Source: Candidatus Rifleibacteriota bacterium (GTDB lineage Bacteria; Muiribacteriota; Ozemobacteria; Ozemobacterales; Ozemobacteraceae). Taken from it: a DNA stretch of 64,000 nucleotides. Below are positions 1 through 64,000 of the stretch, piece after piece; positions within the stretch are counted from its first letter, which is position 1; each line of letters begins with the position of its first letter. The stretch covers positions 1-64,000 of the forward strand of contig JAAYVD010000022.1 in NCBI GenBank assembly GCA_012517355.1. Reading direction: 5' to 3'. The notes beneath the pieces are model-generated. The model was given only the letters and a program-made list of their open reading frames with translations. It was not told where the DNA came from and ran no database searches. Position numbers and translations under genes: made by a program.

Positions 1-21
1 GGCCGAGCCGCGGGGGGAGGG

Positions 22-44
22 ACCCGCGGATTCACTCCGCGGGT
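22..44. repeat. Short perfect hairpin
   Basis: Nine bases at 22-30 (acccgcgga) pair exactly with 36-44 across a 5-base loop. There is no T-run after it, so I do not call it a terminator. It lies in a repeat-rich stretch with no credible gene (1-691), upstream of the EF-hand-like gene. Confidence 0.5.
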
Positions 45-92
45 CACGGGGGGGCGCGAGCCCCCCCAAGAAAGTCCGCCGCCAAGATCATG

Positions 93-120
93 AACACCCC
101 GAGGGAAACCTCGGGGTGTT
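93..120. repeat. 12-bp hairpin with GAAA loop
   Basis: Bases 93-104 (aacaccccgagg) are the exact reverse complement of 109-120, with a GAAA tetraloop at 105-108. It touches the first copy of the direct repeat that begins at about 114. It may belong to that repeat element or to the 3' end of a transcript from outside the window. Confidence 0.6.
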
Positions 121-415
121 CGCACGTACCGGCGACTTTTTTCTGCCGCGGGAAACCCCAAGGAACCGCAAGAAACGCGGGAAACCGGAGGGGCAGCCAC
201 AAAGAGGCACAAAAGGCACAAGGAGGAAGGTTTCCGAAGCTGTCGTCAAACCCTTTGTGCTTCTTGTGCCTCTTTGTGGCCAAACCTTCTCGAAATCCTA
301 GGGTGTTCGCACGTACCGGCGACTTTTTTCTGCCGCGGGAAACCGCGGGAAACCGCAGGGGCAGCCACAAAGAGGCACAAGAGGCACAAGGAGGAAGGCT
401 CTCCGAAGCTGTCGC
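114..415. repeat. Duplicated noncoding repeat (two copies) with internal inverted repeat
   Basis: A block opening with gggtgttcgcacgtaccggc occurs at 114-157 and again at 301-344, followed in each case by a matching block (181-245 and about 346-415) that contains ccacaaagaggcacaa. Inside copy one, 198-222 is nearly the reverse complement of 255-279, so the RNA or single strand could form a long stem. The segment has no ribosome binding site and no protein-like composition in any frame. It looks like an interspersed palindromic repeat duplicated in tandem. Families of this cca-caaag-type sequence occur between genes in other environmental bacteria (from memory, not checked). Confidence 0.65.
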
Positions 416-582
416 CAACCCTTGGTGCTTCTTGTGCTTTTTTTTGACAGAACTAGATCTGGTCAGGACTCGAGGTCAGGGGTACCCATTGGCGAAGGAA
501 GGGAACTTTTTTGGGGTTCGGTGGTGTCCAATCAAGTGGGGGTGAGAAAAGGGGAGTGGCATGTTGATTCCCTGGCCATTTT

Positions 583-611
583 TTGAACAGATTGTTCCGA
601 GGGGCTAAACT
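583..611 (+). promoter_or_regulatory. Putative sigma70-type promoter with overlapping inverted repeat
   Basis: TTGAAC at 583-588 and TAAACT at 606-611 are separated by 17 bases, about 80 bases upstream of the ATG at 692. A perfect inverted repeat, GAACA-gat-TGTTC (585-597), covers the -35 element, which is a typical operator position. No regulator gene is adjacent. Confidence 0.4.
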
Positions 612-691
612 TTTCACCCAGGGCGTGCCGATACATTTAAGGGGAAGTGTTTTTCCCGCAAGGATGCTGTGCCGACTCAAGGAGGAGTACC

Positions 692-1825
692 ATGGCGACG
701 ATGGTTGGCGTATTCTCGGAACGGTTTTTCGCGGCCAAGCGGACCTCGATGGTGGTGGAAGCCTTCGACCAGGATGAGAAGAAGGCATCCGGCCGGAAAA
801 CGGATATCGCAGAGGATCTGATCGAACTCTCCCCGTTGGCCAACCTGGGAATGGCCATAGATTCATTCAAACGGGAGAGTGCCGATGGGGCCCGGATGGA
901 ACTTTCCCTTTCCTACTCAGGGGCCAGCGGCGGTGCCGGGAGCGGCGACCCGCAACTGGAGAGGGATCTCGACCTGATGCTGCGGTTGATCGCCCGGGAC
1001 GAGAAAGATCTCGAGCGGCTGCGCTCCCAATTCCGGGACTTGTTCGACCTGGTCAGGGGCGGGGGCAGCGGATCTGCCCCGGAAGGCGCGCAGGTCGTGG
1101 CCGGGAAGGCAGGGAGCAACAGGACGGTGGCCGTCCGGACTTCCAGCGGTCAGGAAGTGGCGTTGCCATCAGCGGTGGTCGATGGCGAGGTCGATTCCCG
1201 CAAGCTGTCCTGGACCGCGGACATCGAAACCATCAGGGAATTGAGCATTTCCGTGGAGAAGGTGCAATCCCGCCTGGAGATCAGGGCCGCGCGGATGCGG
1301 AAGATCGATCCCCTGGTGCTGGACCTCGATGGAAACGGGTACGAGCTGACCGAGGCGGGCGAAGGGGCCTCCTTCGACATCGACGGGGACGGGACCACCG
1401 ACCGCACCGGCTGGGTGGCCGGGGGCGATGCCCTGTTGGCCCTCGACCGGAACGGCAACGGCACCATCGATAACGGCAAGGAGTTGTTCGGTGACCAGAA
1501 CGGCGCCGCCAACGGTTTCCTGGAACTGGCGAAATACGACCAGAACGGCGATCAGAAGATCGACAAGAATGACAACGTGTACAAAGCATTGAAGTTGTAC
1601 CGGGACCTGAACGGTGACGGAACCATCCAGAAGGGGGAAGTTTCGACCCTGTCACAGATGGGCATCGCCGCCATCGAATTGCGGTTCATCCGGTCCCTGG
1701 GCGAAACGAAGGGAAACTCCCTGTTGCTGGAGGCGTCCTTCCGGCGGGAGGATGGGACCACCGGCCGGATCGGGGATTTCCAGTTCGGCTACCGGAACGG
1801 AGGAAGAGACCCGGAAGGAAGATGA
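692..1825 (+). CDS. EF-hand-like calcium-binding repeat protein
   Basis: The 377-residue protein starts at the ATG at 692 because AAGGAGG (679-685) lies seven bases before it. An in-frame GTG at 647 has no such site. The N-terminal half (about 1-200) is charged and partly coiled-coil-like. Residues about 208-345 carry repeated acidic loops: LDLDGNGYE, FDIDGDGTTD, LDRNGNGTIDNGKELFGD, YDQNGDQKID, YRDLNGDGTI. These D-x-D/N-x-D/N-G loops with the 'DNGKELFGD' signature are typical of bacterial EF-hand/RTX-neighbour calcium-binding proteins, many of which are exported. No signal peptide or membrane helix is visible, so export would need a non-Sec route, or the protein is cytoplasmic. The exact function is unknown. 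It appears to be transcribed alone. Confidence 0.7.
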   Translation: MATMVGVFSERFFAAKRTSMVVEAFDQDEKKASGRKTDIAEDLIELSPLANLGMAIDSFKRESADGARMELSLSYSGASGGAGSGDPQLERDLDLMLRLIARDEKDLERLRSQFRDLFDLVRGGGSGSAPEGAQVVAGKAGSNRTVAVRTSSGQEVALPSAVVDGEVDSRKLSWTADIETIRELSISVEKVQSRLEIRAARMRKIDPLVLDLDGNGYELTEAGEGASFDIDGDGTTDRTGWVAGGDALLALDRNGNGTIDNGKELFGDQNGAANGFLELAKYDQNGDQKIDKNDNVYKALKLYRDLNGDGTIQKGEVSTLSQMGIAAIELRFIRSLGETKGNSLLLEASFRREDGTTGRIGDFQFGYRNGGRDPEGR

Positions 1826-2150
1826 ACCCCAAGGGCCTTTCCCGGGGCCGGGCGCAGGGCCATTCCCCCCCAATGCCATCCAGGTTCCAGGCCTGGGGCC
1901 TGTTCCCAAATGCCCGGCCACTGAGGCATCTCGCCGGCCCCCCCCGCTCATCCGGCTTCCGCATTCTTCCAAGGGTCTTCCTGTGCTGATCGGGAGGGCG
2001 ACTCCCTTCGCCAACTTCCTCCCTCTTCTCACCTTCTCCAGGCGTTTTCAGGGTTTCCGTTGCCGTCTGAAGGGCGAATGCCTGGGCGGCATGATGTGGC
2101 GTGGCAACTTCCCCTCTTTGCTGGTAAACTGGGCCAGGAGGGGTGAGCCG
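1826..2150. other. Intergenic stretch with no recognised feature
   Basis: This 325-bp stretch separates the EF-hand-like gene from the next gene. It is C-rich in its first half and gives only out-of-frame, low-quality open frames. I see no terminator, convincing promoter or RNA gene. Confidence 0.5.
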
Positions 2151-3332
2151 GTGGTATCTGACAAGAAACGCATCCTGGTGGGGGTCGCCGCCCTCGTGCT
2201 GGCGGCGTGCCTTTGGCTGCCGTTCTTTCATGTGCTGTTCGACGAGCCGCCCGAAACCTACTGGAGCCGGGAAGGGATTCCGCCCAAGGCCCGCCTGCTG
2301 GCCAACCAGCACCTCCACCTCTGGGCCGACCCGGCCAACCGGGCCGGCGAAATCGGGAAGATGCGGGTGCGCAACGCCGAGTGGGATTTCATGGCGCGCT
2401 GCTACTTCGTCTGGGCCCTCGGCAATATCGCCCTGCGCGATGCATCGCTGAAGCCCACCGTCCTGCCGATCATGGACCAGATCATCGACGAGACGATCCG
2501 GCTGGAAGCGGAAAAGGGCATGTATTTCTTCCTGATGCCCTATGCCCAGACTTCGCCTTGGAAGCTCACGCCCGCGCGCAGCCAGTTCCTCGACGGGGAG
2601 ATCGCCCTGATGATGGCCGTCCGGCGGGTGGTCGAGGAGAAGGAAGCCTACAAACCCCTGCTGATGGAGCGGGTGCGGCTGATGGTCGGGCGGATGGAGC
2701 AGAGCCCGGTCCTGTCGGCCGAAAGCTACCCGGACGAGTGCTGGCTGTTCTGCAACACCGTGGCGTTGGCGGCGATCCGGATCAGCGACTTTCTCGACGG
2801 CACCGACCATGGCGATTTCTTCAAACGATGGGTGGAGGCGGCGAAGCAGAAGCTGATCGAGCCGAAGACCGGCCTGCTCGTCTCGGCCTACAATGTCGCC
2901 GGCGACATCCAGATGGATGGCCCGGAAGGGTCCTCGATCTGGATGGCGGTCCACTGCCTGGCCCTGATCGACGAGCCGTTCGCGAGGGCCCAGTACTGGC
3001 GGGCCGAGCGGCAGATCGGCCGTACGCTCGCCGGGTTCGGCTACTGCGTGGAATGGCCCGACCTGTGCCCGGGGTCTTCCGATGTCGATTCGGGGCCGAT
3101 CCTGCCGCTGATCGACCTGTCGACCGGGGCGACCGGGCTCGCCTTCGTCGGGGCGGCTACCTTCGCCGATTTCGGGTTCCTGGGCCGGCTGCACCGGTCG
3201 TTGAACCTGGGCGGGTTCCCCCTGCAGAAAGATGACCGGCTGAAATACTGCGGCAGCAACCAGGTCGGAGATGCGGTGCTGTTGTACTCGATGGTGCTCG
3301 GGCCGGTCTGGCAGAAGGTGACCGGGAGATGA
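2151..3332 (+). CDS. Membrane-anchored protein of unknown function, possible alpha/alpha-barrel fold
   Basis: I start this at the GTG at 2151, preceded by GGAGGGG (2137-2143). The open frame runs further upstream, but that part overlaps the previous gene and looks noncoding. The 393-residue product has one N-terminal hydrophobic helix (about residues 7-27, VGVAALVLAACLWLPFF) and then a soluble, helix-rich region. The segments WDFMARCYFVWALGN, YNVAGDIQMDGPEGSSIWM and DSGPILPLIDLSTGATGLAF resemble the helical-toroid proteins that include linalool dehydratase-like and glycoside-hydrolase-like barrels. That is a composition-level impression, not an identification. It overlaps the next small membrane gene by ATGA (3329-3332), so the two are translationally coupled. 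Confidence 0.55.
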   Translation: MVSDKKRILVGVAALVLAACLWLPFFHVLFDEPPETYWSREGIPPKARLLANQHLHLWADPANRAGEIGKMRVRNAEWDFMARCYFVWALGNIALRDASLKPTVLPIMDQIIDETIRLEAEKGMYFFLMPYAQTSPWKLTPARSQFLDGEIALMMAVRRVVEEKEAYKPLLMERVRLMVGRMEQSPVLSAESYPDECWLFCNTVALAAIRISDFLDGTDHGDFFKRWVEAAKQKLIEPKTGLLVSAYNVAGDIQMDGPEGSSIWMAVHCLALIDEPFARAQYWRAERQIGRTLAGFGYCVEWPDLCPGSSDVDSGPILPLIDLSTGATGLAFVGAATFADFGFLGRLHRSLNLGGFPLQKDDRLKYCGSNQVGDAVLLYSMVLGPVWQKVTGR

Positions 3333-3667
3333 ACCGCGAGAGGAACTGGGTCGAGCGGATCTGGCGGGCCCCCGTCTTCAGCCCGATGGGCCTGATCGTG
3401 CGCTCGTTGGTGCTGGTGGCGTTCTTCCTGGTCTGCGAGCAGCTGGGGTGGCGGGAATACACGACCATCATCTGCGGCACCTCGCCGACGGGCGCCCCCC
3501 TGGACACCACCATGACCCTGATCGGTTGCACGTATTTCGTCGCCTGGTCCATGGTGGTGCTGGTGGTGCCGGTATTGATGCTGGCTGCCCTCATCATGCG
3601 GGTCTTCCTGGGGCGGTCCGCCTCTGCCGAAGCCTCTCTCTCCGGGGAACAGCCGATCGATCTCTGA
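3329..3667 (+). CDS. Small membrane protein with two predicted helices
   Basis: The 112-residue protein has hydrophobic segments at about 20-40 (MGLIVRSLVLVAFFLVCEQL) and 66-92 (GCTYFVAWSMVVLVVPVLML), with a cysteine-containing loop between them. Its ATG overlaps the stop of the upstream gene (ATGA), which suggests the two products act together at the membrane. I recognise no family. The C-terminus is short and polar. Confidence 0.6.
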   Translation: MNRERNWVERIWRAPVFSPMGLIVRSLVLVAFFLVCEQLGWREYTTIICGTSPTGAPLDTTMTLIGCTYFVAWSMVVLVVPVLMLAALIMRVFLGRSASAEASLSGEQPIDL

Positions 3668-3694
3668 GGGGACCTCGGCCGGAGCGGTGGGGCT

Positions 3695-4531
3695 TCAGCC
3701 GGGTGATTGATGGCCGGGAGCATCGGTCAGGGCAAGGGAGATGCCGGCCAGGATCTCGGCCCCTGACGAGTGCCCGAACCGGCCGGCCGCCAGGATGTCG
3801 CGCGCGGACACGGGCCGGGTCAGGAGGTGGGCAAGGAAGGCCTCCCAGCGCAGGCTGGACTTCCCTTCGCGGGCCATGGCGAGTTGCCAACGGGCGACGG
3901 CGGTGGTGCGGCCGCCGAGATCCTCCAGCAGGGCGTCGGGGAAGGAGAGACGGTGGCGTCCGGCCCAGCGGTCGGCCAGCAGGAGGCCGGTGACCAGGTC
4001 GTCCCAGGAGGGGGTCAGGCCCTCGCCGGCCCCGAACCAGCCCAAAAAGGCCTGGAGATCAAGACTCCCGGCGGCCAGCCCTTCCCGCAACCGGGCGAGG
4101 GGGGCGGCGAAGAGGGTTGGGACGTCGCCTCGAATGCTGTCCAGAAGCGGGCTTGCGGCGGGGAGGAGCGGGAGGCAGCGTCTGATCGTGCGGACGTTCT
4201 CGCGCACGAGCGACCAGTCGTTGAGGGGGGGGCGCCCTGGCGGGGTCAGGGCGGGGCCGGGGGAAAGGCGGCAGGGGCCGATGGTCAGACCCCCGCCCGA
4301 GAAGGAGACCGGATCCCCCGGTCGGACGGCGGCCACCACCCCGGCGGGAACCAGCACGGCCAGAGGGTGGACGGCCTCCTCCCGTGAGGTGAAAAACGCC
4401 AGGCCGCCACCGGGATGGGCGTCGAACCCATGGGTGAACGTGGCGGTGACATCCGCGGTCCAGTTCGTGCCCGCGTCCAGCCAGGCGTCATTTCGCAGGC
4501 GGAAGACGGGCGGTTCCCTGGTCTCCGGCAT
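3695..4531 (-). CDS. DUF2877 family protein (AllH-like)
   Basis: The 278-residue protein has the two hallmarks of the DUF2877 family: GEGLTPSWDDLVTGLLLAD near residue 170 (family pattern G-x-G-x-TP-x-x-DD) and the C-terminal GRFGHSSGAEILAGISLAL segment. Members have been linked to oxamate carbamoyltransferase (AllH) in allantoin/purine degradation, but many are standalone and uncharacterised. No carbamoyltransferase or purine-catabolic neighbour is present here, so that role is not supported by context. The start at 4531 is preceded on the minus strand by AAGGAGGAACCC, a strong ribosome binding site. It is convergent with the small membrane gene at 3329-3667. Confidence 0.75.
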   Translation of the reverse strand: MPETREPPVFRLRNDAWLDAGTNWTADVTATFTHGFDAHPGGGLAFFTSREEAVHPLAVLVPAGVVAAVRPGDPVSFSGGGLTIGPCRLSPGPALTPPGRPPLNDWSLVRENVRTIRRCLPLLPAASPLLDSIRGDVPTLFAAPLARLREGLAAGSLDLQAFLGWFGAGEGLTPSWDDLVTGLLLADRWAGRHRLSFPDALLEDLGGRTTAVARWQLAMAREGKSSLRWEAFLAHLLTRPVSARDILAAGRFGHSSGAEILAGISLALTDAPGHQSPG

Positions 4532-4603
4532 GGGTTCCTCCTTCCCCTCCTTTTCCGGCCAGGTCCAGGATACACCGGATCGTGAGGCGGAGGGCCGCCT
4601 GGT

Positions 4604-4845
4604 GATGCGGGAGCCAGGCGTTCGGCGCCGCCGCCCATGGCGACAACGGGGAAAAGGACGGAAGTCTCATGGCGGTCCCCTGTTGATGTGAGAGTCAGAC
4701 GTTCTTCTCCGCCGTCCGTGGCGGTCATGGGGGAAGGCCGGGCGCATCGTGTCGGCCCGCTGGCGATGCGCCAGTCGGGTGTTTCTCGCCGCCGTCCCTG
4801 GCGGCAAGGAGGACCTTCCGACGTCGTGTCGGCCGGCTCAGGGTG
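4604..4845. repeat. Three tandem degenerate copies of an ~80-bp GC-rich repeat
   Basis: Units begin at 4604, 4685 and 4765 (periods 81 and 80). Each opens with gatg(c/t)g, followed by (g/t)ccaggcgtt-type sequence, a gccgccgtccctggcgg-like core that can fold on itself, and an aaggaggac..tccgacg-type tail. The block fills the divergent gap between the DUF2877 gene and the radical SAM gene. The same core recurs near 15000, 43563 and 48603, so it belongs to an interspersed family. Confidence 0.65.
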
Positions 4846-4923
4846 AAGCCAGCCGGGGCTCAGCACGTATCCCGGAGGCATTCCGGGGTTGGCAACCGGT
4901 GGGCGTTGGGGTACGCTGGGGCC

Positions 4924-7659
4924 ATGACGAACCTGGTGCGCGATCCGGCGGCGATTCTGGCCTGGTGTGAAGGCAACCGGCGGTCTTTGTCCGGACACGG
5001 TCTGTGGTTCCTGGGCGGCGAGCCCAACACCCAAAACCCGGCCGGATTCGCCGCGGCGCGACTGCGGGTGCTGATCGTGCGGCTGTCGGAATACACCGAG
5101 GTGGCGGCGGGGATCACCCATTCCTACCTGCACCAGATGGCCGCCGGAGTCGAGGGGGTCTTCGTCGACCTGGCCTACCTTCCCCCGGCTCCCGACGAAA
5201 AGCGGATGCGCCAGGCGGGCATCCCGCTGCTGGTGGGGACCGGGTCCAAGCGGCCGCCGGCGGATTTCGAGGTGATCGCGATCAGCAATTCGGTCGTGCA
5301 GGAACTGGTGAACCTGCCGGCCCTGCTGGCCCATTCCGGGATCCCCCTCTCGCGGGAGGCCCGGGTGGCGGCGGGAGCGCCGTTCCTCCTGCTGGGGGGA
5401 AGCAACTCGTCGGTGGGAGCGATTCTGCACGGGCCGGTCGGGAAGGCCGAAGGCGGGGAAGGGCTCGTCGACGGGGTGATCGTCGGGGACGGGGAAGGGG
5501 CCTTTCCGCGGCTTTTGGAACTGGTGCGGGACATGCCGGGGGCCGCGCGCGTGGAGGTGCTGGCCCGCTTGCGACGTGAGGTTCCCGGATTCTACGACCC
5601 CGCCGCCTACCGACATGAGTATGCCGCCGGCCGATTGGCCAGGATCGTCCCCGCGCCGGGGGCCCCGTTTCCGGTGCGGGCCAACCGGGCCGACCTCGCC
5701 CGGCCGGAAACCGGGTTTGTACAAGGTCCGATTTTCTATCACGACCCGACGGCGGGCGCCTCGCACGTGCTGGTCACGGCCGGCTGTCCGTTCTTCTGTT
5801 CCTTCTGCAAGGAGTCCTGGGAGCAGAAACCCTACCGGGAAAGGCCCGTCGAGGCGGTGGCCGCCGACGCCCTGCGGCTGAAGGCCAACCTGGGACTGTC
5901 GGAGATCGCCCCGATGACGTTCAACCTGAACACCTACTCGGGGTTGTTGCCGATGCTGGCCGGATTCGACGGGTGGTTCGGCCGGGTGGCCCTGAAGAGC
6001 CAGCGTTTCGACGCCATCGCCCGCGACCCAGCCCTGCTCGAGCGGCAGCTCGAGGCGGGGAAGCGGACCTACACCTGTGCCATGGAGGGCATCAGTGACC
6101 GGTTGCGTTCGCTGTTGCAGAAGAACCTGCCGGAGGCGGTGCTGCGGAAGGGTTTCCAGGAGCTGTTCCGGAGGAACATCCGGCAGATGAAGGTGTTCGT
6201 GATCATCACCGGATGGGAGGAGGAGGCTGATTTCGCGGAGTTCGGGGGCCTGCTCGAGGGGTTGAAGAAGCAGATGGAGAGCTTGCGGGGGAAGCCGCAG
6301 CTGACCTTCTCGTTCGCCGTCCTGTTCCGGCCGCCGCGCACGCCCCTCCAGGCCATGCCGCGGAGCGGCGGGGAGGAGCGGTTGGCCTCCCTGCTGGCGC
6401 GGGGTCTGGCGGTGACGCGGAAAGCGGGGTTCGAGGCCAGAGTCAGTGCCGGACCGTCGGACGCGCTGGTCTCGGAATGGCTGGCATACGGAGATCGCCG
6501 GGACACGGCGGCGCTCGTGGATGCGTCTGTGGAACGGGGGTTCAGATACCGGGGCGAGTGCGGGTCCGACCTCTGGGAGTTCCTGCGGGGGCGGGGGGGC
6601 GGAAATCACGGGCCCGACGCGAAAGCACCGGTGGATGGCGCCCTGGCACCGGGTGAAACGCAGGTTCCCCCGCGGCTTCCGGGCCGGCAACCGGGCACCG
6701 GTGATTTGGACCGGGTCGGCCCCCAGGCGGTGCATGAAGCGGTGGTTGCGCGCCGCTCCCAAGGGGGGGGAGGGGTAACGATCGACACCCTCCCGGACGG
6801 GCCCTTCCCCTGGGATGACATCGATGTCGGTGTGGAATCGTCCTTCCTGGCAAAGAACCGGGAGGCTCTGGCGAGCGGGGCTTCCTGGGAGTCATGTCTC
6901 GCGCCTCCGCATGGGAAAGGGGTGTGCCTGGGGTGTGGGGCCTGTCGGTCGGTCGCCGAACGCAACGCCACGGTGAAGTGGAAGGCCAGGCCCTGGCCGG
7001 CACCGGAGACGGGAAAGGAGCCGAAGGTGTGCCGGTTCCGGGTGGAGGCGGTGGTCCCGCGCCGGTGGGCCGACTGCGGGAACGGGTTCCTGGCGGCGGC
7101 CCTGACCCGAATGTTGTTGCAGGGCGTGCCGGGGTGGGTTCCGGGATTCTGGCGTTTCGAACGGATGATGCCGCGGTGGGGGGCCTGGGGGTTGGTCTGG
7201 GGGGAGTTCGTGGTGCGGGGGGCGGGGGAGCCCTGGGAGCTGCCCGGGACCTGGCCCTTGCTGGAGGCCTGGGCAGGACCGCTGGTCATCCGGTCGGTGG
7301 TGCCGATCCAAAAGCCGGGCGAGGAGCCCGGCTGCCATCTTCGCATCGACCTGGGGGAGCCAGGGTCGGACCCCGGCAAGCGGGTGGACGCCTTCCTGCA
7401 GAAATACCGGCTGGCACACCAGAAACGGTGGGAGGGGGACACCCTGGGCTGGACGTTGCAGCCCGGGCATGCCAAAAAGTGCGGTCTGATCAGCATCGCC
7501 TGGCTGCGGGGGGCGGCGTTTCTGGACGTCCGGGCCACCCGGTGGCCGGAGCCCCATGTCTTGCCCGGGCTGGCGGGGGGTCATCCGGTCAGCGAGGTGG
7601 TGGCCTTCCTGCCAGAGGGGGGCGGGCCCCGGTCCTGCAACGGGCGGGGCCGGCGGTAG
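4924..7659 (+). CDS. Large radical SAM protein with C-terminal zinc-ribbon-like segment
   Basis: I chose the ATG at 4924. The frame is open further upstream, but that part lies in repeat sequence. The 911-residue protein has an N-terminal region (about 1-250) resembling the B12-binding-like half of TIGR03960-type proteins. The radical SAM cluster motif C288-x3-C292-x2-C295 (GCPFFCSFC) follows, with a barrel to about 560. Residues about 620-675 contain PWDDIDVGVESSFL and then CLGCGACR, which matches the conserved 'PWDHID..GVS' plus CxxC tail of TIGR03960 proteins. The last ~230 residues are unfamiliar and may be a diverged DUF2344-like partner domain. Residues about 565-620 are low-complexity and poorly protein-like, possibly an insertion. 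The substrate is unknown. Confidence 0.7.
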   Translation: MTNLVRDPAAILAWCEGNRRSLSGHGLWFLGGEPNTQNPAGFAAARLRVLIVRLSEYTEVAAGITHSYLHQMAAGVEGVFVDLAYLPPAPDEKRMRQAGIPLLVGTGSKRPPADFEVIAISNSVVQELVNLPALLAHSGIPLSREARVAAGAPFLLLGGSNSSVGAILHGPVGKAEGGEGLVDGVIVGDGEGAFPRLLELVRDMPGAARVEVLARLRREVPGFYDPAAYRHEYAAGRLARIVPAPGAPFPVRANRADLARPETGFVQGPIFYHDPTAGASHVLVTAGCPFFCSFCKESWEQKPYRERPVEAVAADALRLKANLGLSEIAPMTFNLNTYSGLLPMLAGFDGWFGRVALKSQRFDAIARDPALLERQLEAGKRTYTCAMEGISDRLRSLLQKNLPEAVLRKGFQELFRRNIRQMKVFVIITGWEEEADFAEFGGLLEGLKKQMESLRGKPQLTFSFAVLFRPPRTPLQAMPRSGGEERLASLLARGLAVTRKAGFEARVSAGPSDALVSEWLAYGDRRDTAALVDASVERGFRYRGECGSDLWEFLRGRGGGNHGPDAKAPVDGALAPGETQVPPRLPGRQPGTGDLDRVGPQAVHEAVVARRSQGGGGVTIDTLPDGPFPWDDIDVGVESSFLAKNREALASGASWESCLAPPHGKGVCLGCGACRSVAERNATVKWKARPWPAPETGKEPKVCRFRVEAVVPRRWADCGNGFLAAALTRMLLQGVPGWVPGFWRFERMMPRWGAWGLVWGEFVVRGAGEPWELPGTWPLLEAWAGPLVIRSVVPIQKPGEEPGCHLRIDLGEPGSDPGKRVDAFLQKYRLAHQKRWEGDTLGWTLQPGHAKKCGLISIAWLRGAAFLDVRATRWPEPHVLPGLAGGHPVSEVVAFLPEGGGPRSCNGRGRR

Positions 7660-8031
7660 CCAGGGAGCGGCGCGAAGACCCCCTCGCGGCAACGGGAAGC
7701 CTGTGGCGAGGGGATGGTGCCTGGGATGTTGCCGGGGAGGGTAGCGTCAGAGGACGTTCTGCAGTGCGTGGTCAAAGGATGTGCGGCCCGCTGTGGATCG
7801 GATCTGGGCCCACGCCACGTGCGCCAGGCAAAAGGGTCTCCGCCGGATGGATCCAGCCAACGGTCAGAGTTCCTGGAACGGATGATCCGACCGTAAGTCC
7901 TTCTCAACTTGTGAAACTTTTCCTAATTATATTGACTTCCTGGGAATTTTTCCTAAAATAGAGGCCGCCCCTTCTTTTTCGGCCTGGAAAGGCAAGGAAG
8001 GTGACAACATCAAACCAGGGAGTTCGTGACG
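7660..8031. other. Intergenic region upstream of the hydrogenase operon
   Basis: This 370-bp gap is GC-rich until about 7890, then turns abruptly AT-rich (7895-7965), as expected of a promoter region. No gene or RNA is recognised in its first part. Confidence 0.5.
7932..7959 (+). promoter_or_regulatory. Sigma70-type promoter of the regulator-hydrogenase operon
   Basis: TTGACT (7932-7937) and TAAAAT (7954-7959) are separated by 16 bases inside an AT-rich island, about 70 bases upstream of the response regulator ATG. It is the only good promoter before the four closely packed genes that end at the terminator at 12113-12139. Confidence 0.6.
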
Positions 8032-8400
8032 ATGGCCAAGATCCTGCTGGTGGACGACGACACCGATTTTGTGGAGATCAACCGGACCCTGCTGGAAAAG
8101 CAGGGGTACAACGTGGTGGCCGGCCACAATCCCAAAGAGGGAATGGATCTCCTGAAGAAGGAGAAACCCGATCTGCTGATCCTGGACGTGATGATGGAGG
8201 AGGCCGACGACGGCTTTGCCATGGCGCAGAAGATCCGCCGGGAAGGGAACAAGATCCCGATCATCATGCTCACCTCGATCGCCAAGATCACCGGGCAGAG
8301 CTACGGCAAGGACAATGCGATGGTGCCGGTGGACGAGTTTTTCGAGAAGCCGGTCCAGGCCGAGAAACTGCTCAAAGCCGTCAAGAAATACCTGAAATAG
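8032..8400 (+). CDS. Receiver-only response regulator, hydrogenase-linked
   Basis: The 122-residue protein is a single CheY-like receiver. It shows the acidic pocket D8-D9-D10 (LLVDDDTDF), phospho-acceptor D52 in LLILDVMM, the switch threonine in IIMLTS, and the conserved lysine in FFEKPV. There is no output domain. I use the ATG at 8032 rather than the GTG at 8026, because AGGGAG (8017-8022) is correctly spaced only for the ATG. It is the first gene of the hydrogenase operon, 13 bp before the NuoE-like gene. Receiver-only genes are found beside trimeric hydrogenases in some anaerobes (recollection). Its partner kinase is not in the window. Confidence 0.85.
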   Translation: MAKILLVDDDTDFVEINRTLLEKQGYNVVAGHNPKEGMDLLKKEKPDLLILDVMMEEADDGFAMAQKIRREGNKIPIIMLTSIAKITGQSYGKDNAMVPVDEFFEKPVQAEKLLKAVKKYLK

Positions 8401-8413
8401 CGAGGAGACCGTC

Positions 8414-8929
8414 ATGCTAGCTTCCGAAAAAGACCAACTCCGCCACGAAGTCACGACCATCGCCAAGCGCTACGAGTTTCATCGCAGTGGGCTGATGCCG
8501 GCATTGCAGCACGTCCAGCGCGCCTATCACCATATTTCACCCGAAGCCATGCAGGAAGTGGCCGACATCTTCCAGATCCATCCGGCCGAGGTCCACGGGG
8601 TGGTGAGTTTCTATTCCTTCCTGTCCACCGGGCGGAAGGGGCGGTTCATCATTCGCCTCTGTCAGACCATCTCCTGTGAAATGGCCGACAAGAAGGCCGT
8701 CGCCGTCCAGCTCGAGAACGATCTGGGCATCAAGTTCGGGGAGACCACTCCCGACGGCATGTTCACCCTCGAATACACCAACTGCCTGGGCATGTGCGAC
8801 CAGGGCCCGGCGATGCTGGTGAACGACGAGGTCTACACGAAAGTCACCCCCGAGGCGGTCGCCGACATCATCGAGACGTATGTGAAGAAGTTTGGCGCCC
8901 ACGTGACCCACGAAGGAGGCGAGAAATGA
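8414..8929 (+). CDS. hydC: Trimeric [FeFe] hydrogenase small subunit, NuoE-like [2Fe-2S] protein
   Basis: The 171-residue protein has the thioredoxin-like ferredoxin fold of NuoE/HydC/HndA. The four cluster cysteines are visible: C83 and C88 (CQTISC), and C124 and C128 (CLGMC). The N-terminal helical part contains the family segment YHHISPEAMQEVADIF and the HGVVSFYSFL signature. It passes electrons between the NAD(P)H/FMN subunit and the catalytic subunit. It overlaps the NuoF-like gene by ATGA (8926-8929), indicating coupled translation. A GAGGAGACC ribosome site precedes the ATG. Confidence 0.9.
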   Translation: MLASEKDQLRHEVTTIAKRYEFHRSGLMPALQHVQRAYHHISPEAMQEVADIFQIHPAEVHGVVSFYSFLSTGRKGRFIIRLCQTISCEMADKKAVAVQLENDLGIKFGETTPDGMFTLEYTNCLGMCDQGPAMLVNDEVYTKVTPEAVADIIETYVKKFGAHVTHEGGEK

Positions 8930-10113
8930 CCCGTCGCAAAACCGATCTGGTCCTGTTTTCCGAACTCACGGTCGAGAAGGCCCTGAAGCGGGCTCTGGGC
9001 CGGGAGCGGGCCGAGCTCATCGGCGAGATCCGCGATTCCGGGCTCAAGGGTCGCGGCGGCGCGGGTTTCCCGACCGGGACGAAGTGGAACCTGGCGGGTG
9101 CGGCGCAGGGGGAACGCAAGTTCGTGGTGTGCAACGCCGACGAAGGCGAGCCCGGCACGTTCAAGGACCGGGTGCTGCTGACCGAATATGCCGAGCACCT
9201 GTTTGGCGGGATGGTTCTGGCCGCCTACTGCATCGGGGCCGGTGAGGGGATCGTCTACCTGCGTGGCGAGTATGAATACCTGATGCGTGGCCTGAAGGAG
9301 ACCCTGGCTTCAATGCGCGAGCGCCATCTGCTGGGCAAGGACTGCGCGGGGAAGAAGGGTTTCGAGTTCGACATCCACATCCATCTCGGGGCGGGTGCCT
9401 ACGTGTGTGGCGAGGAAACGGCGTTGATCGAGAGCCTGGAAGGACACCGGGGCGAACCCCGGAACCGGCCTCCCTTCCCGGTCACCACCGGCTATCTGGG
9501 CTGCCCGACGGCCGTCAACAATGTCGAGACCTTCATCACCGCCCTCCACATCGTGGAGAAGGGAGCCGCCTGGTTCAAGAAGTTCGGAACCAGCAAGTCG
9601 ACCGGCACCAAGTTGTTCAGTGTCTCCGGTGACTGTGCCCGGCCTGGGGTCTACGAGTTCCCGATGGGCATCACCGTGGCGAACCTGTTGAAGGAAGTCG
9701 GCGGCGAGGAAGCCAAGGCGGTTCAGGTCGGCGGCGCCTCGGGCCGATGCGTGGCGCGGCACGAGTTCGGTTCCACCATCGCCTTCGAGGACGTCTCGAC
9801 GGGTGGGTCGATCATCGTGTTCGGGCCCACGCGGAACATGCTGCAGGTGGCGAAAAATTTCATGGAGTTCTTCGCCGAGGAATCCTGCGGACAGTGCACC
9901 CCCTGCCGGTATGGAACCGAAACCTTGCTCGAGGGCATCAAGCTGCTCGAGCAGAAGAAGTGCCCGATGAAGTACCTGCGCGAGCTGGTCTCGCTCGGGG
10001 AGACCATGCAGATCGCCAGCAAGTGCGGCCTGGGCCAGTCGGCCCCCAACGCCTTCATCTCGATCCTGCAGAACTTCAAGCACGAAATCCTGGCCCATCC
10101 CCAGGGCGAGTGA
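8926..10113 (+). CDS. hydB: Trimeric [FeFe] hydrogenase NAD(P)H/FMN subunit, NuoF-like
   Basis: The 395-residue protein carries the NuoF core: the FMN/NAD(H) site RGGAGFPTGTKW and CNADEGEPGTFKDR, an SLBB-type domain, and the iron-sulfur ligands C321-x2-C324-x2-C327 (CGQCTPC) plus C367. HydB/HndC subunits of bifurcating hydrogenases usually also have an N-terminal thioredoxin-like [2Fe-2S] domain, and often a C-terminal two-cluster ferredoxin. Both are missing here, so this is a short form closer to complex I NuoF. It should oxidise or reduce pyridine nucleotide for the complex. The start is the ATG overlapping the stop of hydC. Confidence 0.88.
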   Translation: MTRRKTDLVLFSELTVEKALKRALGRERAELIGEIRDSGLKGRGGAGFPTGTKWNLAGAAQGERKFVVCNADEGEPGTFKDRVLLTEYAEHLFGGMVLAAYCIGAGEGIVYLRGEYEYLMRGLKETLASMRERHLLGKDCAGKKGFEFDIHIHLGAGAYVCGEETALIESLEGHRGEPRNRPPFPVTTGYLGCPTAVNNVETFITALHIVEKGAAWFKKFGTSKSTGTKLFSVSGDCARPGVYEFPMGITVANLLKEVGGEEAKAVQVGGASGRCVARHEFGSTIAFEDVSTGGSIIVFGPTRNMLQVAKNFMEFFAEESCGQCTPCRYGTETLLEGIKLLEQKKCPMKYLRELVSLGETMQIASKCGLGQSAPNAFISILQNFKHEILAHPQGE

Positions 10114-10136
10114 CGCGAGAAACGGAGACAGCGACA

Positions 10137-12080
10137 ATGCCAGCCAAGGACAAAAACAACGGTATCAACGGTTCCGACCGCGCGCCTCTCAGCCAGCGCC
10201 GGTTCAAGATGCCCGAGATCCGGGACGAAAAGGACCTCGGGGCCAAGGTCAAGATCACCATTGACGACCACGACCTCGAGGTGCCCTTCGGCACGACCAT
10301 CCTCGAAGCCGCCCGGACCTTGAGCATCAAGATTCCCACCCTGTGCCATCACGAAGACCTCTGCGTGGCCGGGGTCTGCCGCATCTGCGTGGTCGAGATC
10401 GAAGGCCAGCGCACGTTGCAGGCGGCCTGCGCCTACCCCGTCACGGGGCCGCTGAAGATCTCGACCTATTCCCCCAAGGTGCGCAAAGCGCGGCGGCACA
10501 ACCTCGACCTCATGCTGAAGCACCACTACGGCGAGTGCTACAGCTGCGTGCGCAACAACAACTGCGAACTGCAATCGCTGGCCAAGGAATACGGCGTCGA
10601 CTTTTACCGGTTCGGGCACGACGACAAGCCCCACCACGAGGTCGACCGGTCCAGCTACAGCGTGGTGCGGGACATGAACAAGTGCATCCTGTGCCGGCGT
10701 TGCGTGCGCACCTGCATCGACCTGCAGGAGGTCGGCGTGCTCGAAGCGGTCAACCGCGGGCCGCACACCGAGATCGCCACGTTCAACGACATGCCGCTCG
10801 GCGACGTGGTCTGCATCAACTGTGGCCAGTGCATCAACCGGTGTCCGGTGGGCGCCCTGCGGGCGAAGGACCCGTCGGACGAGATCTGGGCCGCGATCGA
10901 CGACCCGAAGAAACATGTCATCATCCAGACGGCCCCCAGTCCGCGAGCCGCCATCGGCGAGTGCTTCGGTCTGCCGCCCGGCACCTCGGTGACGCGGCAG
11001 CTGAACACGGCCCTGCGCCGGGCCGGCTTCGACAAGGTGTTCGACACGAACTTCACGGCCGACCTGACGATCATGGAAGAAGCGACGGAGCTGCTGATCC
11101 GGCTGAAAAAGGCCCTGGTCGACAAGGACAAGACGGTGAAGCTGCCGCAGTTCACCTCGTGTTCTCCCGGCTGGGTCAAGTTCTGCGAGCACTTCTACCC
11201 CGAGTTCACCGACTATCTGTCGAGTTGCAAGAGCCCGCAGCAGATGTTCGGAGCCCTGCTCAAGACCTGGTATGCGGAGAAGGCCAAGATCGATCCGAAG
11301 GACATCGTGACGGTGGCGCTGATGCCGTGCAGTGCGAAGAAGTACGAGTGCAACCGGCCCGAGATGACCTCGAGCGGTTTCAAGGATGTCGATTACGGCC
11401 TCACCAGCCGCGAACTGGCGCAAATGATCATGGAGACCGGCCTCGACCTGCCCAACCTGCCGGCGTCGGACTTCGACGACCCGGTCGGGGAGGCATCGGG
11501 CGCCGGGCTGATCTTCGGTGCCACCGGTGGCGTCATGGAGGCGGCCTTGCGCACCGCCGTCGAGGTGGTGACCGGGATCAAGACCGAGGACATCTTCAAG
11601 AATCTCGACATCACCCCGGTGCGTGGGTTCGAGGGAGTGCGGTATTACGAGATCCCGATTCCCAAGACGGCGGCGGTGCCTGAACTGCTGCAGAAGTCGC
11701 TGGGCGTGAAGACCTTCGACTTTTTGAAGGGGGCCACGCTGAAGGTGGCGGTGGCCCACGGCACGGCGAACGCCCGCAAGGTGATGGAGAACATCAAGGC
11801 GGGAGGCAAGTTCGCCGAGGCGCATTTCGTCGAGTTCATGGCCTGTCCCGGCGGCTGCCTGGGCGGCGGCGGCCAGCCCATTCCCACCTCGCCCGAGATC
11901 CGCGAGGCGCGGGCCAAGGCGATCTATGCCGAGGATGCGGGGCTGGAGTTGCGCAAGTCGCATGAGAACAAGCACGTGGTCGACTTGTACAAGGAGTTCC
12001 TGAAAGACGGGCCATGCGGTCACCAATCGCATCACCTGCTGCACACCCACTACCTGAAGCGGGGCAAGCGCATCGTGTAG
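10137..12080 (+). CDS. hydA: [FeFe] hydrogenase catalytic subunit
   Basis: The 647-residue protein has an N-terminal [2Fe-2S] ferredoxin domain (about 35-110), the His-Cys cluster segment (HHYGECYSCVRNNNCELQ), two [4Fe-4S] motifs (CILCRRCVRTC and CINCGQCINRCP) and the H-cluster domain. The H-cluster motifs are L1 TSC342-S343-PGW, L2 MPC398SAKKYE and L3 FMAC570PGGC574LGGGGQP. In well-studied enzymes the residue before Pro-Gly-Trp is a cysteine that ligates the [4Fe-4S] subcluster. Here it is serine. The end carries the small-subunit-like SHENKHVVDLY and HQLLHTHY segments. With hydB and hydC it forms a soluble NAD(P)H-linked, possibly electron-bifurcating hydrogenase. The maturases HydEFG are not in the window. 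Confidence 0.92.
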   Translation: MPAKDKNNGINGSDRAPLSQRRFKMPEIRDEKDLGAKVKITIDDHDLEVPFGTTILEAARTLSIKIPTLCHHEDLCVAGVCRICVVEIEGQRTLQAACAYPVTGPLKISTYSPKVRKARRHNLDLMLKHHYGECYSCVRNNNCELQSLAKEYGVDFYRFGHDDKPHHEVDRSSYSVVRDMNKCILCRRCVRTCIDLQEVGVLEAVNRGPHTEIATFNDMPLGDVVCINCGQCINRCPVGALRAKDPSDEIWAAIDDPKKHVIIQTAPSPRAAIGECFGLPPGTSVTRQLNTALRRAGFDKVFDTNFTADLTIMEEATELLIRLKKALVDKDKTVKLPQFTSCSPGWVKFCEHFYPEFTDYLSSCKSPQQMFGALLKTWYAEKAKIDPKDIVTVALMPCSAKKYECNRPEMTSSGFKDVDYGLTSRELAQMIMETGLDLPNLPASDFDDPVGEASGAGLIFGATGGVMEAALRTAVEVVTGIKTEDIFKNLDITPVRGFEGVRYYEIPIPKTAAVPELLQKSLGVKTFDFLKGATLKVAVAHGTANARKVMENIKAGGKFAEAHFVEFMACPGGCLGGGGQPIPTSPEIREARAKAIYAEDAGLELRKSHENKHVVDLYKEFLKDGPCGHQSHHLLHTHYLKRGKRIV

Positions 12081-12112
12081 GCGCGCCACCGGCAGGATCG
12101 ACCTGGTTTTCG

Positions 12113-12139
12113 AAGGGGCCCGTTCGCGGGCCCCTTTTT
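12113..12139 (+). terminator. Rho-independent terminator of the hydrogenase operon
   Basis: A perfect 10-bp stem (12113-12122 with 12127-12136), closed by a TTCG tetraloop, runs into TTTTT ending at 12139. It lies 33 bases after the hydA stop. Confidence 0.9.
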
Positions 12140-12186
12140 GATTCCAGGCGAAGGGCGTCAGGAGCGAACGGGAACGAAACATCATG

Positions 12187-12853
12187 AAGGCATGGGGAAG
12201 AAGGAGGAGGGGAAGAAAGGAATTGGGAAAGCCAGGAAACATGGAAGGAGAAGCGGAGGAAGAAACAGACCAAGGCGAAGAAGGAGAAAGAGCATCAGGA
12301 GGAGGAGAAGAAAGAGGGGGGAAGGAGGCGGAGAAGGAGAAGGGGTAGACGGAGGAGGGCGCGAAAAAGGAGGAGAAGAAGAAGGAGAAGAAGGAGAAGG
12401 GGAAGCAGGAGAAGAAGAAGGAAAAGGGGAAGTAGGAGAAGAAGAAAGAGAAGAAGAAAGAGCAGGAGAAGGAGGAGAAAAAGAAGGAGAAGAAAAAGAA
12501 GGAGAAGAAGAAAGAGAAGGAGAAGGAGGAGGAGAAGGAGGGAAGAAAGAGAGAAGAAAGCGAAAGAGAAGGAAAACAGGGCGAGGCAAAGGGAAAAGAA
12601 AAGAGGAACGGAAGGAAAGGGGAAATGGGGAAGGTGGGGAAGGGGCGAGCGGGGAGGGGAGTTCGAGGGGGGAAGAGAGGAACGGCGGAGAGTGAGCAAG
12701 AGTGGGGGTGGGGGTTTGTGGCCGGGAGAGGCGGAGACGGTTGTGAAGGCGAGATGGAAGGGAGGATTGAAGGGGCGGGAGGAGCGGGGAGGGGAGTTTG
12801 GGGGGGAAGAGAGGACCGGCAGCGAGTGAGGAAGAGTGGGGGTGGGGGGGCTT
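12187..12853. repeat. ~660-bp homopurine/homopyrimidine low-complexity tract
   Basis: The plus strand is almost entirely A and G: irregular gaa/gag/gga runs with only scattered pyrimidines between about 12360 and 12660, then G-rich with runs of five or more G to 12853. Frames through it encode only Glu/Gly/Lys/Arg on one strand or Ser/Leu/Phe/Pro on the other, with no ribosome site, so I regard it as noncoding. It sits between the hydrogenase terminator and the glcD start. Such tracts can adopt triplex or G-quadruplex structure. Confidence 0.85.
12651..12852. repeat. Pair of ~66-bp direct repeats at the 3' end of the purine tract
   Basis: The segment at 12651-12716 (starting ggggaggggagtt) recurs at 12786-12852 with few changes, an offset of 135 bases. 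Both copies end in agtgggggtggggg, a G-run cluster able to contribute to a quadruplex. The second copy ends about 48 bases before the glcD ATG. Confidence 0.7.
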
Positions 12854-12899
12854 TCCCTGTCGGGGGTTCCGGGATAGAATGGCCCGACGAGGGGTGCCT

Positions 12900-14276
12900 A
12901 TGACCATTCCTGAACGGGTGTTGCGCCAGTTTGCCGACGAAGTCGGCCCCGAGCTTTTCTCGGCCGATCCCGTGAGCCTGGTGATGCATTCCTACGATGC
13001 CACCAATGAGTTCGTCGTCCCGGCCGGGATCGTGCGGCCGCGTGCCGCCCCGGAGGTCGCCCGGATCCTGGCGGCGGCCAATCGGCTGGGAGTGCCGCTC
13101 GTCCCCCGGGGCGCGGGAACGGGGTTTTCCGGGGGCGCCTTGCCGGAGCGGGGAGGCGTGGTCCTGGACCTGTTGGGGTTGAACCGCGTTCTCGATCTCG
13201 ACGAGGCGGCCATGACCGTCACGGTGGAGCCGGGAGTCGTCACCCTGCACCTGCAGGACCTGGTGGGGAAGAAGGGGTTGTTCTACCCTCCCGACCCGGC
13301 CTCCCTCAAGGTTTGTACGATCGGTGGAAATGTGGCAGAGAATGCCGGCGGGCCACACTGCGTCAAATACGGGGTGACACGGGACTACGTGATGGTGGTC
13401 GATGGTTTCACCGCCGACGGACGGCCGTTGCGGGCAGGCAAGGCCACTTTGAAGAACCGTGCCGGCTACGACCTCAAGGATCTGCTGATCGGCAGCGAGG
13501 GGACCCTGGCGGTGTTCACCTCGTTCGTTCTCCGGCTGATTCCACGGCCCGAGGCGACCGTGCTGTTCGTCGCGTTCTTCCCCGATTTCAACGCGGCGAC
13601 GTCCATGGTGAACACCCTGTTCCGGGCGGGAATCACCCCTTCCAGCATGGAGTTCATGGACGGGTCGGCCATCCGGGCGGTCGAACGGCACGCGAAGTTC
13701 GGATTGCCTCTGCAATACCAGGCGCTGCTGCTGATCGAGGTCGATGGTCGGGCCGACGAGATGGACAGGGTGCGCCGGAGGACGGAGGAGATCCTTTCGG
13801 CAGGGGCCGCCGAGGTGCGGGTGGCCGTTTCCGCTGAGGAGCAGGCAGCCCTGTGGGAGATCAGGCGCAAGGCCAGCCCGGCGATGCGTGCCTTCGGCAA
13901 CAAGAAGGCGAACGAGGACATCGTGGTGCCCCGGCAGCACATCCCTGCCACTATCCGCGGTTTGCGGGAGATCGCCGACCGCCATCGCCTGAACCTGATC
14001 GCCTTCGGCCACATCGGGGACGGGAACATCCACGTCAACATCATGTATGACGGCCAGGATCCGGATGAAACCGGTCGGGTTGAGGTGGCCATCCGCGAAG
14101 TGTTCGACCTGGTCAACCGGTACGAAGGGGCGGTGTCCGGGGAGCACGGGATCGGACTGTCGAAGAAACCCTACCTGCCCGCCAACCTCGACCCGGTTTG
14201 TTACGACCTGATGCGGTCGATCAAGCGGGTATTCGACCCCAACAACATTCTCAATCCGTACAAGATGTTTTACTGA
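12900..14276 (+). CDS. glcD: GlcD-like FAD-dependent glycolate/D-lactate dehydrogenase
   Basis: The 458-residue length and motifs fit the GlcD/vanillyl-alcohol-oxidase FAD family. PRGAGTGFSGGALP and IGGNVAENAGGPHCVKYGV bind the FAD pyrophosphate. FGHIGDGNIHVN and SGEHGIGLSKKPYL are the conserved C-terminal catalytic segments. It oxidises a 2-hydroxyacid such as glycolate or D-lactate, passing electrons to an Fe-S partner. That partner is probably the next plus-strand gene, 334 bp downstream. The ATG at 12900 is preceded by GAGGGG. The substrate cannot be decided from the sequence. Confidence 0.85.
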   Translation: MTIPERVLRQFADEVGPELFSADPVSLVMHSYDATNEFVVPAGIVRPRAAPEVARILAAANRLGVPLVPRGAGTGFSGGALPERGGVVLDLLGLNRVLDLDEAAMTVTVEPGVVTLHLQDLVGKKGLFYPPDPASLKVCTIGGNVAENAGGPHCVKYGVTRDYVMVVDGFTADGRPLRAGKATLKNRAGYDLKDLLIGSEGTLAVFTSFVLRLIPRPEATVLFVAFFPDFNAATSMVNTLFRAGITPSSMEFMDGSAIRAVERHAKFGLPLQYQALLLIEVDGRADEMDRVRRRTEEILSAGAAEVRVAVSAEEQAALWEIRRKASPAMRAFGNKKANEDIVVPRQHIPATIRGLREIADRHRLNLIAFGHIGDGNIHVNIMYDGQDPDETGRVEVAIREVFDLVNRYEGAVSGEHGIGLSKKPYLPANLDPVCYDLMRSIKRVFDPNNILNPYKMFY

Positions 14277-14610
14277 TGGGTCCTGACTGGAAAAAGGCGA
14301 GACTTCACCATTCCGAAAGAAACCTCGAGGGCGGCAGGAGAAAAGGAAGAAATGGGGGGAAGGGTGAAGGGAGTCGCCAGCACGATCTGCGCAATCAGCA
14401 TCGATGGGTGGATGAAAAACGTGGATTGATGCCTCAGTCGAAATGCTGGGGTGTCAACAAGGCCAAGGACGGCCAGACCGCGGATGGCCGCGGATGGACG
14501 CTGATCGGGCGGATCGATGGCCGGGTGAACGTCTCCTGAAAAGGGACGTTGGCCCTGCAGAAGTCATCAGGGGGAGGAATGGCGAGTCCGGACTGGGGAG
14601 TGGGGGGGGC
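14277..14610. other. Intergenic region holding a dispersed repeat copy
   Basis: This 334-bp gap contains the copy of the 137-bp repeat at 14319-14455. It then has a cgcggatggccgcggatggac stretch (14479-14499) with short direct repeats, and ends in the ribosome site of the iron-sulfur gene. No terminator is visible after glcD, so the two genes may still be cotranscribed. Confidence 0.5.
14319..14455. repeat. Dispersed noncoding repeat, copy A
   Basis: From agaaacctcgagg to the gtgtc at 14455 this matches 42902-43038 closely, including the identical core gggagtcgccagcacgatc and gcaatcagcatcgatgggtg. The two copies are 28.6 kb apart, in unrelated intergenic regions and the same orientation. Confidence 0.8.
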
Positions 14611-16311
14611 ATGAAACCGAAGCCGGTTGAGGTCCTCTGGCAGTTGCTGCGCGACCAGTTGGCGGCCTGCGTGAAATGCGGGGCCTGCCTGGCATTCTGT
14701 CCGCTGTATGGCCAGGAAAGACGGGAAGGGGCCTCCATGCGGGGAAAGATCGCCTTGTTGCAGGCATGGCTGGTTTCGCGCGGCGCCGAACCGGCGGCCG
14801 GGGGATCGCGCGGGGCAGGGGACCACCCTCGAGCGGTGCGCGAAACCGGGGTTTCGCGCGGCGTCGACCCGGCGGACGGCCGGCCGCGTGAAGTAGGGGA
14901 CCACCTTCGAGTGGTGCGCGAAACGGGGGTTTCTCGCGGCGTCGACCCGGCGGCGGGCCGGGCGCGTGGAGCAGGGGACGACCTTCGAGTGATACGCGAA
15001 ACCCAGGGTCCGCCCCGCCCTCCGTGGTGGCAACGGGGTCTGGCTGACATCCTGCCGGTCGGCCCGTTTTTCGATGGGGAAACTGGCGTGTCGCGCCGAT
15101 CTCTGGAGGCGCCGGGTGGACTGTCGGCCATCCGGTCGGGCGGGCGCCTGGCTGTCCCTCCCGGCGATCTGCGCGAGGCCCTCTCGTTCTGCACCGGGTG
15201 CCAGAGCTGCCGGGCCACTTGCCCGAACGGGGTGGACACGTGCCTGGTGACGCTGCTCGGCCGGCTGCTCCTTCCCAAGAGCCCTCTCCAGGCCTGGAAG
15301 GAATGGGGGTGCTCCCTCCTCGCCCGGTGGCCCTGGGGGCGGCGGTTTCTCGGGCGGATGCTGTTCGGGCCAGCTGGTCCTGGTGGCCGGGGGGGCGGAG
15401 ACGGCAGCCTCGGCGCCGGTCGGCGGGAACCCGAGGCCGGCCAGGGGTTGGCGGGCGGGAGGAGCGGCGCCCCGGAAGCCAATCCAGGGAAGCCTGGTGG
15501 GGCGTCCGAGGTCGGCATGGAGGGGGCTTCGGAAGCCAGTCCGGTGGGCGGTTCCCGGGCCAAGGGGCCGGGTCTGGCTGGGCCCGTGGTCCTGGTGCCG
15601 GGCTTCCGCCTGGCCCGGTTCCCGCATCTGGTGGAAGCCGCGGCCAACCTGATGGCCGCTTGCGGCGGTGGCGAACGGCCCACCGTGGAGACGGCGTGGT
15701 GCGGGGAGTTGGCGCTCGAGATTCCCGATCTCGAAGGGTATTCCCGGCAGCTGGGGGCCTGGCTGGAAACCATTGGCCGCCATGCCCCCGGCCGGATCGT
15801 CGTGGCGTGCCCGCACTGTCTGGAAGCGTTGGGTCGGGCTCGCGACCTGTGCGAGGCCTCTTCCGGCGAAGCCCGGTTGCTCGACCGGGTGACCGATCTC
15901 TACTCCTGGTTGCGCGAGGCAGGGTTCCGCCCGGTATCACAGGGCGACGCGCCCGCCATCCTGTTGGACGTCTGTGCCAACCGCAAAGACAAAGCCATGA
16001 GCCGCGCGGCCCGGGAGCTGTTGGGCCGGTGCCGGCCGAGCGGGGTGGAGGAGCCCGCCGTGACGGGTGGGGGGTGCACCTGCCGGGGCGGCTTCGGGGG
16101 GAGGTTTCCCTCGGTGGCCCGGACTCTACGCCGGCGGGTGGACGGCGGGGGAAGGGAACGGGGCAGCGAAGAGTTGGTGACGGTGTGCGCCAGTTGCCTG
16201 CGCGCCTGGAAGGGGACGCGGGGTGGCCGGGTGGTGCACCTGATCGAGGTGCTGGGCGGTGGGGCGGGGGGCCGTTCGGGGCCCCGCCCCTTGAATGGGG
16301 GAGCGGTCTGA
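14611..16311 (+). CDS. GlcF-like iron-sulfur protein with repeat expansions
   Basis: The 566-residue protein begins with a ferredoxin motif C20-x2-C23-x2-C26-x3-C30-P (CVKCGACLAFCP) and has a second motif, CTGCQSCRATCP, at about 194-206, as in the glycolate oxidase iron-sulfur subunit GlcF. Between them sit three tandem 26-residue copies (residues 55-132, units containing RETGVSRGVDPA) followed by another repeat-derived stretch to about 170. A second low-complexity Gly/Ala/Ser insert lies at about 250-325. The C-terminal cysteines (CPHCLEALG, DVCANRKDK, GGGCTCRGG, CASCLRAWKG) echo the CCG domain but lack the canonical CCG-type spacing. It is likely the electron-accepting partner of the upstream GlcD-like protein. 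Confidence 0.72.
   Translation: MKPKPVEVLWQLLRDQLAACVKCGACLAFCPLYGQERREGASMRGKIALLQAWLVSRGAEPAAGGSRGAGDHPRAVRETGVSRGVDPADGRPREVGDHLRVVRETGVSRGVDPAAGRARGAGDDLRVIRETQGPPRPPWWQRGLADILPVGPFFDGETGVSRRSLEAPGGLSAIRSGGRLAVPPGDLREALSFCTGCQSCRATCPNGVDTCLVTLLGRLLLPKSPLQAWKEWGCSLLARWPWGRRFLGRMLFGPAGPGGRGGGDGSLGAGRREPEAGQGLAGGRSGAPEANPGKPGGASEVGMEGASEASPVGGSRAKGPGLAGPVVLVPGFRLARFPHLVEAAANLMAACGGGERPTVETAWCGELALEIPDLEGYSRQLGAWLETIGRHAPGRIVVACPHCLEALGRARDLCEASSGEARLLDRVTDLYSWLREAGFRPVSQGDAPAILLDVCANRKDKAMSRAARELLGRCRPSGVEEPAVTGGGCTCRGGFGGRFPSVARTLRRRVDGGGRERGSEELVTVCASCLRAWKGTRGGRVVHLIEVLGGGAGGRSGPRPLNGGAV
14773..15006 (+). repeat. 78-bp tandem triplication inside a coding region
   Basis: Three copies begin at 14773, 14851 and 14929, each exactly 78 bp (26 codons), so the reading frame is kept. 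Each contains the palindromic core gcgaaaccggggtttcgcgc or a close variant and a gaccaccttcgag-type element. It lies within the GlcF-like gene between its two ferredoxin motifs. Confidence 0.85.
15007..15090 (+). repeat. In-gene copy of the interspersed ~75-bp repeat
   Basis: The sequence cgccctccgtggtggcaacggg... through ctgccggtcggccc resembles the repeat copies at 4765, 43563 and 48603. It follows the 78-bp triplication directly and stays in frame inside the GlcF-like gene. Confidence 0.5.
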
Positions 16312-16961
16312 TGTCTGACCAGTGGCGGTTCGAACGCGAAGCCTGGCAGGAGGGCTACCGGTTGGTGGCGGGCGGGGACGAAGCCGGCCGGGGACCGTGG
16401 GCGGGGCCGGTCGTCGCGGCGTTCGTCATCCTGCGCCGGGAGGATCCCATCGCCGGGGTCGATGATTCGAAGAAACTCTCCCGCGAGGCGCGCCGGACGC
16501 TGTTCGACGAGATCCGGCGGCGGGCGGCGGGGTTCGGCATCGGGTCCGCCTCCTGCCAGGAGATCGACCGGATGAACATTCTCGAAGCGACGCGGGTGGC
16601 CTTCCACCGGGCGTTCGAAAGCCTCTCCCCCGCCCCCGACTTCGTGCTGCTCGACCATCTCCGGCTGGCGTGGCTGCGGCTGCCCTCGCGGTCCTTTCCC
16701 AAGGGGGATGCGCTGAGCGCCTCGATCGGGGCGGCCTCGATCCTCGCCAAGGAGACGCGTGACCGGCACATGGAGGAGATGGACCGCCGGTATCCCGGCT
16801 ACGGGTTCGCCCGGCACATGGGATACGGGACGCCCGAACACCAGGCAGCCCTGCGGCGGCTTGGCCCGTGCGGGATCCACCGGATGTCCTTCAAACCGGT
16901 CCGGGCGGCCCTGGAAGCCGCCCGCGAGGCCCCGCCGGACCTGTTTTCCTTCCCGCCGTGA
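16311..16961 (+). CDS. rnhB: Ribonuclease HII
   Basis: The 216-residue protein has the RNase HII catalytic set: D and E in GGDEAGRGPWAGPVVAAFV, D in FVLLDHLRL, and D in the SIGAASILAKETRDRHM segment. VDDSKKLS and YGFARHMGYGTPEH are conserved family blocks. It removes RNA from RNA-DNA hybrids and single ribonucleotides. The ATG at 16311 shares one base with the stop of the upstream gene. The order rnhB, FliK-like, FlhX-like, YraN-like is a recognised conserved cluster in Firmicutes and several other groups. Confidence 0.95.
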   Translation: MSDQWRFEREAWQEGYRLVAGGDEAGRGPWAGPVVAAFVILRREDPIAGVDDSKKLSREARRTLFDEIRRRAAGFGIGSASCQEIDRMNILEATRVAFHRAFESLSPAPDFVLLDHLRLAWLRLPSRSFPKGDALSASIGAASILAKETRDRHMEEMDRRYPGYGFARHMGYGTPEHQAALRRLGPCGIHRMSFKPVRAALEAAREAPPDLFSFPP

Positions 16962-17182
16962 CCGGAGTATCCTGTGGAAGAACCACGGCGTGCCCCGGTG
17001 GGGACGGCAATCCTCACGATGGTCTCGGGAGCGGTTTTCCGGGCACCTTCGGTCTGCCTTGTCGCTGGGGCCGATCTCTGCGGATGGCACTGTTCATCAG
17101 CAATCTTCGGTTCGATGAAGGAGAACTGCCGCGGTGGGGAGGCGGCGGTGGGTGACAGAATGACGAAAGTTGTACAAGTTTG

Positions 17183-18268
17183 ATGAAGGTTTCCCTGGAC
17201 GCCTTTCCCGGCGGGTGGCGGTCCGGCCAGACCCTCCGGGGGGAGGTGCTGGCCTCCGACGAGTCGGGCAGCCTCCTCATGGTCGACGGGCGGCCGGTGA
17301 CGACCGCGAAGCGGCTGGAGGCAGGGAAGACCTTCACCGGCCGGGTCGAGGTCGCCGCCGACGGGCGGGCCGGCCTGGCCCTCGAGTCTGACGCGGTGTC
17401 GGCCGAGGGGTCGGGGGAGGCGCAGTTGCTCCGGTCCTGGGGCCTCGAGCCCACCGCCGAGAACCAGACCCTGGTGCGGTTGCTGCGACGGTTCGGGCTG
17501 CCGGTCGGGGCTGAGGGGGTGAAGACCCTGCAGGCCCTGATGACCCGCCTGGGGGCCGGCCTCGAACGCCCGTCGCAGGACGCCCTCGGCCTCCTGCTGG
17601 CGCGGCGGCTGCCGGAGGGAGCCTTTCCGCTTCTGGCAAAGTATTTTGCCGGGGACCTGACCTTCGCCCGTCTGCTGGAGAAGCTGCCCGCGGGCGTGCA
17701 GGAAAGCCTGCGGGATGGGTGGGGGGCTTCCCCGCTCCTCGACCACCTGCAGGGTCTGCTGGCCGATCCTGCAGGCCTGTCGGAAACGGTGCGGGCCGGC
17801 CTCGCGGAGGATTTCCCCGCCGGTCTGCTCCTGCAGGAGGTTCTGTCACAACCGCCCGGGGAGCAGGCGGAGGGGCGACTGTTCTTCCAATGGCCGGTCT
17901 ACTGGGACGGGGCCGACCTTCCCGACACCCTGGAAGGCGAGGCCTTCTACGAGGGCGGGGACGGCCCGGAACGGGGGTTCAGCCTGCGCCTGCGGATGCA
18001 CCCCCCCCGGCTGGGCCGGATGGAGGTGGGCCTGCACCGGCTGAAAGAGGCCCTCTGGGTGCATTTCGGCCTGCAGGAGACGGGGGTGATCCCGGCGGTG
18101 CGAGGCTTGTTCCCCGCATTGGAAGGCCGCCTGCAGGAAATGTCCTGGCGGTCGGTCCGGCTGACCGCGGGGCGCCTGGCCGGGGGGGAACGGCTGCTGG
18201 CCCCGCCCGAGCCGGAGCCCGGTCCGGGGCGCACCGGTGACCGGGGCCGGGTGGACGTAAGGGTGTAG
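17183..18268 (+). CDS. FliK-like hook-length-control-type protein
   Basis: I start the 361-residue protein at the ATG at 17183; a TTG three bases earlier is also possible. The N-terminus is low in features. The C-terminal 110 residues ([19 protein letters not shown], then [20 protein letters not shown]) match the conserved FliK C-terminal domain, where 'P-x-x-LG-x-(V/M)-x-V' is the hallmark. Its position between rnhB and an FlhX/YlqH-like gene supports the assignment, since these C-terminal domains normally interact with FlhB-type substrate-specificity switches. No flagellar structural gene is in the window, so its present role may not be flagellar. Confidence 0.65.
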
Positions 18269-18273
18269 GGGCG

Positions 18274-18564
18274 ATGGCCGGGAAGCGCAAGGTATCGCTC
18301 GAAGACATCGCCGTCGCCGTCAAATACACGTTCGGCAAGGGGGGGGAGGCCCCGCGGGTCGTCGCCTCCGGGCGAGGCCTGGTGGCCGCCCGGATTCTCG
18401 AAGAGGCCCGCAAACACGGGGTTCCCCAGCAGGAAAACCGGCCGCTGGCGGAATCCCTGGCCAAGGTGCCGGTCGGGGTGGAGATCCCGCCCGAGCTCTG
18501 GGAGGCGATGGCCGAGGTGCTGGCCCAGGTCTACCGTCTGGACGGGAGCCGGGCCGGTGGGTGA
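18274..18564 (+). CDS. FlhX/YlqH-like protein (stand-alone FlhB C-terminal domain)
   Basis: The 96-residue protein matches the cytoplasmic C-terminal domain of FlhB/YscU export-switch proteins. The segments [40 protein letters not shown] and [19 protein letters not shown] are all aligned in the expected order. It lacks the four membrane helices and starts near where FlhB self-cleaves, as FlhX and Bacillus YlqH do. It lies 5 bp after the FliK-like gene and overlaps the YraN-like start by 8 bp. Confidence 0.82.
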
Positions 18565-18925
18565 TCCGCGGCAGGCTCTGGGCCAACGGGGCGAGGCGCT
18601 GGCCGCCCGTTTCCTCGAGGGGAAGGGCATGGGCATCGTGGCGCGCAACGTCCGGACCCGCTACGGAGAGCTCGACCTCGTGGCGCGCGACCGCGACACC
18701 CTGGTCTTCGTCGAGGTCCGGGCCCGGACGCACGTGGCCCACGGGGACCCGCTCGAGACCGTGACGCGGGGCAAGCAGGCGAAACTGATCCGGATGGCCC
18801 GATGGTATCTGGCGGCCAACCGGGTGTCCCCCGACGTCTTCTGCCGGTTCGACGTCATCGGGATCGTCTGCCTGCCCGGTCAGGAGCCGGTTCTGACCCA
18901 CGTGGAAAACGCATTCGGGTCCTGA
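18557..18925 (+). CDS. YraN/UPF0102 family nuclease-like protein
   Basis: The 122-residue protein has the YraN pattern: [17 protein letters not shown] near the start, then N[14 protein letters not shown] and LVFVEVRAR, which together form a restriction-endonuclease-like PD-(D/E)xK site (E, D, E-x-R/K). Its GTG start at 18557 lies inside the end of the FlhX-like gene. The family's in vivo role is not established. Synteny with rnhB is widespread. Confidence 0.88.
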
Positions 18926-19195
18926 TGCCGCTGCCAGGCTCGAGGTCGGGTCCGAGACCCGCTCCCGAAGGCTCCCTTCCCCAGTCCCCAGCCCCCAATC
19001 CCCAATCCCCGGTTTTTCCGGGGCTCCGGCCGGCCGGGCCCTCACCCCGCCGGGCGGCGGCCGGGGGAAAAGGGGCGGGCCGGCATCAGGTGGCACCGCC
19101 TTTTGAGGCGGACCCAGGCTTTGCCAAGGAAAGGAGATTCTGGTAGAGTGGACCGCCACAGCACGACCTTCATCTTTCCCGTCTAGGGGTTGAAC
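18926..19195. other. Intergenic region, C-rich
   Basis: This 270-bp gap separates the rnhB cluster from the export gene. It holds a run of short repeats (ccccagtccccagcccccaa type, 18979-19012) and a small ccgg-ttttt-ccgg hairpin. No convincing promoter is visible, although expression of the next gene must start here or upstream. Confidence 0.4.
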
Positions 19196-21901
19196 ATGCG
19201 AACCTTTTCCGCCAAACTGCTCGTCCTCTTCCTGGCTTTTGCCTCTCTGACCCTGATGGTCAGTGGGCAGCCGGCCATCGGCTCCCGGATGATGGAGGAC
19301 AAGACCGCCGCCAGGTTTTCCGAGTCCGGCCGGGGAACCGCCGCTTCGCCGGGAAAGAAGGCCGTTCCCGGGGCGACCGAGATCCCCGCGGGGCTGGAAT
19401 CCGCCTCCGCCGTCGAAGAGCCCGTCTCCTCACGGGAGGCCCTCGAGAACCGGTTGCGCCTGGAGGCCCTGCGCAAGGCCATGGAAGGCCGCCAGCGCGA
19501 AACCCTGCGGACCGAGGAGAAACGGAAGATCTTTCTGGGCCAGTTCGGCCCCCGCCGCCGGACCTACCGGGAAAAGGACGAGGACCCCGGCGAGATCTCG
19601 GCGGTCGACGAGCGCAAGATCGAACGGACCCTGGGCACCGATCTCGAGAAGGAGGCCGCGGTGGAACCCTTCGGGCGGTCCTTCTTCCTGAAGGGCGAGG
19701 ACATCTCCGGTTCGCTCGAGAACGTGGCCGCGCCGTCCTCCTACATCCTGGGGCCGGGCGACTCGCTGAAGATCATCATCTGGTCGGAGATGGGCGACGA
19801 GACCGTCTACGACGTCACGGTCAACCCCGAGGGGCAGGTCTACATCCCCATCCTCGGGGTGATGGGGGTGTCCGGCCAGACGGTCGGCCAGTTCCAGGAA
19901 ACCGTGATCGGCAGCCTGTCCGGCAAGTTCCAGCATTTCAAGGGGCAGGTGACCCTGTCCAAGATCCGCACGCTGCAGATCTTCCTGGCCGGTGAGGTTC
20001 GCAAGCCCGGGGCCATGGTGGTTTCGGCCCTGGCGACCGCCTTCCATGCCCTCTATCGGGCCGGTGGCCCGACCGATCGCGGATCCATGCGGCAGATCCG
20101 CGTTTTGCGCGGGTCCGTGCCGGTGTCCGAGATCGACCTCTACGAATACTTCCTGCACGGCGACAAGAGCCAGGATGTCACCCTGGAAAGCGGTGACACC
20201 ATCTTCGTCCCCCCCCTCGGTGAGCGGGTGACCGTCCAGGGCGAGGTCGTCCGGCCGGCCATCTACGAACTGCTCGGCGAGAAGACCCTGGCCGAGGTGC
20301 TGACCATGGCCGGGGGCATCGATGCCACCGCCTACACCGGGCGGGTGCGCGTGGCGCGCTGGCAGGGCGGTGGCCGCCGGAAGATCAGCGACGTCGGGGC
20401 CGCCTCAGACAGCGGCGCCATGGCCGCCTTCCGCGTCGCCAACGGCGACGAGATCCTGGTCGAACGGGCCACCGAGGAGGTCGGCAACCGGGTGATCGTC
20501 CAGGGCGCGGTGGTCCGGCCGGGCGAGTATGCCGTGGCCGAAGGCACGACCCTGAGCGCGGTCCTGGCCAAGGCCGGCGGCATCACCGCCGAGGCGGCCA
20601 AGGACATCGGCCAGATCATCCGCAAGCTCGACCAGGGCCGGGAGGAGATCCTGTCCTTCAACCTCGCCAAGGTGCTGGCCAAGGGCGCCGGCGACGATCT
20701 GCCGGTGAAACCGTATGATCGGGTGCGGGTGTTCTTCGCCAGCGAGATCAAGGCCGACATCCGGTCGGTGACCATCGCCGGGGCGGTGCGGCGGCCGGGC
20801 GAGTACATCCTGCGCGAGAAGATGACGGTGCGTGACCTGCTGCTGCGCGCCCAGGGCCTGACCGCCGACGCGGCCGGCGAAGGCGAGGTGGCCAGCGCCA
20901 AATCGGAAGGGCGGGGCAGCGAGGTGCGGCGGATCGACCTGGAAAAGGTGCTGCGGAACCCCCGCGACCCCGACAACATCCTGCTGGCCCCCCTCGACAA
21001 GGTCAACGTGTTCGTCCGGGGCGACGTCTTGCTGGAACCCGAGGTCGTGGTGCTGACCGGCGAAGTGAAGCGGCCGGGTCCCTACGCCCTGAAGCGGAAG
21101 GGGGAGACCCTCTCGGAGGTCATCGCCCGGGCGGGCGGCCTGACCTCGCGCGCCTTCCCGGAAGGGGCGGTCTTCCAGCGCAAGACCGGCAAGGTCGCCC
21201 CCCTGTCGCAGATCGAGGCGGCGGACAAGGTGCGTGGGGAACTGTTCGACCAGGCGGCGCTCGACCTGCGGGCGGATCTGCTGCGGGCGGGGGCCAAGCT
21301 GGAGGCTGCCGAGGAGCGGACACCGGATAAAACCCTCGGAGTGAAGGAGAAGGAGGCCGTCCTCGGCTCGGGGACCACCGACGTGGCCGCCGGCCTGGAG
21401 ACCAGCCAGGCCGCCGTCCGGGAGACCTCGCGGTTCGGCGACGTGCAGTATGCCAACCGGTCGATGCTGCAGGACCTGGTGCGGATCCCCATCCGCCTCG
21501 AGGCGGTCCTGGCCGGCAAGGGGAACTGGGGGGCGAACGACGTGGTGCTGGAAGACGGCGACCAGATCACCATTCCGGTCATCCCCTGCACTGTCTCGGT
21601 GGTCGGTGCGGTGGTCAACCCGACCACCCTGCTGTTCGAGGAACGCAACACCCCGCGCAGCTACATCGAGCGGGCGGGCGGGTTCAGCGAACACTCGAAC
21701 CACCGCCGGACGGTGGTGGTCAGGCCGAACGGGGAGGTGGTCCCGCTGCGCCGGGTGCGCCACATCCAGCGCGGAGACATCATCCTGGTGCCGCCCCGGG
21801 CCAAGCTGGTGCGTAAGGACAAGCTGGCCGAGAGCAGCCAGGTGGCCCAGATCCTCGGCAACCTGGCGGTCATGTACAAGGTTGTGACCGAGGCCCAATG
21901 A
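19196..21901 (+). CDS. Polysaccharide export protein with multiple SLBB domains
   Basis: The 901-residue protein has a signal peptide (about 1-25, KLLVLFLAFASLTLMVSG). A charged, possibly coiled region follows, then a Poly_export domain (SSYILGPGDSLKIIIWSEM, about 180-260). At least six SLBB-type repeats come next, recognisable by openings such as GEVRKPGAMVVS, GEVVRPAIYEL, GAVVRPGEYAV, GAVRRPGEYIL, GEVKRPGPYAL and GAVVNPTTLLF, each followed by a GG-I/L-T segment. It is much longer than Wza (about 380 residues) and resembles the multi-SLBB exporters of deltaproteobacteria and other diderms. It should form a periplasm-spanning outer-membrane channel for an exopolysaccharide. No glycosyltransferase or Wzc-type gene is adjacent. 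The ATG at 19196 is used, with AGGGGT six bases before it. Confidence 0.87.
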   Translation: MRTFSAKLLVLFLAFASLTLMVSGQPAIGSRMMEDKTAARFSESGRGTAASPGKKAVPGATEIPAGLESASAVEEPVSSREALENRLRLEALRKAMEGRQRETLRTEEKRKIFLGQFGPRRRTYREKDEDPGEISAVDERKIERTLGTDLEKEAAVEPFGRSFFLKGEDISGSLENVAAPSSYILGPGDSLKIIIWSEMGDETVYDVTVNPEGQVYIPILGVMGVSGQTVGQFQETVIGSLSGKFQHFKGQVTLSKIRTLQIFLAGEVRKPGAMVVSALATAFHALYRAGGPTDRGSMRQIRVLRGSVPVSEIDLYEYFLHGDKSQDVTLESGDTIFVPPLGERVTVQGEVVRPAIYELLGEKTLAEVLTMAGGIDATAYTGRVRVARWQGGGRRKISDVGAASDSGAMAAFRVANGDEILVERATEEVGNRVIVQGAVVRPGEYAVAEGTTLSAVLAKAGGITAEAAKDIGQIIRKLDQGREEILSFNLAKVLAKGAGDDLPVKPYDRVRVFFASEIKADIRSVTIAGAVRRPGEYILREKMTVRDLLLRAQGLTADAAGEGEVASAKSEGRGSEVRRIDLEKVLRNPRDPDNILLAPLDKVNVFVRGDVLLEPEVVVLTGEVKRPGPYALKRKGETLSEVIARAGGLTSRAFPEGAVFQRKTGKVAPLSQIEAADKVRGELFDQAALDLRADLLRAGAKLEAAEERTPDKTLGVKEKEAVLGSGTTDVAAGLETSQAAVRETSRFGDVQYANRSMLQDLVRIPIRLEAVLAGKGNWGANDVVLEDGDQITIPVIPCTVSVVGAVVNPTTLLFEERNTPRSYIERAGGFSEHSNHRRTVVVRPNGEVVPLRRVRHIQRGDIILVPPRAKLVRKDKLAESSQVAQILGNLAVMYKVVTEAQ

Positions 21902-21943
21902 TCGTAGAATGTCCTGACATCCGCCGAAGGAGGGGAATGAAGC

Positions 21944-23287
21944 ATGCCTGAATCGATCACCAAGGTCGTCAAGCGCAACGGCCAGGTGGTGACCTTCGAC
22001 AAGGAGAAGGTCGTCAACGCCATTTTCAAGGCCGCCCAGTCGGTGGGCGGGAAGGACCGCCGGATGGCCGAGATCCTGGCCGAAAAGGTGGTCCACCACC
22101 TCGCCCTCAGCAAGAAGCCGCCGGCCCTGCCTTCCGTCGAGGAGATCCAGGACATCATCGAGAAGGAGCTGATCGAGGAAGGGCACGCCCGGACTGCCAA
22201 GGCGTTCATCCTCTACCGGGCCGACCACGCCAAGCTTCGGGAAGGGCAAGACCGTCAGGCCAACGCCACCAGCGGCAACATTCCCTACAAGAAGATCTGG
22301 CAGGTCCTCAACTGGTCGATCGACCATGACTGCTTCAGCATCGCCAAGATCAACGAGCGCATCGCCAAGGGAACCTACCCGCAGCTCGTCACGGAAGTCA
22401 CCGAGAAATACCAGGCCGACGTCAAGGCGGCCGCCGAGAAGGTGCTGGCCCGCAAGGACGAAGTGCGGATCGTGATCATCGCCGGCCCCTCGAGCTCGGG
22501 CAAGACGACGACCACGATCAAGCTCGAGGAGCAGTTGAAGGCCCAGGGGTTCGAGCTTCTGGCGATGAACCTCGACAACTACTACTTCGATCTCAGCCAC
22601 CACCCCAAGGACGAGTTCGGCGACTACGATTTCGAGACCCCCGAAGCGCTCGACCTGGCGCTGATCAACCGCCATCTCGCGGAATTGCTTGAAGGCAAGA
22701 CCATCCAGATGCCGCGGTACAATTTCAAGACCGGCAAGCGGGAGGAGAAGACCGATCCCCTCACCCTGAAGCCCCACCAGCTGCTTCTGCTCGACAGCCT
22801 GCACGGGTTGTACGCGCCGATGACCCAGAGCGTGCCGGCCAGCAAGAAGTTCAAGCTGTACATCGAGTCCCTGTGCCAGATCAAGAACACCGACGGCGAA
22901 TTCCTGCGCTGGACCGACGTGCGGTTGCTGCGCCGGATGGTGCGCGACTCCTGGCACCGCAGCTACAACCCCAAACAGACCCTCGAACACTGGCACTACG
23001 TGCGCCGGTCCGAGATCCAGCACATCATCCCGTTCGTGGGCACGGTCGACCACATCGTCGATGGCTCGCTGCCGTACGAACTGCCGGTGTACAAGAAGCA
23101 CCTGTTCCACCACTTCCCGGAGTTCGTCAAGGAATACCGCGAGGACCCCAAGCGGCAGGATGCCTTCATCCGGGCCAAGCGCGTCCACGACATGCTCGCC
23201 GCCTTCACCCAGTGGGACGACGAGAACGTGATCCCGAAGGACGCCCTGATCCGGGAATACATCGGGGGCAGCATCTACAAATACTGA
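21944..23287 (+). CDS. ATP-cone plus uridine kinase/phosphoribulokinase-type protein
   Basis: The 447-residue protein opens with an ATP-cone domain (about 5-90, KVVKRNGQVVTFDKEKVVNA), the allosteric nucleotide module of ribonucleotide reductases and NrdR. A P-loop kinase domain of the uridine kinase/phosphoribulokinase family follows, with Walker A GPSSSGKTTTT near 185, then LDNYYFD and the acidic DYDFETPEALD block. The C-terminal ~150 residues are conserved-looking but unassigned. It probably phosphorylates a nucleoside or sugar under nucleotide control, although the substrate is not evident. A strong AAGGAGGGG site (21927-21935) sets the start. A terminator follows at 23313-23340. Confidence 0.82.
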   Translation: MPESITKVVKRNGQVVTFDKEKVVNAIFKAAQSVGGKDRRMAEILAEKVVHHLALSKKPPALPSVEEIQDIIEKELIEEGHARTAKAFILYRADHAKLREGQDRQANATSGNIPYKKIWQVLNWSIDHDCFSIAKINERIAKGTYPQLVTEVTEKYQADVKAAAEKVLARKDEVRIVIIAGPSSSGKTTTTIKLEEQLKAQGFELLAMNLDNYYFDLSHHPKDEFGDYDFETPEALDLALINRHLAELLEGKTIQMPRYNFKTGKREEKTDPLTLKPHQLLLLDSLHGLYAPMTQSVPASKKFKLYIESLCQIKNTDGEFLRWTDVRLLRRMVRDSWHRSYNPKQTLEHWHYVRRSEIQHIIPFVGTVDHIVDGSLPYELPVYKKHLFHHFPEFVKEYREDPKRQDAFIRAKRVHDMLAAFTQWDDENVIPKDALIREYIGGSIYKY

Positions 23288-23312
23288 CTCCCGTTCAGCC
23301 ACTTTCCAGCGC

Positions 23313-23340
23313 AGGCCCCTTCCCCCCGAAGGGGCCTTTC
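23313..23340 (+). terminator. Rho-independent-type terminator
   Basis: A 10-bp stem (23313-23322 with 23328-23337), containing aggccccttc and its complement, is followed by a short T/C-rich run. It lies 26 bases after the kinase-like gene and directly ahead of the next promoter. Confidence 0.75.
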
Positions 23341-23368
23341 CTCTCTCCCGGTGAGGAAGAAAGAATCT

Positions 23369-23398
23369 TTGACTTGGCCAGAGAGGCAGTGCTATAAT
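23369..23398 (+). promoter_or_regulatory. Consensus-like sigma70 promoter
   Basis: TTGACT (23369-23374) and a perfect TATAAT (23393-23398), 18 bases apart, precede the peptidyl-prolyl isomerase gene by about 85 bases. This is the strongest promoter match in the window and starts a new unit after the terminator at 23313-23340. Confidence 0.85.
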
Positions 23399-23483
23399 CC
23401 ACCGTCCTGCCCCCCCCTCGGGGGCAGACCGGATACGGTTTTCCGGGCCATGGGCACAACGCAATCCACGAGGTGACGGAATC

Positions 23484-26450
23484 ATGTCGAAGGCGAGTTT
23501 CATGTCGATGAGGTGGCTCAGACTCCATCTCAAGGAGATCATCTGGGCAACGGTCATTCTGTTCGTGCTGTCCTGCTTCATCATCGGCTATGGGACTTCC
23601 CGGGCCGCCCGCTCGCAGGAGGAACGGCAGAAACGCGCCGATGCCGCCGACCAGCGGGCCCGCGACCGCGAGGAGGCCGTTCCCGAGAACCTCGCCGGCA
23701 AGCTCGACCTGCCCGCGGTGCACCTGTCGCTGCCGACCGCCACCGCCTCCGTCACGCAGATCATCGATGTCAAGACCATCTTCCACAGCCTGAAGAACCG
23801 GCCCGAATACAAGCGGCTCCTGGGCATGCCCCCCGCCTTCCGGTCGGCCTTCGGGGCCCAGATCCGCGAGGGCGTCCTCGAGGAACTGATCTCCCAGCAA
23901 CTCATCGGGATGTATGCCCAGATCAACGGGATCAAGCCCCCCGTCACCGCCCAGTCCCTCGTCGATCTCGATCGTCAGAAGTTGACCCCTGCCGTCTTCG
24001 ACCGCAAGGTGCGCGAGGCCGGCATGACGGCCAAGGAATACGGCGACCAGCGGCTGCTGTGGGAGACCATCAAGCAGACCATGCAGGTCATGGCCCGGCC
24101 CATTCCCGCCGCGAGCGCCACCGACGAATTCCTGCAGAAATACTACGAGGAGAACAAGATCCGGTTCAAGCAGGACGACGAGATCACCCTGCGCCACATG
24201 GTCGTGTCGGCCGGCGAGTTCGCGGGCCAGACCCCCATCTCCGACGAGGAGATCAAACAGTATTTCGACCAGCACCGCGACGAGTTCAAGAGCTCCAGGC
24301 GGGTGTCGGTCTTCCACATGGTCATCAATCCCGAGGAGCCCGCCTACCTGGCCGCCATCCCGGTCGAGGAAGGCGAAATCCGGCGCCAATACACCGAGAA
24401 GGTCGACGAGTTCAAGGAACCCGAGCAGGTCCAGGCCCGGCACATCCTGATCAAGCCGCGCAATTCCTTCGAAAAGGACCTCGACACCTTCACGGTGACG
24501 CTGCGCCGGTTCACCCTCGCCGCCGGTGAGGGGAAGGGGAAATACTCGTTCGAAATGGCCATCAACAAGGCCAAGTCCGGCATCAGCGTGACCCTGGCCG
24601 ACCTGACCCTGATCACCACTGGCGGCTCCCGGATCACCCCGACCCCCGAAAGCATGGCCGGCCTCGAAAACCCGCTCAAGCTGCCGGTGACCGGCGTTCC
24701 GACGAACACCGTCCGCGGAACGGTCGCCTTCGACCTGCCCGCGGGGGAGGCCCCCGCCACCCTGGAGATCAAGGACCAGGCCAGTGTCCATACCTTCGAT
24801 GTGGCCGCGGCGCACGACGAGGAGAAGGCTTTCGCGGCCGCCGAAAAGATCGCCCTCGACCTTCTCGCCCGGCTCAAGGACAAGGCCGACTTCGCCCAGC
24901 TGGCGAAGGAGTATTCCGACGACACCGCCTCCGCCCGCGAGGGCGGCAACCTCGGGTTCTTCGCCCGCGGCCAGATGGTGAAGCCGTTCGAGGAGGCCGC
25001 TTTCGGGGCCGCCATCGGCGAGATCAAGGGGCCGGTCAAGTCGAACTTCGGATATCACCTGATCAAGGTGGAGGCCCGCAAGGCCGAGCGCCTGGTCACC
25101 CTGGAGGAAGCCCGCAAGAAGCTGGAGGACGGGATCCGCAAGGAGCAGGCCGCCCTCAAGGCCGAGACCGACCTGCAGATCGCCAAGGAATACCTGGAAA
25201 AGCAGACCCACACCTTCGGGGAACTGGCCCGCAAGTATTCCATGGGGTCGACCGTCACCCAGAACGGCAAGCTGCCCGTGTTCTTCAAGGGCGAGCTCAC
25301 CGACGACTATACTCCCGCCCAGAAGGCCACCCTGGCCAAGGAGATCGGTGACAACGGGCACATCATCCCCGAGATCGAGAGCGCCGTGTTCCAGTTGAAG
25401 GAGGGCGAGGTCTCGGATGTCATCAAGACCCAGACGTTCAACGACAAGGGGGAGCCGGTGACCCGGTTCCACCTGTTCCAGGTCGAATCCTTCCTCGATC
25501 CGGTGCCCCTGTCCTTCACGGAAACGGTCAAGGGGAAGATCCAGGAGATCCTCGAGAAGGAGGCGCGGCGCCGCCTGGCCGAGAACAAGGCCAAGGAGTT
25601 CGCCGCCAAGGTCACCCCCGACACCTTCGAAAAGCTGGCATCGGAAACCTTCTCGGCCACGGTTGCGAGCTTCACCCTCCCCTTCTCGGTCAACCCGGGA
25701 TACTCCAATTTCGCCCTGACCTCGGCGGTGGGCCAGGTCACGATGGATGGCCACACCTACATCGGGCCTCTCCACCGGGCCCTGGTGACGGCCCTCAAGG
25801 GCTACTCCGAAGCGGGCGCCGGCCCCAAGGCCCAGGTTCTCGGGCCGGTCGAGAGCGAGGCCGGGTTCCACTTCTTCCAGATCGTCGATTACAAGTCGAA
25901 CCGCTACACCCCGTTCGCGGAAGTGAAGGACAAGATCCGCAACATGCTGGTGCAGACGCCGACCGAGGAGGAGATCCGGAAGGAGTTCGAGAAGAACCGC
26001 GACAAGCTCGACGAGCCGCCCAAGCGCAAGGTGCGCCAGATCGTGCTCACGTCCGAGGAGAAGGCCCAGGAGATCTACGCCGCCCTGCAGAAGGGCGAGA
26101 TGTTCTCCCTGCTTGCCAAGCGGCATTCCGTCGATGGCACCGCCGCCATGGGCGGCCTGCTGGGCGAGGTGGCCCCGGGCCAGTTGCCGGCGAACCTCGA
26201 AGAGCCGGTCTGGAAGCTGAGCAAAGGCCAGTTCACCGCGCCCATCCAGACCTCCTACGGGTACGTGATCGCCATGCTCGACGAGGCTGAGAAGCCCGGC
26301 GTCAAGGCGACCCTCACTCCCGAGGTCACCAACAAGATCAAGAACAGCCTCAAGGGGAAGTATGCCGAAGAGCTGGTGGAGAGCTTCCTGACCGGTCTGC
26401 GGAACTCGGCCACCATCATCCGGCACCCCGAGGTCCTGGCCGAGCTGTGA
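23484..26450 (+). CDS. Membrane-anchored peptidyl-prolyl isomerase, PpiD/SurA-like
   Basis: The 988-residue protein has one N-terminal membrane helix (about 19-37, IIWATVILFVLSCFIIGYG), so the rest lies in the periplasm. A SurA_N/PpiD-type helical region follows, then parvulin-type domains. The first begins at RHILIK near residue 320, is interrupted by about 115 residues, and resumes at LARLKDKADFAQLAKEYSDD and GGNLGFFARGQMVKPFEEAAF (about 460-530). A second, KVRQIVLTSEEKAQEIYAAL through GGLLGEVAPGQLP, covers about 850-935. It is longer than E. coli PpiD (623 residues). It likely assists outer-membrane protein folding. A strong promoter and no tight upstream neighbour suggest abundant, independent expression. 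Confidence 0.82.
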   Translation: MSKASFMSMRWLRLHLKEIIWATVILFVLSCFIIGYGTSRAARSQEERQKRADAADQRARDREEAVPENLAGKLDLPAVHLSLPTATASVTQIIDVKTIFHSLKNRPEYKRLLGMPPAFRSAFGAQIREGVLEELISQQLIGMYAQINGIKPPVTAQSLVDLDRQKLTPAVFDRKVREAGMTAKEYGDQRLLWETIKQTMQVMARPIPAASATDEFLQKYYEENKIRFKQDDEITLRHMVVSAGEFAGQTPISDEEIKQYFDQHRDEFKSSRRVSVFHMVINPEEPAYLAAIPVEEGEIRRQYTEKVDEFKEPEQVQARHILIKPRNSFEKDLDTFTVTLRRFTLAAGEGKGKYSFEMAINKAKSGISVTLADLTLITTGGSRITPTPESMAGLENPLKLPVTGVPTNTVRGTVAFDLPAGEAPATLEIKDQASVHTFDVAAAHDEEKAFAAAEKIALDLLARLKDKADFAQLAKEYSDDTASAREGGNLGFFARGQMVKPFEEAAFGAAIGEIKGPVKSNFGYHLIKVEARKAERLVTLEEARKKLEDGIRKEQAALKAETDLQIAKEYLEKQTHTFGELARKYSMGSTVTQNGKLPVFFKGELTDDYTPAQKATLAKEIGDNGHIIPEIESAVFQLKEGEVSDVIKTQTFNDKGEPVTRFHLFQVESFLDPVPLSFTETVKGKIQEILEKEARRRLAENKAKEFAAKVTPDTFEKLASETFSATVASFTLPFSVNPGYSNFALTSAVGQVTMDGHTYIGPLHRALVTALKGYSEAGAGPKAQVLGPVESEAGFHFFQIVDYKSNRYTPFAEVKDKIRNMLVQTPTEEEIRKEFEKNRDKLDEPPKRKVRQIVLTSEEKAQEIYAALQKGEMFSLLAKRHSVDGTAAMGGLLGEVAPGQLPANLEEPVWKLSKGQFTAPIQTSYGYVIAMLDEAEKPGVKATLTPEVTNKIKNSLKGKYAEELVESFLTGLRNSATIIRHPEVLAEL

Positions 26451-26495
26451 CCCGCGGCGGCGGGCAGGCCGGCTGACCTGAGAAACGAAGCGACC

Positions 26496-26792
26496 ATGCG
26501 TCTCGACAAGTTCCTCCAGGTCTCCGGCCTGATCAAGCGCCGGGTCCTGGCCAACGAGGCCTGCAAGCGGGGCCTGGCCAAGGTGAACGGCCAGCCCGCC
26601 AAGCCCACCCGGGAGATCGGGCCCGGCGACCAGGTCGATCTCGACCTGCCGCACCGGGATGTGGCGGTGCGGGTGCTGCAGGAGCTGCCCGAACACGGCT
26701 TCCCTCGGGCGCGGCGGGCGGAGTTCTTCGAAACCCTGCGGGACGTTCCGCGGACCGTCTCCCGGGACGACGCCCGGGACGGCTGGGAGTGA
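26496..26792 (+). CDS. S4-domain RNA-binding protein, RqcP/HslR-like
   Basis: The 98-residue protein opens with MRLDKFLQVSGLIKRRVLAN and continues through VNGQPAKPTREIGPGDQVDL, a complete S4 RNA-binding domain like that of RqcP (YabO) and Hsp15. These bind ribosomal RNA on stalled 50S subunits during quality control. The C-terminal 30 residues are charged. It lies 45 bp after the isomerase gene and probably shares its transcript. RqcP and HslR cannot be told apart with certainty here. Confidence 0.82.
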   Translation: MRLDKFLQVSGLIKRRVLANEACKRGLAKVNGQPAKPTREIGPGDQVDLDLPHRDVAVRVLQELPEHGFPRARRAEFFETLRDVPRTVSRDDARDGWE

Positions 26793-26923
26793 CCAGGCCG
26801 CCCCCCGCCCGCCAAGGCCCGCGTCAGGCGGGGGGAAGGTGGCCGTCGGGGCCATCCGGTCGGGCCGGAGGCAGCGGTGGCCGGTTCTGTGACGGCCGTG
26901 GCAGCCACGGCCGGCCGGGGGCC

Positions 26924-27766
26924 ATGGCCGACCGGCTGCGCCCGAAAAAATCGCTGGGGCAGAACTTTTGTGTGGACCCGCGCCTGGGGGCGGAAGTCCT
27001 GGCGAGGCTGGCCCCCACGGCTGCCGACGAGATCTGGGAGCTCGGCCCCGGCCAGGGTGCCCTGACCGTCCTGCTGGCCGCCAGCGGGGCGGCCGTCCGG
27101 GCCTTCGAGATCGACGGTCGCCTCCGCCCCGACCTGGAGACCCGGTTCCCGCCCCCCGTCACCTTCCACTGGGGGGATTTCCTGGAACTCGACGTCCGGC
27201 CCTGGATCCCGCCCGCCGGGCGCGGCTTCCTGGCTTGCGGCAATCTGCCGTATTACTGCGCCACCCCGATGATCCGGCGGCTGCTCGAGCTGCCGCGGCC
27301 GCCGTCCCGCCTGGTGTTCGTGGTCCAGGAGGAGGTGGCCCGCAAAGCGTGCGCCGCGGCCGGAACGCCCGACTACGGATTCCTGTCGGGGCAGCTGCAA
27401 CTGCAGGCCGAGGTGACGATGGGAACGGTCTTCCCGCCGTCCTCCTTCCGGCCGGTGCCCAAGGTGTCGAGTGCCCTGCTGGAACTCCGCCCCCTGGCCC
27501 TGGAGCCGGCCGAGCGACAACGCCGGCAACGGGCCCTGGCCCTGCTGTCGGTCATGCTCCGGCAGCGTCGGAAGATGGCGCACAACCTGCTGCGGCAGTT
27601 CCTGCCCCTGCCCTGGGAGGACCTGCTGACCCGGGTGGGGCTCGCACCGACCTGTCGCGGAGAGATCATCCCCCTGCCGACCCTGCTCGCCCTGGCCGAC
27701 CTGGTGCCAGCCGGCGCCTGGCCGCCGATGCGCGGCGGGCGCCCGTCCGACGAGGGGGAAGCCTGA
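26924..27766 (+). CDS. rsmA: 16S rRNA dimethyladenosine transferase
   Basis: The 280-residue protein has the RsmA/KsgA motifs in order: KKSLGQNFCVDP, the SAM-binding IWELGPGQGALT, the catalytic CGNLPYYCATPMI (N-L-P-Y), and FRPVPKVSSALLEL. It dimethylates two adjacent adenines near the 3' end of 16S rRNA. I start it at the ATG at 26924. The frame is open upstream, but that part is Arg/Gly-rich and unlike the family. The C-terminus keeps the normal small helical domain. It converges with the TatD-type gene. Confidence 0.92.
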   Translation: MADRLRPKKSLGQNFCVDPRLGAEVLARLAPTAADEIWELGPGQGALTVLLAASGAAVRAFEIDGRLRPDLETRFPPPVTFHWGDFLELDVRPWIPPAGRGFLACGNLPYYCATPMIRRLLELPRPPSRLVFVVQEEVARKACAAAGTPDYGFLSGQLQLQAEVTMGTVFPPSSFRPVPKVSSALLELRPLALEPAERQRRQRALALLSVMLRQRRKMAHNLLRQFLPLPWEDLLTRVGLAPTCRGEIIPLPTLLALADLVPAGAWPPMRGGRPSDEGEA

Positions 27767-27866
27767 CCTGGATGCCGCCGACGGCGGTCTGGTCGGAATT
27801 CTCCTGAAGTGGTCGTGATCGCCCCGCGCCGGCGGTCTTGTGCATTGTACAAATCGGAAAAACGTG

Positions 27867-28844
27867 TTACCAGTCGGGCCAGACGGCGTGGGCGGCCTGC
27901 TGCACGCGACGGTTCAGCCGTTCCAGCGGCTCGGCCCGCAGGTCGGCCAGGAACCGGGCGATGGCGGGCAGGACGGCCGGTTCGTTGCACGGCCCCTGCC
28001 ACCAGGGCGGGGCGAGGTCCGGCGCGTCGGTTTCGAGCAGGCAACGGTCGCCGGGAGCCGCCCCGGCCACCCGCGGGGTCTTGCGGGCGTTCGGCCGGCA
28101 CAGCGAACCCGAGAAGGACACCCAGGCTTCCTCTTCCCGCAGGAAGAGCCGGGCGGTCTCCCAGGAGCCGCTGAACGAGTGCAGCACCCACGGGATGCCC
28201 CGGCCCCGTTCCCGGAGGATGGCCAGGGTGCGCTCCCAGGCCCCACGCATGTGGAGCAGCAAGGGAAGCCCCTGTTCGCGGGCCAGGTCGACCTGGGCGA
28301 GGAACACCGCCTCCTGGCGGGCGAGGGGAACGTCCGCCTGGACGTCCAGGCCGGTCTCGCCGATCGCCCGGGGGACATAGGTCCGACGGGCGAAGAGAGC
28401 CCGCACGTCGTCGGCGACGGGCCTGACCGCGGCGCTCCCCCTTTCGGCGATGGGGGCTCCGGCGCCCTCCCTGCCGGCGTCCCGGGTCCCGTCCATCCCT
28501 TCGGGGGGCCTCCTGGCAATGGCGCTTCCAGCCGTGGTGCCCCCGTTTCCGGCGATGTCGCCCGTGGCGCCCAGGATTCTGCCGACCTCTCCCACCGCGC
28601 TCCTGCCCCAGGCGGATCCGTCCCCGGCGGTCCCGTCCGCGACCCCGGGATGGATTCCCCAGGCCCGGCCCACCCAGGACGGGAAGCCGGGATCGGGGAC
28701 AGGACCACGGATTCCGGGAACCAGGATGCGCCGCACCCCCGCCTCCCAGGCGCGGTGCAGGACCCCCGCCAGGTCCGCGGCCAGCGGTTCCGCGTCGAGG
28801 TGGCAGTGGGTGTCGAACCATTCCATGCCTGGCGCCGTGTTCAC
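27867..28844 (-). CDS. TatD-family metal-dependent hydrolase with internal low-complexity insertion
   Basis: The TatD metal site is present: H-x-H in WFDTHCHLD (about 8-17), E in AIGETGLDVQ (about 160-170), H in LLLHMRG, H in VLHSFSGS and D in LLETDAPDLAPP. The family are 3'-5' DNA exonucleases or amidohydrolase-like enzymes. The 325-residue length exceeds the usual 250-265 because residues about 70-143 are a Gly/Ala/Arg-rich insertion between the first helices and the catalytic Glu segment. The GTG at 28844 overlaps the stop of the upstream dehydrogenase by four bases (GTGA). An ATG six codons later (28826) is the alternative start. Confidence 0.8.
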   Translation of the reverse strand: MNTAPGMEWFDTHCHLDAEPLAADLAGVLHRAWEAGVRRILVPGIRGPVPDPGFPSWVGRAWGIHPGVADGTAGDGSAWGRSAVGEVGRILGATGDIAGNGGTTAGSAIARRPPEGMDGTRDAGREGAGAPIAERGSAAVRPVADDVRALFARRTYVPRAIGETGLDVQADVPLARQEAVFLAQVDLAREQGLPLLLHMRGAWERTLAILRERGRGIPWVLHSFSGSWETARLFLREEEAWVSFSGSLCRPNARKTPRVAGAAPGDRCLLETDAPDLAPPWWQGPCNEPAVLPAIARFLADLRAEPLERLNRRVQQAAHAVWPDW

Positions 28845-29995
28845 AGCGCCAGCGACAGGATCTCCTGCATCTCGTCGGTGGTGAGCGAGACGGGGTTGGC
28901 CTGCATGCTCGAGGAGGCCCGGGCCTTCTCGACCAGGCCCGGAAAATCCGCCGGCGTCACCCCGTAGCGGCTCAGGGGGTGGGGCTTCAGCTGTTCCACC
29001 AGGTCGCGGACCCAGGTCACGGCTTCGTCAGCCGTGGCCCCGGCGCGCCCGGTAAGGAGGCGGCCGGCCTCGGCGAACCGGTCCGACAGGCCCGGGTCCG
29101 ACCCGCGCTCACGCAGGGCCCGCAGGTTGACGGCGAGCACCTCGGGCAGGAGGCGGGCGCAGACCGCCCCGTGGGGGGCGGGAAAGCGGCCGCCGATGGG
29201 GGCGGCCAGGCCGTGGACGGCGCCGAGGCCGGCATTGGCCAGGGCCAGGCCGCCCATCAGGCTGGCCAGGGCCATGTCGCGGCGGGCCAGGGCGTCCCGG
29301 CCGTTGCGGACGGCCGCCGGCAAGGCCCGGGCGGCGCGGGGCAGGCCTTCCCGGCAGACGGCGTCGGTGAGCGGGTTGGCGCGGAGGGACAAGAACGGCT
29401 CGAGCAGCTGGGTGAGGGCGTCGAGGCCGGTCGCCGCGGTCAGCTCGGGGGGCAGGTCGTAGGTCAGCTCGGGGTCGACGATGGCGGTCCAGGGCAGCAG
29501 GGTGGGATGCCGGAGGCTGACCTTGATCTTTTGTTCCGGGGCCGACAGGACGGCGTTGCGGGTCACCTCGGAGCCGGTTCCCGCCGTCGTGGGCACGGCC
29601 ACCACCGGCAGACCGGGATTCGCCAGAGGGCGGCCGCGGCCGATCACCTCGAGGTAGTCCTCGACCGGGCCCTCGTTGCGCAGCAGGGCGGCCACCGCCT
29701 TGGCGGCATCGATCACGCTGCCCCCGCCCACCGCGGTCACGACCGCCACGTTGCCGTGCCGGGCGCGTTGGACCGCGGCCTGGATCTGCCGGATGGTCGG
29801 CTCGCCCGCCACCTGGAAGAGGGTGATGGAGCGGCCGCGTTCCCTCAGATCATGCAGGAGGAAATCCGCCCGGTGCTGGTTGCCGCCGCAGATCACCATG
29901 ACGGGCCCCTCGATCAGGGTGGCGACCGCTCCGGCCTGGTGCCGGCAGCCCTCGCCGAAGACGATCCGGCCGGCGGTGGCGAACTGGAATTCCAT
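28841..29995 (-). CDS. Iron-containing (group III) alcohol dehydrogenase
   Basis: The 384-residue protein has the Fe-ADH fold signatures: the NAD(P) binding GGGSVIDAAKAVAALL and the PTTAGTGSEVTRNAVLS segment. The metal-site region is GLDALTQLLEPFLS (about 190-203), AVHGLAAPIGGRF and APHGAVCARLL. Compared with the classical D-x3-H...H...H ligand set, the first histidine position is a glutamine (DALTQ). The same Q appears in some other members by recollection, so I do not call it inactive. It should reduce an aldehyde or oxidise an alcohol with NAD(P)H. Its ATG directly follows the stop of the small monooxygenase-fold gene (TGAATG), so the two are coupled. Confidence 0.88.
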   Translation of the reverse strand: MEFQFATAGRIVFGEGCRHQAGAVATLIEGPVMVICGGNQHRADFLLHDLRERGRSITLFQVAGEPTIRQIQAAVQRARHGNVAVVTAVGGGSVIDAAKAVAALLRNEGPVEDYLEVIGRGRPLANPGLPVVAVPTTAGTGSEVTRNAVLSAPEQKIKVSLRHPTLLPWTAIVDPELTYDLPPELTAATGLDALTQLLEPFLSLRANPLTDAVCREGLPRAARALPAAVRNGRDALARRDMALASLMGGLALANAGLGAVHGLAAPIGGRFPAPHGAVCARLLPEVLAVNLRALRERGSDPGLSDRFAEAGRLLTGRAGATADEAVTWVRDLVEQLKPHPLSRYGVTPADFPGLVEKARASSSMQANPVSLTTDEMQEILSLAL

Positions 29996-30301
29996 TCACC
30001 ACCCCCCGGGGTCCGGTGACACCGCGTGATACCGCACGCTGGTGCGCGGAACGGCCATCATGTCGGCGACGCGGTCGCGCCACGCCTGATAGTGGGCCGT
30101 GGCCTTGTGGGCCGCCGGGGCCTCGGCGGTCCGATAGGCTTCCAGCAGGACGAACCGGCAGGGGTCGTCGGCCTGCTGCATGACGTCGAACCGGGCGATG
30201 CCGGGTTCCTGCCGGCTGAGCCGGGCATTCTCCCGGCTGGCTTCCTGGAAGGCGGCGATGGATTCAGTCTTGACCTGGACCTGGACGAGAACGATCAGCA
30301 T
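29996..30301 (-). CDS. Antibiotic biosynthesis monooxygenase (ABM/YgiN-like) domain protein
   Basis: The 101-residue protein matches the small dimeric ferredoxin-like ABM fold: the opening [29 protein letters not shown], and [21 protein letters not shown] with the family's H-x(5)H-x3-W-like end ([10 protein letters not shown]). Members include quinol monooxygenases and autoinducer-2 modifying LsrG. Its tight coupling to the Fe-ADH resembles aldehyde/autoinducer or small-carbonyl handling, which is inference only. An AGGAGGCCACC ribosome site precedes the start. Confidence 0.82.
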
Positions 30302-30425
30302 GGTGGCCTCCTCGGATGGAAACGGTCAGAAACGTCGGTCACGGACGGGCGGACATGCCGGGCAAGGGAGGACAAACCCTTCTCCTGGCGGAGGGCAGGC
30401 GAGGCAGGGGAGCGAACGAGGCTGT

Positions 30426-30785
30426 TCATTCGTCGGAACCAGCCCGGTCACCGGCCCACTGTGCCAGCCGGGCCAGTTCCCCGGCGAGGCGGGCGATCAG
30501 GCCCGGCAGGTCCGGGGTCAGGCCCGCCCGGGCGGCCTTCTCGACGGCCTGGGCTGCCCGGGAAAAAGCCAGGGCCCCGACATTGGCGGCGGCTCCCTTC
30601 AAGGCGTGGGCGAGGATCCTGACATCGTCGGGGCGTCCTCGGCCGACGGCCTCCTCCAGGGCGGCCAGGCGGCCGGGGGTGTCCTGCAGGAAGACGGCCA
30701 GGATCTCCCGGCCGAGCGCGGCGTCTCCGTCCAGGCGGGCGAGTACGCCTTCCTGGTCGTAGACCGGCGCAGGTTTTCCGTCCAT
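30426..30785 (-). CDS. Histidine phosphotransfer (Hpt) domain protein
   Basis: I start at the ATG at 30785, which has GGAGGGGAGC directly before it. The longer frame upstream is unlikely. The 119-residue product is a stand-alone four-helix Hpt domain with the phospho-accepting histidine in ILAHALKGAAANVGA and the preceding VFLQDTPGRLAALEEAV helix. It relays phosphate from a hybrid kinase receiver to a response regulator. No kinase is adjacent. The receiver-only regulator at 8032-8400 is a conceivable partner, but nothing ties them. Confidence 0.85.
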   Translation of the reverse strand: MDGKPAPVYDQEGVLARLDGDAALGREILAVFLQDTPGRLAALEEAVGRGRPDDVRILAHALKGAAANVGALAFSRAAQAVEKAARAGLTPDLPGLIARLAGELARLAQWAGDRAGSDE

Positions 30786-31211
30786 GCTCCCCTCCGATCC
30801 GTCTGGGCCGGCCGGTCCTTGGGAGGAAGCCCGGCAGCCGACCTTCTCAATCATACAGGGACCCCCCGCCGCGCGCAAACCCCTGGCGACCACCTCAGCC
30901 ATTCCCTGTGAGTTCTGAAGCGGCTTTCCCGGCTGCTTCGGTTTGACTTGCCAACGGGATCAAGGCCTGCGGAAATCCCTGATCATCAGGAAACCCCGCC
31001 ATCCGCTTCACCGGGATCTGCCGTCTGGTCGGGCTTCCCTGAAGCCGCGCGGAAAACCGATCCCCGCAGGCCCCTCCCATGGAGAGCCGCATCGGCAAGG
31101 GTTCGTGACGCATTCATGGACCAGAGGCCCGCGCGCGCTTCTCCGTGTCTCGCGGCGTTGTCGGGCGGCCCCGCTCCCGGCCGATGCCCCCGGGCCGGAA
31201 TCGACGAAGGA
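30786..31211. other. Intergenic region without recognised gene
   Basis: This 426-bp stretch separates the Hpt gene from the radical SAM pair. It contains short imperfect inverted segments (gaagcggctttcccggctgcttc at 30914-30936; gaagccgcgcggaaaa near 31050). It has no ribosome site or protein-like frame that I trust. Confidence 0.45.
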
Positions 31212-32171
31212 CTACTCCGGCAGGTGCAGGTCGGCCACCGCCTGACGAACCTCGGCGGGAGTCAGAGGGCGGGGGAAATTGTACATGATCCCCCCCGGGC
31301 GTTCGTTGTAGAAGGGACGGTTGCAGTCGGGGCAGCCCGAGGTTTGGAACGCCTTCCCGTCGGCGAGAGCCGCCGCGAGCCGGTCCGGCGCCAGGCCGAA
31401 GGACACCAGGCGGCCGTCGGCCGCGAACCGGCAGTCTTCCCAGCGCAGGGCGCCCAGCAACCGCAGGTGGCGGAATGCCTGGACCCGACGCCACGCGTCG
31501 AGGGGCGGCGGGCTTCCGCGCCCGCGGGCCGGGGTGAAGGCGAACAGGGCCACCAGCCCCCCTCTGGCCAGGACGGCTTCGACCACCTCGAGGAAGGCCC
31601 GCTCGGTGTCGCCGAGTCCGTAGATCAGGTGGATCTCCAGCCTGGGCCCGTGGCGGTCGAGGGCGTCGCGGAGGGCCGGCCAGTCGGCGTCCCAGGGGCG
31701 ACCCTTATGGCGCTGGTAGGTGGCAGGCCCGGCCGCGTCGAGGCCGAGGCCGAGGTGGTCGAGCCCCGCCGCCAGCAGTTCGCCGACGAGCGGCAGTTGG
31801 GCAGGGTGCAGGGTGAGGCTGAGGGGAAGGCCGGTGGGGCGCAGGGCGGCGATGAACAGGGGAAGGGTGGCCGCGGCCCCGTCGTTCCAGCCGGTCTGCA
31901 GGCAGATCCGCCGGAGGGGGCCGGGGCGGGAGGCCAGCCGGCCGACCACTTCCGCCCAGGGAACCTCCGGCCAGGCGATCCGCGACAACCGGTCGGAACC
32001 GGCATTCCCTCCGGCCCGCGGGCAGAACGAGCAGCTGCCGCGGCAGCCCGGGTCCCACAGGAGGTAGGCGGTCGTGGGGGCGACCTCCTGCCGGGCCTGC
32101 CGCAAGCCCAGGGTGATGGCGGTGCCGAAACTGACCCGGATGGTCTCAGGAAGCGGCATCGGTAACCTCAC
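31212..32171 (-). CDS. Radical SAM protein, LipS-like (COG2516 type)
   Basis: The 319-residue protein has the radical SAM motif C43-x3-C47-x2-C50 (CRGSCSFC), then LSRIAWPEVPW. A C-terminal extra cysteine block, SGCPDCNRPFYNERPGG followed by MYNFPRPLTPAEV, could bind an auxiliary cluster. This pattern resembles the biotin-synthase-related COG2516 proteins, one component of the two-protein lipoyl synthase LipS1/LipS2 described in Thermococcus (recollection). It overlaps the neighbouring radical SAM gene by 26 bp (or 14 bp if it starts at the fifth-codon ATG), a strong sign of joint function. The window has no lipA/lipB gene to compare with. Confidence 0.68.
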   Translation of the reverse strand: MRLPMPLPETIRVSFGTAITLGLRQARQEVAPTTAYLLWDPGCRGSCSFCPRAGGNAGSDRLSRIAWPEVPWAEVVGRLASRPGPLRRICLQTGWNDGAAATLPLFIAALRPTGLPLSLTLHPAQLPLVGELLAAGLDHLGLGLDAAGPATYQRHKGRPWDADWPALRDALDRHGPRLEIHLIYGLGDTERAFLEVVEAVLARGGLVALFAFTPARGRGSPPPLDAWRRVQAFRHLRLLGALRWEDCRFAADGRLVSFGLAPDRLAAALADGKAFQTSGCPDCNRPFYNERPGGIMYNFPRPLTPAEVRQAVADLHLPE

Positions 32172-33090
32172 GCGCCGGCAGGGAGCAGCACTCGCGGTGG
32201 TCGCGGACGGGCAGTCCTGTCTGGCGCAGGGCGGCGACCAGGCGCCGGTCGGGCATGACGATGGTGCGGGCCCCCGCCGCCCAGGCGAGGGGGTCGAACC
32301 GTCGCCGCCAGTCCCCCGCCGGCCGCATGCAGCCCAGGTGCAGGGGGCAGTCGAGCCGGCCGGCGGCCTCGGCGATCAGTTCCGCGGCGGCCAGGGGGGC
32401 GGGCGGCAGGCGGTCGGCCAGCGGGGTATGGGGGGTCGGTCGAAAGACGAGGAAGGTCAGGGCGGGCGGGGGTGGCCGGTCGGCCAGGAAGCGCAACACC
32501 GCGCGTTCCCCCGAGAGGATCCCGCCCCGCAACCCGATGGTCAGGTGGGGAATGACCGGAAACAGCCGCTGCAGCGCCTCGTAGGCCCTCCACCAGTCGG
32601 CGGCCGGCCGGTCGAGGCGGAAGACCTCGCGGGCGGTCGCGTCGTCACCGACCAGGTCGAAGGAGACGGTGACCTTTCGCCCGCGCAGGGCCGCCAGCCG
32701 GTCTCCGTCCTGCAGACCGACGTGCAGGTTGAGGGGAAGGTCGGGAGGGAGGGCCAGGATGGCGTCGAGGTGGTCGGCCAGGGGCACCTCGCCCGAGGAC
32801 AGGCTTCCGCCACTGATCAGCAGGGATGAGGCGGCGGTCACCGCTGCCGGTCCCAGGTCCGCGAGGGTCTTCATGCCGCGCAGATAGTGCCCCTCGCAAT
32901 GGGTGCAGCGCTGATGGCAGACCGGACCGGTGACCGACACGGCGAGGGTGGCGGTGGGCACCGCCCGGACCAGCTCCCGTGGATGTCGGGTGGCTCGCTC
33001 CAGGAGGTTCGCGACCGCGCCGGTGGTTGTCCCCCCACCGGACAGGCCGGCCAACAGGGTCGCCAGGGACCCTTCCCTCCCCCCGGTCAT
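32146..33090 (-). CDS. Radical SAM protein, LipS-like (COG1856 type)
   Basis: The 314-residue protein has the radical SAM motif C58-x3-C62-x2-C65 (CHQRCTHC), then SLLISGGSLSSGEVPLADHL, LNLHVGLQDGDRLAAL, VSFDLVGDDATAREVF, VIPHLTIGLRGGILSGE and LGCMRPAGDWRRRFD, followed by HRECC near the end. These blocks match the 'biotin synthetase homolog' COG1856 family as I remember it, the second component of the LipS1/LipS2 lipoyl synthase. I start at the ATG at 33090, where ribosome site support is weak (GGGGGG). The two LipS-like genes form one translationally coupled unit. Confidence 0.68.
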   Translation of the reverse strand: MTGGREGSLATLLAGLSGGGTTTGAVANLLERATRHPRELVRAVPTATLAVSVTGPVCHQRCTHCEGHYLRGMKTLADLGPAAVTAASSLLISGGSLSSGEVPLADHLDAILALPPDLPLNLHVGLQDGDRLAALRGRKVTVSFDLVGDDATAREVFRLDRPAADWWRAYEALQRLFPVIPHLTIGLRGGILSGERAVLRFLADRPPPPALTFLVFRPTPHTPLADRLPPAPLAAAELIAEAAGRLDCPLHLGCMRPAGDWRRRFDPLAWAAGARTIVMPDRRLVAALRQTGLPVRDHRECCSLPAREVTDAAS

Positions 33091-33263
33091 AATGGCCCCC
33101 CGGCCAGGGACCCCAGGCGCTCCGCGGCTGGGGACCGGCCGCGCCCCATCGGCGCACGGGCGATGGCCGGCTGAGGGCAGGGGGACATCCCCACCGGAGG
33201 AAAAATCGGCGGGACAAGCAGTTGCGGGGGGAATGCCATGGTCAGGCCCGGCGGAACCGGGCT

Positions 33264-35045
<1,782 letters not shown>

Positions 35046-35054
35046 GGAGGGAAC

Positions 35055-36758
35055 CTAGCTTTCGATGCCGAGGGCCTGTTCGAACTGGCGCTGGGCGCTG
35101 AGGACGTAATCGACGATGACCTTCTCGTGCTCGGCCGACACGTTGTTGAAGGAGACGATGCCTTCGTAGGTGTCCTTGCCCAGGGTGTCCCCTTCCCCGC
35201 CTCCCGATTTCTTGAGGCGGACGAGGCGGCCCTGGATGCCCTGGACGAACTGGCTGCCGAGCTGGAAGGAGAAGATGACATACTTGCCCTGCTCGAGGTC
35301 TTCGCCCGTCTCGACCACGCAGCCGCCGGCGGACAGGTTGGTGATGACGCCGCGCATCTCGAAATCGCCGGAACTGAGGGAGCTGTCGATCAGTTCGCCC
35401 GACAGCAGGACCTTGAACTTGCAGGGGACGCGGGCTTCGGTGCGGACGAAGGCGCGCTTGCTGGCCCCTTCCACCTTGAATTTGAAGGGGACCAGGGCGT
35501 TCTGGAAGATGTCGGACAGGGTGCGCAGCTCCTTGGCGGAACTGCTGGTCTGGTCGACGATGACGGTCTTGCCCAGGGCGGCGTTGGCCACGTTCTGGAT
35601 CTGCTGCGAGATCTGGTCGGTGATCTTGGAAATGGTGTTGACCCGCTGGTACATCAGGTCGGAGGTTTCGCTTTGCTGTTGGGCCGAGGTGCTGATGTCC
35701 TTGATGATGTCGTTGAGGGTCAGGGCCGTGTTGACCATCTTGCCGAGGCTGGCGTTGACCAGGTTGATCACGTCCATGCCCTCGTAGACCTTGGTGGTGT
35801 TCGACCGCATCATTTCGGCGGCGTTCTCGGTCTTTTGCAGGATGTCGTTGATCAGGTTGTTGATCTTCTTCGACGACTCGGCCGAGCCGCGCGCCAGTTT
35901 GCGCACCTCCTCGGCGACGACGGCGAAGCCGCGGCCCTGTTCGCCGGCGCGGGCGGCTTCGATGGCGGCGTTGAGGGCGAGCAGGTTGGTCTTCTCGGCG
36001 ATGTTGGCGATCTCGGTCAGGATGGCGCCGATCTGCTTGCTGCGGTCGTTCAGGTCGTTGACCAGCTTGCCGGACCCTTCGGTCAGTTCCTTGATCTTGA
36101 CCATCTTGTCGACCGACTCCCGGACCGAGGCCTGGGTGGTCTGCGCGATCTGGGCCACGCCCTGGCTGTCTTCGCGGGCAATGACCAGCTTGGAGCTGAT
36201 GTCCTTGGTGATGCTGAAACTGCTTTCCAGCGAGGAGATGGTCTCGCGCAGGTTGGCGGCGTTCTCGACCGCATTCTTGTTGACCTGCTCGACCTTTTCC
36301 ACGATCTCCTTGATGACCTGCGAGCTGACCTGGGCGGTGCGGTCGAGATCGGTCGAGGCTTCCTCCAGGCGGAACGAGATCATGAGAACCCGCTTCAAAA
36401 CCGACACGACCAGGTTGAACATCTGGTCGAAGATGTCGAGGTCGCGGCTGAGCCCGGTCTTGGTCGAGGTGAAGCCGTTCCGTTGCAGACCGACCTTCTC
36501 TTCGAGGTCGGTCAGGACAAGGGTGATCAGGCCCAGGATGATCTCGCGGCCGAACCAGCCGATCACCCCGCCGGTGGCCAGGCCCACCCCCAGCGCCGCC
36601 AGGATGAAGTTGACCTTGACCTTCCCGGCGATGCCGAACAGGGCGATGCCCATGCCGGCGAAGACGGCGCCGGCGATGGCCCCGATGACGAACGAGGTGA
36701 TCCAGACGTTCTTCTGCGGATCAGCCTTCTTGTTGATGAGGACGGACGATAAACCCAT
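35055..36758 (-). CDS. Methyl-accepting chemotaxis protein fused to a C-terminal PilZ domain
   Basis: The 567-residue protein has two N-terminal membrane helices (about 20-42 and 51-70) joined by a very short loop, so there is no periplasmic sensor. A long cytoplasmic coiled-coil follows, with the chemoreceptor hairpin tip (EAARAGEQGRGFAVVAEEV, about 262-281). The C-terminal ~130 residues are a PilZ domain: RAFVR at 435-439 is the R-x3-R arm, and NLSAGG at 474-479 is the N-x-S-x2-G motif. This implies direct cyclic-di-GMP input to a receptor. It sits next to pilB, so it may control pilus motility. A GGAGA site precedes the start. Confidence 0.9.
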   Translation of the reverse strand: MGLSSVLINKKADPQKNVWITSFVIGAIAGAVFAGMGIALFGIAGKVKVNFILAALGVGLATGGVIGWFGREIILGLITLVLTDLEEKVGLQRNGFTSTKTGLSRDLDIFDQMFNLVVSVLKRVLMISFRLEEASTDLDRTAQVSSQVIKEIVEKVEQVNKNAVENAANLRETISSLESSFSITKDISSKLVIAREDSQGVAQIAQTTQASVRESVDKMVKIKELTEGSGKLVNDLNDRSKQIGAILTEIANIAEKTNLLALNAAIEAARAGEQGRGFAVVAEEVRKLARGSAESSKKINNLINDILQKTENAAEMMRSNTTKVYEGMDVINLVNASLGKMVNTALTLNDIIKDISTSAQQQSETSDLMYQRVNTISKITDQISQQIQNVANAALGKTVIVDQTSSSAKELRTLSDIFQNALVPFKFKVEGASKRAFVRTEARVPCKFKVLLSGELIDSSLSSGDFEMRGVITNLSAGGCVVETGEDLEQGKYVIFSFQLGSQFVQGIQGRLVRLKKSGGGEGDTLGKDTYEGIVSFNNVSAEHEKVIVDYVLSAQRQFEQALGIES

Positions 36759-36782
36759 CAGGAAGCGTCTCCCACGATGCTT

Positions 36783-36814
36783 CCCCTCCTATCGGAGGGG
36801 GGCGTGGTTTTTTT
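36783..36814. other. 7-bp hairpin between nusB and the MCP-PilZ gene
   Basis: CCCCTCC (36783-36789) pairs with GGAGGGG (36794-36800) around TATC. On the plus strand a run of seven T follows at 36808-36814. On the minus strand, the direction of the flanking genes, no T-run follows, so it is unlikely to stop the nusB transcript fully. Confidence 0.4.
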
Positions 36815-37551
36815 CACTCCTTCGTTTCCCCGGCCGTGGGGGAAACCGGGGCTGCCGGGTGCCGGCCCCGTCTGCCGCTCTCCTGCTTGGCCGGGCGAAG
36901 GTCCCGCTGGATCTTGTCGAGGATGCCGTTGACGAATTCGCAACTGCGCTCGGTGGAGAATTTCTTGGCGACCTCGATCGCCTCGTTGATGGTGACGTTG
37001 ACGGGCACGTCGGGGAAATAGAGCAGTTCGCAGGTGGCGAACCGCAGGATGGCGCGGTCGAGGGAGGCCATCCGGTCGAGGGACCAGTGGTCGGCCGAGG
37101 TGGTCAGCACCCGGTCGATGTCGGGGCGGTGCTCGAGGGTGCGCTCGACCAGGTCGCGGGCGAACCGGTGCAGCTCGACCACCCCTTCGACCTTGTCGGC
37201 GATGCGGGCGAGCAGGGCCTCGACGGCCTCGCTGCCGAGGCGGATGGCGGCGGTGCCGTGGAAGGAGTCGAGCACGAGCCGCTCGACCGCCTCCCGGCGC
37301 CGGGCCGGGTCGGCCAGGAGGTCCAGGGGCAGGCCCGCCAGATCGCCGATGAAGGTCTCGATCTCGACGGTCTGCCCCTGGACGGCCGGGGAGCCCACGA
37401 CGAACTCCCGGGCGAACACCTCGAGGGCGGGCTGCAGGTGCTCCTCGGCCACGACCTGGGTCAGGGCCGCGAGAGCCTCGTGACCCACCAGGTCATGTTG
37501 ATAGAGCGCCTTCAGCGCCGCTTCCCGTGATTTCCGCCGTCGTGAGGACAT
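36814..37551 (-). CDS. nusB: Transcription antitermination factor NusB, extended form
   Basis: The protein begins SSRRRKSREAALKALYQHDL, the arginine-rich boxA-RNA-binding start of NusB, and ends with LDRAILRFATCELLYFPDVPVNVTINEAIEVAKKFS and FVNGILDKI, the conserved C-terminal blocks. At 245 residues it is about 100 longer than typical NusB. The extra length is mostly in the middle (about 35-130), plus a basic tail (RRGRHPAAPV). NusB with NusE promotes antitermination on rRNA operons. The gene starts 21 bp after ppdK ends. Confidence 0.88.
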   Translation of the reverse strand: MSSRRRKSREAALKALYQHDLVGHEALAALTQVVAEEHLQPALEVFAREFVVGSPAVQGQTVEIETFIGDLAGLPLDLLADPARRREAVERLVLDSFHGTAAIRLGSEAVEALLARIADKVEGVVELHRFARDLVERTLEHRPDIDRVLTTSADHWSLDRMASLDRAILRFATCELLYFPDVPVNVTINEAIEVAKKFSTERSCEFVNGILDKIQRDLRPAKQESGRRGRHPAAPVSPTAGETKE

Positions 37552-37572
37552 CGGTGCTCCTTGGGGAGTGGA

Positions 37573-40356
37573 TCAGGCCCCGTGGCTCTTCGCCTTGAGC
37601 GGGGTGTGGTTCTGGGTCTTGAGGACCTTCTCGCGCAGCTCCTTGTGCTGGAGGGAGGCGTGGGCCGCGGCCAGGCGGGCGATGGGCACGCGGAAGGGCG
37701 AGCAGCTGACGTAATCGAGGCCGGTCTTGAAGCAGAACTCGACCGAGGCGGGGTCGCCGCCCTGCTCGCCGCAGATGCCGATCTTCAGCTCGGGGCGGGT
37801 CTTGCGGCCGCGCTCGACGCAGATCTGGATCAACTCGCCGATACCTTCCTGGTCGATGGTCTGGAAGGGGTCGGCATCGAGAATGCGCTTCTCGAGGTAG
37901 TCGTGCATGAAGGCGCCGGTATCGTCGCGGCTGAACCCGAACCCCATCTGGGACAGGTCGTTGGTGCCGAAGCTGAAGAACTCGCAGGTCGTGGCCATCT
38001 TGTTGGCCAACAGGGCGGCGCGCGGGATCTCGATCATTGTGCCGTAGTGGTAGTCGATCTTCTTCAGACCGCTGGCCTTGAGCACTTCCTCGTAGACGCG
38101 ATCGACGATCTTCTTGGTGAAGTCGAGCTCGCGCACGTCACAGGTGACCGGCACCATGATCTCGGGGTGGACCTTCTTGCCGTCCTTCAGCAGTTCGGCG
38201 GTCGCCTCGAAGATGGCCCGGATCTGCATCTCGGAGACTTCGGGATAGGTGACGCCGAGGCGGACGCCGCGGTGCCCCATCATCGGGTTGCTCTCATGCA
38301 GGGCCTCGCCACGCTTCCTGACGTCTTCGGGCTTGATGCCCAGGCTCTTGGCCAGTTCCTTCTGCTTGTCCTCGGCCTGCGGCACGAACTCGTGCAGGGG
38401 CGGGTCGAGCAGCCGGAAGGTGACCGGCAGGCCCTCCATCTCGGCCAGGGTGGCCTTGATGTCCTTCTTCACGAACGGGAACAATTCCTTCAGGGCGGCC
38501 TTGCGCTCCTCGAGGGTGTTCGACAGGATCATCTTGCGCAGGAAGAACAGGGGCTGGTCGGACCCCTCACCGTAGAACATGTGTTCGGTGCGGAACAGGC
38601 CGATGCCTTCGGCGCCGAACTGCCGGGCGATCTTGGCGTCCTTCGGGGTGTCGGCGTTGGTCCAGACCTGCATCTTGCGGGCCTTGTCGACCATCTTCAT
38701 GAATTTCTGGAAGCGGGGGTTCTCGGAGGCGTCCATCATGCCCAGCTTGCCCTCGTAGACCAGGCCGCGGGTGCCGTTCAGGGTGACGAAGTCGCCTTCC
38801 TTGAAGGTCTTGCTGCTGCCCTGGATCTTCAGGACCTTGGCGTGGGCGTCGGGATGGAGGGCGCCGGCGCCGACGATGCAGCACTTGCCCCAGCCGCGCG
38901 CCACCAGGGCGGCGTGCGAGGTCATGCCGCCGCGGGCGGTCAGGATGCCCTGGGCCGCGCGCATGCCTTCGACGTCTTCGGGGTTGGTCTCCTCGCGGAC
39001 CAGGATGACCTTCTTGCCCTGCTTGGCCCAGGCCACCGCGTCGGCCGCGGTGAAGACGATCTGGCCCACGGCGCCGCCGGGACCGGCGGGCAGGCCCTTG
39101 GCGACCGGCTCGGCCTTCTTCTCGGCGGCGGGGTCGACGATGGGGTGGAGCAGCTCGTCGAGCTGGGCGGGAGCGACGCGCAGGATGGCGGTCTCTTCGG
39201 AGATCAGCTTCTCATCAAGCATGTCCATGGCCATGTTGAGGGCGGCGGTGCCGGTGCGCTTGCCGCTGCGGCACTGCAGCATGTACAGCTTGCCTTCCTG
39301 GATGGTGAACTCGATGTCCTGCATGTCCTTGTAATGCTTCTCGAGCCGGTTGCGGATCTCGTCGAGGGCCTTGTAGGTGCCCGGCATGGCTTCCTCGAGG
39401 CTCTTGAGATGCTTGTTCTGGTCGTTCTTGGTGTCGTTGTTCAGCGGGCTGGGGGTGCGGATACCGGCGACGACGTCCTCGCCCTGGGCGTTGACCAGCC
39501 ACTCGCCGTAGAACTTGTTCTCGCCGGTGGCGGGGTTGCGGGTGAAAGCCACGCCAGTGGCGGAGGTATCACCCATGTTGCCGAAGACCATGGATTGGAC
39601 GGTGACGGCCGTGCCCCACTCGTCGGGAATGCCCTCGATGCGGCGGTAGGAGACGGCGCGCTTGCCGTTCCAGCTCTTGAAGACGGCGCCGATGCCGCCC
39701 CACAGCTGCTCCATGTGGTCGTCGGGGAAGTCCTTGCCGAGGACCTTCTTGACGCGCTTGCGGAACTCGGCGGCCAGGGTCTCGAGGTCGGCCGCGGTCA
39801 GGTCGGTGTCGGACTTGTAGCCGTGTTTGACCTTGACCTCGTGCAGCATGTCGTCGAGCTGCTTGCGGATGCCCTTGCCCTCGGCGGGCTCGATGCCCTC
39901 GGCCTTTTCCATGACCACGTCGGAATACATCATGATCAGGCGGCGGTAGGCGTCCCAGACGAAACGGGGGTTGTTCGTCTTCTTGATCAACCCCGGGATG
40001 GTCTTGGTGGTCAGGCCGACGTTCAGGACGGTCTCCATCATGCCGGGCATGGACTTGCGGGCGCCCGAGCGGCAGGACAGCAGCAGGGGGTTGGCGGGAT
40101 CGCCGAATTTCATCCCCATCTCGCCCTCGATGGCCTTCAGGCCCTTCTCGACCTGCCCCTCGAGCTCCTTGGGATACTTCCCGCCGAGCTTCAGGTAATC
40201 GACGCAACACTCGGTGGTGATGGTAAAACCGGCGGGAACCGGAAGGCCGATGTGGCTCATCTCGGCCAGGTTGGCGCCCTTGCCGCCGAGCAGGTCTTTC
40301 ATGTCCTGCCGGCCATCAGCCTTGCCACCGCCGAACGAATACACGTGCTTTTTCAT
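37573..40356 (-). CDS. ppdK: Pyruvate, phosphate dikinase
   Basis: The 927-residue protein has all PPDK regions: an N-terminal ATP-grasp domain (GGKGANLAEMSHIGLPVPAGF and SCRSGARKSMPGMMETVLN), the swivelling phosphohistidine domain with GGMTSHAALVARGWGKCCI, and a C-terminal PEP/pyruvate barrel (GLFRTEHMF, CGEQGGDP and FVSCSPFRVPIARLAAA-like end). It interconverts pyruvate, ATP and phosphate with PEP, AMP and pyrophosphate, and can run in glycolytic or gluconeogenic direction in anaerobes. I prefer the ATG at 40356 (MKKHVYSFGGGKADG), because the family starts there. An ATG nine codons upstream has no ribosome site. It heads a minus-strand run with nusB, the MCP gene and pilB. Confidence 0.95.
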   Translation of the reverse strand: MKKHVYSFGGGKADGRQDMKDLLGGKGANLAEMSHIGLPVPAGFTITTECCVDYLKLGGKYPKELEGQVEKGLKAIEGEMGMKFGDPANPLLLSCRSGARKSMPGMMETVLNVGLTTKTIPGLIKKTNNPRFVWDAYRRLIMMYSDVVMEKAEGIEPAEGKGIRKQLDDMLHEVKVKHGYKSDTDLTAADLETLAAEFRKRVKKVLGKDFPDDHMEQLWGGIGAVFKSWNGKRAVSYRRIEGIPDEWGTAVTVQSMVFGNMGDTSATGVAFTRNPATGENKFYGEWLVNAQGEDVVAGIRTPSPLNNDTKNDQNKHLKSLEEAMPGTYKALDEIRNRLEKHYKDMQDIEFTIQEGKLYMLQCRSGKRTGTAALNMAMDMLDEKLISEETAILRVAPAQLDELLHPIVDPAAEKKAEPVAKGLPAGPGGAVGQIVFTAADAVAWAKQGKKVILVREETNPEDVEGMRAAQGILTARGGMTSHAALVARGWGKCCIVGAGALHPDAHAKVLKIQGSSKTFKEGDFVTLNGTRGLVYEGKLGMMDASENPRFQKFMKMVDKARKMQVWTNADTPKDAKIARQFGAEGIGLFRTEHMFYGEGSDQPLFFLRKMILSNTLEERKAALKELFPFVKKDIKATLAEMEGLPVTFRLLDPPLHEFVPQAEDKQKELAKSLGIKPEDVRKRGEALHESNPMMGHRGVRLGVTYPEVSEMQIRAIFEATAELLKDGKKVHPEIMVPVTCDVRELDFTKKIVDRVYEEVLKASGLKKIDYHYGTMIEIPRAALLANKMATTCEFFSFGTNDLSQMGFGFSRDDTGAFMHDYLEKRILDADPFQTIDQEGIGELIQICVERGRKTRPELKIGICGEQGGDPASVEFCFKTGLDYVSCSPFRVPIARLAAAHASLQHKELREKVLKTQNHTPLKAKSHGA

Positions 40357-40555
40357 GAGAGGTGTCTGTCTCCTTCGTTTCATTCAGGGAATGTACCCCA
40401 AAGACTCGCGGGGAATGGTAACACACGACCCCTGGTTAAGCAAGGGAAAACCCCCACGGGGCGGGCCTCACCGCCGCCCGGGAACTGCCGGAACAGCGGC
40501 CGGGGGGGCGGCCGCCCGCGTTGACAGGGAGGGGGGGGAATGCTAGGATGAGCCC

Positions 40556-41005
40556 ATGTCCAGACGATTCGCCGCGCTCCTGCCGTTGGCCGTGCTTGCC
40601 GGCCTGGCGGCCGCCCTCGGGGCCTGGTGGGCCTTGCGGCTGGTCGGACCGCAGCCCCGGGTGGTGGACGCCAGCCGGGTCGAGCACTGCCTGCAGGCCT
40701 TCATCGCCTTCCGCAAGTCGGGCGACGACCTCCGCCTGCAGGAGGATCTCCGGCAAGCCAACATCCCCCGGGCCGAGTTCGAGAAGGTCATCGACCGGTT
40801 CGTCCATTACCGGATCAGCAAATCCTCCCTCGACCAGGCCAAGAAGTTGCTGGAAGTCTTCAAGGAGGGCTACAACATCTATCCCGAGAAGGTCGTCGAG
40901 ACCACCCGGCCGGCGTCCCCGGCCCTTTCCTTCCAACTGGATGCCGAGGTGCTGACCATCTTCACCGAAAAACCGGAACTCGTCCGCGAAGCCTTCGGGA
41001 GCTGA
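40556..41005 (+). CDS. Small membrane-anchored protein of unknown function
   Basis: The 149-residue protein has one N-terminal hydrophobic helix (about 7-30, LLPLAVLAGLAAALGAWWAL), then a charged helical domain (CLQAFIAFRKSGDDLRLQEDL and YRISKSSLDQAKKLLEVFKEGYN). I recognise no family. It starts a three-gene plus-strand group (40556-42831) with 7 bp to the next gene. Confidence 0.6.
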   Translation: MSRRFAALLPLAVLAGLAAALGAWWALRLVGPQPRVVDASRVEHCLQAFIAFRKSGDDLRLQEDLRQANIPRAEFEKVIDRFVHYRISKSSLDQAKKLLEVFKEGYNIYPEKVVETTRPASPALSFQLDAEVLTIFTEKPELVREAFGS

Positions 41006-41012
41006 ATTGCCT

Positions 41013-41624
41013 ATGACCGACCATTCCCCCTTCCCCGCCTCTGCCCCCGCCCCGGATCCCGCCGCCCGGCATCCCTTCCTGTTCCGGGTCTTCTACCAGT
41101 TCCATTTCCTGGAAAAGGCCATCACCATCATCTTCGCCTTCCTGGTGTTCACGATCATCTCCCGCCACATCCGGTACCATCGTGATCTCCTCTCCTACAT
41201 CGGGATCATGCTCATGGTCACCATGGCCTACCTGGAAATCCTGATCATCCGGGATCACCTGTGGGTGCTCGAAGGGGCTCTCCCCGAGGCCCGCCGGTGG
41301 CGCGACATCTTCTTCACCAAGCAGTCCCTCAGCCACCAGCGCTGGCGGAAGATCCTGGTCGTCGTGTTCGCCATGTTCATCTTCACCTACGTCTACGTCA
41401 AGACCCAGGGCTCGGAGATCTACTCCTTCCTGGGGATCATCCTGATGGTGACGGTTCTGTACTTCGAGGTCCTGTCGATCCGCGACGAGGTCCAGGTGCT
41501 GGTGGCCTCCCTCCAGGCCAGGAAGATCGAACAGTCGATCCTGGGAAAAGAGGTGGAAACCGCCTCGCTGCCCCCCTTCGACGCCGACCCCGACGGACTG
41601 CAACCCCAGGAAGATGACGACTGA
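41013..41624 (+). CDS. Four-helix membrane protein of unknown function
   Basis: The 203-residue protein contains two similar halves. Each has a pair of membrane helices with alternating aromatic and branched residues (KAITIIFAFLVFTIIS and YIGIMLMVTMAYLEILIIRD; then KILVVVFAMFIFTYVY and FLGIILMVTVLYFEVLSIRD). The second helix of each half ends with I-R-D, so the protein appears to be an internal duplication. I use the ATG at 41013; a TTG at 41007 is also possible. Its last 11 bp overlap the FecR-like gene. Confidence 0.65.
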   Translation: MTDHSPFPASAPAPDPAARHPFLFRVFYQFHFLEKAITIIFAFLVFTIISRHIRYHRDLLSYIGIMLMVTMAYLEILIIRDHLWVLEGALPEARRWRDIFFTKQSLSHQRWRKILVVVFAMFIFTYVYVKTQGSEIYSFLGIILMVTVLYFEVLSIRDEVQVLVASLQARKIEQSILGKEVETASLPPFDADPDGLQPQEDDD

Positions 41625-42831
41625 CCTGCCGGGAGGAACCCCCGTTCCCCGGTCTCCGCCCCCCATCGCCGACCCGTTCCGCCGCTGGCGGCGGGCGTGG
41701 GTCTTTGTGTGCCTGCTCGCCGGCCTCCTCTGGCCGGGGGGGGGCTGGGCGACGGGGGCGCCGGCGGCGGGTGCCGCCACCACGGTCCGGCCCGCGCCTG
41801 GGTTCACCCAACCGCCCGACGGCCCGCAGGGGACCTGGTCGGTGGCCAGTGCTCCGGTGGCCGGGGGTGAGATCCGCCTGCCCCGGTCCATGGCCTTCCG
41901 GCCGCTCCAGGCCGGCGATTCCCTGCCTGACGATTTCCTCATCCGGTACCGCCCGGACGGGGTCGCTTCACAGGCCTCCCCCGCCGGCCTGGCCGGCCGC
42001 GGCGGGGCTCTCGGCCTGGACATCCACCGGGGGGCCGTCGTCCGCTGGCGCCACCCCTTCCTTTCCCCCCTTCTCGGCCGCTTCGGAGTCACCGTCGCCA
42101 CGGGGACCAGCCCCCTGGCCGTGCGGGTTCCCCAGGCCCTGTTGGAGATCCAGGCCGGGGAGGCCATGATGGAAGTCGATGGCAACGGCAACGCGAGCGT
42201 GGCTTTGCGCAAGGGGGTCGCCTGGGTGAAGACGCCCGGCCGCCAGATCATCCGCCTGGTGCCCGGCCGCCAGATCGATCTGCCGCGCTGGGGCGACCCC
42301 GGGTCGCTCCGCGACCAGGATGCGCGCTGGTCTGAAGTCTCGCGCGGGTTCCTGACCTCGGCCGTCGCCCGCCCCCTGCCGCCGCCTCCGGCCGACGACG
42401 ACGAGGAGGAGCGCCAGAAGAAGAAGGATGGAGACGAGGACGAAGCCCGGGAAGGGACAGCCCGCGACGAAATCGCCGATGACACGGAAGCGGCCGCCGC
42501 TCGGCCGGACCGCGACTCTGACGTGGGTCCCGGGGAGTCAGGAACCTCCGCCATGGACGACGCCGCTTCCCTGCCGGCGGTTCTCGACCTGGACCGGCCG
42601 GTGACCTACGCCGCGCCCACCGCCTCCGGGGTCACCATCGCTCCCGATGCCGAGCGTGAGTGGGAAACCGGTTCCGGAGCCGAGGACCTGGTTCCTCCGG
42701 TCGCGGTGGGAGCCCAGCCGTCCTCCCCCGCCGCCGCCATCAGCCACCCCGCATCCGCATCCGCTTCTGCTGCCCCGCCTCCGGAAACCCCCGTCCTGCC
42801 GGCGAATGCCTCCGCGCCACGATCTCCTTGA
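41614..42831 (+). CDS. FecR-like domain protein with acidic, proline-rich tail
   Basis: The 405-residue protein has an N-terminal hydrophobic segment (about 28-48, signal or anchor). A beta-rich region follows, resembling a FecR domain: GVTVATGTSPLAVRVPQALLEI and ASVALRKGVAWVKTPGRQIIRLVPG. From about 255 on it is low-complexity: an acidic/lysine stretch (DDDEEERQKKKDGDEDE) and a Pro/Ala/Ser tail. FecR domains bind or sense periplasmic polymers and signals. The 11-bp overlap with the four-helix protein suggests one membrane complex. Confidence 0.55.
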   Translation: MTTDLPGGTPVPRSPPPIADPFRRWRRAWVFVCLLAGLLWPGGGWATGAPAAGAATTVRPAPGFTQPPDGPQGTWSVASAPVAGGEIRLPRSMAFRPLQAGDSLPDDFLIRYRPDGVASQASPAGLAGRGGALGLDIHRGAVVRWRHPFLSPLLGRFGVTVATGTSPLAVRVPQALLEIQAGEAMMEVDGNGNASVALRKGVAWVKTPGRQIIRLVPGRQIDLPRWGDPGSLRDQDARWSEVSRGFLTSAVARPLPPPPADDDEEERQKKKDGDEDEAREGTARDEIADDTEAAAARPDRDSDVGPGESGTSAMDDAASLPAVLDLDRPVTYAAPTASGVTIAPDAEREWETGSGAEDLVPPVAVGAQPSSPAAAISHPASASASAAPPPETPVLPANASAPRSP

Positions 42832-42901
42832 GGCAGCCATCCTCTCATCGATCCGAAGCTTTTCTGAAGAACGATGATTCGCGAGACTTCCGCATATCGA
42901 C

Positions 42902-43038
42902 AGAAACCTCGAGGACGGCAGGGGAAGGGGAGAAAAGGGGGAAATGGCGAAGGGAGTCGCCAGCACGATCCGCGCAATCAGCATCGATGGGTGGATGAAG
43001 AACGTACATTGATGCGTCAGTCGCCATGCTGGAGTGTC
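42902..43038. repeat. Dispersed noncoding repeat, copy B
   Basis: This matches copy A (14319-14455) from agaaacctcgagg onward. In this copy the last part is itself duplicated: a 59-bp unit starting tcgatgggtggatg (42984) is followed by a diverged unit starting tcgatgggttgatg (43043), both ending in ggagtgtc. It sits in the 540-bp gap after the FecR-like gene. Confidence 0.8.
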
Positions 43039-43375
43039 GAATCGATGGGTTGATGCGGAAAGGGGAATGGATGCGTCCGTCGAGATGCCGGAGTGTCTGA
43101 TTCCCGCAGGCATTGCCCCCATCCACACGTCAGACCGAAGCCTTTCGGAAAACCGTTCCAGAAATTCTGGAGAGAATTGCTGCCTTCGAGGGGACCGCCC
43201 TCCCCCTCTCACCCGTGACCAGGGACGAGCCCTGAGCCTGCTCGCCTCGGGCTTTCGCGTTTCTCGCCTGCCATGGAAAGAAGGCGGGGGTCGTTTTTCC
43301 GGTGAACCGGGTGCCCGGTCTTGCCGATACCAGGAGGAAAGGCCCACCGCTTTTTCGCAGCGAAAGGATGCCGCC
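43039..43375. other. Intergenic region after dispersed repeat
   Basis: This stretch holds the second diverged repeat unit (43043-43097), a cgaagcctttcggaaaaccg segment that partly mirrors 42854-42873, and an isolated ribosome-site-like caggaggaaagg (43331-43342). No gene of normal size is supported. Confidence 0.4.
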
Positions 43376-43447
43376 ATGCTCCTGTTCTGGATCCTCACCA
43401 TCGCGACCGTGTTCCTGATCATCCGCGAGGCCCGCCACAATGCTTAA
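43376..43447 (+). CDS. Possible 23-residue membrane peptide
   Basis: An ATG at 43376 with AAAGGA eight bases before it opens a frame encoding MLLFWILTIATVFLIIREAR plus HNA. The first ~17 residues form one membrane helix and a short positively charged end follows. It overlaps the next tiny ORF by eight bases. Size alone makes it uncertain. The helix-plus-charge layout and ribosome site argue for real translation. Confidence 0.4.
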   Translation: MLLFWILTIATVFLIIREARHNA

Positions 43448-43511
43448 GCGCCTCATCCTGTTCGGCCTGGTCACATTGTTCTGGACCTGCACCCTCGCCG
43501 GGTGCATCTGA
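43440..43511 (+). CDS. Possible 23-residue lipoprotein-like peptide
   Basis: This ORF (MLKRLILFGLVTLFWTCTLA, then GCI) has the layout of a lipoprotein signal: two positive residues, a hydrophobic core and a lipobox LAGC. It ends one residue after the lipobox cysteine, so the processed product would be a Cys-Ile dipeptide carrying lipid. Its ATG overlaps the stop of the preceding 23-codon ORF, consistent with coupling. A noncoding origin cannot be excluded. Confidence 0.35.
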   Translation: MLKRLILFGLVTLFWTCTLAGCI

Positions 43512-43562
43512 TCCCGGCTATCACCCGGGCCGGTCGATAAAACGGTCTGGGGAAGCGGGCCC

Positions 43563-43640
43563 CCTGGCGATGCCCGAAACGGGCGCTTCGCGCCGCCATC
43601 CGCGGCGGCAAGGGATCCTTCCGACCCCTGCCGACCGGTT
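43563..43640. repeat. Interspersed ~75-bp GC-rich repeat copy
   Basis: This runs from cccgaaacgggcgcttcgcg through ccgccatccgcggcggcaag and ends ccgacccctgccgaccggt. It is the same family as 4604-4845, 15007-15090 and 48603-48680. It ends directly at the 3' end of the aldolase fusion gene. Confidence 0.6.
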
Positions 43641-43645
43641 CCCGG

Positions 43646-45154
43646 TCAGTAGCCCTTGCCGGCCGGGGTTTCCCCCTTGACGATGCCCACCGAGGCGCTG
43701 GCCCCGATGCGGGTGGCGCCTGCGGCGATCATCTGCTGGGCGGTCTGGGTGTCGCGAATGCCGCCCGAGGCCTTGACGCCCATGGTGGGGCCGACCACCC
43801 GGCGCATCAGGGCGATGTCCTCGGCGGTGGCGCCGCCGGTGCTGAACCCGGTGCTGGTCTTGACGAAATCGGCGCCCGCCAGCTTCGACAGCTCGCAGGC
43901 CTTGATCTTCTCCTCCTGGTTGAGGAGCGAGGTCTCGAGGATCACCTTGACGCAGTGGCCGCTGGCCGCCTCCACCACCCGGGCGATGTCGTTCTTGACC
44001 AGTTCGTAGTCCTTCGACTTCAGGGCGCCGACGTTGATGACCATGTCGATCTCGCCGGCGCCGTTGGCGATGGAGTCGCGGGTCTCCATCACCTTGGTGA
44101 AGGTCGAGGTGGCTCCGAGGGGGAAGCCGACCACGGTGCAGACCTTGACCGGGCTCCCCTGCAGCAGCTTGGCGGCCAGCGCGACGTGGCCGGGGTTGAC
44201 GCAGACCGAGGCGAAGCTGTACTGGCGGGCTTCCTCGCAGAGCTTGGTGATCTCGGCGACGGTGGCGTTGGGCTTCAAAAGGGTGTGGTCGATGAACCGG
44301 GCCAGTTCGGGGGCGGGCAGCGGGGCGTCGAGCCCCTTTTCGATGCGGTCGGCGCCGGCGGCCACGACCTTTTTCACCGACCCCTCGCAGGACGAGGCGC
44401 AACTGCCGTAGGTGCGGGAGCACTGGTCCTGGAGGCAGGCTCCAGCGGCGGGGGAAGGCGCGGCGGTGGCGGTGGCCGGCCGGGTGGCGGCGATGGCGGC
44501 GGAAGCCTCGGAGGGGGCCGGCTGGCAAGAGGTGCAGCCGGTGCTGCCCACGCAGGTGGCGCACTTGTGATCGGGCTTCATGGCGATGGATCCGCGCTGG
44601 AAGCGGACACCCATGCCCTCGAGCTCGCGGCGCAGGGCGTCGATCCGGCGGGCCACTCCGGTCGGGAAATACCGGCCGGCGTCGATGATCGACTCGTCGG
44701 TGACGACGACGGGGATGCCTTCGCAGAGGGCGAAGGAGATGACCTGGGAGGCGTAGGTGTCGGCCAGCAGGTTGGCGGCCTTCGACAGGGTGTTCATCGA
44801 CAGGCTGGGGATGGTGATCTCGCGCACGTCGCGGATGACGGTGTGGGCGGGGGCGACCTTCGAGGTGACCACCTCGACCCCGGGAAGGGAGCGGGTGAGA
44901 GGGAAATGCTCGTGCAGGTAGCTCGACAGGATCAGCTTGCCGCCCGCCGGCAGCAGGGCGCCCACCTGGGCCAGCACCTGCTCGACCACCTTGAAATTGG
45001 CGGTGACCAGCACGGCCGGACGGGTTCCCTGGCTGGCACGGGCCGCCGGGGCCTGGGCCTCGGGGGGCGGGGTGTAGGCCCCGCCGCGGTTGGCGTTCTG
45101 GGATTTCAGCTTGAGCATCACTTCCCGGGCGATCTGGTCGACGATGTTTTCCAT
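43646..45154 (-). CDS. Microcompartment-associated fusion: encapsulation helix, flavoprotein-like domain, Cys-rich linker, deoxyribose-phosphate aldolase
   Basis: The 502-residue protein starts at the ATG at 45154 after a strong AGGAGG site. Residues 1-17 ([17 protein letters not shown]) form an amphipathic helix like microcompartment encapsulation peptides. A Pro/Ala linker follows. Residues about 46-182 resemble a Rossmann-type flavoprotein (PF02441-like; [18 protein letters not shown] is its typical block). Two cysteine clusters come next: C198, C201, C207, C210 and C240, C245, C252, C256. Residues about 285-502 are a complete Deo[13 protein letters not shown], the Schiff-base lysine K432 in DFVKTSTGF, and K461 in VKASGGI. 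DeoC splits deoxyribose 5-phosphate into acetaldehyde and glyceraldehyde 3-phosphate, and acetaldehyde is a classic microcompartment cargo. It is coupled to two shell-vertex genes. The fusion order is unusual. Confidence 0.85.
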
Positions 45155-45156
45155 GG

Positions 45157-45477
45157 TCAGCCTCCTGCTCCGGTGGCTTCCGGAGCCGATTTGTCGAAGA
45201 TGGTGCGGTCGTGCAGCCGGACGGTGTCGACGATCCCCACGATGGCGGCGTCGGCCGGCGCCTGCTTGTCGCCCAGCATCTGCTGGACGGAACTGCCTTC
45301 CTTCATGATCAATACGACCTCGCCGAGGTCGGCCCCCAGAAAGTCGATGCACAGCACCTCGGTTCCCTTCGGCTTCAGGGACATGTCGAGGGGCTGGACG
45401 AGCAGCAGGGGACGGGCATCGAACGACCGGTGCTTGATGGTGGAAACGATCTTGCGCACGACCCGGCCGATGTTCAT
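45157..45477 (-). CDS. Bacterial microcompartment vertex protein (EutN/CcmL family), second copy
   Basis: The 106-residue protein has the BMC-P fold markers: the opening [27 protein letters not shown], the central [21 protein letters not shown] and the VGIVDTVRL end. Five such subunits cap the corners of a polyhedral shell. The ATG at 45477 overlaps the stop of the preceding BMC-P gene by four bases (ATGA). The stop lies two bases before the fusion aldolase start, so the three genes are one unit. Confidence 0.9.
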
Positions 45478-45743
45478 GCGGGGCCCTCGATGCGGTCGAT
45501 GATGCCCAGGATGGAGGCATCGGAGGGCGGGCGGGCCTTGACGAAGGGGAGGGCGGCTTCGCCGCCGCCGCACAGAAAGACGGTCTCTCCGTTCCCGGCG
45601 TCGGTGGAGTCGCAGGCGATGAAGGGGTGGCCGATCGTTTTGCCGTCGGCGTCGATGGCGGTCACGATCAGCAGCTTGAGCCCGTGCATCTGAGGGTCTT
45701 TCTGGGTACACACGACACGGCCCAGAACCCGTCCGAGATACAT
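45474..45743 (-). CDS. Bacterial microcompartment vertex protein (EutN/CcmL family), first copy
   Basis: The 89-residue protein is a BMC-P subunit: [30 protein letters not shown], an [17 protein letters not shown] central block and ILGIIDRIE at the end. A GGAGGG ribosome site precedes the ATG at 45743. It is the first gene of the three-gene unit. Neither BMC-H hexamer genes nor PduL or aldehyde dehydrogenase genes are nearby, so the shell's main components must be encoded elsewhere. Confidence 0.92.
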
Positions 45744-45958
45744 GTTTCCCTCCGGAGGAGAATGGAGAAACTGTAGCAGATTGCCTGGGGGAATGCAACG
45801 CGGGCGCGTCGCCCCGGCCATTCCCGACGAACCCTCTTCTTCAGGGCGGATGAAGGCGGCGGCCGGCCGCCGCAGGAAATCGGGAAGGCGAGGGATCTTG
45901 CGATCCGGGACGGGGTGGGGCAGAATGAAGGCCAACATCGCCGCGGCCCGGAGGCCCC

Positions 45959-46600
45959 ATGAAAGACGCGTTTCGCCGGTATCACCACATCGTCTGGGAC
46001 TGGAACGGTACCCTGCTCGACGACCGCCTGGTCTGCCTCGACATCATCAACGGCAGCCTCGCCCGCCGGTCCCTTCCGACGGTCACCCTCGAGATCTATC
46101 TCGACCTGTTCGAGTTTCCCGTGGTCGATTACTACCGGAAACTCGGGTTCGACTTCGACAAGGAATCCTTCGAGGTCGTCGGCCGGGAGTTCATGACGGA
46201 ATACGGGGGGCGGATGCTCGGCTGCCCTCTGCAGAAGGGGGCCCGGGAGTTGCTGGAAGGGCTGCACCGGCAGGGGGTCCGGCAGACCGTCCTGTCGGCG
46301 CTCGACGCGCGGTTGCTGGCCCCCTCCATCGATCATTTCGGCCTGCGGGAATTCTTCGACAAGGTCTGGGGGCTTTCCGACAGCCTGGCGGCCGGCAAGA
46401 TCGAACTGGGCCGGCAGATGATCGCCGAGGCCGGGGTGCCGGCGGCCGGCACCCTGATGGTGGGCGACACCACGCACGACTTCGAGACGGCGCGGGCGTT
46501 GGGCATCGACTGCCTCCTGATGGCGGCCGGGCACAACTCCCGGCCCCGCCTGGAAGCCTGCGGCGTGCCGGTGGTAGGGGGGCTGGAGGAACTTCTCTAG
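45959..46600 (+). CDS. HAD-family phosphatase (phosphoglycolate phosphatase-like)
   Basis: The 213-residue protein has the HAD motifs: DWNGTLLDD (motif I), VLSALD (motif II), AAGKIELG (lysine) and MVGDTTHDFETARALG (motif IV), with a helical cap between I and II. It resembles phosphoglycolate phosphatase and pyrophosphatase PpaX. The substrate is undetermined, and a link to the GlcD/GlcF-like genes 30 kb away is only a thought. It is divergent from the microcompartment genes and ends one base before the convergent pgi stop. Confidence 0.85.
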   Translation: MKDAFRRYHHIVWDWNGTLLDDRLVCLDIINGSLARRSLPTVTLEIYLDLFEFPVVDYYRKLGFDFDKESFEVVGREFMTEYGGRMLGCPLQKGARELLEGLHRQGVRQTVLSALDARLLAPSIDHFGLREFFDKVWGLSDSLAAGKIELGRQMIAEAGVPAAGTLMVGDTTHDFETARALGIDCLLMAAGHNSRPRLEACGVPVVGGLEELL

Positions 46601-46601
46601 G

Positions 46602-48302
46602 TCAGCGTTTGCGCCAGGCGGCGTACCGGGTCAGCAGGCCGCGGGTCGAGGCGTCGTGGCCGGACAGATCGACCTCCGCGCCCCGGGCCAGGGCTTCCTC
46701 CTCGGCCAGGATCTTCTTGGCGAGCACCTTTCCCAGTTCCACCCCCCACTGGTCGAAACTGTTGATGCGCCAGATGATGCCCTGGACGAAGATCTTCATT
46801 TCGTAGAGCGAGATCAGGCTGCCCAGGGTGCGCGGGGTCAGCTGTTGCAGCAGGATGGTATTGGTGGGGCGGTTGCCGGGGAAGACCTTGTGGGGCAGGA
46901 GGGCCTCCCGTTCCTCGGCGGGCAGACCGGCCTTCTCGAGTTCGCGGCGGGCCTCGTCGGCGGTCTTCCCCTGCATCAGGGCTTCGGTCTGGGCAAACAG
47001 GTTGGCCAGGAGCTTCTGGTGGTGGTCGTCGAAGGGGTGGTGGGGCTGCACGCAACCGATGAAATCGCAGGGAATCAGCTTGGTCCCCTGGTGGATCAGC
47101 TGGTAGAAGGCGTGCTGGCCGTTGGTGCCGGGCTCGCCCCACAGGATCGGGCCGGTCTGGTAGGTGACGGTGCGGCCGTCGCGGTCGACCATCTTCCCGT
47201 TGCTCTCCATGTCGCCCTGCTGGAAATAGGCGGGGAAACGGTGGAGATACTGGTCGTAGGGCAGGATGGCCATCGTCTCGGCGCCGAAGAAGTTGTTGTA
47301 CCAGAGGCCGATCAGGGCCAGCAGCACGGGAAGGTTGCGGCGCAGCGGGGTGGTGCGGAAATGCTCGTCCATGCGGTGGAAGCCGTCGAGCAGTTCCTCG
47401 AACCGCTCGAACCCGATGGCCAGCGCGATCGACAGGCCGATGGCCGAGGTGCTGGAATACCGGCCGCCGACCCAGTCCCAGAACGCGAACATGTTCTCGG
47501 GGTCGATGCCGAACTTCTCGACCTCGGCCCGGTTGGTCGAGATGGCGGCGAAGTGACGGCCGACCGCCTTCTCGTCGTGCAGGGCGGCCAGCAGCCAGCG
47601 CCGTGCCGTCTGGGCGTTGGCCATGGTCTCCTGCGTGGTGAACGTCTTCGAGGCGACCAGGAACAGGGTCTCGTCGGGGGCGAGGTCGCGGGTCTTCTCC
47701 CAGAAGTCGGCCCCGTCGACGTTCGACACGAACCGCACGGCCGGCCCCTCGCGCCCGAACGGTTTGAGGGCTTCGGTGATCATCACCGGCCCCAGGTCGG
47801 AGCCGCCGATGCCGATGTTGACCACGGTCCTGATCCGCTTGCCCGTGAAGCCGAGCCACTCGCCGCTGCGAACGCGCTGCGAGAAGGATTTCATCTTGGC
47901 CAGCACCGCGTTGACCTCGGGCATGACGTCCTTGCCGTCGACCAGGACCGGCCGGTTGGCGCGGTTGCGCAGGGCCACGTGCAGCACGGGCCGCTTCTCG
48001 GTCCAGTTCAGGCGGTCGCCGCGGAACATCGCCTCGATCGCGGCCGGGACGCCCGCGGCGTCGGCCAGCGCCACCAGCAGGTCGAGCGTCCGCTCGGTGA
48101 GGCGGTTCTTGGAAAAATCGACGAGCATGCCGTCGAAATCCAGGCTGAAGCGGGCGAACCGCTCGGGATCCTGGGCGAACAGGTCCCGCAGGTGGATGCC
48201 CTTGATTTGCTGGTAATGGTCGGCCAGGGCCAGCCATTCGGGGGTCTCGGGCAGGGTGCGGCCGGTGCGGATGAAGGAGTCGTTCCGGGAAGCTGGGTGC
48301 AT
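46602..48302 (-). CDS. pgi: Glucose-6-phosphate isomerase
   Basis: The 566-residue protein is a full-length Pgi. It shows the signature [31 protein letters not shown], the [17 protein letters not shown] block, and the C-terminal active-site part [20 protein letters not shown] and [18 protein letters not shown]. It interconverts glucose 6-phosphate and fructose 6-phosphate. I start at the ATG at 48302, with AGGAGG nearby; the frame upstream crosses the tRNA region and is not coding. A Pgi this long is of the E. coli type rather than the shorter thermophile type. Confidence 0.95.
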
Positions 48303-48415
48303 GGCATCCTCCTGGTGGGTTTGGCGGTTTCCCAGATGTATACCCCGGAGGCGGTCCCATGGCAAGGTTTGGCCCATTCCCACGGCCGGAAATTCCGGAA
48401 GATGCGGAACCCCTT

Positions 48416-48442
48416 GCAGCGGGGCGCGGAATGTGGTATAAA
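48416..48442 (+). promoter_or_regulatory. Probable tRNA promoter with extended -10
   Basis: TTGCAG (48416-48421) and TGG-TATAAA (48434-48442) lie 15 bases apart, 34 bases before the tRNA. The extended -10 TG compensates for the short spacer. Confidence 0.55.
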
Positions 48443-48475
48443 AGAGCCCAGTGGTTCGGCGTTTTCGTCGACCCG

Positions 48476-48548
48476 CGGGGCGTAGCGCAGTTGGTAGCGT
48501 ACTTGAATGGGGTTCAAGTGGTCGCTGGTTCGAGTCCAGTCGCCCCGA
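48476..48548 (+). tRNA. tRNA-Pro (anticodon GGG)
   Basis: The 73 bases fold as a complete cloverleaf. The acceptor is CGGGGCG (48476-48482) with CGCCCCG (48541-48547), the D arm is GCGC/GCGT, the anticodon stem is CTTGA (48502-48506) with TCAAG (48514-48518), and the T arm is GCTGG-TTCGAGT-CCAGT. The anticodon GGG at 48509-48511 reads CCC/CCU. C1-G72, G37 and discriminator A73 are proline features. The CCA end is not encoded. Confidence 0.95.
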
Positions 48549-48550
48549 TG

Positions 48551-48585
48551 GAAACGGGCTCCCGAGACAGTCGGGAGCCCGTTTC
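48551..48585 (+). terminator. Hairpin terminator of the tRNA gene
   Basis: A perfect 15-bp stem (48551-48565 with 48571-48585), containing gaaacgggctcccga and its complement around gacag, starts two bases after the tRNA. The T-run is weak, but the position and stability favour a processing or termination role. Confidence 0.75.
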
Positions 48586-48602
48586 GCATTCCGGGGATGG
48601 CC

Positions 48603-48740
48603 CCTTGGCCGTGGGCGAAACCGGCGTTTTCCGCCGCCCCGCCGGGGCAAGCGCGCCCTCCTGGCGCGCCCCGGCACGCACCCCCTCCCGGGGCACTCCG
48701 TGGCGGCCCGGGGGATGCTCTGCCGACAGCCAGTCGGGCG
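48603..48740. repeat. Interspersed GC-rich repeat copy with extra hairpins
   Basis: The stretch begins gccttgg.. gcgaaaccggcgttttccgc, matching the family core seen at 43563 and 4765. Its later part holds a palindrome (ggggcaagcgcgccctcctggcgcgcccc, 48653-48681). It fills the gap between the tRNA terminator and the PLP-enzyme gene. Confidence 0.5.
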
Positions 48741-48822
48741 GCCGCCCCCGACTGGACTTTTCCCGGCAGGAGCCCTAGAATGGCCCGAAAATTCCTCTGG
48801 TCCATGGAAAGGAGAATGTGAC

Positions 48823-50052
48823 GTGAAAGAGCAGAAGAAGCCAGGCGTCGATACGCAGTGCATCCACGCGGGGCAGCACCCCGACAAGCTGTTCGGCGGC
48901 GTCAGCGTGCCCATCTACCAGTCCTCCACCTTCGCCTTCGAGAGCGCCGCCGTCGGCGCGGCCCGCTTCAGCGGCGCCGACGACGGGTACAAGTACACCC
49001 GGCTCGGCAACCCGACCACCGCCGCCCTCGAAGAGTGCGTCGCCGAGCTGGAAGGTGGCGGCAAGGGCCTCGCCACCGCCTCCGGCATGGCCGCGGTCAG
49101 CACCACCTACCTCGCCTTCCTGGGCGCGGGCGCCCACCTGGTCTCCTCCGACGCCGTCTACGGGCCTTCCCGCACCCTGGCCGAGAAGGAACTGGCCCGG
49201 TTCGGGGTCGAATCGACCTATGTCGACACCTCCAACCTCGACCAGGTGAAAAAGGCCATCCGGCCCAACACCAAGGTGGTCTACCTGGAGACCCCGGGCA
49301 ATCCGACCCTGGCCATCAGCGATATCGCGGCCTGCGCCAAGATCGCCCACAACGCCGGCGCCCTTCTGGTCGTCGACAACACCTTCTGCAGCCCGGTGTT
49401 GCAGCGGCCCCTCGACCTGGGCGCCGACGTCGTGCTGCACAGCATGACCAAGTATCTGAACGGCCATTCCGACGTCGTGGCCGGGATGCTGGTGACCCGG
49501 TCGGCCGACCTGATGGGAAGGATGCGGCGGGTGCTGGTGCAGGTCGGCGGCACCATCGACCCCCACCAGGCCTGGCTGGTGCTGCGCGGCGTCAAGACCC
49601 TGGCGTTGCGCGTGCGCGCCGCCGAGGAGTCGGCGATGAAGCTGGCGGCCGATCTCGAGAAACACCCCGCCGTGGCCTGGGTGCGCTACCCCGGCTTGAA
49701 GAGCCATCCCCAGCATGCCCTGGCGAAGTCCCAGATGAGCGGGTTCGGTTCGATGATCTCGTTCGAGCTGAAGGGTGGGGTGGAAGCCGGCCGCCTCCTG
49801 ATGGATTCGGTGAAACTCTGCGTCCTGGCCGTCTCCCTCGGCGGGGTCGAGTCCCTGATCCAGCACCCCGCGAGCATGACCCACGCCAGCATGGGCCCCG
49901 AAGCACGCCGCGCCGCGGGCATCACCGACGGCCTGGTGCGGCTGTCGGTGGGCATCGAGACCTACGAAGACCTGCGGGCCGACCTGTGGAACGCCCTCGA
50001 CCAGGTGGGCACCGCCGCCACCGCCAGCGGAAACGCCCAGGTCGGGGTCTGA
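48823..50052 (+). CDS. Cys/Met metabolism PLP-dependent enzyme (cystathionine gamma-synthase / methionine gamma-lyase family)
   Basis: The 409-residue protein has the family blocks [58 protein letters not shown] and the PLP lysine in [33 protein letters not shown] is the C-terminal signature. The position occupied by a catalytic cysteine in typical methionine gamma-lyases (YGC) is proline here (VYGPSRT), so lyase specificity cannot be assumed. It acts in sulfur amino acid synthesis or breakdown. The GTG at 48823 has AAAGGAGA properly spaced. Confidence 0.85.
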
Positions 50053-50078
50053 CCACCCCTCTGCGGGGCGCGAAACCC

Positions 50079-50097
50079 GGGGTTTCGCGGGCTGTCC
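50079..50097. repeat. Palindrome of the gcgaaaccggggtttcgc type
   Basis: The near-perfect palindrome gcgaaacccggggtttcgcg also occurs inside the 78-bp repeats of the GlcF-like gene (for example 14839-14859), 35 kb away. It lies 27 bp after the PLP-enzyme stop. Confidence 0.55.
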
Positions 50098-50223
50098 GGG
50101 CCGTGCGTCCCTGCTGACAAGCAGGGTTCAGGTTCGCGTGAGCCCTGGCTTTGTGGCCCCCCGGGTTCCGCCCGGGGGCAGCCTTCGCCCGGGGCGGCCT
50201 CGATTCCCGGTTTCCCCCTGCAA

Positions 50224-50250
50224 CAAAAAACCCGCCGTGAGGCGGGTTCT
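50224..50250 (-). terminator. Rho-independent terminator of pilC
   Basis: Read on the minus strand, an 8-bp stem (aacccgcc with ggcgggtt, 50229-50248, loop of four) runs into a T6-run (50225-50230), 26 bases after the pilC stop. Confidence 0.88.
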
Positions 50251-50275
50251 TGTCGAACGGGTCGGGACCGCGGGA

Positions 50276-51484
50276 TCAGTCGGCGGCGTTGACCAGTTTG
50301 AGCATGGGCATGAAGACGGCGAGGACGATGCCGCCGATGACGATGCCCATGAACACGATGACGATGGGTTCGATGATCGAGGTCAGGCCCTTGACGGCGT
50401 TGTCGACCTCGGTGTCGTAGAAGTCGGCGATCTTCGACAGCATCTTGTCGAGTTCACCGGTCTCCTCGCCGACGGCGATCATCTGCACGACCATGGGCGG
50501 GAAGACGTTGGAGTTCTTCAGCGGCTCGGCGATCGATTCACCTTCGCGGATGGAGATGCGGGTCTTGTCGACGGCCTCGGCGATGACCACGTTGCCGGCG
50601 GTCTGGGCCGTGACTTCCAGGGCCTGCAGGATGGGGACGCCGGAGGCGATCAGGGTGCCGAGGGTGCGGGTGAACTTGGCGACGGCGACCTTGCGCATCA
50701 TCATGCCGATGGCGGGCATCTTCAGGATGTTGGTGTCGAAGATGCGGCCGCCGGTCTTGGTCTTGAAGAAGTTCATGATGAGGAAGGGCACGCCCAGCAG
50801 GACGGGCAGCACCACGAACCACCAGCTGACCATGAAGTCGGAGACGGCCAGCAGGATCTGGGTGGCGAGCGGCAGTTCGACCTTCATGCCCATGAAGATT
50901 TCCTTGAACTGCGGCAACACGAACATGACCAGGGCGACCACGACGAGGCCGGCGATGGCGAACACGACGACCGGGTAGGTGAGCGCGCCCTTGACCTTCG
51001 ATTTCAGGTTCTCGGAGCTTTCGAGGTAGTCGGCGAGACGGTTCAGGATCTGGTCGAGAATACCGCCGACCTCGCCGGCCTTGACCAGGCTGCAGAACAG
51101 TTCGGAAAAGACGCGCGGGTGTTTCTCGAGCGACTTGGAGAAGGTGGCGCCGCCTTCGACGTCGGCGCGGATCTGGGTGATGACCCGCTTGAACGTCGGA
51201 TTTTCGGACTGCTGCTGCAGAATGGTCAGGCAGCGGACCAGCGGCACGCCCGAACCGATCATGGTGGCGAACTGGCGGGCGAAGATGCAGACCTCCTGCG
51301 AGCTGATGCCGCGCTCGAACAGGTTGAAGGAGATGCCGCCCCCCCCCTTCTTCTCGGTGATGCTGGTGACGAAGTAGCCCTTTTCGCGAAGCTTGGAAAT
51401 GCAGGCTTCCTTGCTTTCGCCGTCCATCTCGGCGGTGACGATCTTGCCGTCCCAGTTCCTGGCCTTGTAGGTGAAAGTCGCCAT
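50276..51484 (-). CDS. pilC: Type IV pilus inner-membrane platform protein
   Basis: The 402-residue protein is a GspF/PilC protein with two homologous halves. Each ends in membrane helices (SKVKGALTYPVVVFAIAG... and SIIEPIVIVFMGIVIGGIVL). The conserved cytoplasmic starts FARQFATMIGSGVPLV and FTRTLGTLIASGVPIL, and the GEETGELDKML block, are intact. It anchors the pilus motor and works with PilB (33264-35045). The ATG at 51484 is preferred over one two codons upstream, which abuts the AAGGAGG site. It appears to be transcribed alone from the promoter at 51573-51601. Confidence 0.93.
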   Translation of the reverse strand: MATFTYKARNWDGKIVTAEMDGESKEACISKLREKGYFVTSITEKKGGGGISFNLFERGISSQEVCIFARQFATMIGSGVPLVRCLTILQQQSENPTFKRVITQIRADVEGGATFSKSLEKHPRVFSELFCSLVKAGEVGGILDQILNRLADYLESSENLKSKVKGALTYPVVVFAIAGLVVVALVMFVLPQFKEIFMGMKVELPLATQILLAVSDFMVSWWFVVLPVLLGVPFLIMNFFKTKTGGRIFDTNILKMPAIGMMMRKVAVAKFTRTLGTLIASGVPILQALEVTAQTAGNVVIAEAVDKTRISIREGESIAEPLKNSNVFPPMVVQMIAVGEETGELDKMLSKIADFYDTEVDNAVKGLTSIIEPIVIVFMGIVIGGIVLAVFMPMLKLVNAAD

Positions 51485-51572
51485 GGCCATCCTCCTTTCG
51501 AGGGTTTTGCACGTTCCATCCAATGCCCAGCACAAAGCGTGCCAGACGCCGGATTCCCTTTGTATCGGAAGT

Positions 51573-51601
51573 AGTATAAGATGCGTTGAGTCTTTGTGCA
51601 A
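51573..51601 (-). promoter_or_regulatory. Minus-strand promoter for pilC
   Basis: On the minus strand TTGCAC (51601-51596) and TATACT (51578-51573) are 17 bases apart, about 90 bases ahead of the pilC start. This lies in the divergent gap shared with the topoisomerase gene. Confidence 0.7.
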
Positions 51602-51653
51602 ATTCCCGCACACATTCCGGTACCTGTCCGCACACTCCAATTCAGGGGTCTCC

Positions 51654-54299
51654 ATGGGGGAAAAAAGAAAGGTCCTGGTCTTCTCGGAAAAGCCGTCGGT
51701 CGGTCGGGACATCGCCGCCGTGCTGGGGGCCACCCGCAAACGCCAGGGGTACATCGAGGGCGACGACTACCTGGTGACCTGGGGCATCGGTCACCTCGTC
51801 ACCCTCGGCCAGCCCGAAGAACAGGACCCATCCTGGAAACGCTGGGACCTCGCCCGCCTGCCCATGCTGCCCCGCGACTGGAAGCTGAGCGTGTTGCCCA
51901 ACACGAAGGACCAGTTCGAGGTGGTGCGGGAACTGATGCACCGCCCCGACGTCGGTGAGGTGGTCAACGCTGCCGACGCCGGCCGCGAAGGGGAGCTGAT
52001 CTTCCGGCTCGTCTACCGGCAGGCCGGATGCGCCAAGCCGTTCCGCCGTCTCTGGATCTCGAGCATGACCGACGAGGCGATCCGCGACGGGTTCGCCGCC
52101 CTCCGCCCCGGCGCGGAACTCGACCCGCTCGCCCGGGCGGCCGAGTGCCGCCAGCGCGCCGACTGGCTGGTCGGCCTGAACCTGACCCGCTGCTACACGA
52201 AGAAATACGGCGACATGCTGACCATCGGACGGGTCCAGACCCCGACCCTGGCCATGGTGGTCAAACGCCACCACGAGATCACCGCGTTCAAGCCTCGCGA
52301 CTTCTGGGAAGTGCGGGTCTCCTACGGCGATTTCGCCGCCCTGTGGTTCGACCCGAAGGAGAAGGAGACCCCGACCCGCCTGTGGGAAAAGGCCGCCGCC
52401 GAGGCCATGGCCGCCCGGCTGGGCGCGGCCGAGGCCGAGGTCGGGAAGGTCACCTCGGCGCGCAAGAAGCAGCCGCCCCCGTTCCTCTACGACCTGACCA
52501 CCCTGCAACGCGAGGCCAACAGCCGGTTCGGCTACACCGCCGCCCAGACCCTGGCCGCCGCCCAGGCCTTGTACGAACGGCGGAAAGTGATCACCTATCC
52601 GCGCACGGACAGCCGGCACCTGTCGGAAGACCTGCACGCCACCGTCGGACGCCGGCTGTCCGCCCTGCCCCCGGAATACCGGGCGTTCGTGGAACCCCTG
52701 CTGAAGAAGGCGGTTCCCAAGCCCCGGCGGGTGTTCGACAATGCCAAGGTCAGCGACCACCATGCGATCATCCCGACGGAACAACGGCCTTCCGACCAGA
52801 ATGCCTGGAAGCCCGAGGAGCGGCACATCTACGACCTGGTGGCGCGCCGCTTCCTGGCCGCCTTCTTCCCCGACCACGAGTACCTGTCGACGACCGTGGT
52901 CATGAAGGCCGACGGGGAATCGCTCAAGGCGGCCGGCCGCGTGGTCCTGGTGCCGGGCTGGCGCACCTTGTACGATCGCAAGGATGATGGTGGAACCGGC
53001 GCGGCGGGGGACGAGGAGGGCGAGGGCGAAGACCAGGCCCTGCCCCCTCTCAAGCAGGGCGACCGCCGGCCGCCCGCCGGCGCCGAGCTGCTGACCAGGC
53101 AGACCAAGCCGCCCCCGCCCTACACCGACGCCAGCCTGCTGCAGGCGATGGAGACGGCCGGCAAGCTGGTCGAGAACGACGAACTGCGCCTGGCCATGAA
53201 GGACAGCGGGCTGGGCACTCCCGCCACCCGTGCCGAGATCATCGAGAAGCTGATCCGGGTCGGCTACCTGCAGCGTGAGAAGAAGAAGATCCAGCCCACC
53301 CCCAAGGGCATCCAGCTGATCGCCCTCGCCGACGGGCAGCTGGCCAGCCCCGAACTGACCGGGGCCTGGGAAAAGCGCCTCACCGACATCGCCAAGGCCC
53401 GGGCCGGGGACGGCCCGTTCATGGCCGACATCGAGACGTTCGTCCGCGACCTGGTGAACAAGGTGCGCGCCGAACGGTCGGTGGTGCGGTTCACCCCGCC
53501 GCCGCCCGCCGGGGGAACCCGCCCGGGGCCCACGGCCGGTCCCCGGGGCGCGGCCGGCCCCGCACCGGCAACGGGATCACCCGCCGTCGGGCGTGGGCCG
53601 GCCGACCGTCCGGCCCCGCCCGGAACCCGGAAGGACCAGCCGCCAGCGCGCGCCGGGAATGGGCCGTCGCCCCGCCCGCCCGCTGGTGCCTCCCCTCCGC
53701 CCGGAACCAGTCCCCGCCGCGGTCCGACCGACGGTTCGCCCCACCCGGGCGGGGCGGCCGCCCGGGGGCCAGGCCCAGGGTCCGGTGCCGCTCCCCGGCC
53801 AGGTCCGGCCGCCGCCTCTGCGGCCGCCCCTGCCCGGCCGCCCTCGGCCCCGACCGCCCCCGGCCACCCGAACGGTGTTTCCCCCACCGGCCGCCCCACG
53901 TTCGGCCCCTGCCCGGCCTGCCACCAGGGCAACATCATCGAGGGCAGCCGCGGCTTCGGGTGCGACCGGTTCCGCGAAGGGTGCACCTACGTGGTCTGGA
54001 AGGAATTCATGGGCAAGAAGCTGTCTGACAGCAATATCAAGACGCTGATCGCCGGCAAGCCGACGCGGGTGATGAAAGGGTTCACCGCCGAAGACGGCCG
54101 GGCCGTTTCGGGCAAGATCCGCATGCGGCCCGACGGCAAGGGCATCGAGCTGGTGGAGTGGGGGCCTGACAGCGAGGCCGGGTCAGAACCGAAGAACCCG
54201 AAGAATCCGAAGAATCCGAAGAACCCGAAGAACCCGAAGAACCCGAAGAACCCGAAGAAAGGGGCCGGTCCTGGTTCAGGGGGCGAACAGCCAGCCTGA
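51654..54299 (+). CDS. topB: Type IA DNA topoisomerase III
   Basis: The 881-residue protein is a TopB-type enzyme: an N-terminal TOPRIM domain (FSEKPSVGRDIAAVL and NAADAGREGELIFRLVY), then YTKKYGDMLTIGRVQTPTL. The catalytic tyrosine is in the VITYPRTDSRHLS segment. LGTPATRAEIIEKLI follows. After about 610 comes a Pro/Gly/Ala/Arg-rich linker of about 140 residues, then a C-terminal zinc-finger-like domain (GPCPACHQGNIIEG...GCDRFREGC) and a tail of repeated N-P-K triplets. It relaxes or decatenates DNA through a 5'-phosphotyrosine. The start at 51654 follows AGGGGTC. The 3' end overlaps the convergent gene by 24 bp. Confidence 0.93.
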   Translation: MGEKRKVLVFSEKPSVGRDIAAVLGATRKRQGYIEGDDYLVTWGIGHLVTLGQPEEQDPSWKRWDLARLPMLPRDWKLSVLPNTKDQFEVVRELMHRPDVGEVVNAADAGREGELIFRLVYRQAGCAKPFRRLWISSMTDEAIRDGFAALRPGAELDPLARAAECRQRADWLVGLNLTRCYTKKYGDMLTIGRVQTPTLAMVVKRHHEITAFKPRDFWEVRVSYGDFAALWFDPKEKETPTRLWEKAAAEAMAARLGAAEAEVGKVTSARKKQPPPFLYDLTTLQREANSRFGYTAAQTLAAAQALYERRKVITYPRTDSRHLSEDLHATVGRRLSALPPEYRAFVEPLLKKAVPKPRRVFDNAKVSDHHAIIPTEQRPSDQNAWKPEERHIYDLVARRFLAAFFPDHEYLSTTVVMKADGESLKAAGRVVLVPGWRTLYDRKDDGGTGAAGDEEGEGEDQALPPLKQGDRRPPAGAELLTRQTKPPPPYTDASLLQAMETAGKLVENDELRLAMKDSGLGTPATRAEIIEKLIRVGYLQREKKKIQPTPKGIQLIALADGQLASPELTGAWEKRLTDIAKARAGDGPFMADIETFVRDLVNKVRAERSVVRFTPPPPAGGTRPGPTAGPRGAAGPAPATGSPAVGRGPADRPAPPGTRKDQPPARAGNGPSPRPPAGASPPPGTSPRRGPTDGSPHPGGAAARGPGPGSGAAPRPGPAAASAAAPARPPSAPTAPGHPNGVSPTGRPTFGPCPACHQGNIIEGSRGFGCDRFREGCTYVVWKEFMGKKLSDSNIKTLIAGKPTRVMKGFTAEDGRAVSGKIRMRPDGKGIELVEWGPDSEAGSEPKNPKNPKNPKNPKNPKNPKNPKKGAGPGSGGEQPA
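54189..54260 (+). repeat. Eight tandem 9-bp units encoding (N-P-K)n
   Basis: The unit ccgaagaac (two copies have ccgaagaat) is repeated eight times, adding a basic, flexible Asn-Pro-Lys tail to topoisomerase III. Confidence 0.9.
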
Positions 54300-55028
54300 G
54301 GCGGCGATGCCGGCGGGGGTGATGTCGACCGTCTCGAGACGGGCCGGGTAGGGCATTTCCGAAAAATCCCACAAGGGGTTGAGCCAGCCCAGGATCTGGG
54401 TGCGCAGTTCGGGAGTCATCGGCTGCGAGTTCACCTGCGCCTCGATGATGTCGATGACCAGTTGATCCCCTTCCATGGCCAGTTTGACGGTGGCGTGGAA
54501 GGGCGAGGCGCTCTGGGGCAGGAAAGCGAGCGGGTTGCCCGGGACGCGGTCGAGGTTGACCAGCCCGGAGACCTCGACCTGGCCGTTTTTGAAATCGATG
54601 CCGGCCGCCTCGAAGATCCGCCGCTTGCCGTGGGCCTTGGCGATCTCGCCCTCGATGAACTCCCGCAGGTGCCCGGCCGCCAGGTCGGCCCTGGCCCGCA
54701 GGGCGCCGATCTTCCGCAGGTCGTCGAACCCGGCGTCATGGGTCCCCAACGCCTGGCGCAGGTCTTTCGACAACCCCGCGATGCGGACCTCGCCGGATTT
54801 CACGCGGAACCCCTTGACCGTCCCGTCGGTCACCGTGAAGACGGTTTCGTCGCCCTGCTCCTGGTGGGGTTGTCCCATCAGCCACTGCAGCACGTCGAGC
54901 GCCTCGCGTTCGAACTCGGCGATCCGGTGCGGGTTCATCGGCAGCGCCGAACCCACACCCCCACCAAGAACCAGGGCGGCGGCCAGCGCAAGGGCGCTCC
55001 AGGACATCCGGTGGCGGGAACTGTTCAT
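54276..55028 (-). CDS. Secreted LmeA/DUF2993-like lipid-binding protein
   Basis: The 250-residue protein has a signal peptide (about 1-28, MSWSALALAAALVLGGGVG core) and a mixed alpha/beta body. FRVKSGEVRIAGLSKDLRQAL, IFEAAGIDFKNGQVEVSGLVNL and GDQLVIDIIEAQVNSQPM recall DUF2993/LmeA phospholipid-binding proteins. I assign that family only tentatively. The ATG at 55028 is preceded by GGGGAGGG. The last 24 bp overlap the 3' end of topB on the opposite strand. Confidence 0.6.
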   Translation of the reverse strand: MNSSRHRMSWSALALAAALVLGGGVGSALPMNPHRIAEFEREALDVLQWLMGQPHQEQGDETVFTVTDGTVKGFRVKSGEVRIAGLSKDLRQALGTHDAGFDDLRKIGALRARADLAAGHLREFIEGEIAKAHGKRRIFEAAGIDFKNGQVEVSGLVNLDRVPGNPLAFLPQSASPFHATVKLAMEGDQLVIDIIEAQVNSQPMTPELRTQILGWLNPLWDFSEMPYPARLETVDITPAGIAASGWLFAP

Positions 55029-55084
55029 GACACCCTCCCCTGTGCGGTAGGACTCTCCTACTGTAACACATCGCCCGCCGGGGG

Positions 55085-55333
55085 CCCCCCCTCCCAAGGC
55101 CAAAACCACCCCGCGTTTCCGCATTGCCGGTTTGGCGTGGGTCGGGAGACGGGGGCCTTTCCCTCAGGAGCGAAAGTTCGCCGCGGTATCCCCTTGCCGA
55201 CCTGGTGTCGATCGGGAGACGGGGGCCGCCCCCCCAGGGGCAAGGGCACGCCTCGGTTCCTCGTTGCCGGTCTGGCGCGGATCGAGAGACGGGCGCTTTC
55301 CCCCCAAGGGCAAACGCACCCCTCGTTTCCCCT
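55085..55333. repeat. 70-bp tandem repeat, three full copies plus a partial one
   Basis: Full copies begin at 55124, 55194 and 55264, each exactly 70 bp. They share ttgccgg..tggcg, gatcgggagacggggg and a c-run/aagggcaa-type tail. A partial copy precedes at about 55085. The block is in the 431-bp gap before the rhomboid gene, and no spacer structure is seen. Confidence 0.85.
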
Positions 55334-55343
55334 CCCGCGGGCC

Positions 55344-55422
55344 TTGGCGAACCTGCCGATGGGCAACATGCCGATGGGCAAACCTGCCGATTGGCGAACC
55401 TGCCGAACGGCGAACATGCCGA
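55344..55422. repeat. 16-bp tandem repeat, five copies
   Basis: Units of the form ttggcgaacctgccga (55344, 55360, 55375, 55391, 55407; one copy is 15 bp) follow the 70-bp repeats directly and stop 37 bases before the rhomboid ATG. They could affect its 5' untranslated region. Confidence 0.88.
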
Positions 55423-55459
55423 TTGCGGGCGGGCGCGGATTGGGATACCCTGGACCGGC

Positions 55460-57628
55460 ATGGATCTCGCTTCCCGCCTCATTCTCTACATCCTCATCGC
55501 CAACGTCGGGTACATGGTCTTTTCCCTCTGTCGGCGCGGGGTGCGGCCGTTCGGCGGCTACATCCTCCAGCTCGTCACGCTGCTCGGGGCCATGGTGGCG
55601 CTGGTGGCGCGCGGGGAAAGCGGGTTCTGGGCGGTGACCCTGTCACTGGCCGGCGTGTTCATCCTGGTCGGGATCCCCTTGCTCCTGCAGAAGCAGATCG
55701 AGCGCCTGATTTCGGAACAACGGTTCGCCGAGATCGAGCCCCTGGCCCGCTGGAAGGCCCTGCTGGCCTGGAGCGAACTGAACTCGCACCTCGAAGCCAT
55801 CGCCCGCATCGTCGCCGGCTCCCCCGAGATCGGCATCCAGGCGGTTGAAGCCCTGAAGGGCCTGCTGGGCAAGGGGAAGCCATACGACGAGATGACCCGG
55901 GTTTTCCTGGCCATGGTGCTGTTCAACAGCCGTCGCTTCGAGCAGCTGCTCCGCGAACTGGCCGTCCCCGGACGCCCTTACCCCGACTACCCGTTCGAGG
56001 AACTGCTCTACATCGTCCGCGGACTCCTGGAGACCGGCCAGTACGAAGAGGCGGCCGAGGCGCAGCTGTGCCTCGAATCGAAAGTCGCCACCGAAGGCTC
56101 CGAGGAGCTGTACGGCAACCTGATGGTCTGCCGGCTGATCTTCTTCGCCTTCATGGGCTGGGAGGAAGACTACTTCGGCCTCCTCGACAGTGGGGAGCCG
56201 GTGGTGAAAGGCCTCCCCGAACCCCTGAAGAAATACTGGGCCGGCTTCGCCTGCTTCAATGCCGGCCAGCCCGGCAAGGGCGAGACCCTGATGGACGAAG
56301 GGCTGCAGGGGGCGGCCGGGGAACTGCCCGACCACTGGCTGAACTGGATGGCCAGCCGTCTGCAGGGCCTGCGCGAAAACCGCGAGTTCATCCAGACCGG
56401 CCTCGTCCCGCGTCTCGCCGGCATCCGCGGCCTCCGGCATCCCGACTACCACCGGTTGGTGCGCGCGACGACCGAGGCGGCCCGTCCCCCCGTCCTGGCC
56501 GATCGGGCCACCACCGGGATGATCGCCGCCATCCTGATCGTCTATGCCCTCACCGCCTGGCTGGGTGACATCCACGATATGCTCGACCTCATCGGGTTCG
56601 GCGCCAACAGCGGGCTGCTGGTGAAGAAGGGCGAGTGGTTCCGGCTGTTCACCTACCAGTTCCTGCACCTGGGGGCCATCCACCTGTTCATGAACGTCAT
56701 CGCCCTGCGGTTCTTCGGACCCCCCATCGAGACCCTGCTCGGTCCCAAGGTCTTCGTGGGGCTGTACCTGTGGTCGGGGGTGTGTGGCGGGCTGGCCACC
56801 GTCCAGGCCCAGGCCGGGCTGTCGGTCGGCGCCTCGGCGGCCGTGGCCGGGCTGCTCGGCGCGGCCCTCGCCTTCGAACTCCTCGGTGACCGCCGGCAGA
56901 AGGTGTTCGGCAACCAGAGCTACCTCGCCACCCTCGTCTTCATCATCATCATCAACCTGCTGATCGGCCTCGTCGAGAAGGGCATCGACAACAGCGCGCA
57001 CGTGGGCGGGTTCGCCGGCGGCCTGGTGGCCGGCATCGTCCTCGTCGTCGCCCGGCGCCGCCGCCTGTGGGTCTTCGCCACCGAGCTGCTGGCGGTCGTC
57101 TTCGTCACCGGCCTGTTCGGGTTCTCCTCGTGGCAGTTCACCACCCTGCGGGACACCGGCGGGTACCCGGGCGTGCAGGTCCGGGTGGCCGGCACCACCC
57201 CCGCCTCCTGGCCCATCGAGCTCGGCCTGCCCGAAGGCTGGAAGGTGGTCGCCGCCGGCCGCCGGGAACGGGTGCGGGCCCTGCAGGGGCCGCTCAACGA
57301 GCGGATCGACCTGGTGACCGGGGCGAACCACGAGCCGGTCGAGGACGTGCTGAAGGAATACCTCGACGAGCGGACCAAGGCCCTGACCGAAACCCCGGAG
57401 GTCGAGTTCCGGTCGCGCCTGGGGCCTGTCGACAAGGCCTACGGCGGCCGCACCTTCCGCGAGATCCGATGGCGCCTGGCGTTGGAGGGCCGCAAGCTGA
57501 CCCAGCTCGACCTCCTCTGCTTCGAACCTGGACGCCTGCTGCTGATCCAGTGTATCCTGCCCACGCACCACGACGAGGCGTACGAACCCGTCTTCCAGGC
57601 CCTGCTGGGGACGCTGAAATGGAAATGA
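55460..57628 (+). CDS. Rhomboid-family intramembrane protease with large extra domains
   Basis: The 722-residue protein has three N-terminal hydrophobic segments (about 5-80), then a soluble helical-repeat region (about 85-330) with alternating helix pairs such as FEELLYIVRGLLETGQYEEAAEAQ. The rhomboid core follows (about 345-540): FRLFTYQFLHLGAIHLFMNV, the nucleophile S459 in VGASAAVAG, and the catalytic His514 in NSAHVGGFAGG. A C-terminal domain of about 180 residues is beta-rich and unassigned. Rhomboids cut membrane-anchored substrates; the helical-repeat part may recruit them. I use the ATG at 55460, because the frame upstream runs through tandem repeats. It precedes the MoxR-type gene by 10 bp. 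Confidence 0.82.
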   Translation: MDLASRLILYILIANVGYMVFSLCRRGVRPFGGYILQLVTLLGAMVALVARGESGFWAVTLSLAGVFILVGIPLLLQKQIERLISEQRFAEIEPLARWKALLAWSELNSHLEAIARIVAGSPEIGIQAVEALKGLLGKGKPYDEMTRVFLAMVLFNSRRFEQLLRELAVPGRPYPDYPFEELLYIVRGLLETGQYEEAAEAQLCLESKVATEGSEELYGNLMVCRLIFFAFMGWEEDYFGLLDSGEPVVKGLPEPLKKYWAGFACFNAGQPGKGETLMDEGLQGAAGELPDHWLNWMASRLQGLRENREFIQTGLVPRLAGIRGLRHPDYHRLVRATTEAARPPVLADRATTGMIAAILIVYALTAWLGDIHDMLDLIGFGANSGLLVKKGEWFRLFTYQFLHLGAIHLFMNVIALRFFGPPIETLLGPKVFVGLYLWSGVCGGLATVQAQAGLSVGASAAVAGLLGAALAFELLGDRRQKVFGNQSYLATLVFIIIINLLIGLVEKGIDNSAHVGGFAGGLVAGIVLVVARRRRLWVFATELLAVVFVTGLFGFSSWQFTTLRDTGGYPGVQVRVAGTTPASWPIELGLPEGWKVVAAGRRERVRALQGPLNERIDLVTGANHEPVEDVLKEYLDERTKALTETPEVEFRSRLGPVDKAYGGRTFREIRWRLALEGRKLTQLDLLCFEPGRLLLIQCILPTHHDEAYEPVFQALLGTLKWK

Positions 57629-57638
57629 GGCCAGCACC

Positions 57639-58850
<1,212 letters not shown>

Positions 58851-58985
58851 TCCTTCCGCCGGTTCTCCATCCCTCTCCTGGTCCCCCAGGCCCCGCATCC
58901 CTGACCGGGGACGGGCCTCAGGCTGGGTTTGCCGTCCGGTCCCCGCGCTCGGCTCCAGGAACGGTCGGCGCGGGGGTCCCCTTCG

Positions 58986-61808
58986 TCAGCCCCTGGCCGG
59001 GCCTTCCGTCTCCCGCACGACGATCAGCAGCGTCATGTCATCCTCCTGCGCCAGGCTGGCCCGGTGTGCGGCCAGGGCTGCCAACACCGGGGCCGGGTCG
59101 TCCCACGGCCGCGCGGCCAGCAGGTCGTGCAGGCGCTGGTAGCCGAACGGCTGCCCGGCCCCGTCGTGGAACTCGGCCAGCCCGTCGGTGAACAGGAACA
59201 GCCGGTCGCCGGGCCCGATGACCGCCTGCTCCTCTGTGTGGGCCAGGGTCCGGCGGGCCCCGAGCGGCAACGCCCCGTGCCCCAGTTCCCGCCGCTCCCC
59301 GGAAGCCTGCACCAGCAGCGGGGGACAGTGCCCGGCGTTGAGATACCGGATGGTGCCGTCGCGGGGGTCGATCAGCGAGAAGAAGAAGGTGGTCAGACGC
59401 CGCCGCGCGTGCCGGTGCAGGAGGCCGTTGAGAGCCTCCATGACCCGGGCGGGGGAGGGGTCCCGGCCGGTCTCCAGGGCCACGGCCGCTTTGGCCATGG
59501 CCATCAGCAGGGAGGCGGGGGCTCCGTGGCCCGCCACGTCCCCGAGCAGCACCACCAGCCGGCCGTCGGGCAGCTCGAAGAAGTCGAAGTAATCCCCACC
59601 CAGTTCGGTGGCCGCCTGGCTGCGGCCGGTCACCCGCCACGGGCCTGCCTGCAAGGGGGCGGCGGGCAGCAGGTTTTCCTGGATGGTGCGCGCCACCGAC
59701 AGTTCGTCGAGGCCCTCGAGCATGCCGTCGAAGGCGGCCGACAACTGCCCCAGTTCGTCGGGCTGGGTCAGGGCCACCCGGTGCTTGAATTCGCGGGCCT
59801 CGATGGCGGCCACGCCCCGCATCAGGGCCCGGATGGGGGCCAGGAACTGCTGCCCCAGGGCGGAGCCGGCCACCAGGGCGAGGAACAGGCTGAGGGCGGC
59901 CAGCACGACGAGGTTCCCGCGCACCCGGGCCACCGTGCGGACGATCTCTTCGCGGGACTGCACCTGGACGAAGGCATACTCGTCGAGCACCGAGCTCGGC
60001 AGGCCCACGGCCAGGAACCACTCGCCGTTCCAGAAGATCCGGTCCGTGATCATGGAGTTGCGCAGGTGCAGGCGCTCGATGAATCCCCGCATCCAGGGCA
60101 GTCGCGAGGCTCCCGGCGGCACGTCCCAGGCCCCCCCCTCCTCGCGGACGGCGAACAGCCGGGTCCGGTTCAGGTCGCGCTGGTGGGCCAGGATGGTCCG
60201 CCGGCAGTATTCCCGGACCAGTTCCTTGGGCTGCCAGTTGAAGAAAAACAGGTGGGTGGCCGCCCCGCGGGAGTCGTGCAGCATCTCCAGGTAGAGGAAC
60301 CGGTTGGTGTTGCCCATGTGCAGGTGCGTGAACTGACCCACCCGCTGGGTGAGCCCCTGGATGGTCTTGTTCAGGTCCTCGTCGCTGGCGAACAGGGCGT
60401 CGAGCTTCAACTTCCCCGCCAACCCGGCCTCGTCGGCGAACCCCCGGCTGGCGTTGTACCGCTCCAGGACGCGCAGCCCGAGCTGGTAGAGGATCTTGTC
60501 CCGGTCGCGGATCGACAGGAGGGCCCCGTCGTGCCGGATGACGGTGGGCCGGCGGAGCGGCAGGCGGACGCGGAGCCTTTCCAGATCGGCTTCCAGGCGG
60601 GTCATGTCCAGGTCCCCCGCCCGGAGGGCTCCCGCCAGCAGCGGCCGCAGGAGCCGGACATAGGACCGCTCCAGCAGCGGGAACTTCCGGTCGAACCCGC
60701 GCACCGAGTTCTCGAGGTCAGCCAGGGCCTGGCGTTCCAGGCTCTCCCCGATGGCGGCCAGGTGGTCGAGGCCGGTGATCACCAGGGCCACCAGGGGCAG
60801 GAACAGCGCGATGCCCACCAGGCCGACCATCTTCAGGCGAATCGACAGCCAACGGGGCCGGGCCGGGACCATGAAGGGAAAGGCGGTCACGGCGAAGAGC
60901 AGGAACAAGACGCCCGTCGCCACCCTTCCCCGCGCGACCCAGCGGGTGGGCAACCGGTCGGCGGCCCGCCGCAGCAGGAGCCATAGCCGGTCGGCCGGGC
61001 CGGCCATCAACACCGCCACCACCGTGCCCTCGCCCAAAAACACCTCGCGGGTCGAGGTCTCGAACCGGGCCAGGGCCCGCTCGACCAGCCGGCCCTCGGC
61101 CGGGGAACAGCCCGGCGTCCGGGCCGGCTCCCCCACCCGGTGGGTGCCGAACACGCCCTCGCCCTGACGGCGGTTGAGCGCGGCCAGGGCCGTCCGGACG
61201 GGGAAGTCGGGGCCGACCGCCCCGCGGTGCAGGTGGGCCAGGAACCAGTAGGGGCCCGCCCGGCGCGCGAAGAACCAGGTGCGGCGGCCGCCGATCCCCA
61301 CCTCCGACAGGCGCCCGGCCCGCGCATCGTTCTTCACCCGCTCCACCCGGGCCGCCTCGCCCAGGAATGTCTCCAGGGCCTTGCGTTGTCCCGGGGGCAG
61401 GGTGACCTCACCCCAGTTCGACAACTCCTCGACCAGGCGCTTGATCACGAACCGCGAGGGCACCGGCGAAGACAGCCGGGGAAGCAGGTTCCCGGCCGCA
61501 TCGGTCACGTAGAAGTCGAACAAACCGGGATGCCGCCGGCGCTGGTCATCCAGGTGGCGGGCGGCCTGGACGGGGGTGTGCGCCGCCGCCAGCCGGCGGG
61601 CGGTCCGCTGGAGCAGCGCCCGGAAGAACGCCTGATCCCCGGTCAGCTGCAGGAGTCGTTCGAGAGCCTTCTGCGCCCGCCGCCCCGCCTGCGCGGCCGC
61701 CCCCGCCTCCTGCCGCTGCCAGCTGCGTTCCAGGCCGAACTCGAGCAAGGCCAGCGGCAGCAGCCCGAAGACCAGGGAAAAGGCGATCCAGCGGGTGGTG
61801 CGGCTCAC
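58986..61808 (-). CDS. SpoIIE/PP2C-type phosphatase with HAMP domain
   Basis: The 940-residue membrane protein has an N-terminal helix (about 7-24), a long periplasmic-type segment, further helices at about 297-355 and 625-645, a HAMP linker (LAPIRALMRGVAAIEAREF...LTQPDELGQL) and a C-terminal PP2C/RsbU-type domain. That domain has the metal-site blocks ATELGGDYFDFFEL, VLLGDVAGHGAPASL, YLNAGHCPPLL, FLFTDGLAEFHD and AQEDDMTLLIV. It probably dephosphorylates an anti-anti-sigma-type (STAS) protein in response to a periplasmic or membrane signal. No STAS or anti-sigma gene is adjacent. It starts 7 bp after the vWA gene ends. Confidence 0.9.
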   Translation of the reverse strand: MSRTTRWIAFSLVFGLLPLALLEFGLERSWQRQEAGAAAQAGRRAQKALERLLQLTGDQAFFRALLQRTARRLAAAHTPVQAARHLDDQRRRHPGLFDFYVTDAAGNLLPRLSSPVPSRFVIKRLVEELSNWGEVTLPPGQRKALETFLGEAARVERVKNDARAGRLSEVGIGGRRTWFFARRAGPYWFLAHLHRGAVGPDFPVRTALAALNRRQGEGVFGTHRVGEPARTPGCSPAEGRLVERALARFETSTREVFLGEGTVVAVLMAGPADRLWLLLRRAADRLPTRWVARGRVATGVLFLLFAVTAFPFMVPARPRWLSIRLKMVGLVGIALFLPLVALVITGLDHLAAIGESLERQALADLENSVRGFDRKFPLLERSYVRLLRPLLAGALRAGDLDMTRLEADLERLRVRLPLRRPTVIRHDGALLSIRDRDKILYQLGLRVLERYNASRGFADEAGLAGKLKLDALFASDEDLNKTIQGLTQRVGQFTHLHMGNTNRFLYLEMLHDSRGAATHLFFFNWQPKELVREYCRRTILAHQRDLNRTRLFAVREEGGAWDVPPGASRLPWMRGFIERLHLRNSMITDRIFWNGEWFLAVGLPSSVLDEYAFVQVQSREEIVRTVARVRGNLVVLAALSLFLALVAGSALGQQFLAPIRALMRGVAAIEAREFKHRVALTQPDELGQLSAAFDGMLEGLDELSVARTIQENLLPAAPLQAGPWRVTGRSQAATELGGDYFDFFELPDGRLVVLLGDVAGHGAPASLLMAMAKAAVALETGRDPSPARVMEALNGLLHRHARRRLTTFFFSLIDPRDGTIRYLNAGHCPPLLVQASGERRELGHGALPLGARRTLAHTEEQAVIGPGDRLFLFTDGLAEFHDGAGQPFGYQRLHDLLAARPWDDPAPVLAALAAHRASLAQEDDMTLLIVVRETEGPARG

Positions 61809-61815
61809 GGTCGGG

Positions 61816-64000
61816 TCAGTGCCCCTCGAAGCGCTTGTAGCGCTCCCACATCTGGTTGGCCTCGCGGGTGGCCTGTGCCTTCATGAAGAACGCCTTGGCG
61901 CGCAGGTAGAACCGCTTGGCCTCCTCCTCCTCGCCGCGCAGGGAATGCTCCTCGGCCAGGGCCGAGAACTTCTGGGCCAGCTGCCGGTAGATCTCGTCCT
62001 GGCTGCCGGCCGGGTCGTCCTTCAGCTCGGACCGGCCCCGCAGGCCGAACACGTTGGCGCGCCGCAGGTAGATGTCGACCAGGTAGAGGAGCAGTGCGAG
62101 CAGCACCAGCCACGGCCAGAGCGGCACGAAGACCGAGGTGGCGGCGGGCGAGGGCAGGGTCACCAGCCCGAGCTGGGCCGGGTCCTCCACCAGTTCCCCT
62201 CCCGTCTGTTCGGCGATCTGGCGCAGCAGCGGCAGGTTGACGCGGGTGGTCTGCATCTCCTGCGAATCGTTGGCGGCCACCATCGTGGCCCCCACCCGTC
62301 CCGCCGGACCCGACACCTCGGCCACGTAGAGCCCGGGCACCGCCTGGCGCAGGACCGCTTCGTAGCGGCCGTCGGCGGCCTGGGTCAGGCTCAGGTGGCG
62401 GGTCTGGCTGGCGGAATCGGTCAGCCGCAGGAACCGGAAGGCGGTCTTCTCGGCCGGCCCGGGCTGCACCCAGATCTGCAGGTCGGAACCGCGCTGGGCG
62501 GTCTCGACGGTGAACCGTTCGGGGACCCCTTCCGACAGTTCCTTGACCGTCTGGCGCATCAGCTTGCCCAGGCCGTTCCAGCGCGCCCAGGCTTTCGACC
62601 AGGCGGGCAGCAGGTCGGTGGTCAGGGCGGCGGACCGGCCCAGGCCGAACCGCCACCAGGCGAGCACCGGGTCTCCGCGGTTGCTGGTCAGCACCTGGGT
62701 GGCCGCGTCCTTCTTCTGGGTGACCACCAGGCCCTCGAGGGTCGGGATCTCGTCCTGGGTCAGGCCGCGGGCCAGGCCGGTGGCGTCGGTCAGCAGCGGC
62801 TGGAACGGTTCCTCGATGAACGGCGGGGCCGAGATGCGCTTGAACTCCTTGCGGAAGATCTCGGGCAGTTCGGCGAAATCGGGGCTGGCGTAGAACTGGC
62901 CGTCGGTGCCGTCGGCGATGGCCCGCAGGTTGTCGAGGTTGACCTCCGACCCGGCGGCGATCGTGGTGACGGGAATCTTGAACTCGCGGAAGTTCTCCAG
63001 GAGCGGGGTGACGAAGTGCGCGTCGGAGGGGATGCCGTCCGACAGCATCAGCACGTTCTTGTGGGCGAAGGGCTGGTCCTTCAGCGCCACCAGGGCCTGG
63101 GCGAGCGGCAGAGAAAAGACGGTGCCGCCGCCGGGGTAGTACTGGTCGAGGGCCTGGTAGATCTCGTCGAGCTCGTCGATCTGCTGCAGGGGCAGCACCC
63201 AGCTCGGCAGGTGGTTGAACATGATGATGCCGACGTAGTGCCCCCGGCAGAGCCGCAGGATCTCCTTGGTGGCCGCGATCAGGTAGTCCCACGACTCGCC
63301 GAACATGCTCCCCGACGAGTCGAGAACCAGGATGAGGGCCAGCGGCTGGTTGACGGTGCGGCGCGGCATGCGCACCGGCAGCAGTTCCTCGACCGGCGTT
63401 TCGGTCCATTCCCCCAGCCCGAAGGCGTTGGGGCCCCCGGTCATCAGCAGGCCGGTGCCGTCGCGGACGGCCTGCCGGAGGGCCTCCATCTCGGGGACGG
63501 AAAAATGCTTCCGGTGGATGTTGTTGAGGATCACGCACGGGTAGAGGGGAAGGACCGCGGCCAGGTCGGCCGGCCACGACCCGGGGCGGGCGGTGGTGAA
63601 CTCGATCTTCTCGGCGGCCAGCAGGTCACGCAGGAACCGGCCGTCCGCCGGGGCCTCCTCGAAGACCAGGGCGCGCGGAAGGGAGCGCACCGTCACCGTG
63701 TGGAACCGGCGTGAAGGGGTTCCTCCCTGGCCGGCCGCCGCCACCTGGGCGACGTAGCCGATCACCCCGCGGGTCTGGGGCCGCAGCTTCACCACGTGGG
63801 CCGACAGCCCCGCCTCGCCCCCCGGGATGGATACCTGGGCGGCGGTGCCGTCGGAGCCGCGCAGGTCCAGGGTCAGGGTGGCCCCGGCCGGGTTGGCGAC
63901 CAGGAACCGGGCGGCGAACTCCTCGCCCGGGAACAGGCGGTCGGGGAAACCCGCCTTGATGAGCCGGGGCTGGTCGCGGCCGAGCACCGGCTCGAGAGGG
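61816..64000 (-). CDS. von Willebrand factor A domain membrane protein, 5' end beyond the window
   Basis: The frame is open to the last base, so the N-terminus is missing; at least 728 residues are present. Near residue 200 it has a vWA domain with the MIDAS motif LALILVLDSSGSMFGESWD, then GGGTVFSLPLAQAL and LMLSDGIPSDAHF. A glutamine-amidotransferase-like fold precedes it (PLYPCVILNNIHRKHFS, LLMTGGPNAFGLG). A beta-rich part comes after it, then a membrane helix near the end (FVPLWPWLVLLALLLYLVD) and a short cytoplasmic helical tail. Similar proteins are co-encoded with MoxR ATPases and BatA-like proteins. It is co-oriented and nearly contiguous with the phosphatase gene. Confidence 0.85.
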   Translation of the reverse strand, partial: PLEPVLGRDQPRLIKAGFPDRLFPGEEFAARFLVANPAGATLTLDLRGSDGTAAQVSIPGGEAGLSAHVVKLRPQTRGVIGYVAQVAAAGQGGTPSRRFHTVTVRSLPRALVFEEAPADGRFLRDLLAAEKIEFTTARPGSWPADLAAVLPLYPCVILNNIHRKHFSVPEMEALRQAVRDGTGLLMTGGPNAFGLGEWTETPVEELLPVRMPRRTVNQPLALILVLDSSGSMFGESWDYLIAATKEILRLCRGHYVGIIMFNHLPSWVLPLQQIDELDEIYQALDQYYPGGGTVFSLPLAQALVALKDQPFAHKNVLMLSDGIPSDAHFVTPLLENFREFKIPVTTIAAGSEVNLDNLRAIADGTDGQFYASPDFAELPEIFRKEFKRISAPPFIEEPFQPLLTDATGLARGLTQDEIPTLEGLVVTQKKDAATQVLTSNRGDPVLAWWRFGLGRSAALTTDLLPAWSKAWARWNGLGKLMRQTVKELSEGVPERFTVETAQRGSDLQIWVQPGPAEKTAFRFLRLTDSASQTRHLSLTQAADGRYEAVLRQAVPGLYVAEVSGPAGRVGATMVAANDSQEMQTTRVNLPLLRQIAEQTGGELVEDPAQLGLVTLPSPAATSVFVPLWPWLVLLALLLYLVDIYLRRANVFGLRGRSELKDDPAGSQDEIYRQLAQKFSALAEEHSLRGEEEEAKRFYLRAKAFFMKAQATREANQMWERYKRFEGH

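What the first reader, a model, noticed from the sequence alone, without database searches (positions are those of the whole stretch)
12187..12853. Long homopurine tract between the hydrogenase operon and glcD
About 660 bp is nearly pure A/G on one strand, GAA/GAG-like first and then G-run-rich, in a genome where neighbouring sequence is balanced. Such sequence can form intramolecular triplex or G-quadruplex structures and stall polymerases. It starts just after a terminator and ends just before a gene start, so it may insulate transcription, affect glcD, or mark a replication or repair hotspot.
Basis: seen in the sequence. Interest (0 to 1): 0.5.

Follow-up and report, generated by a model that had tools for sequence, protein, structure and literature searches.

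The report
Homopurine tract within dispersed repeat family
The long stretch of only A and G letters is real, but it is one swollen copy of a short repeat that this bacterium carries at a hundred or more places between its genes, not a special control region for the neighbouring genes.

Summary
The tract is real: 595 of 667 bases at 12187-12853 are purines, far outside the rest of the window. It is not unique. The 7.1-Mb Ozemobacteraceae genome holds 65 pure-purine runs of 28 or more bases, against 2 and 4 in its two same-genus relatives. At 12611-12658 the tract carries a conserved core that a model finds at 144 places, a lower bound. All 105 clusters examined lie outside predicted genes, in either orientation. 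Core identity between loci is 78%; flanks are near chance. One subfamily with this core region is a miniature transposon (MITE): about 157 bp, terminal inverted repeats, 8-bp target duplications. Two such copies lie in this window, one 22 bp after glcD. Older copies lack visible ends and often form local tandem arrays. I read the tract as one old, locally expanded copy. A cognate core in another genus keeps all 18 invariant positions but not the quadruplex-type G-runs. Both same-genus relatives lack the tract at this locus. Nothing supports insulation or glcD control.

The parts
12112..12137 (+). terminator-like hairpin plus T-run after the hydrogenase gene
   Evidence: fold -23 kcal/mol, z -3.4; the consensus scan listed none
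12194..12850 (+). homopurine tract
   Evidence: maximal-scoring purine segment; composition
12277..12571 (+). imperfect GAA/GAG tandem region (periods 12, 15, 27 and 66)
   Evidence: TRF, the repeat finder
12611..12658 (+). conserved core of the dispersed repeat family; the exact degenerate motif GGNNAANNGGNGAANNNGGNGANNGGGNGA is at 12619-12648
   Evidence: E 1.7e-6 genome-wide; leave-one-out score 49.9 against at most 28.9 in 1000 shuffles; the motif occurs once in the window and in 0 of 100 shuffles
12621..12714 (+). first copy of a 134/135-bp duplication
   Evidence: D3 and D4
12756..12848 (+). second copy of the duplication (holds a diverged core)
   Evidence: D3 and D4
12875..12880 (+). 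TAGAAT, -10-like hexamer upstream of glcD, shared with both same-genus relatives
   Evidence: read by eye; not called by the promoter scan
14299..14455 (+). MITE copy (subfamily M), 22 bp after the glcD stop codon, flanked by AAAAAGGC / AACAAGGC
42883..43038 (+). MITE copy (subfamily M)
43039..43097 (+). extra partial right end after the previous copy; TGATTCGC / TGATTCCC flank the pair
1925..2063 (-). diverged, partial member
   Evidence: E 6.8e-8 over part of the M model; extended after iteration

Best explanation
The tract is an old copy of a dispersed intergenic repeat family of this Ozemobacteraceae genome, grown long by local duplication. Shown: it holds the family's conserved core (four GGNGA(A) units at 8-9-8 spacing), and the family sits between genes in either orientation. 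Shown for one subfamily (M) only: the elements are about 157 bp long with terminal inverted repeats and 8-bp target duplications, so they spread as non-autonomous transposons (MITEs). Shown at about a quarter of loci: the core and its neighbourhood are tandemly repeated, usually in units of 78-157 bp that differ from locus to locus. Inferred: the tract began as such an insertion between an intact terminator-like hairpin and an intact glcD promoter region, lost its ends, and lengthened by slippage or unequal recombination of purine-rich, structure-prone DNA. No host function is required; the intergenic placement follows from selection against gene disruption.
For: Core match in the tract far above shuffles, 0 of 1000, with the window copy left out of the model. 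144 core matches in the genome. 0 of 105 clusters inside predicted genes, although about 82% of the same stretches is coding. Core identity 0.78 and flank identity 0.32 between loci. M subfamily: 31 copies, 22 with at least 6 of 8 target-duplication matches against about 1.7 expected with shuffled partners. An M model built from those copies also matches intermediate, non-M copies far beyond the core, e.g. L126 model positions 6-146, E 1.3e-18, and L139 positions 2-116, E 1.2e-10. 31 of 112 clusters hold two or more cores in tandem. 20 of 105 clusters lie within 500 bp of a contig end against 2.7 expected, as repeats that break an assembly do. The tract is absent from the orthologous spacers of both same-genus relatives.
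Against: The tract itself shows no terminal inverted repeats or target duplication, and neither do nearly all non-M copies: 89 clusters tested, scores barely above shuffled pairing except in M copies. The iterated M model did not reach the tract's own core at E 1e-4, so its link to the family rests on the core alone. Copies were collected by purine runs and by the core, which biases any statement on core conservation. M has T at one of the 18 invariant positions (consensus), so the core may be older than the MITE and not derived from it. No autonomous element with these ends was found.
Confidence: 0.7

Rival explanations
1. The core is a host-selected DNA site (four GGNGA(A) units) bound by a chromosome-associated protein, kept at many intergenic places; the MITE subfamily merely captured it.
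For: All 18 invariant positions recur in 15 of 15 repeats of a second genus, G010, while the free positions differ; flanks vary and the core stays; 0 exact matches in the viral collection.
Against: In recent tandem units the core is no better conserved than its flank (for most pairs with flank identity 0.9 or more the core is equal or lower). Not detected in the two same-genus genomes. Orientation is random.
Confidence: 0.15
2. Polar guide sequences for a DNA translocase (FtsK/SpoIIIE type); the core contains strings resembling the recalled KOPS and SRS motifs.
For: Resemblance only, recalled and not tested by any search.
Against: No strand bias: 58 of 102 with GC skew, 48 of 102 with gene strand, 17 of 43 neighbours in the same orientation.
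Confidence: 0.03
3. One reading: the tract insulates transcription or regulates glcD through triplex or quadruplex DNA.
For: Position between a hairpin and a start codon; quadruplex-type motif in 74 of 105 cores against 167 of 20000 background 55-mers and 103 of 5000 intergenic ones.
Against: Relatives lack it at this locus with the gene order kept; the same element sits in all gene contexts; the G010 cores keep the invariant positions but not runs of three or more G at all four units.
Confidence: 0.07
4. Remnant of a Lys/Glu-rich coding region.
For: Repeat spacings in the main family of the tract are multiples of 3 and one frame reads K/E-rich.
Against: That frame has two stop codons inside the purine part; array periods elsewhere are not biased to multiples of 3 (11 of 41); pure purine DNA has no stop codons by composition, so open frames mean little.
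Confidence: 0.03

Closest known systems
Bacterial MITEs in general (review PMC10969869, passages seen) such as ERIC, Correia, RUP, Chunjie
   Same: Short, dispersed, mostly intergenic; terminal inverted repeats and target duplications in young copies; many end-less relics
   Different: Here a purine-rich core is the best-kept part of old copies and swells into tandem arrays and long homopurine tracts; the review's text has no mention of purine or quadruplex
BrickBuilt MITE of Porphyromonas gingivalis (PMC4596501, abstract seen)
   Same: A MITE-like intergenic element holding a minisatellite; species-restricted
   Different: BrickBuilt repeats one 23-nt unit; here the tandem units are locus-specific, 78 bp and longer, and share only the core
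GGGNATC quadruplex-forming repeats of Xanthomonas and Nostoc (PMC4692102, abstract seen)
   Same: G-rich quadruplex-type repeats spread over intergenic regions
   Different: Those are heptamer repeats with preferred gene contexts; here a 48-nt core in MITE-related elements without orientation bias
Intrastrand triplex motifs of bacteria (PMC4666352, abstract and one section seen)
   Same: Dispersed structure-prone repeats linked to genomic instability
   Different: Those are defined by three triplex-forming blocks; not tested here
REP/RAYT systems
   Same: Dispersed intergenic elements without their own gene; the genome has one Y1 (RAYT-like) transposase gene
   Different: That gene is flanked by other repeats, not by this core or the M ends (repeats read by eye); M makes 8-bp target duplications

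Membership tests
MITE (subfamily M copies) | terminal inverted repeats | tested here: met
   Left and right ends are near reverse complements; 67 left-end and 62 right-end matches, 0 with the pattern reversed
MITE (subfamily M copies) | target site duplication | tested here: met
   8 bp; 22 of 31 copies with at least 6 of 8 matches, about 1.7 expected
MITE (subfamily M copies) | short and non-coding | tested here: met
   47 of 49 paired ends lie 108-155 bp apart start to start, the other two at 192 and 209
MITE (subfamily M copies) | an autonomous partner with the same ends | tested here: not met
   No end pair 300-6000 bp apart in the assembly at up to 3 mismatches; the partner may be lost or unassembled, so not decisive
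MITE (the tract 12187-12853 itself) | terminal inverted repeats and target duplication | tested here: not met
   The end search gave no convincing ends for the tract or for nearly all non-M copies; the tract is filed as a member of the core family, not as a MITE
Core repeat family (defined here) | 48-nt core / 18 invariant positions | tested here: met
Rfam RNA family | match above gathering score | tested here: not met
   0 matches in eight loci; only chance-level rows for the window stretch
KOPS/SRS polar sequences | strand bias along replichores | tested here: not met

The most novel reading that the evidence does not exclude
The four-unit core GGNNAANNGGNGAANNNGGNGANNGGGNGA is a family-wide DNA recognition site, for a transposase or a nucleoid protein, that has been kept across genera of very different GC content. 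Around it this species builds locus-specific tandem arrays, so that one small site generates hundreds of base pairs of new intergenic homopurine DNA.
Probability: 0.15. Interest if true: 0.6.

Novelty: new variant of a known kind. Interest (0 to 1): 0.4.

Why it matters
It turns a single curious tract into a genome-wide repeat family with young, mobile members and old, swollen ones, so the birth of long homopurine tracts in a bacterium can be followed step by step. It also shows that such a tract should not be read as a local regulatory element without a genome-wide check. The repeats break the assembly, so true copy number and array length need long reads.

Tried and rejected
Polar translocase guides (orientation random). 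Known RNA families. Mobilisation by the genome's single Y1 transposase: its neighbourhood has no core and no M element; repeats on both sides of it, read by eye, are of another kind. An autonomous parent of M (none). Ends and target duplications for non-M copies (not above control). A transposase gene between inverted core pairs (none that I recognised by reading). Selection on the core inside recent arrays (not seen; the older pairs are confounded because the first unit's upstream flank lies outside the array). Stable folding of an M copy as single-stranded DNA (z -0.21, no better than shuffles). A coding origin.

Dropped rows: 7 of 38 M copies left out of the alignment and the target-duplication count (6 loci named in the scripts, one of them with two copies: truncated or with damaged ends). 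16 of 105 clusters left out of the end search for lack of flank. 3 of 105 left out of the GC-skew and gene-strand counts.

Full report
Observation. The purine tract is real and extreme for this window. Gene context: upstream an NADH-dependent [FeFe] hydrogenase of group A6 (above its curated cut-off) ending at 12080, then a hairpin; downstream a GlcD-like oxidase starting at 12900 (best model TIGR00387, 429.5 bits, below the 567.9 cut-off). The nearest named relative found is Candidatus Ozemobacter sibiricus BY5, 77% identical in that protein.

Not a single site. The window lies in a draft genome of 7,114,650 bases in 184 contigs. A search for a pyrimidine followed by 28 purines gave 65 places there. 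Of the 21 other family genomes, the two of the same genus have 2 and 4; the others have 0 to 29, many of them with A-rich or simple repeats in the listed rows. Score-based segments show other long tracts, for example 830 bp in L039 and 528 bp in L036.

The shared core. Most of these tracts carry the same core. 28 copies aligned without gaps give 18 invariant columns. The sequence-only model R1 gave 144 matches at E 0.1 in the own genome, with only 150 of 6807 first-look candidates scored, so this is a lower bound. In 55 other genomes it matched only G010, of the same family but another genus, with 15 weak matches; that search used stricter filters. The tract's own match is E 1.7e-6 (the window copy is one of the 28 in the model). 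With the window copy left out of a model of the same alignment, the tract scores 49.9 bits against at most 28.9 in 1000 dinucleotide shuffles. The 30-base degenerate motif made from the invariant columns occurs once in the window, at 12619-12648, and in none of 100 shuffles. It has no exact match in the viral collection.

Where the copies lie. In 818,253 bases fetched around purine runs and cores I found 105 clusters at E below 0.01. Orientation to genes and to GC skew is random. Eight neighbouring clusters lie less than 2 kb apart; seven of these pairs are inverted, and in the seven loci printed the plus-strand core comes first.

A mobile subfamily. One subgroup has sharp ends. A BLAST search of the own genome with one copy gave 41 matches, with 40 candidates scored. 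Both ends were then counted: 67 left and 62 right, and 0 with the pattern reversed. 49 right ends pair with a left end, none beyond 209 bases. Flanks of 31 copies show an 8-bp duplication (first sign). This is what defines a MITE. It is absent from the 23 other family genomes searched. Two copies with intact ends are in this window, the nearer one at 14299-14455 just after glcD.

From young to old. A profile of M alone reaches copies outside the subgroup over long stretches. Iteration to a fourth search brings in 73 core-bearing hits and 16 without a detected core; such growth can drift in purine-rich DNA, so I lean on the first round. Non-M copies show no ends above control. Between loci the core is 78% identical (median) and the right flank 32%, which is near chance. 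About a quarter of clusters (31 of 112) hold tandem cores. Of 41 spacings, 34 lie between 78 and 157 bp and 7 between 188 and 254; neighbouring units in one array can be nearly identical while units of different loci are not. The 134/135-bp duplication in the tract fits this. Clusters are enriched at contig ends, 20 of 105.

The locus in relatives. Both same-genus genomes keep hydrogenase, spacer and glcD in order, without a purine tract: the maximum over 100-bp windows in the 1.5 kb upstream of glcD is 0.62 and 0.60, against 0.99 here. A TAGAAT hexamer just upstream of glcD is shared by all three (read by eye). So the tract was added between elements that were kept.

A second genus. The 15 matches in G010 belong to a dispersed repeat there, mostly near contig ends. 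Its loci have GC 0.51, and its core keeps all 18 invariant positions while the free ones differ. Because its G-runs are shorter, the quadruplex-type pattern seen in 74 of 105 cores here is not what is conserved. 17 further stretches from seven other family genomes, chosen for purine runs, have no core; three that I read from the same genus (L223, L226, L227) look like Lys/Glu-rich coding sequence.

Literature. Papers on Ozemobacter or Riflebacteria (43 found, 20 titles listed and seen), polypurine repeats, MITEs, quadruplex plus MITE, homopurine plus MITE and purine-rich intergenic repeats showed no description of this family in the listings. That is a statement about these searches only.

Verdict. 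The tract is an old, swollen member of a dispersed repeat family whose young members are MITEs. How the old copies lost their ends and how the arrays grow is inference.

Noticed in passing
L217:1171-1962 (G000:C109): The genome's single Y1 transposase gene is RAYT-like (64 bits, below the 80-bit cut-off of NF047646). By eye, copies of a different repeat (GGGACATGATACCGAA-like) flank it on both sides in inverted orientation, and similar strings occur near other loci: probably this genome's own REP family.
   Followed up: partly
L117, L041, L138, L038, L056, L051, L175: Where two oppositely oriented cores lie less than 2 kb apart, the plus-strand core comes first in these seven loci, so the pairs face each other.
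   Followed up: partly
L102-L116 (G010): A same-family genome of another genus has a contig-breaking dispersed repeat with a cognate core in lower-GC form.
   Followed up: partly
window 14772-15003: 78-bp tandem repeat, three copies, shortly after glcD (TRF).
   Followed up: no
window 55101-55330 and 54185-54259: Further tandem arrays with 70-bp and 9-bp periods (TRF).
   Followed up: no
window 43039-43097: A second partial right end abuts the M copy at 42883, and the target duplication flanks the pair: a tandem duplication of a MITE end or an end-to-end insertion.
   Followed up: partly

What the first reader, a model, noticed from the sequence alone, without database searches (positions are those of the whole stretch)
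14773..15006. Frame-preserving 78-bp triplication inserted between two ferredoxin motifs
Three copies of exactly 26 codons lie between the cysteine motifs of the GlcF-like protein. The repeat core is the same palindrome found in intergenic DNA at 50079-50097. An interspersed noncoding repeat seems to have invaded a coding region and amplified without breaking the frame, adding an Arg/Gly-rich spacer between two iron-sulfur clusters that should exchange electrons.
Basis: partly seen in the sequence, partly recalled or inferred. Interest (0 to 1): 0.6.

Follow-up and report, generated by a model that had tools for sequence, protein, structure and literature searches.

The report
Palindromic repeat inserted inside bacterial gene
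A short palindromic DNA repeat, present in an estimated 900 units in one uncultured Ozemobacteraceae (Riflebacteria) genome, has landed in the reading frame of an iron-sulfur enzyme gene and multiplied there, adding 123 amino acids that its relatives lack; the same repeat sits in frame inside other genes too, as Rickettsia palindromic elements do in an unrelated bacterium.

Summary
A GlcF-like gene (14611-16311 +) carries three 78-bp tandem units (14772-15005). They are part of one 369-bp, exactly 123-codon insertion (14773-15141). In register with a genome-wide repeat it reads 51+78+78+81+81 bp. Six orthologues from relatives, two of the same genus, have 51 (five) or 55 (one) residues between the two cysteine motifs, against 174 here. 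The inserted units belong to, or derive from, an 81/84-bp palindromic repeat that folds as a Y plus a hairpin. It has 295 units in 2.35 Mb of this 7.1-Mb genome, five weak matches in one congener, and none detected in 35 other genomes. The family mostly lies between genes, but about 11% of clusters have coding flanks in one continuous frame. Orthologues lacking the insert confirm four more genes (NadB, an N-acylglucosamine-2-epimerase-like protein with two sites, an ABC1 kinase-like protein, and a radical-SAM-like gene in this window). The kind of thing is known (protein-coding palindromic elements such as RPE); this is an unrelated family with in-gene, frame-keeping tandem growth. How it moves, and whether the protein works, are unknown.

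The parts
14611..16311 (+). GlcF-like iron-sulfur protein, 566 aa, with the insertion; orthologous start MKP
14668..14703 (+). first 4Fe-4S motif CVKCGACLAFCP
14773..15141 (+). whole lineage-specific insertion, 369 bp = 123 codons (end points fitted to the repeat register; the length follows from orthologues: 174 minus 51 residues)
14773..14823 (+). 5'-truncated unit, 51 bp, in the register of the genome family
14824..14901 (+). 78-bp variant unit (covariance match 14825-14918, 29.7 bits)
14902..14979 (+). 78-bp variant unit
14980..15060 (+). 81-bp family unit (nhmmer 5e-11 at 14988-15059; covariance model 41.2 bits at 14981-15061)
15061..15141 (+). degenerate 81-bp family unit, ending at the usual GGTCGG terminus
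15190..15225 (+). second 4Fe-4S motif CTGCQSCRATCP
12798..14276 (+). GlcD-like FAD oxidase subunit gene upstream (open frame; the true start is probably inside); the same neighbour lies upstream in congeners
6640..6799 (+). two degenerate family units in frame inside a radical-SAM-like gene (4843-7659), absent from orthologues in several genera of the family
4594..4835 (+). three tandem family units at the 5' side of the radical-SAM-like gene
43559..43637 (+). single family unit, 55.7 bits

Best explanation
The insertion is a tandem array of a non-autonomous, palindromic mobile-type DNA element (an 81/84-bp unit forming a Y-shaped fold plus a terminal hairpin). It entered the GlcF-like gene after this species split from its sequenced congeners. 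Steps: (1) an element inserted in frame in the loop between the two 4Fe-4S motifs; (2) an internally altered 78-bp variant arose and was multiplied by slippage or unequal recombination between head-to-tail copies, which kept the frame because each unit is a multiple of three and stop-free in the frame used; (3) selection removed insertions that broke the frame; (4) the 123-residue Arg/Gly-rich peptide is tolerated as a disordered loop. The lineage-specific in-frame insertion and the array are shown by sequence comparison. The order of events, the slippage mechanism, the role of selection and the tolerance of the protein are inferred.
For: Orthologues in two congeners and four other relatives lack the segment; motif spacing is 51 (five) or 55 (one) against 174, a difference of exactly 123 residues from the common spacing. 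The 369-bp segment divides without remainder into 51+78+78+81+81 bp in the family register. Family in this genome: 254 places within 3 mismatches of a 34-base core, none in 56 other genomes, backward control 0; 295 units in 2.35 Mb, 0 in the reversed sequence. The fold is better than all 200 shuffles with compensatory changes (27 cells against 14.1 in shuffles, 0 of 500). 73 of 75 adjacent units are head-to-tail; periods 81 (36) and 84 (10) dominate. Orthologues lack the insert in NadB, the epimerase-like protein (two sites), the ABC1-like protein and the radical-SAM-like protein. 24 of 217 scored clusters have coding flanks in one continuous frame (23 open) against 5 in shifted frames. AlphaFold places residues 60-178 below pLDDT 50 while the helices on both sides, 43-56 and 184-196, are predicted better. 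Flanking Fe-S codons are constrained (pN 0.29, pS 0.64); inserted units are not clearly so (pN about equal to pS).
Against: Only the 24-bp hairpin of the 78-bp variant is significantly like the family by pairwise alignment; the covariance score is modest. No transposase could be tied to the element: the single Y1 transposase gene (C109:4060-4854) has no family copy beside it. Target-site duplication could not be shown. No transcript or protein data; the GlcF gene evolves faster than between congeners and lacks one Cys of a CCG motif, so loss of function is possible.
Confidence: 0.85

Rival explanations
1. An ordinary intragenic minisatellite: a coding segment of the gene itself was triplicated by replication slippage, and the likeness to the interspersed repeat is incidental.
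For: The three 78-bp units are found at no other place in the 1.2 Mb searched, and outside the hairpin they are not pairwise similar to the family.
Against: The array runs straight into two recognisable 81-bp family units, the hairpin core is shared, and the whole 369 bp is absent from orthologues, so the unit is not ancestral gene sequence.
Confidence: 0.1
2. The gene is a decaying pseudogene or not translated; the insertion is tolerated because the protein no longer matters. (This bears on the last step only and can be true together with the best explanation of the insert's origin.)
For: Higher dN than between congeners (0.60 and 0.63 against 0.30) and loss of one Cys in a CCG motif seen in congeners.
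Against: An open frame of 566 codons with all eight Fe-S cysteines, gene order with GlcD and RNase HII kept, clear excess of third-position changes in the Fe-S domain, and in-frame insertions also in NadB and others.
Confidence: 0.2
3. A functional domain was acquired between the two clusters to modulate electron transfer or bind a partner.
For: It lies exactly between the two cluster motifs and is basic.
Against: Low predicted order, no codon-level constraint among units, no Pfam domain in it, and the same peptide in unrelated proteins.
Confidence: 0.04
4. Metagenome assembly artefact.
For: The genome is an incomplete draft of 184 contigs.
Against: Units differ at 15-22% of positions, so they are not collapsed or duplicated reads; the same family recurs in many contigs and genes.
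Confidence: 0.02

Closest known systems
Rickettsia palindromic elements (RPE; Ogata et al. 2000, described in PMC2229807 and PMC10969869)
   Same: Short palindromic repeat, high copy, both between genes and in frame inside unrelated conserved genes; open frames; strong stem-loop fold; no transposase of its own known.
   Different: 81/84 bp instead of 105-146 bp; GC-rich; in a Riflebacteria-lineage genome instead of Rickettsia, and not detected outside its genus in the genomes searched; head-to-tail tandem growth, including inside a gene.
ERIC, Correia/NEMIS and other bacterial MITEs (PMC2229807)
   Same: Non-autonomous, fold into long stem-loops, some fused in frame to genes.
   Different: No 5'-TA ends or demonstrable target-site duplication here; the unit forms direct tandem arrays.
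REP / BIME elements with RAYT transposases (PMC3733652)
   Same: Short palindromes at high copy, mostly between genes; one Y1 transposase gene exists in the genome.
   Different: REPs are 20-40 bp, GTAG- or CGTC-tagged, paired mostly head-head or tail-tail and often next to RAYT genes; here units are 81-84 bp, head-to-tail, and none lies beside the Y1 gene.
Intragenic minisatellites
   Same: Tandem coding units, multiple of three.
   Different: The units here derive, at least in part, from an interspersed repeat and are absent from orthologues.

Membership tests
Protein-coding palindromic elements (RPE-like) | Interspersed palindromic repeat at high copy in one lineage | tested here: met
   254 close core matches in own genome, 0 in 56 others; 295 units in 2.35 Mb; covariance model finds 5 weak matches in one congener (at most 125 candidates per genome scored)
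Protein-coding palindromic elements (RPE-like) | In-frame insertion in conserved genes, orthologues without it | tested here: met
   GlcF, NadB, epimerase-like (two sites), ABC1-like, radical-SAM-like
Protein-coding palindromic elements (RPE-like) | Stable stem-loop structure | tested here: met
   compensatory changes
Protein-coding palindromic elements (RPE-like) | Host protein is translated and active with the insert (shown for one Rickettsia enzyme) | not testable with these tools
   no expression data
RPE proper (Rickettsia families) | 105-146 bp unit found in Rickettsia | tested here: not met
   Unit is 81/84 bp and lies in a Riflebacteria-lineage genome
RPE proper (Rickettsia families) | Sequence homology to a described RPE family | not tested
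   no RPE sequence was compared directly
REP/BIME | 20-40 bp units, mostly inverted (head-head or tail-tail) dimers | tested here: not met
   81-84 bp units; 73 of 75 adjacent pairs are direct
REP/BIME | RAYT gene flanked by the repeat | tested here: not met
   One Y1_Tnp gene; nearest family copy about 6.5 kb away
MITE | Terminal inverted repeats and target-site duplication | tested here: inconclusive
   GCCCCTTTGC/GCAAAGGGGC stem is present; flanks show no clear duplication

The most novel reading that the evidence does not exclude
The element is itself shaped for life inside genes: unit lengths are multiples of three even outside genes, the consensus is stop-free in all six frames, and in-gene copies are read in preferred frames, so selfish palindromes and host proteins have co-adapted in a phylum where I found no report of this.
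Probability: 0.2. Interest if true: 0.7.

Novelty: new member of a known kind. Interest (0 to 1): 0.5.

Why it matters
In-frame palindromic elements are best known from Rickettsia and Wolbachia, reduced intracellular genomes. A high-copy family doing the same in a 7-Mb, GC-rich genome of an uncultured phylum suggests that coding invasion by selfish palindromes is not a by-product of genome reduction. Several empty/filled gene pairs make it possible to test what such peptides do to enzymes, and the GlcF case puts 123 residues between two clusters of a dicluster domain, a direct test of how tolerant that domain is.

Tried and rejected
Conserved domain at the site: rejected by orthologues. The 78-bp unit as a separate interspersed family: no other copy in 1.2 Mb. 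Known RNA family: no Rfam match above chance. RAYT/REP origin: only one Y1 gene, not flanked by copies. Target-site duplication: a near match GCATGGCTG/GCCTGGCTG at the two ends was dropped because the orthologous sequence explains it as well. Long open frames as evidence of coding: rejected, since in a 68% GC genome most frames are open; a codon model, Pfam and orthologues were used instead. The codon model missed the GlcF gene, so the in-gene share is probably underestimated. Six-frame freedom from stops: 2.8% of shuffles have it, so it is only weak evidence of adaptation. The frame bias (9, 6, 5, 2, 1, 0 over six frames, Monte Carlo p about 0.009) is post hoc and some sites share a gene.

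Full report
What is there. The array is real: three 78-bp units, 84% matches, no indels, at 14772-15003, inside an open frame that encodes a GlcF-like protein from 14611. Pfam finds a 4Fe-4S dicluster domain (Fer4_8 and relatives) in two pieces, one on each side of the array. The coordinates given are right; the intergenic palindrome cited is really at 50069-50089 and shares only the hairpin.

The insertion is bigger than the array. Orthologues were found in the two congeners and in four other genomes of the same family. In all six the middle of the window protein, roughly residues 56-180, is missing. Counting from the first cysteine motif to the second gives 51 residues in five orthologues, 55 in one and 174 here. 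The difference from the common spacing is exactly 123 residues, or 369 bp. In congeners GlcD lies upstream and RNase HII downstream, as here, so these are true orthologues. Records in a named collection place the relatives in Candidatus Ozemobacteraceae / Riflebacteria; the window's own record was not named.

The insertion is made of a genome repeat. The hairpin core has 56 matches in the genome within two mismatches (both strands; some palindromic places count twice), and none when read backwards. A 34-base core occurs at 254 places in this genome and nowhere in 56 others. A profile finds 174 units in 1.20 Mb and 295 units in 220 clusters in 2.35 Mb, with no hit in reversed sequence. That projects to roughly 900 units in 7.1 Mb, with the caution that large contigs known to hold copies were sampled. 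A covariance model finds five weak matches in congener G002 and none in G001 or 34 other genomes, although at most 125 candidates per genome were scored. The unit is 81 or 84 bp, folds as a stem with two hairpin arms plus a separate hairpin, and shows compensatory changes above shuffles and above slid controls. Its consensus is stop-free in all six frames, which 2.8% of shuffles also are.

In the register of this family the 369 bp read as 51 + 78 + 78 + 81 + 81 bp. The fourth unit is a clear family member (E 5e-11; 41.2 bits), the fifth a degenerate one that ends at the family's usual GGTCGG terminus. The 78-bp units share the 24-bp hairpin exactly or nearly so. The remaining 54 bp are not significantly similar by pairwise alignment, but the covariance model aligns a 78-bp unit over its whole length with 29.7 bits, E 0.0018. 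I read them as an internally altered family unit that was then multiplied; this step is inference.

Other in-frame copies. Most clusters lie outside genes: with a codon model, 90 of 217 scored clusters have noncoding flanks on both sides, against 6% of random positions, and 24 (11%) have coding flanks in one continuous frame, against 51% of random positions; 23 of these are open through the element. Only 5 clusters have coding flanks on one strand in shifted frames. Orthologues verify four further genes: L-aspartate oxidase NadB, an N-acylglucosamine-2-epimerase-like protein with two insertions, an ABC1-like kinase and a radical-SAM-like protein in this same window at 6640-6799. A GAF domain is also matched across a copy. 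The same peptide (RETGVSRRHPWRQRG and variants) therefore sits in unrelated proteins. Six reading frames are not used equally (9, 6, 5, 2, 1, 0; p about 0.009), a post hoc result that needs a whole-genome test.

What it does to the protein. AlphaFold with five sequences gives residues 60-178 pLDDT below 50, while the flanking helices (43-56, 184-196) are predicted with better confidence; this is a shallow alignment. The Fe-S domain is under purifying selection relative to congeners (pN 0.29, pS 0.64), whereas the three units differ about equally at synonymous and nonsynonymous sites. The best reading is a tolerated, disordered loop. The gene as a whole evolves faster than between the two congeners, so weakened function cannot be excluded.

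How it compares. The nearest known thing is the Rickettsia palindromic element: a palindromic repeat found in frame in conserved genes, for which one enzyme (guanylate kinase) was shown to be translated and active (PMC2229807; PMC10969869). The behaviour matches; the unit size, host and tandem habit differ, and sequence homology was not compared directly. REP/BIME elements are shorter, tagged, mostly inverted pairs and tied to RAYT genes (PMC3733652), and these tests were not met. A search of the open paper library for Riflebacteria or Ozemobacter listed no paper whose title or abstract reports this repeat. Hence: a new member of a known kind, in a new lineage, with a good set of empty/filled gene pairs.

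Noticed in passing
window 6640-6799: Two degenerate copies of the same repeat lie in frame inside a radical-SAM-like gene (4843-7659); orthologues in several genera lack about 50 residues there.
   Followed up: yes
window 4594-4835: Three tandem repeat units at the 5' side of that radical-SAM-like gene.
   Followed up: partly
window 12277-12573: Long GAA/GGA-rich purine tract (several overlapping tandem periods) upstream of the GlcD-like gene.
   Followed up: no
window 55101-55330: Another 70-bp tandem repeat of 3.3 copies, and a 16-bp one at 55346-55423.
   Followed up: no
G000 C109:4060-4854 (L159): The only Y1 (HUH) transposase-like gene found in the genome; not flanked by the repeat.
   Followed up: partly
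window 15698-15706: The GlcF-like protein has WCG where congeners have CCG in the first CCG motif.
   Followed up: partly
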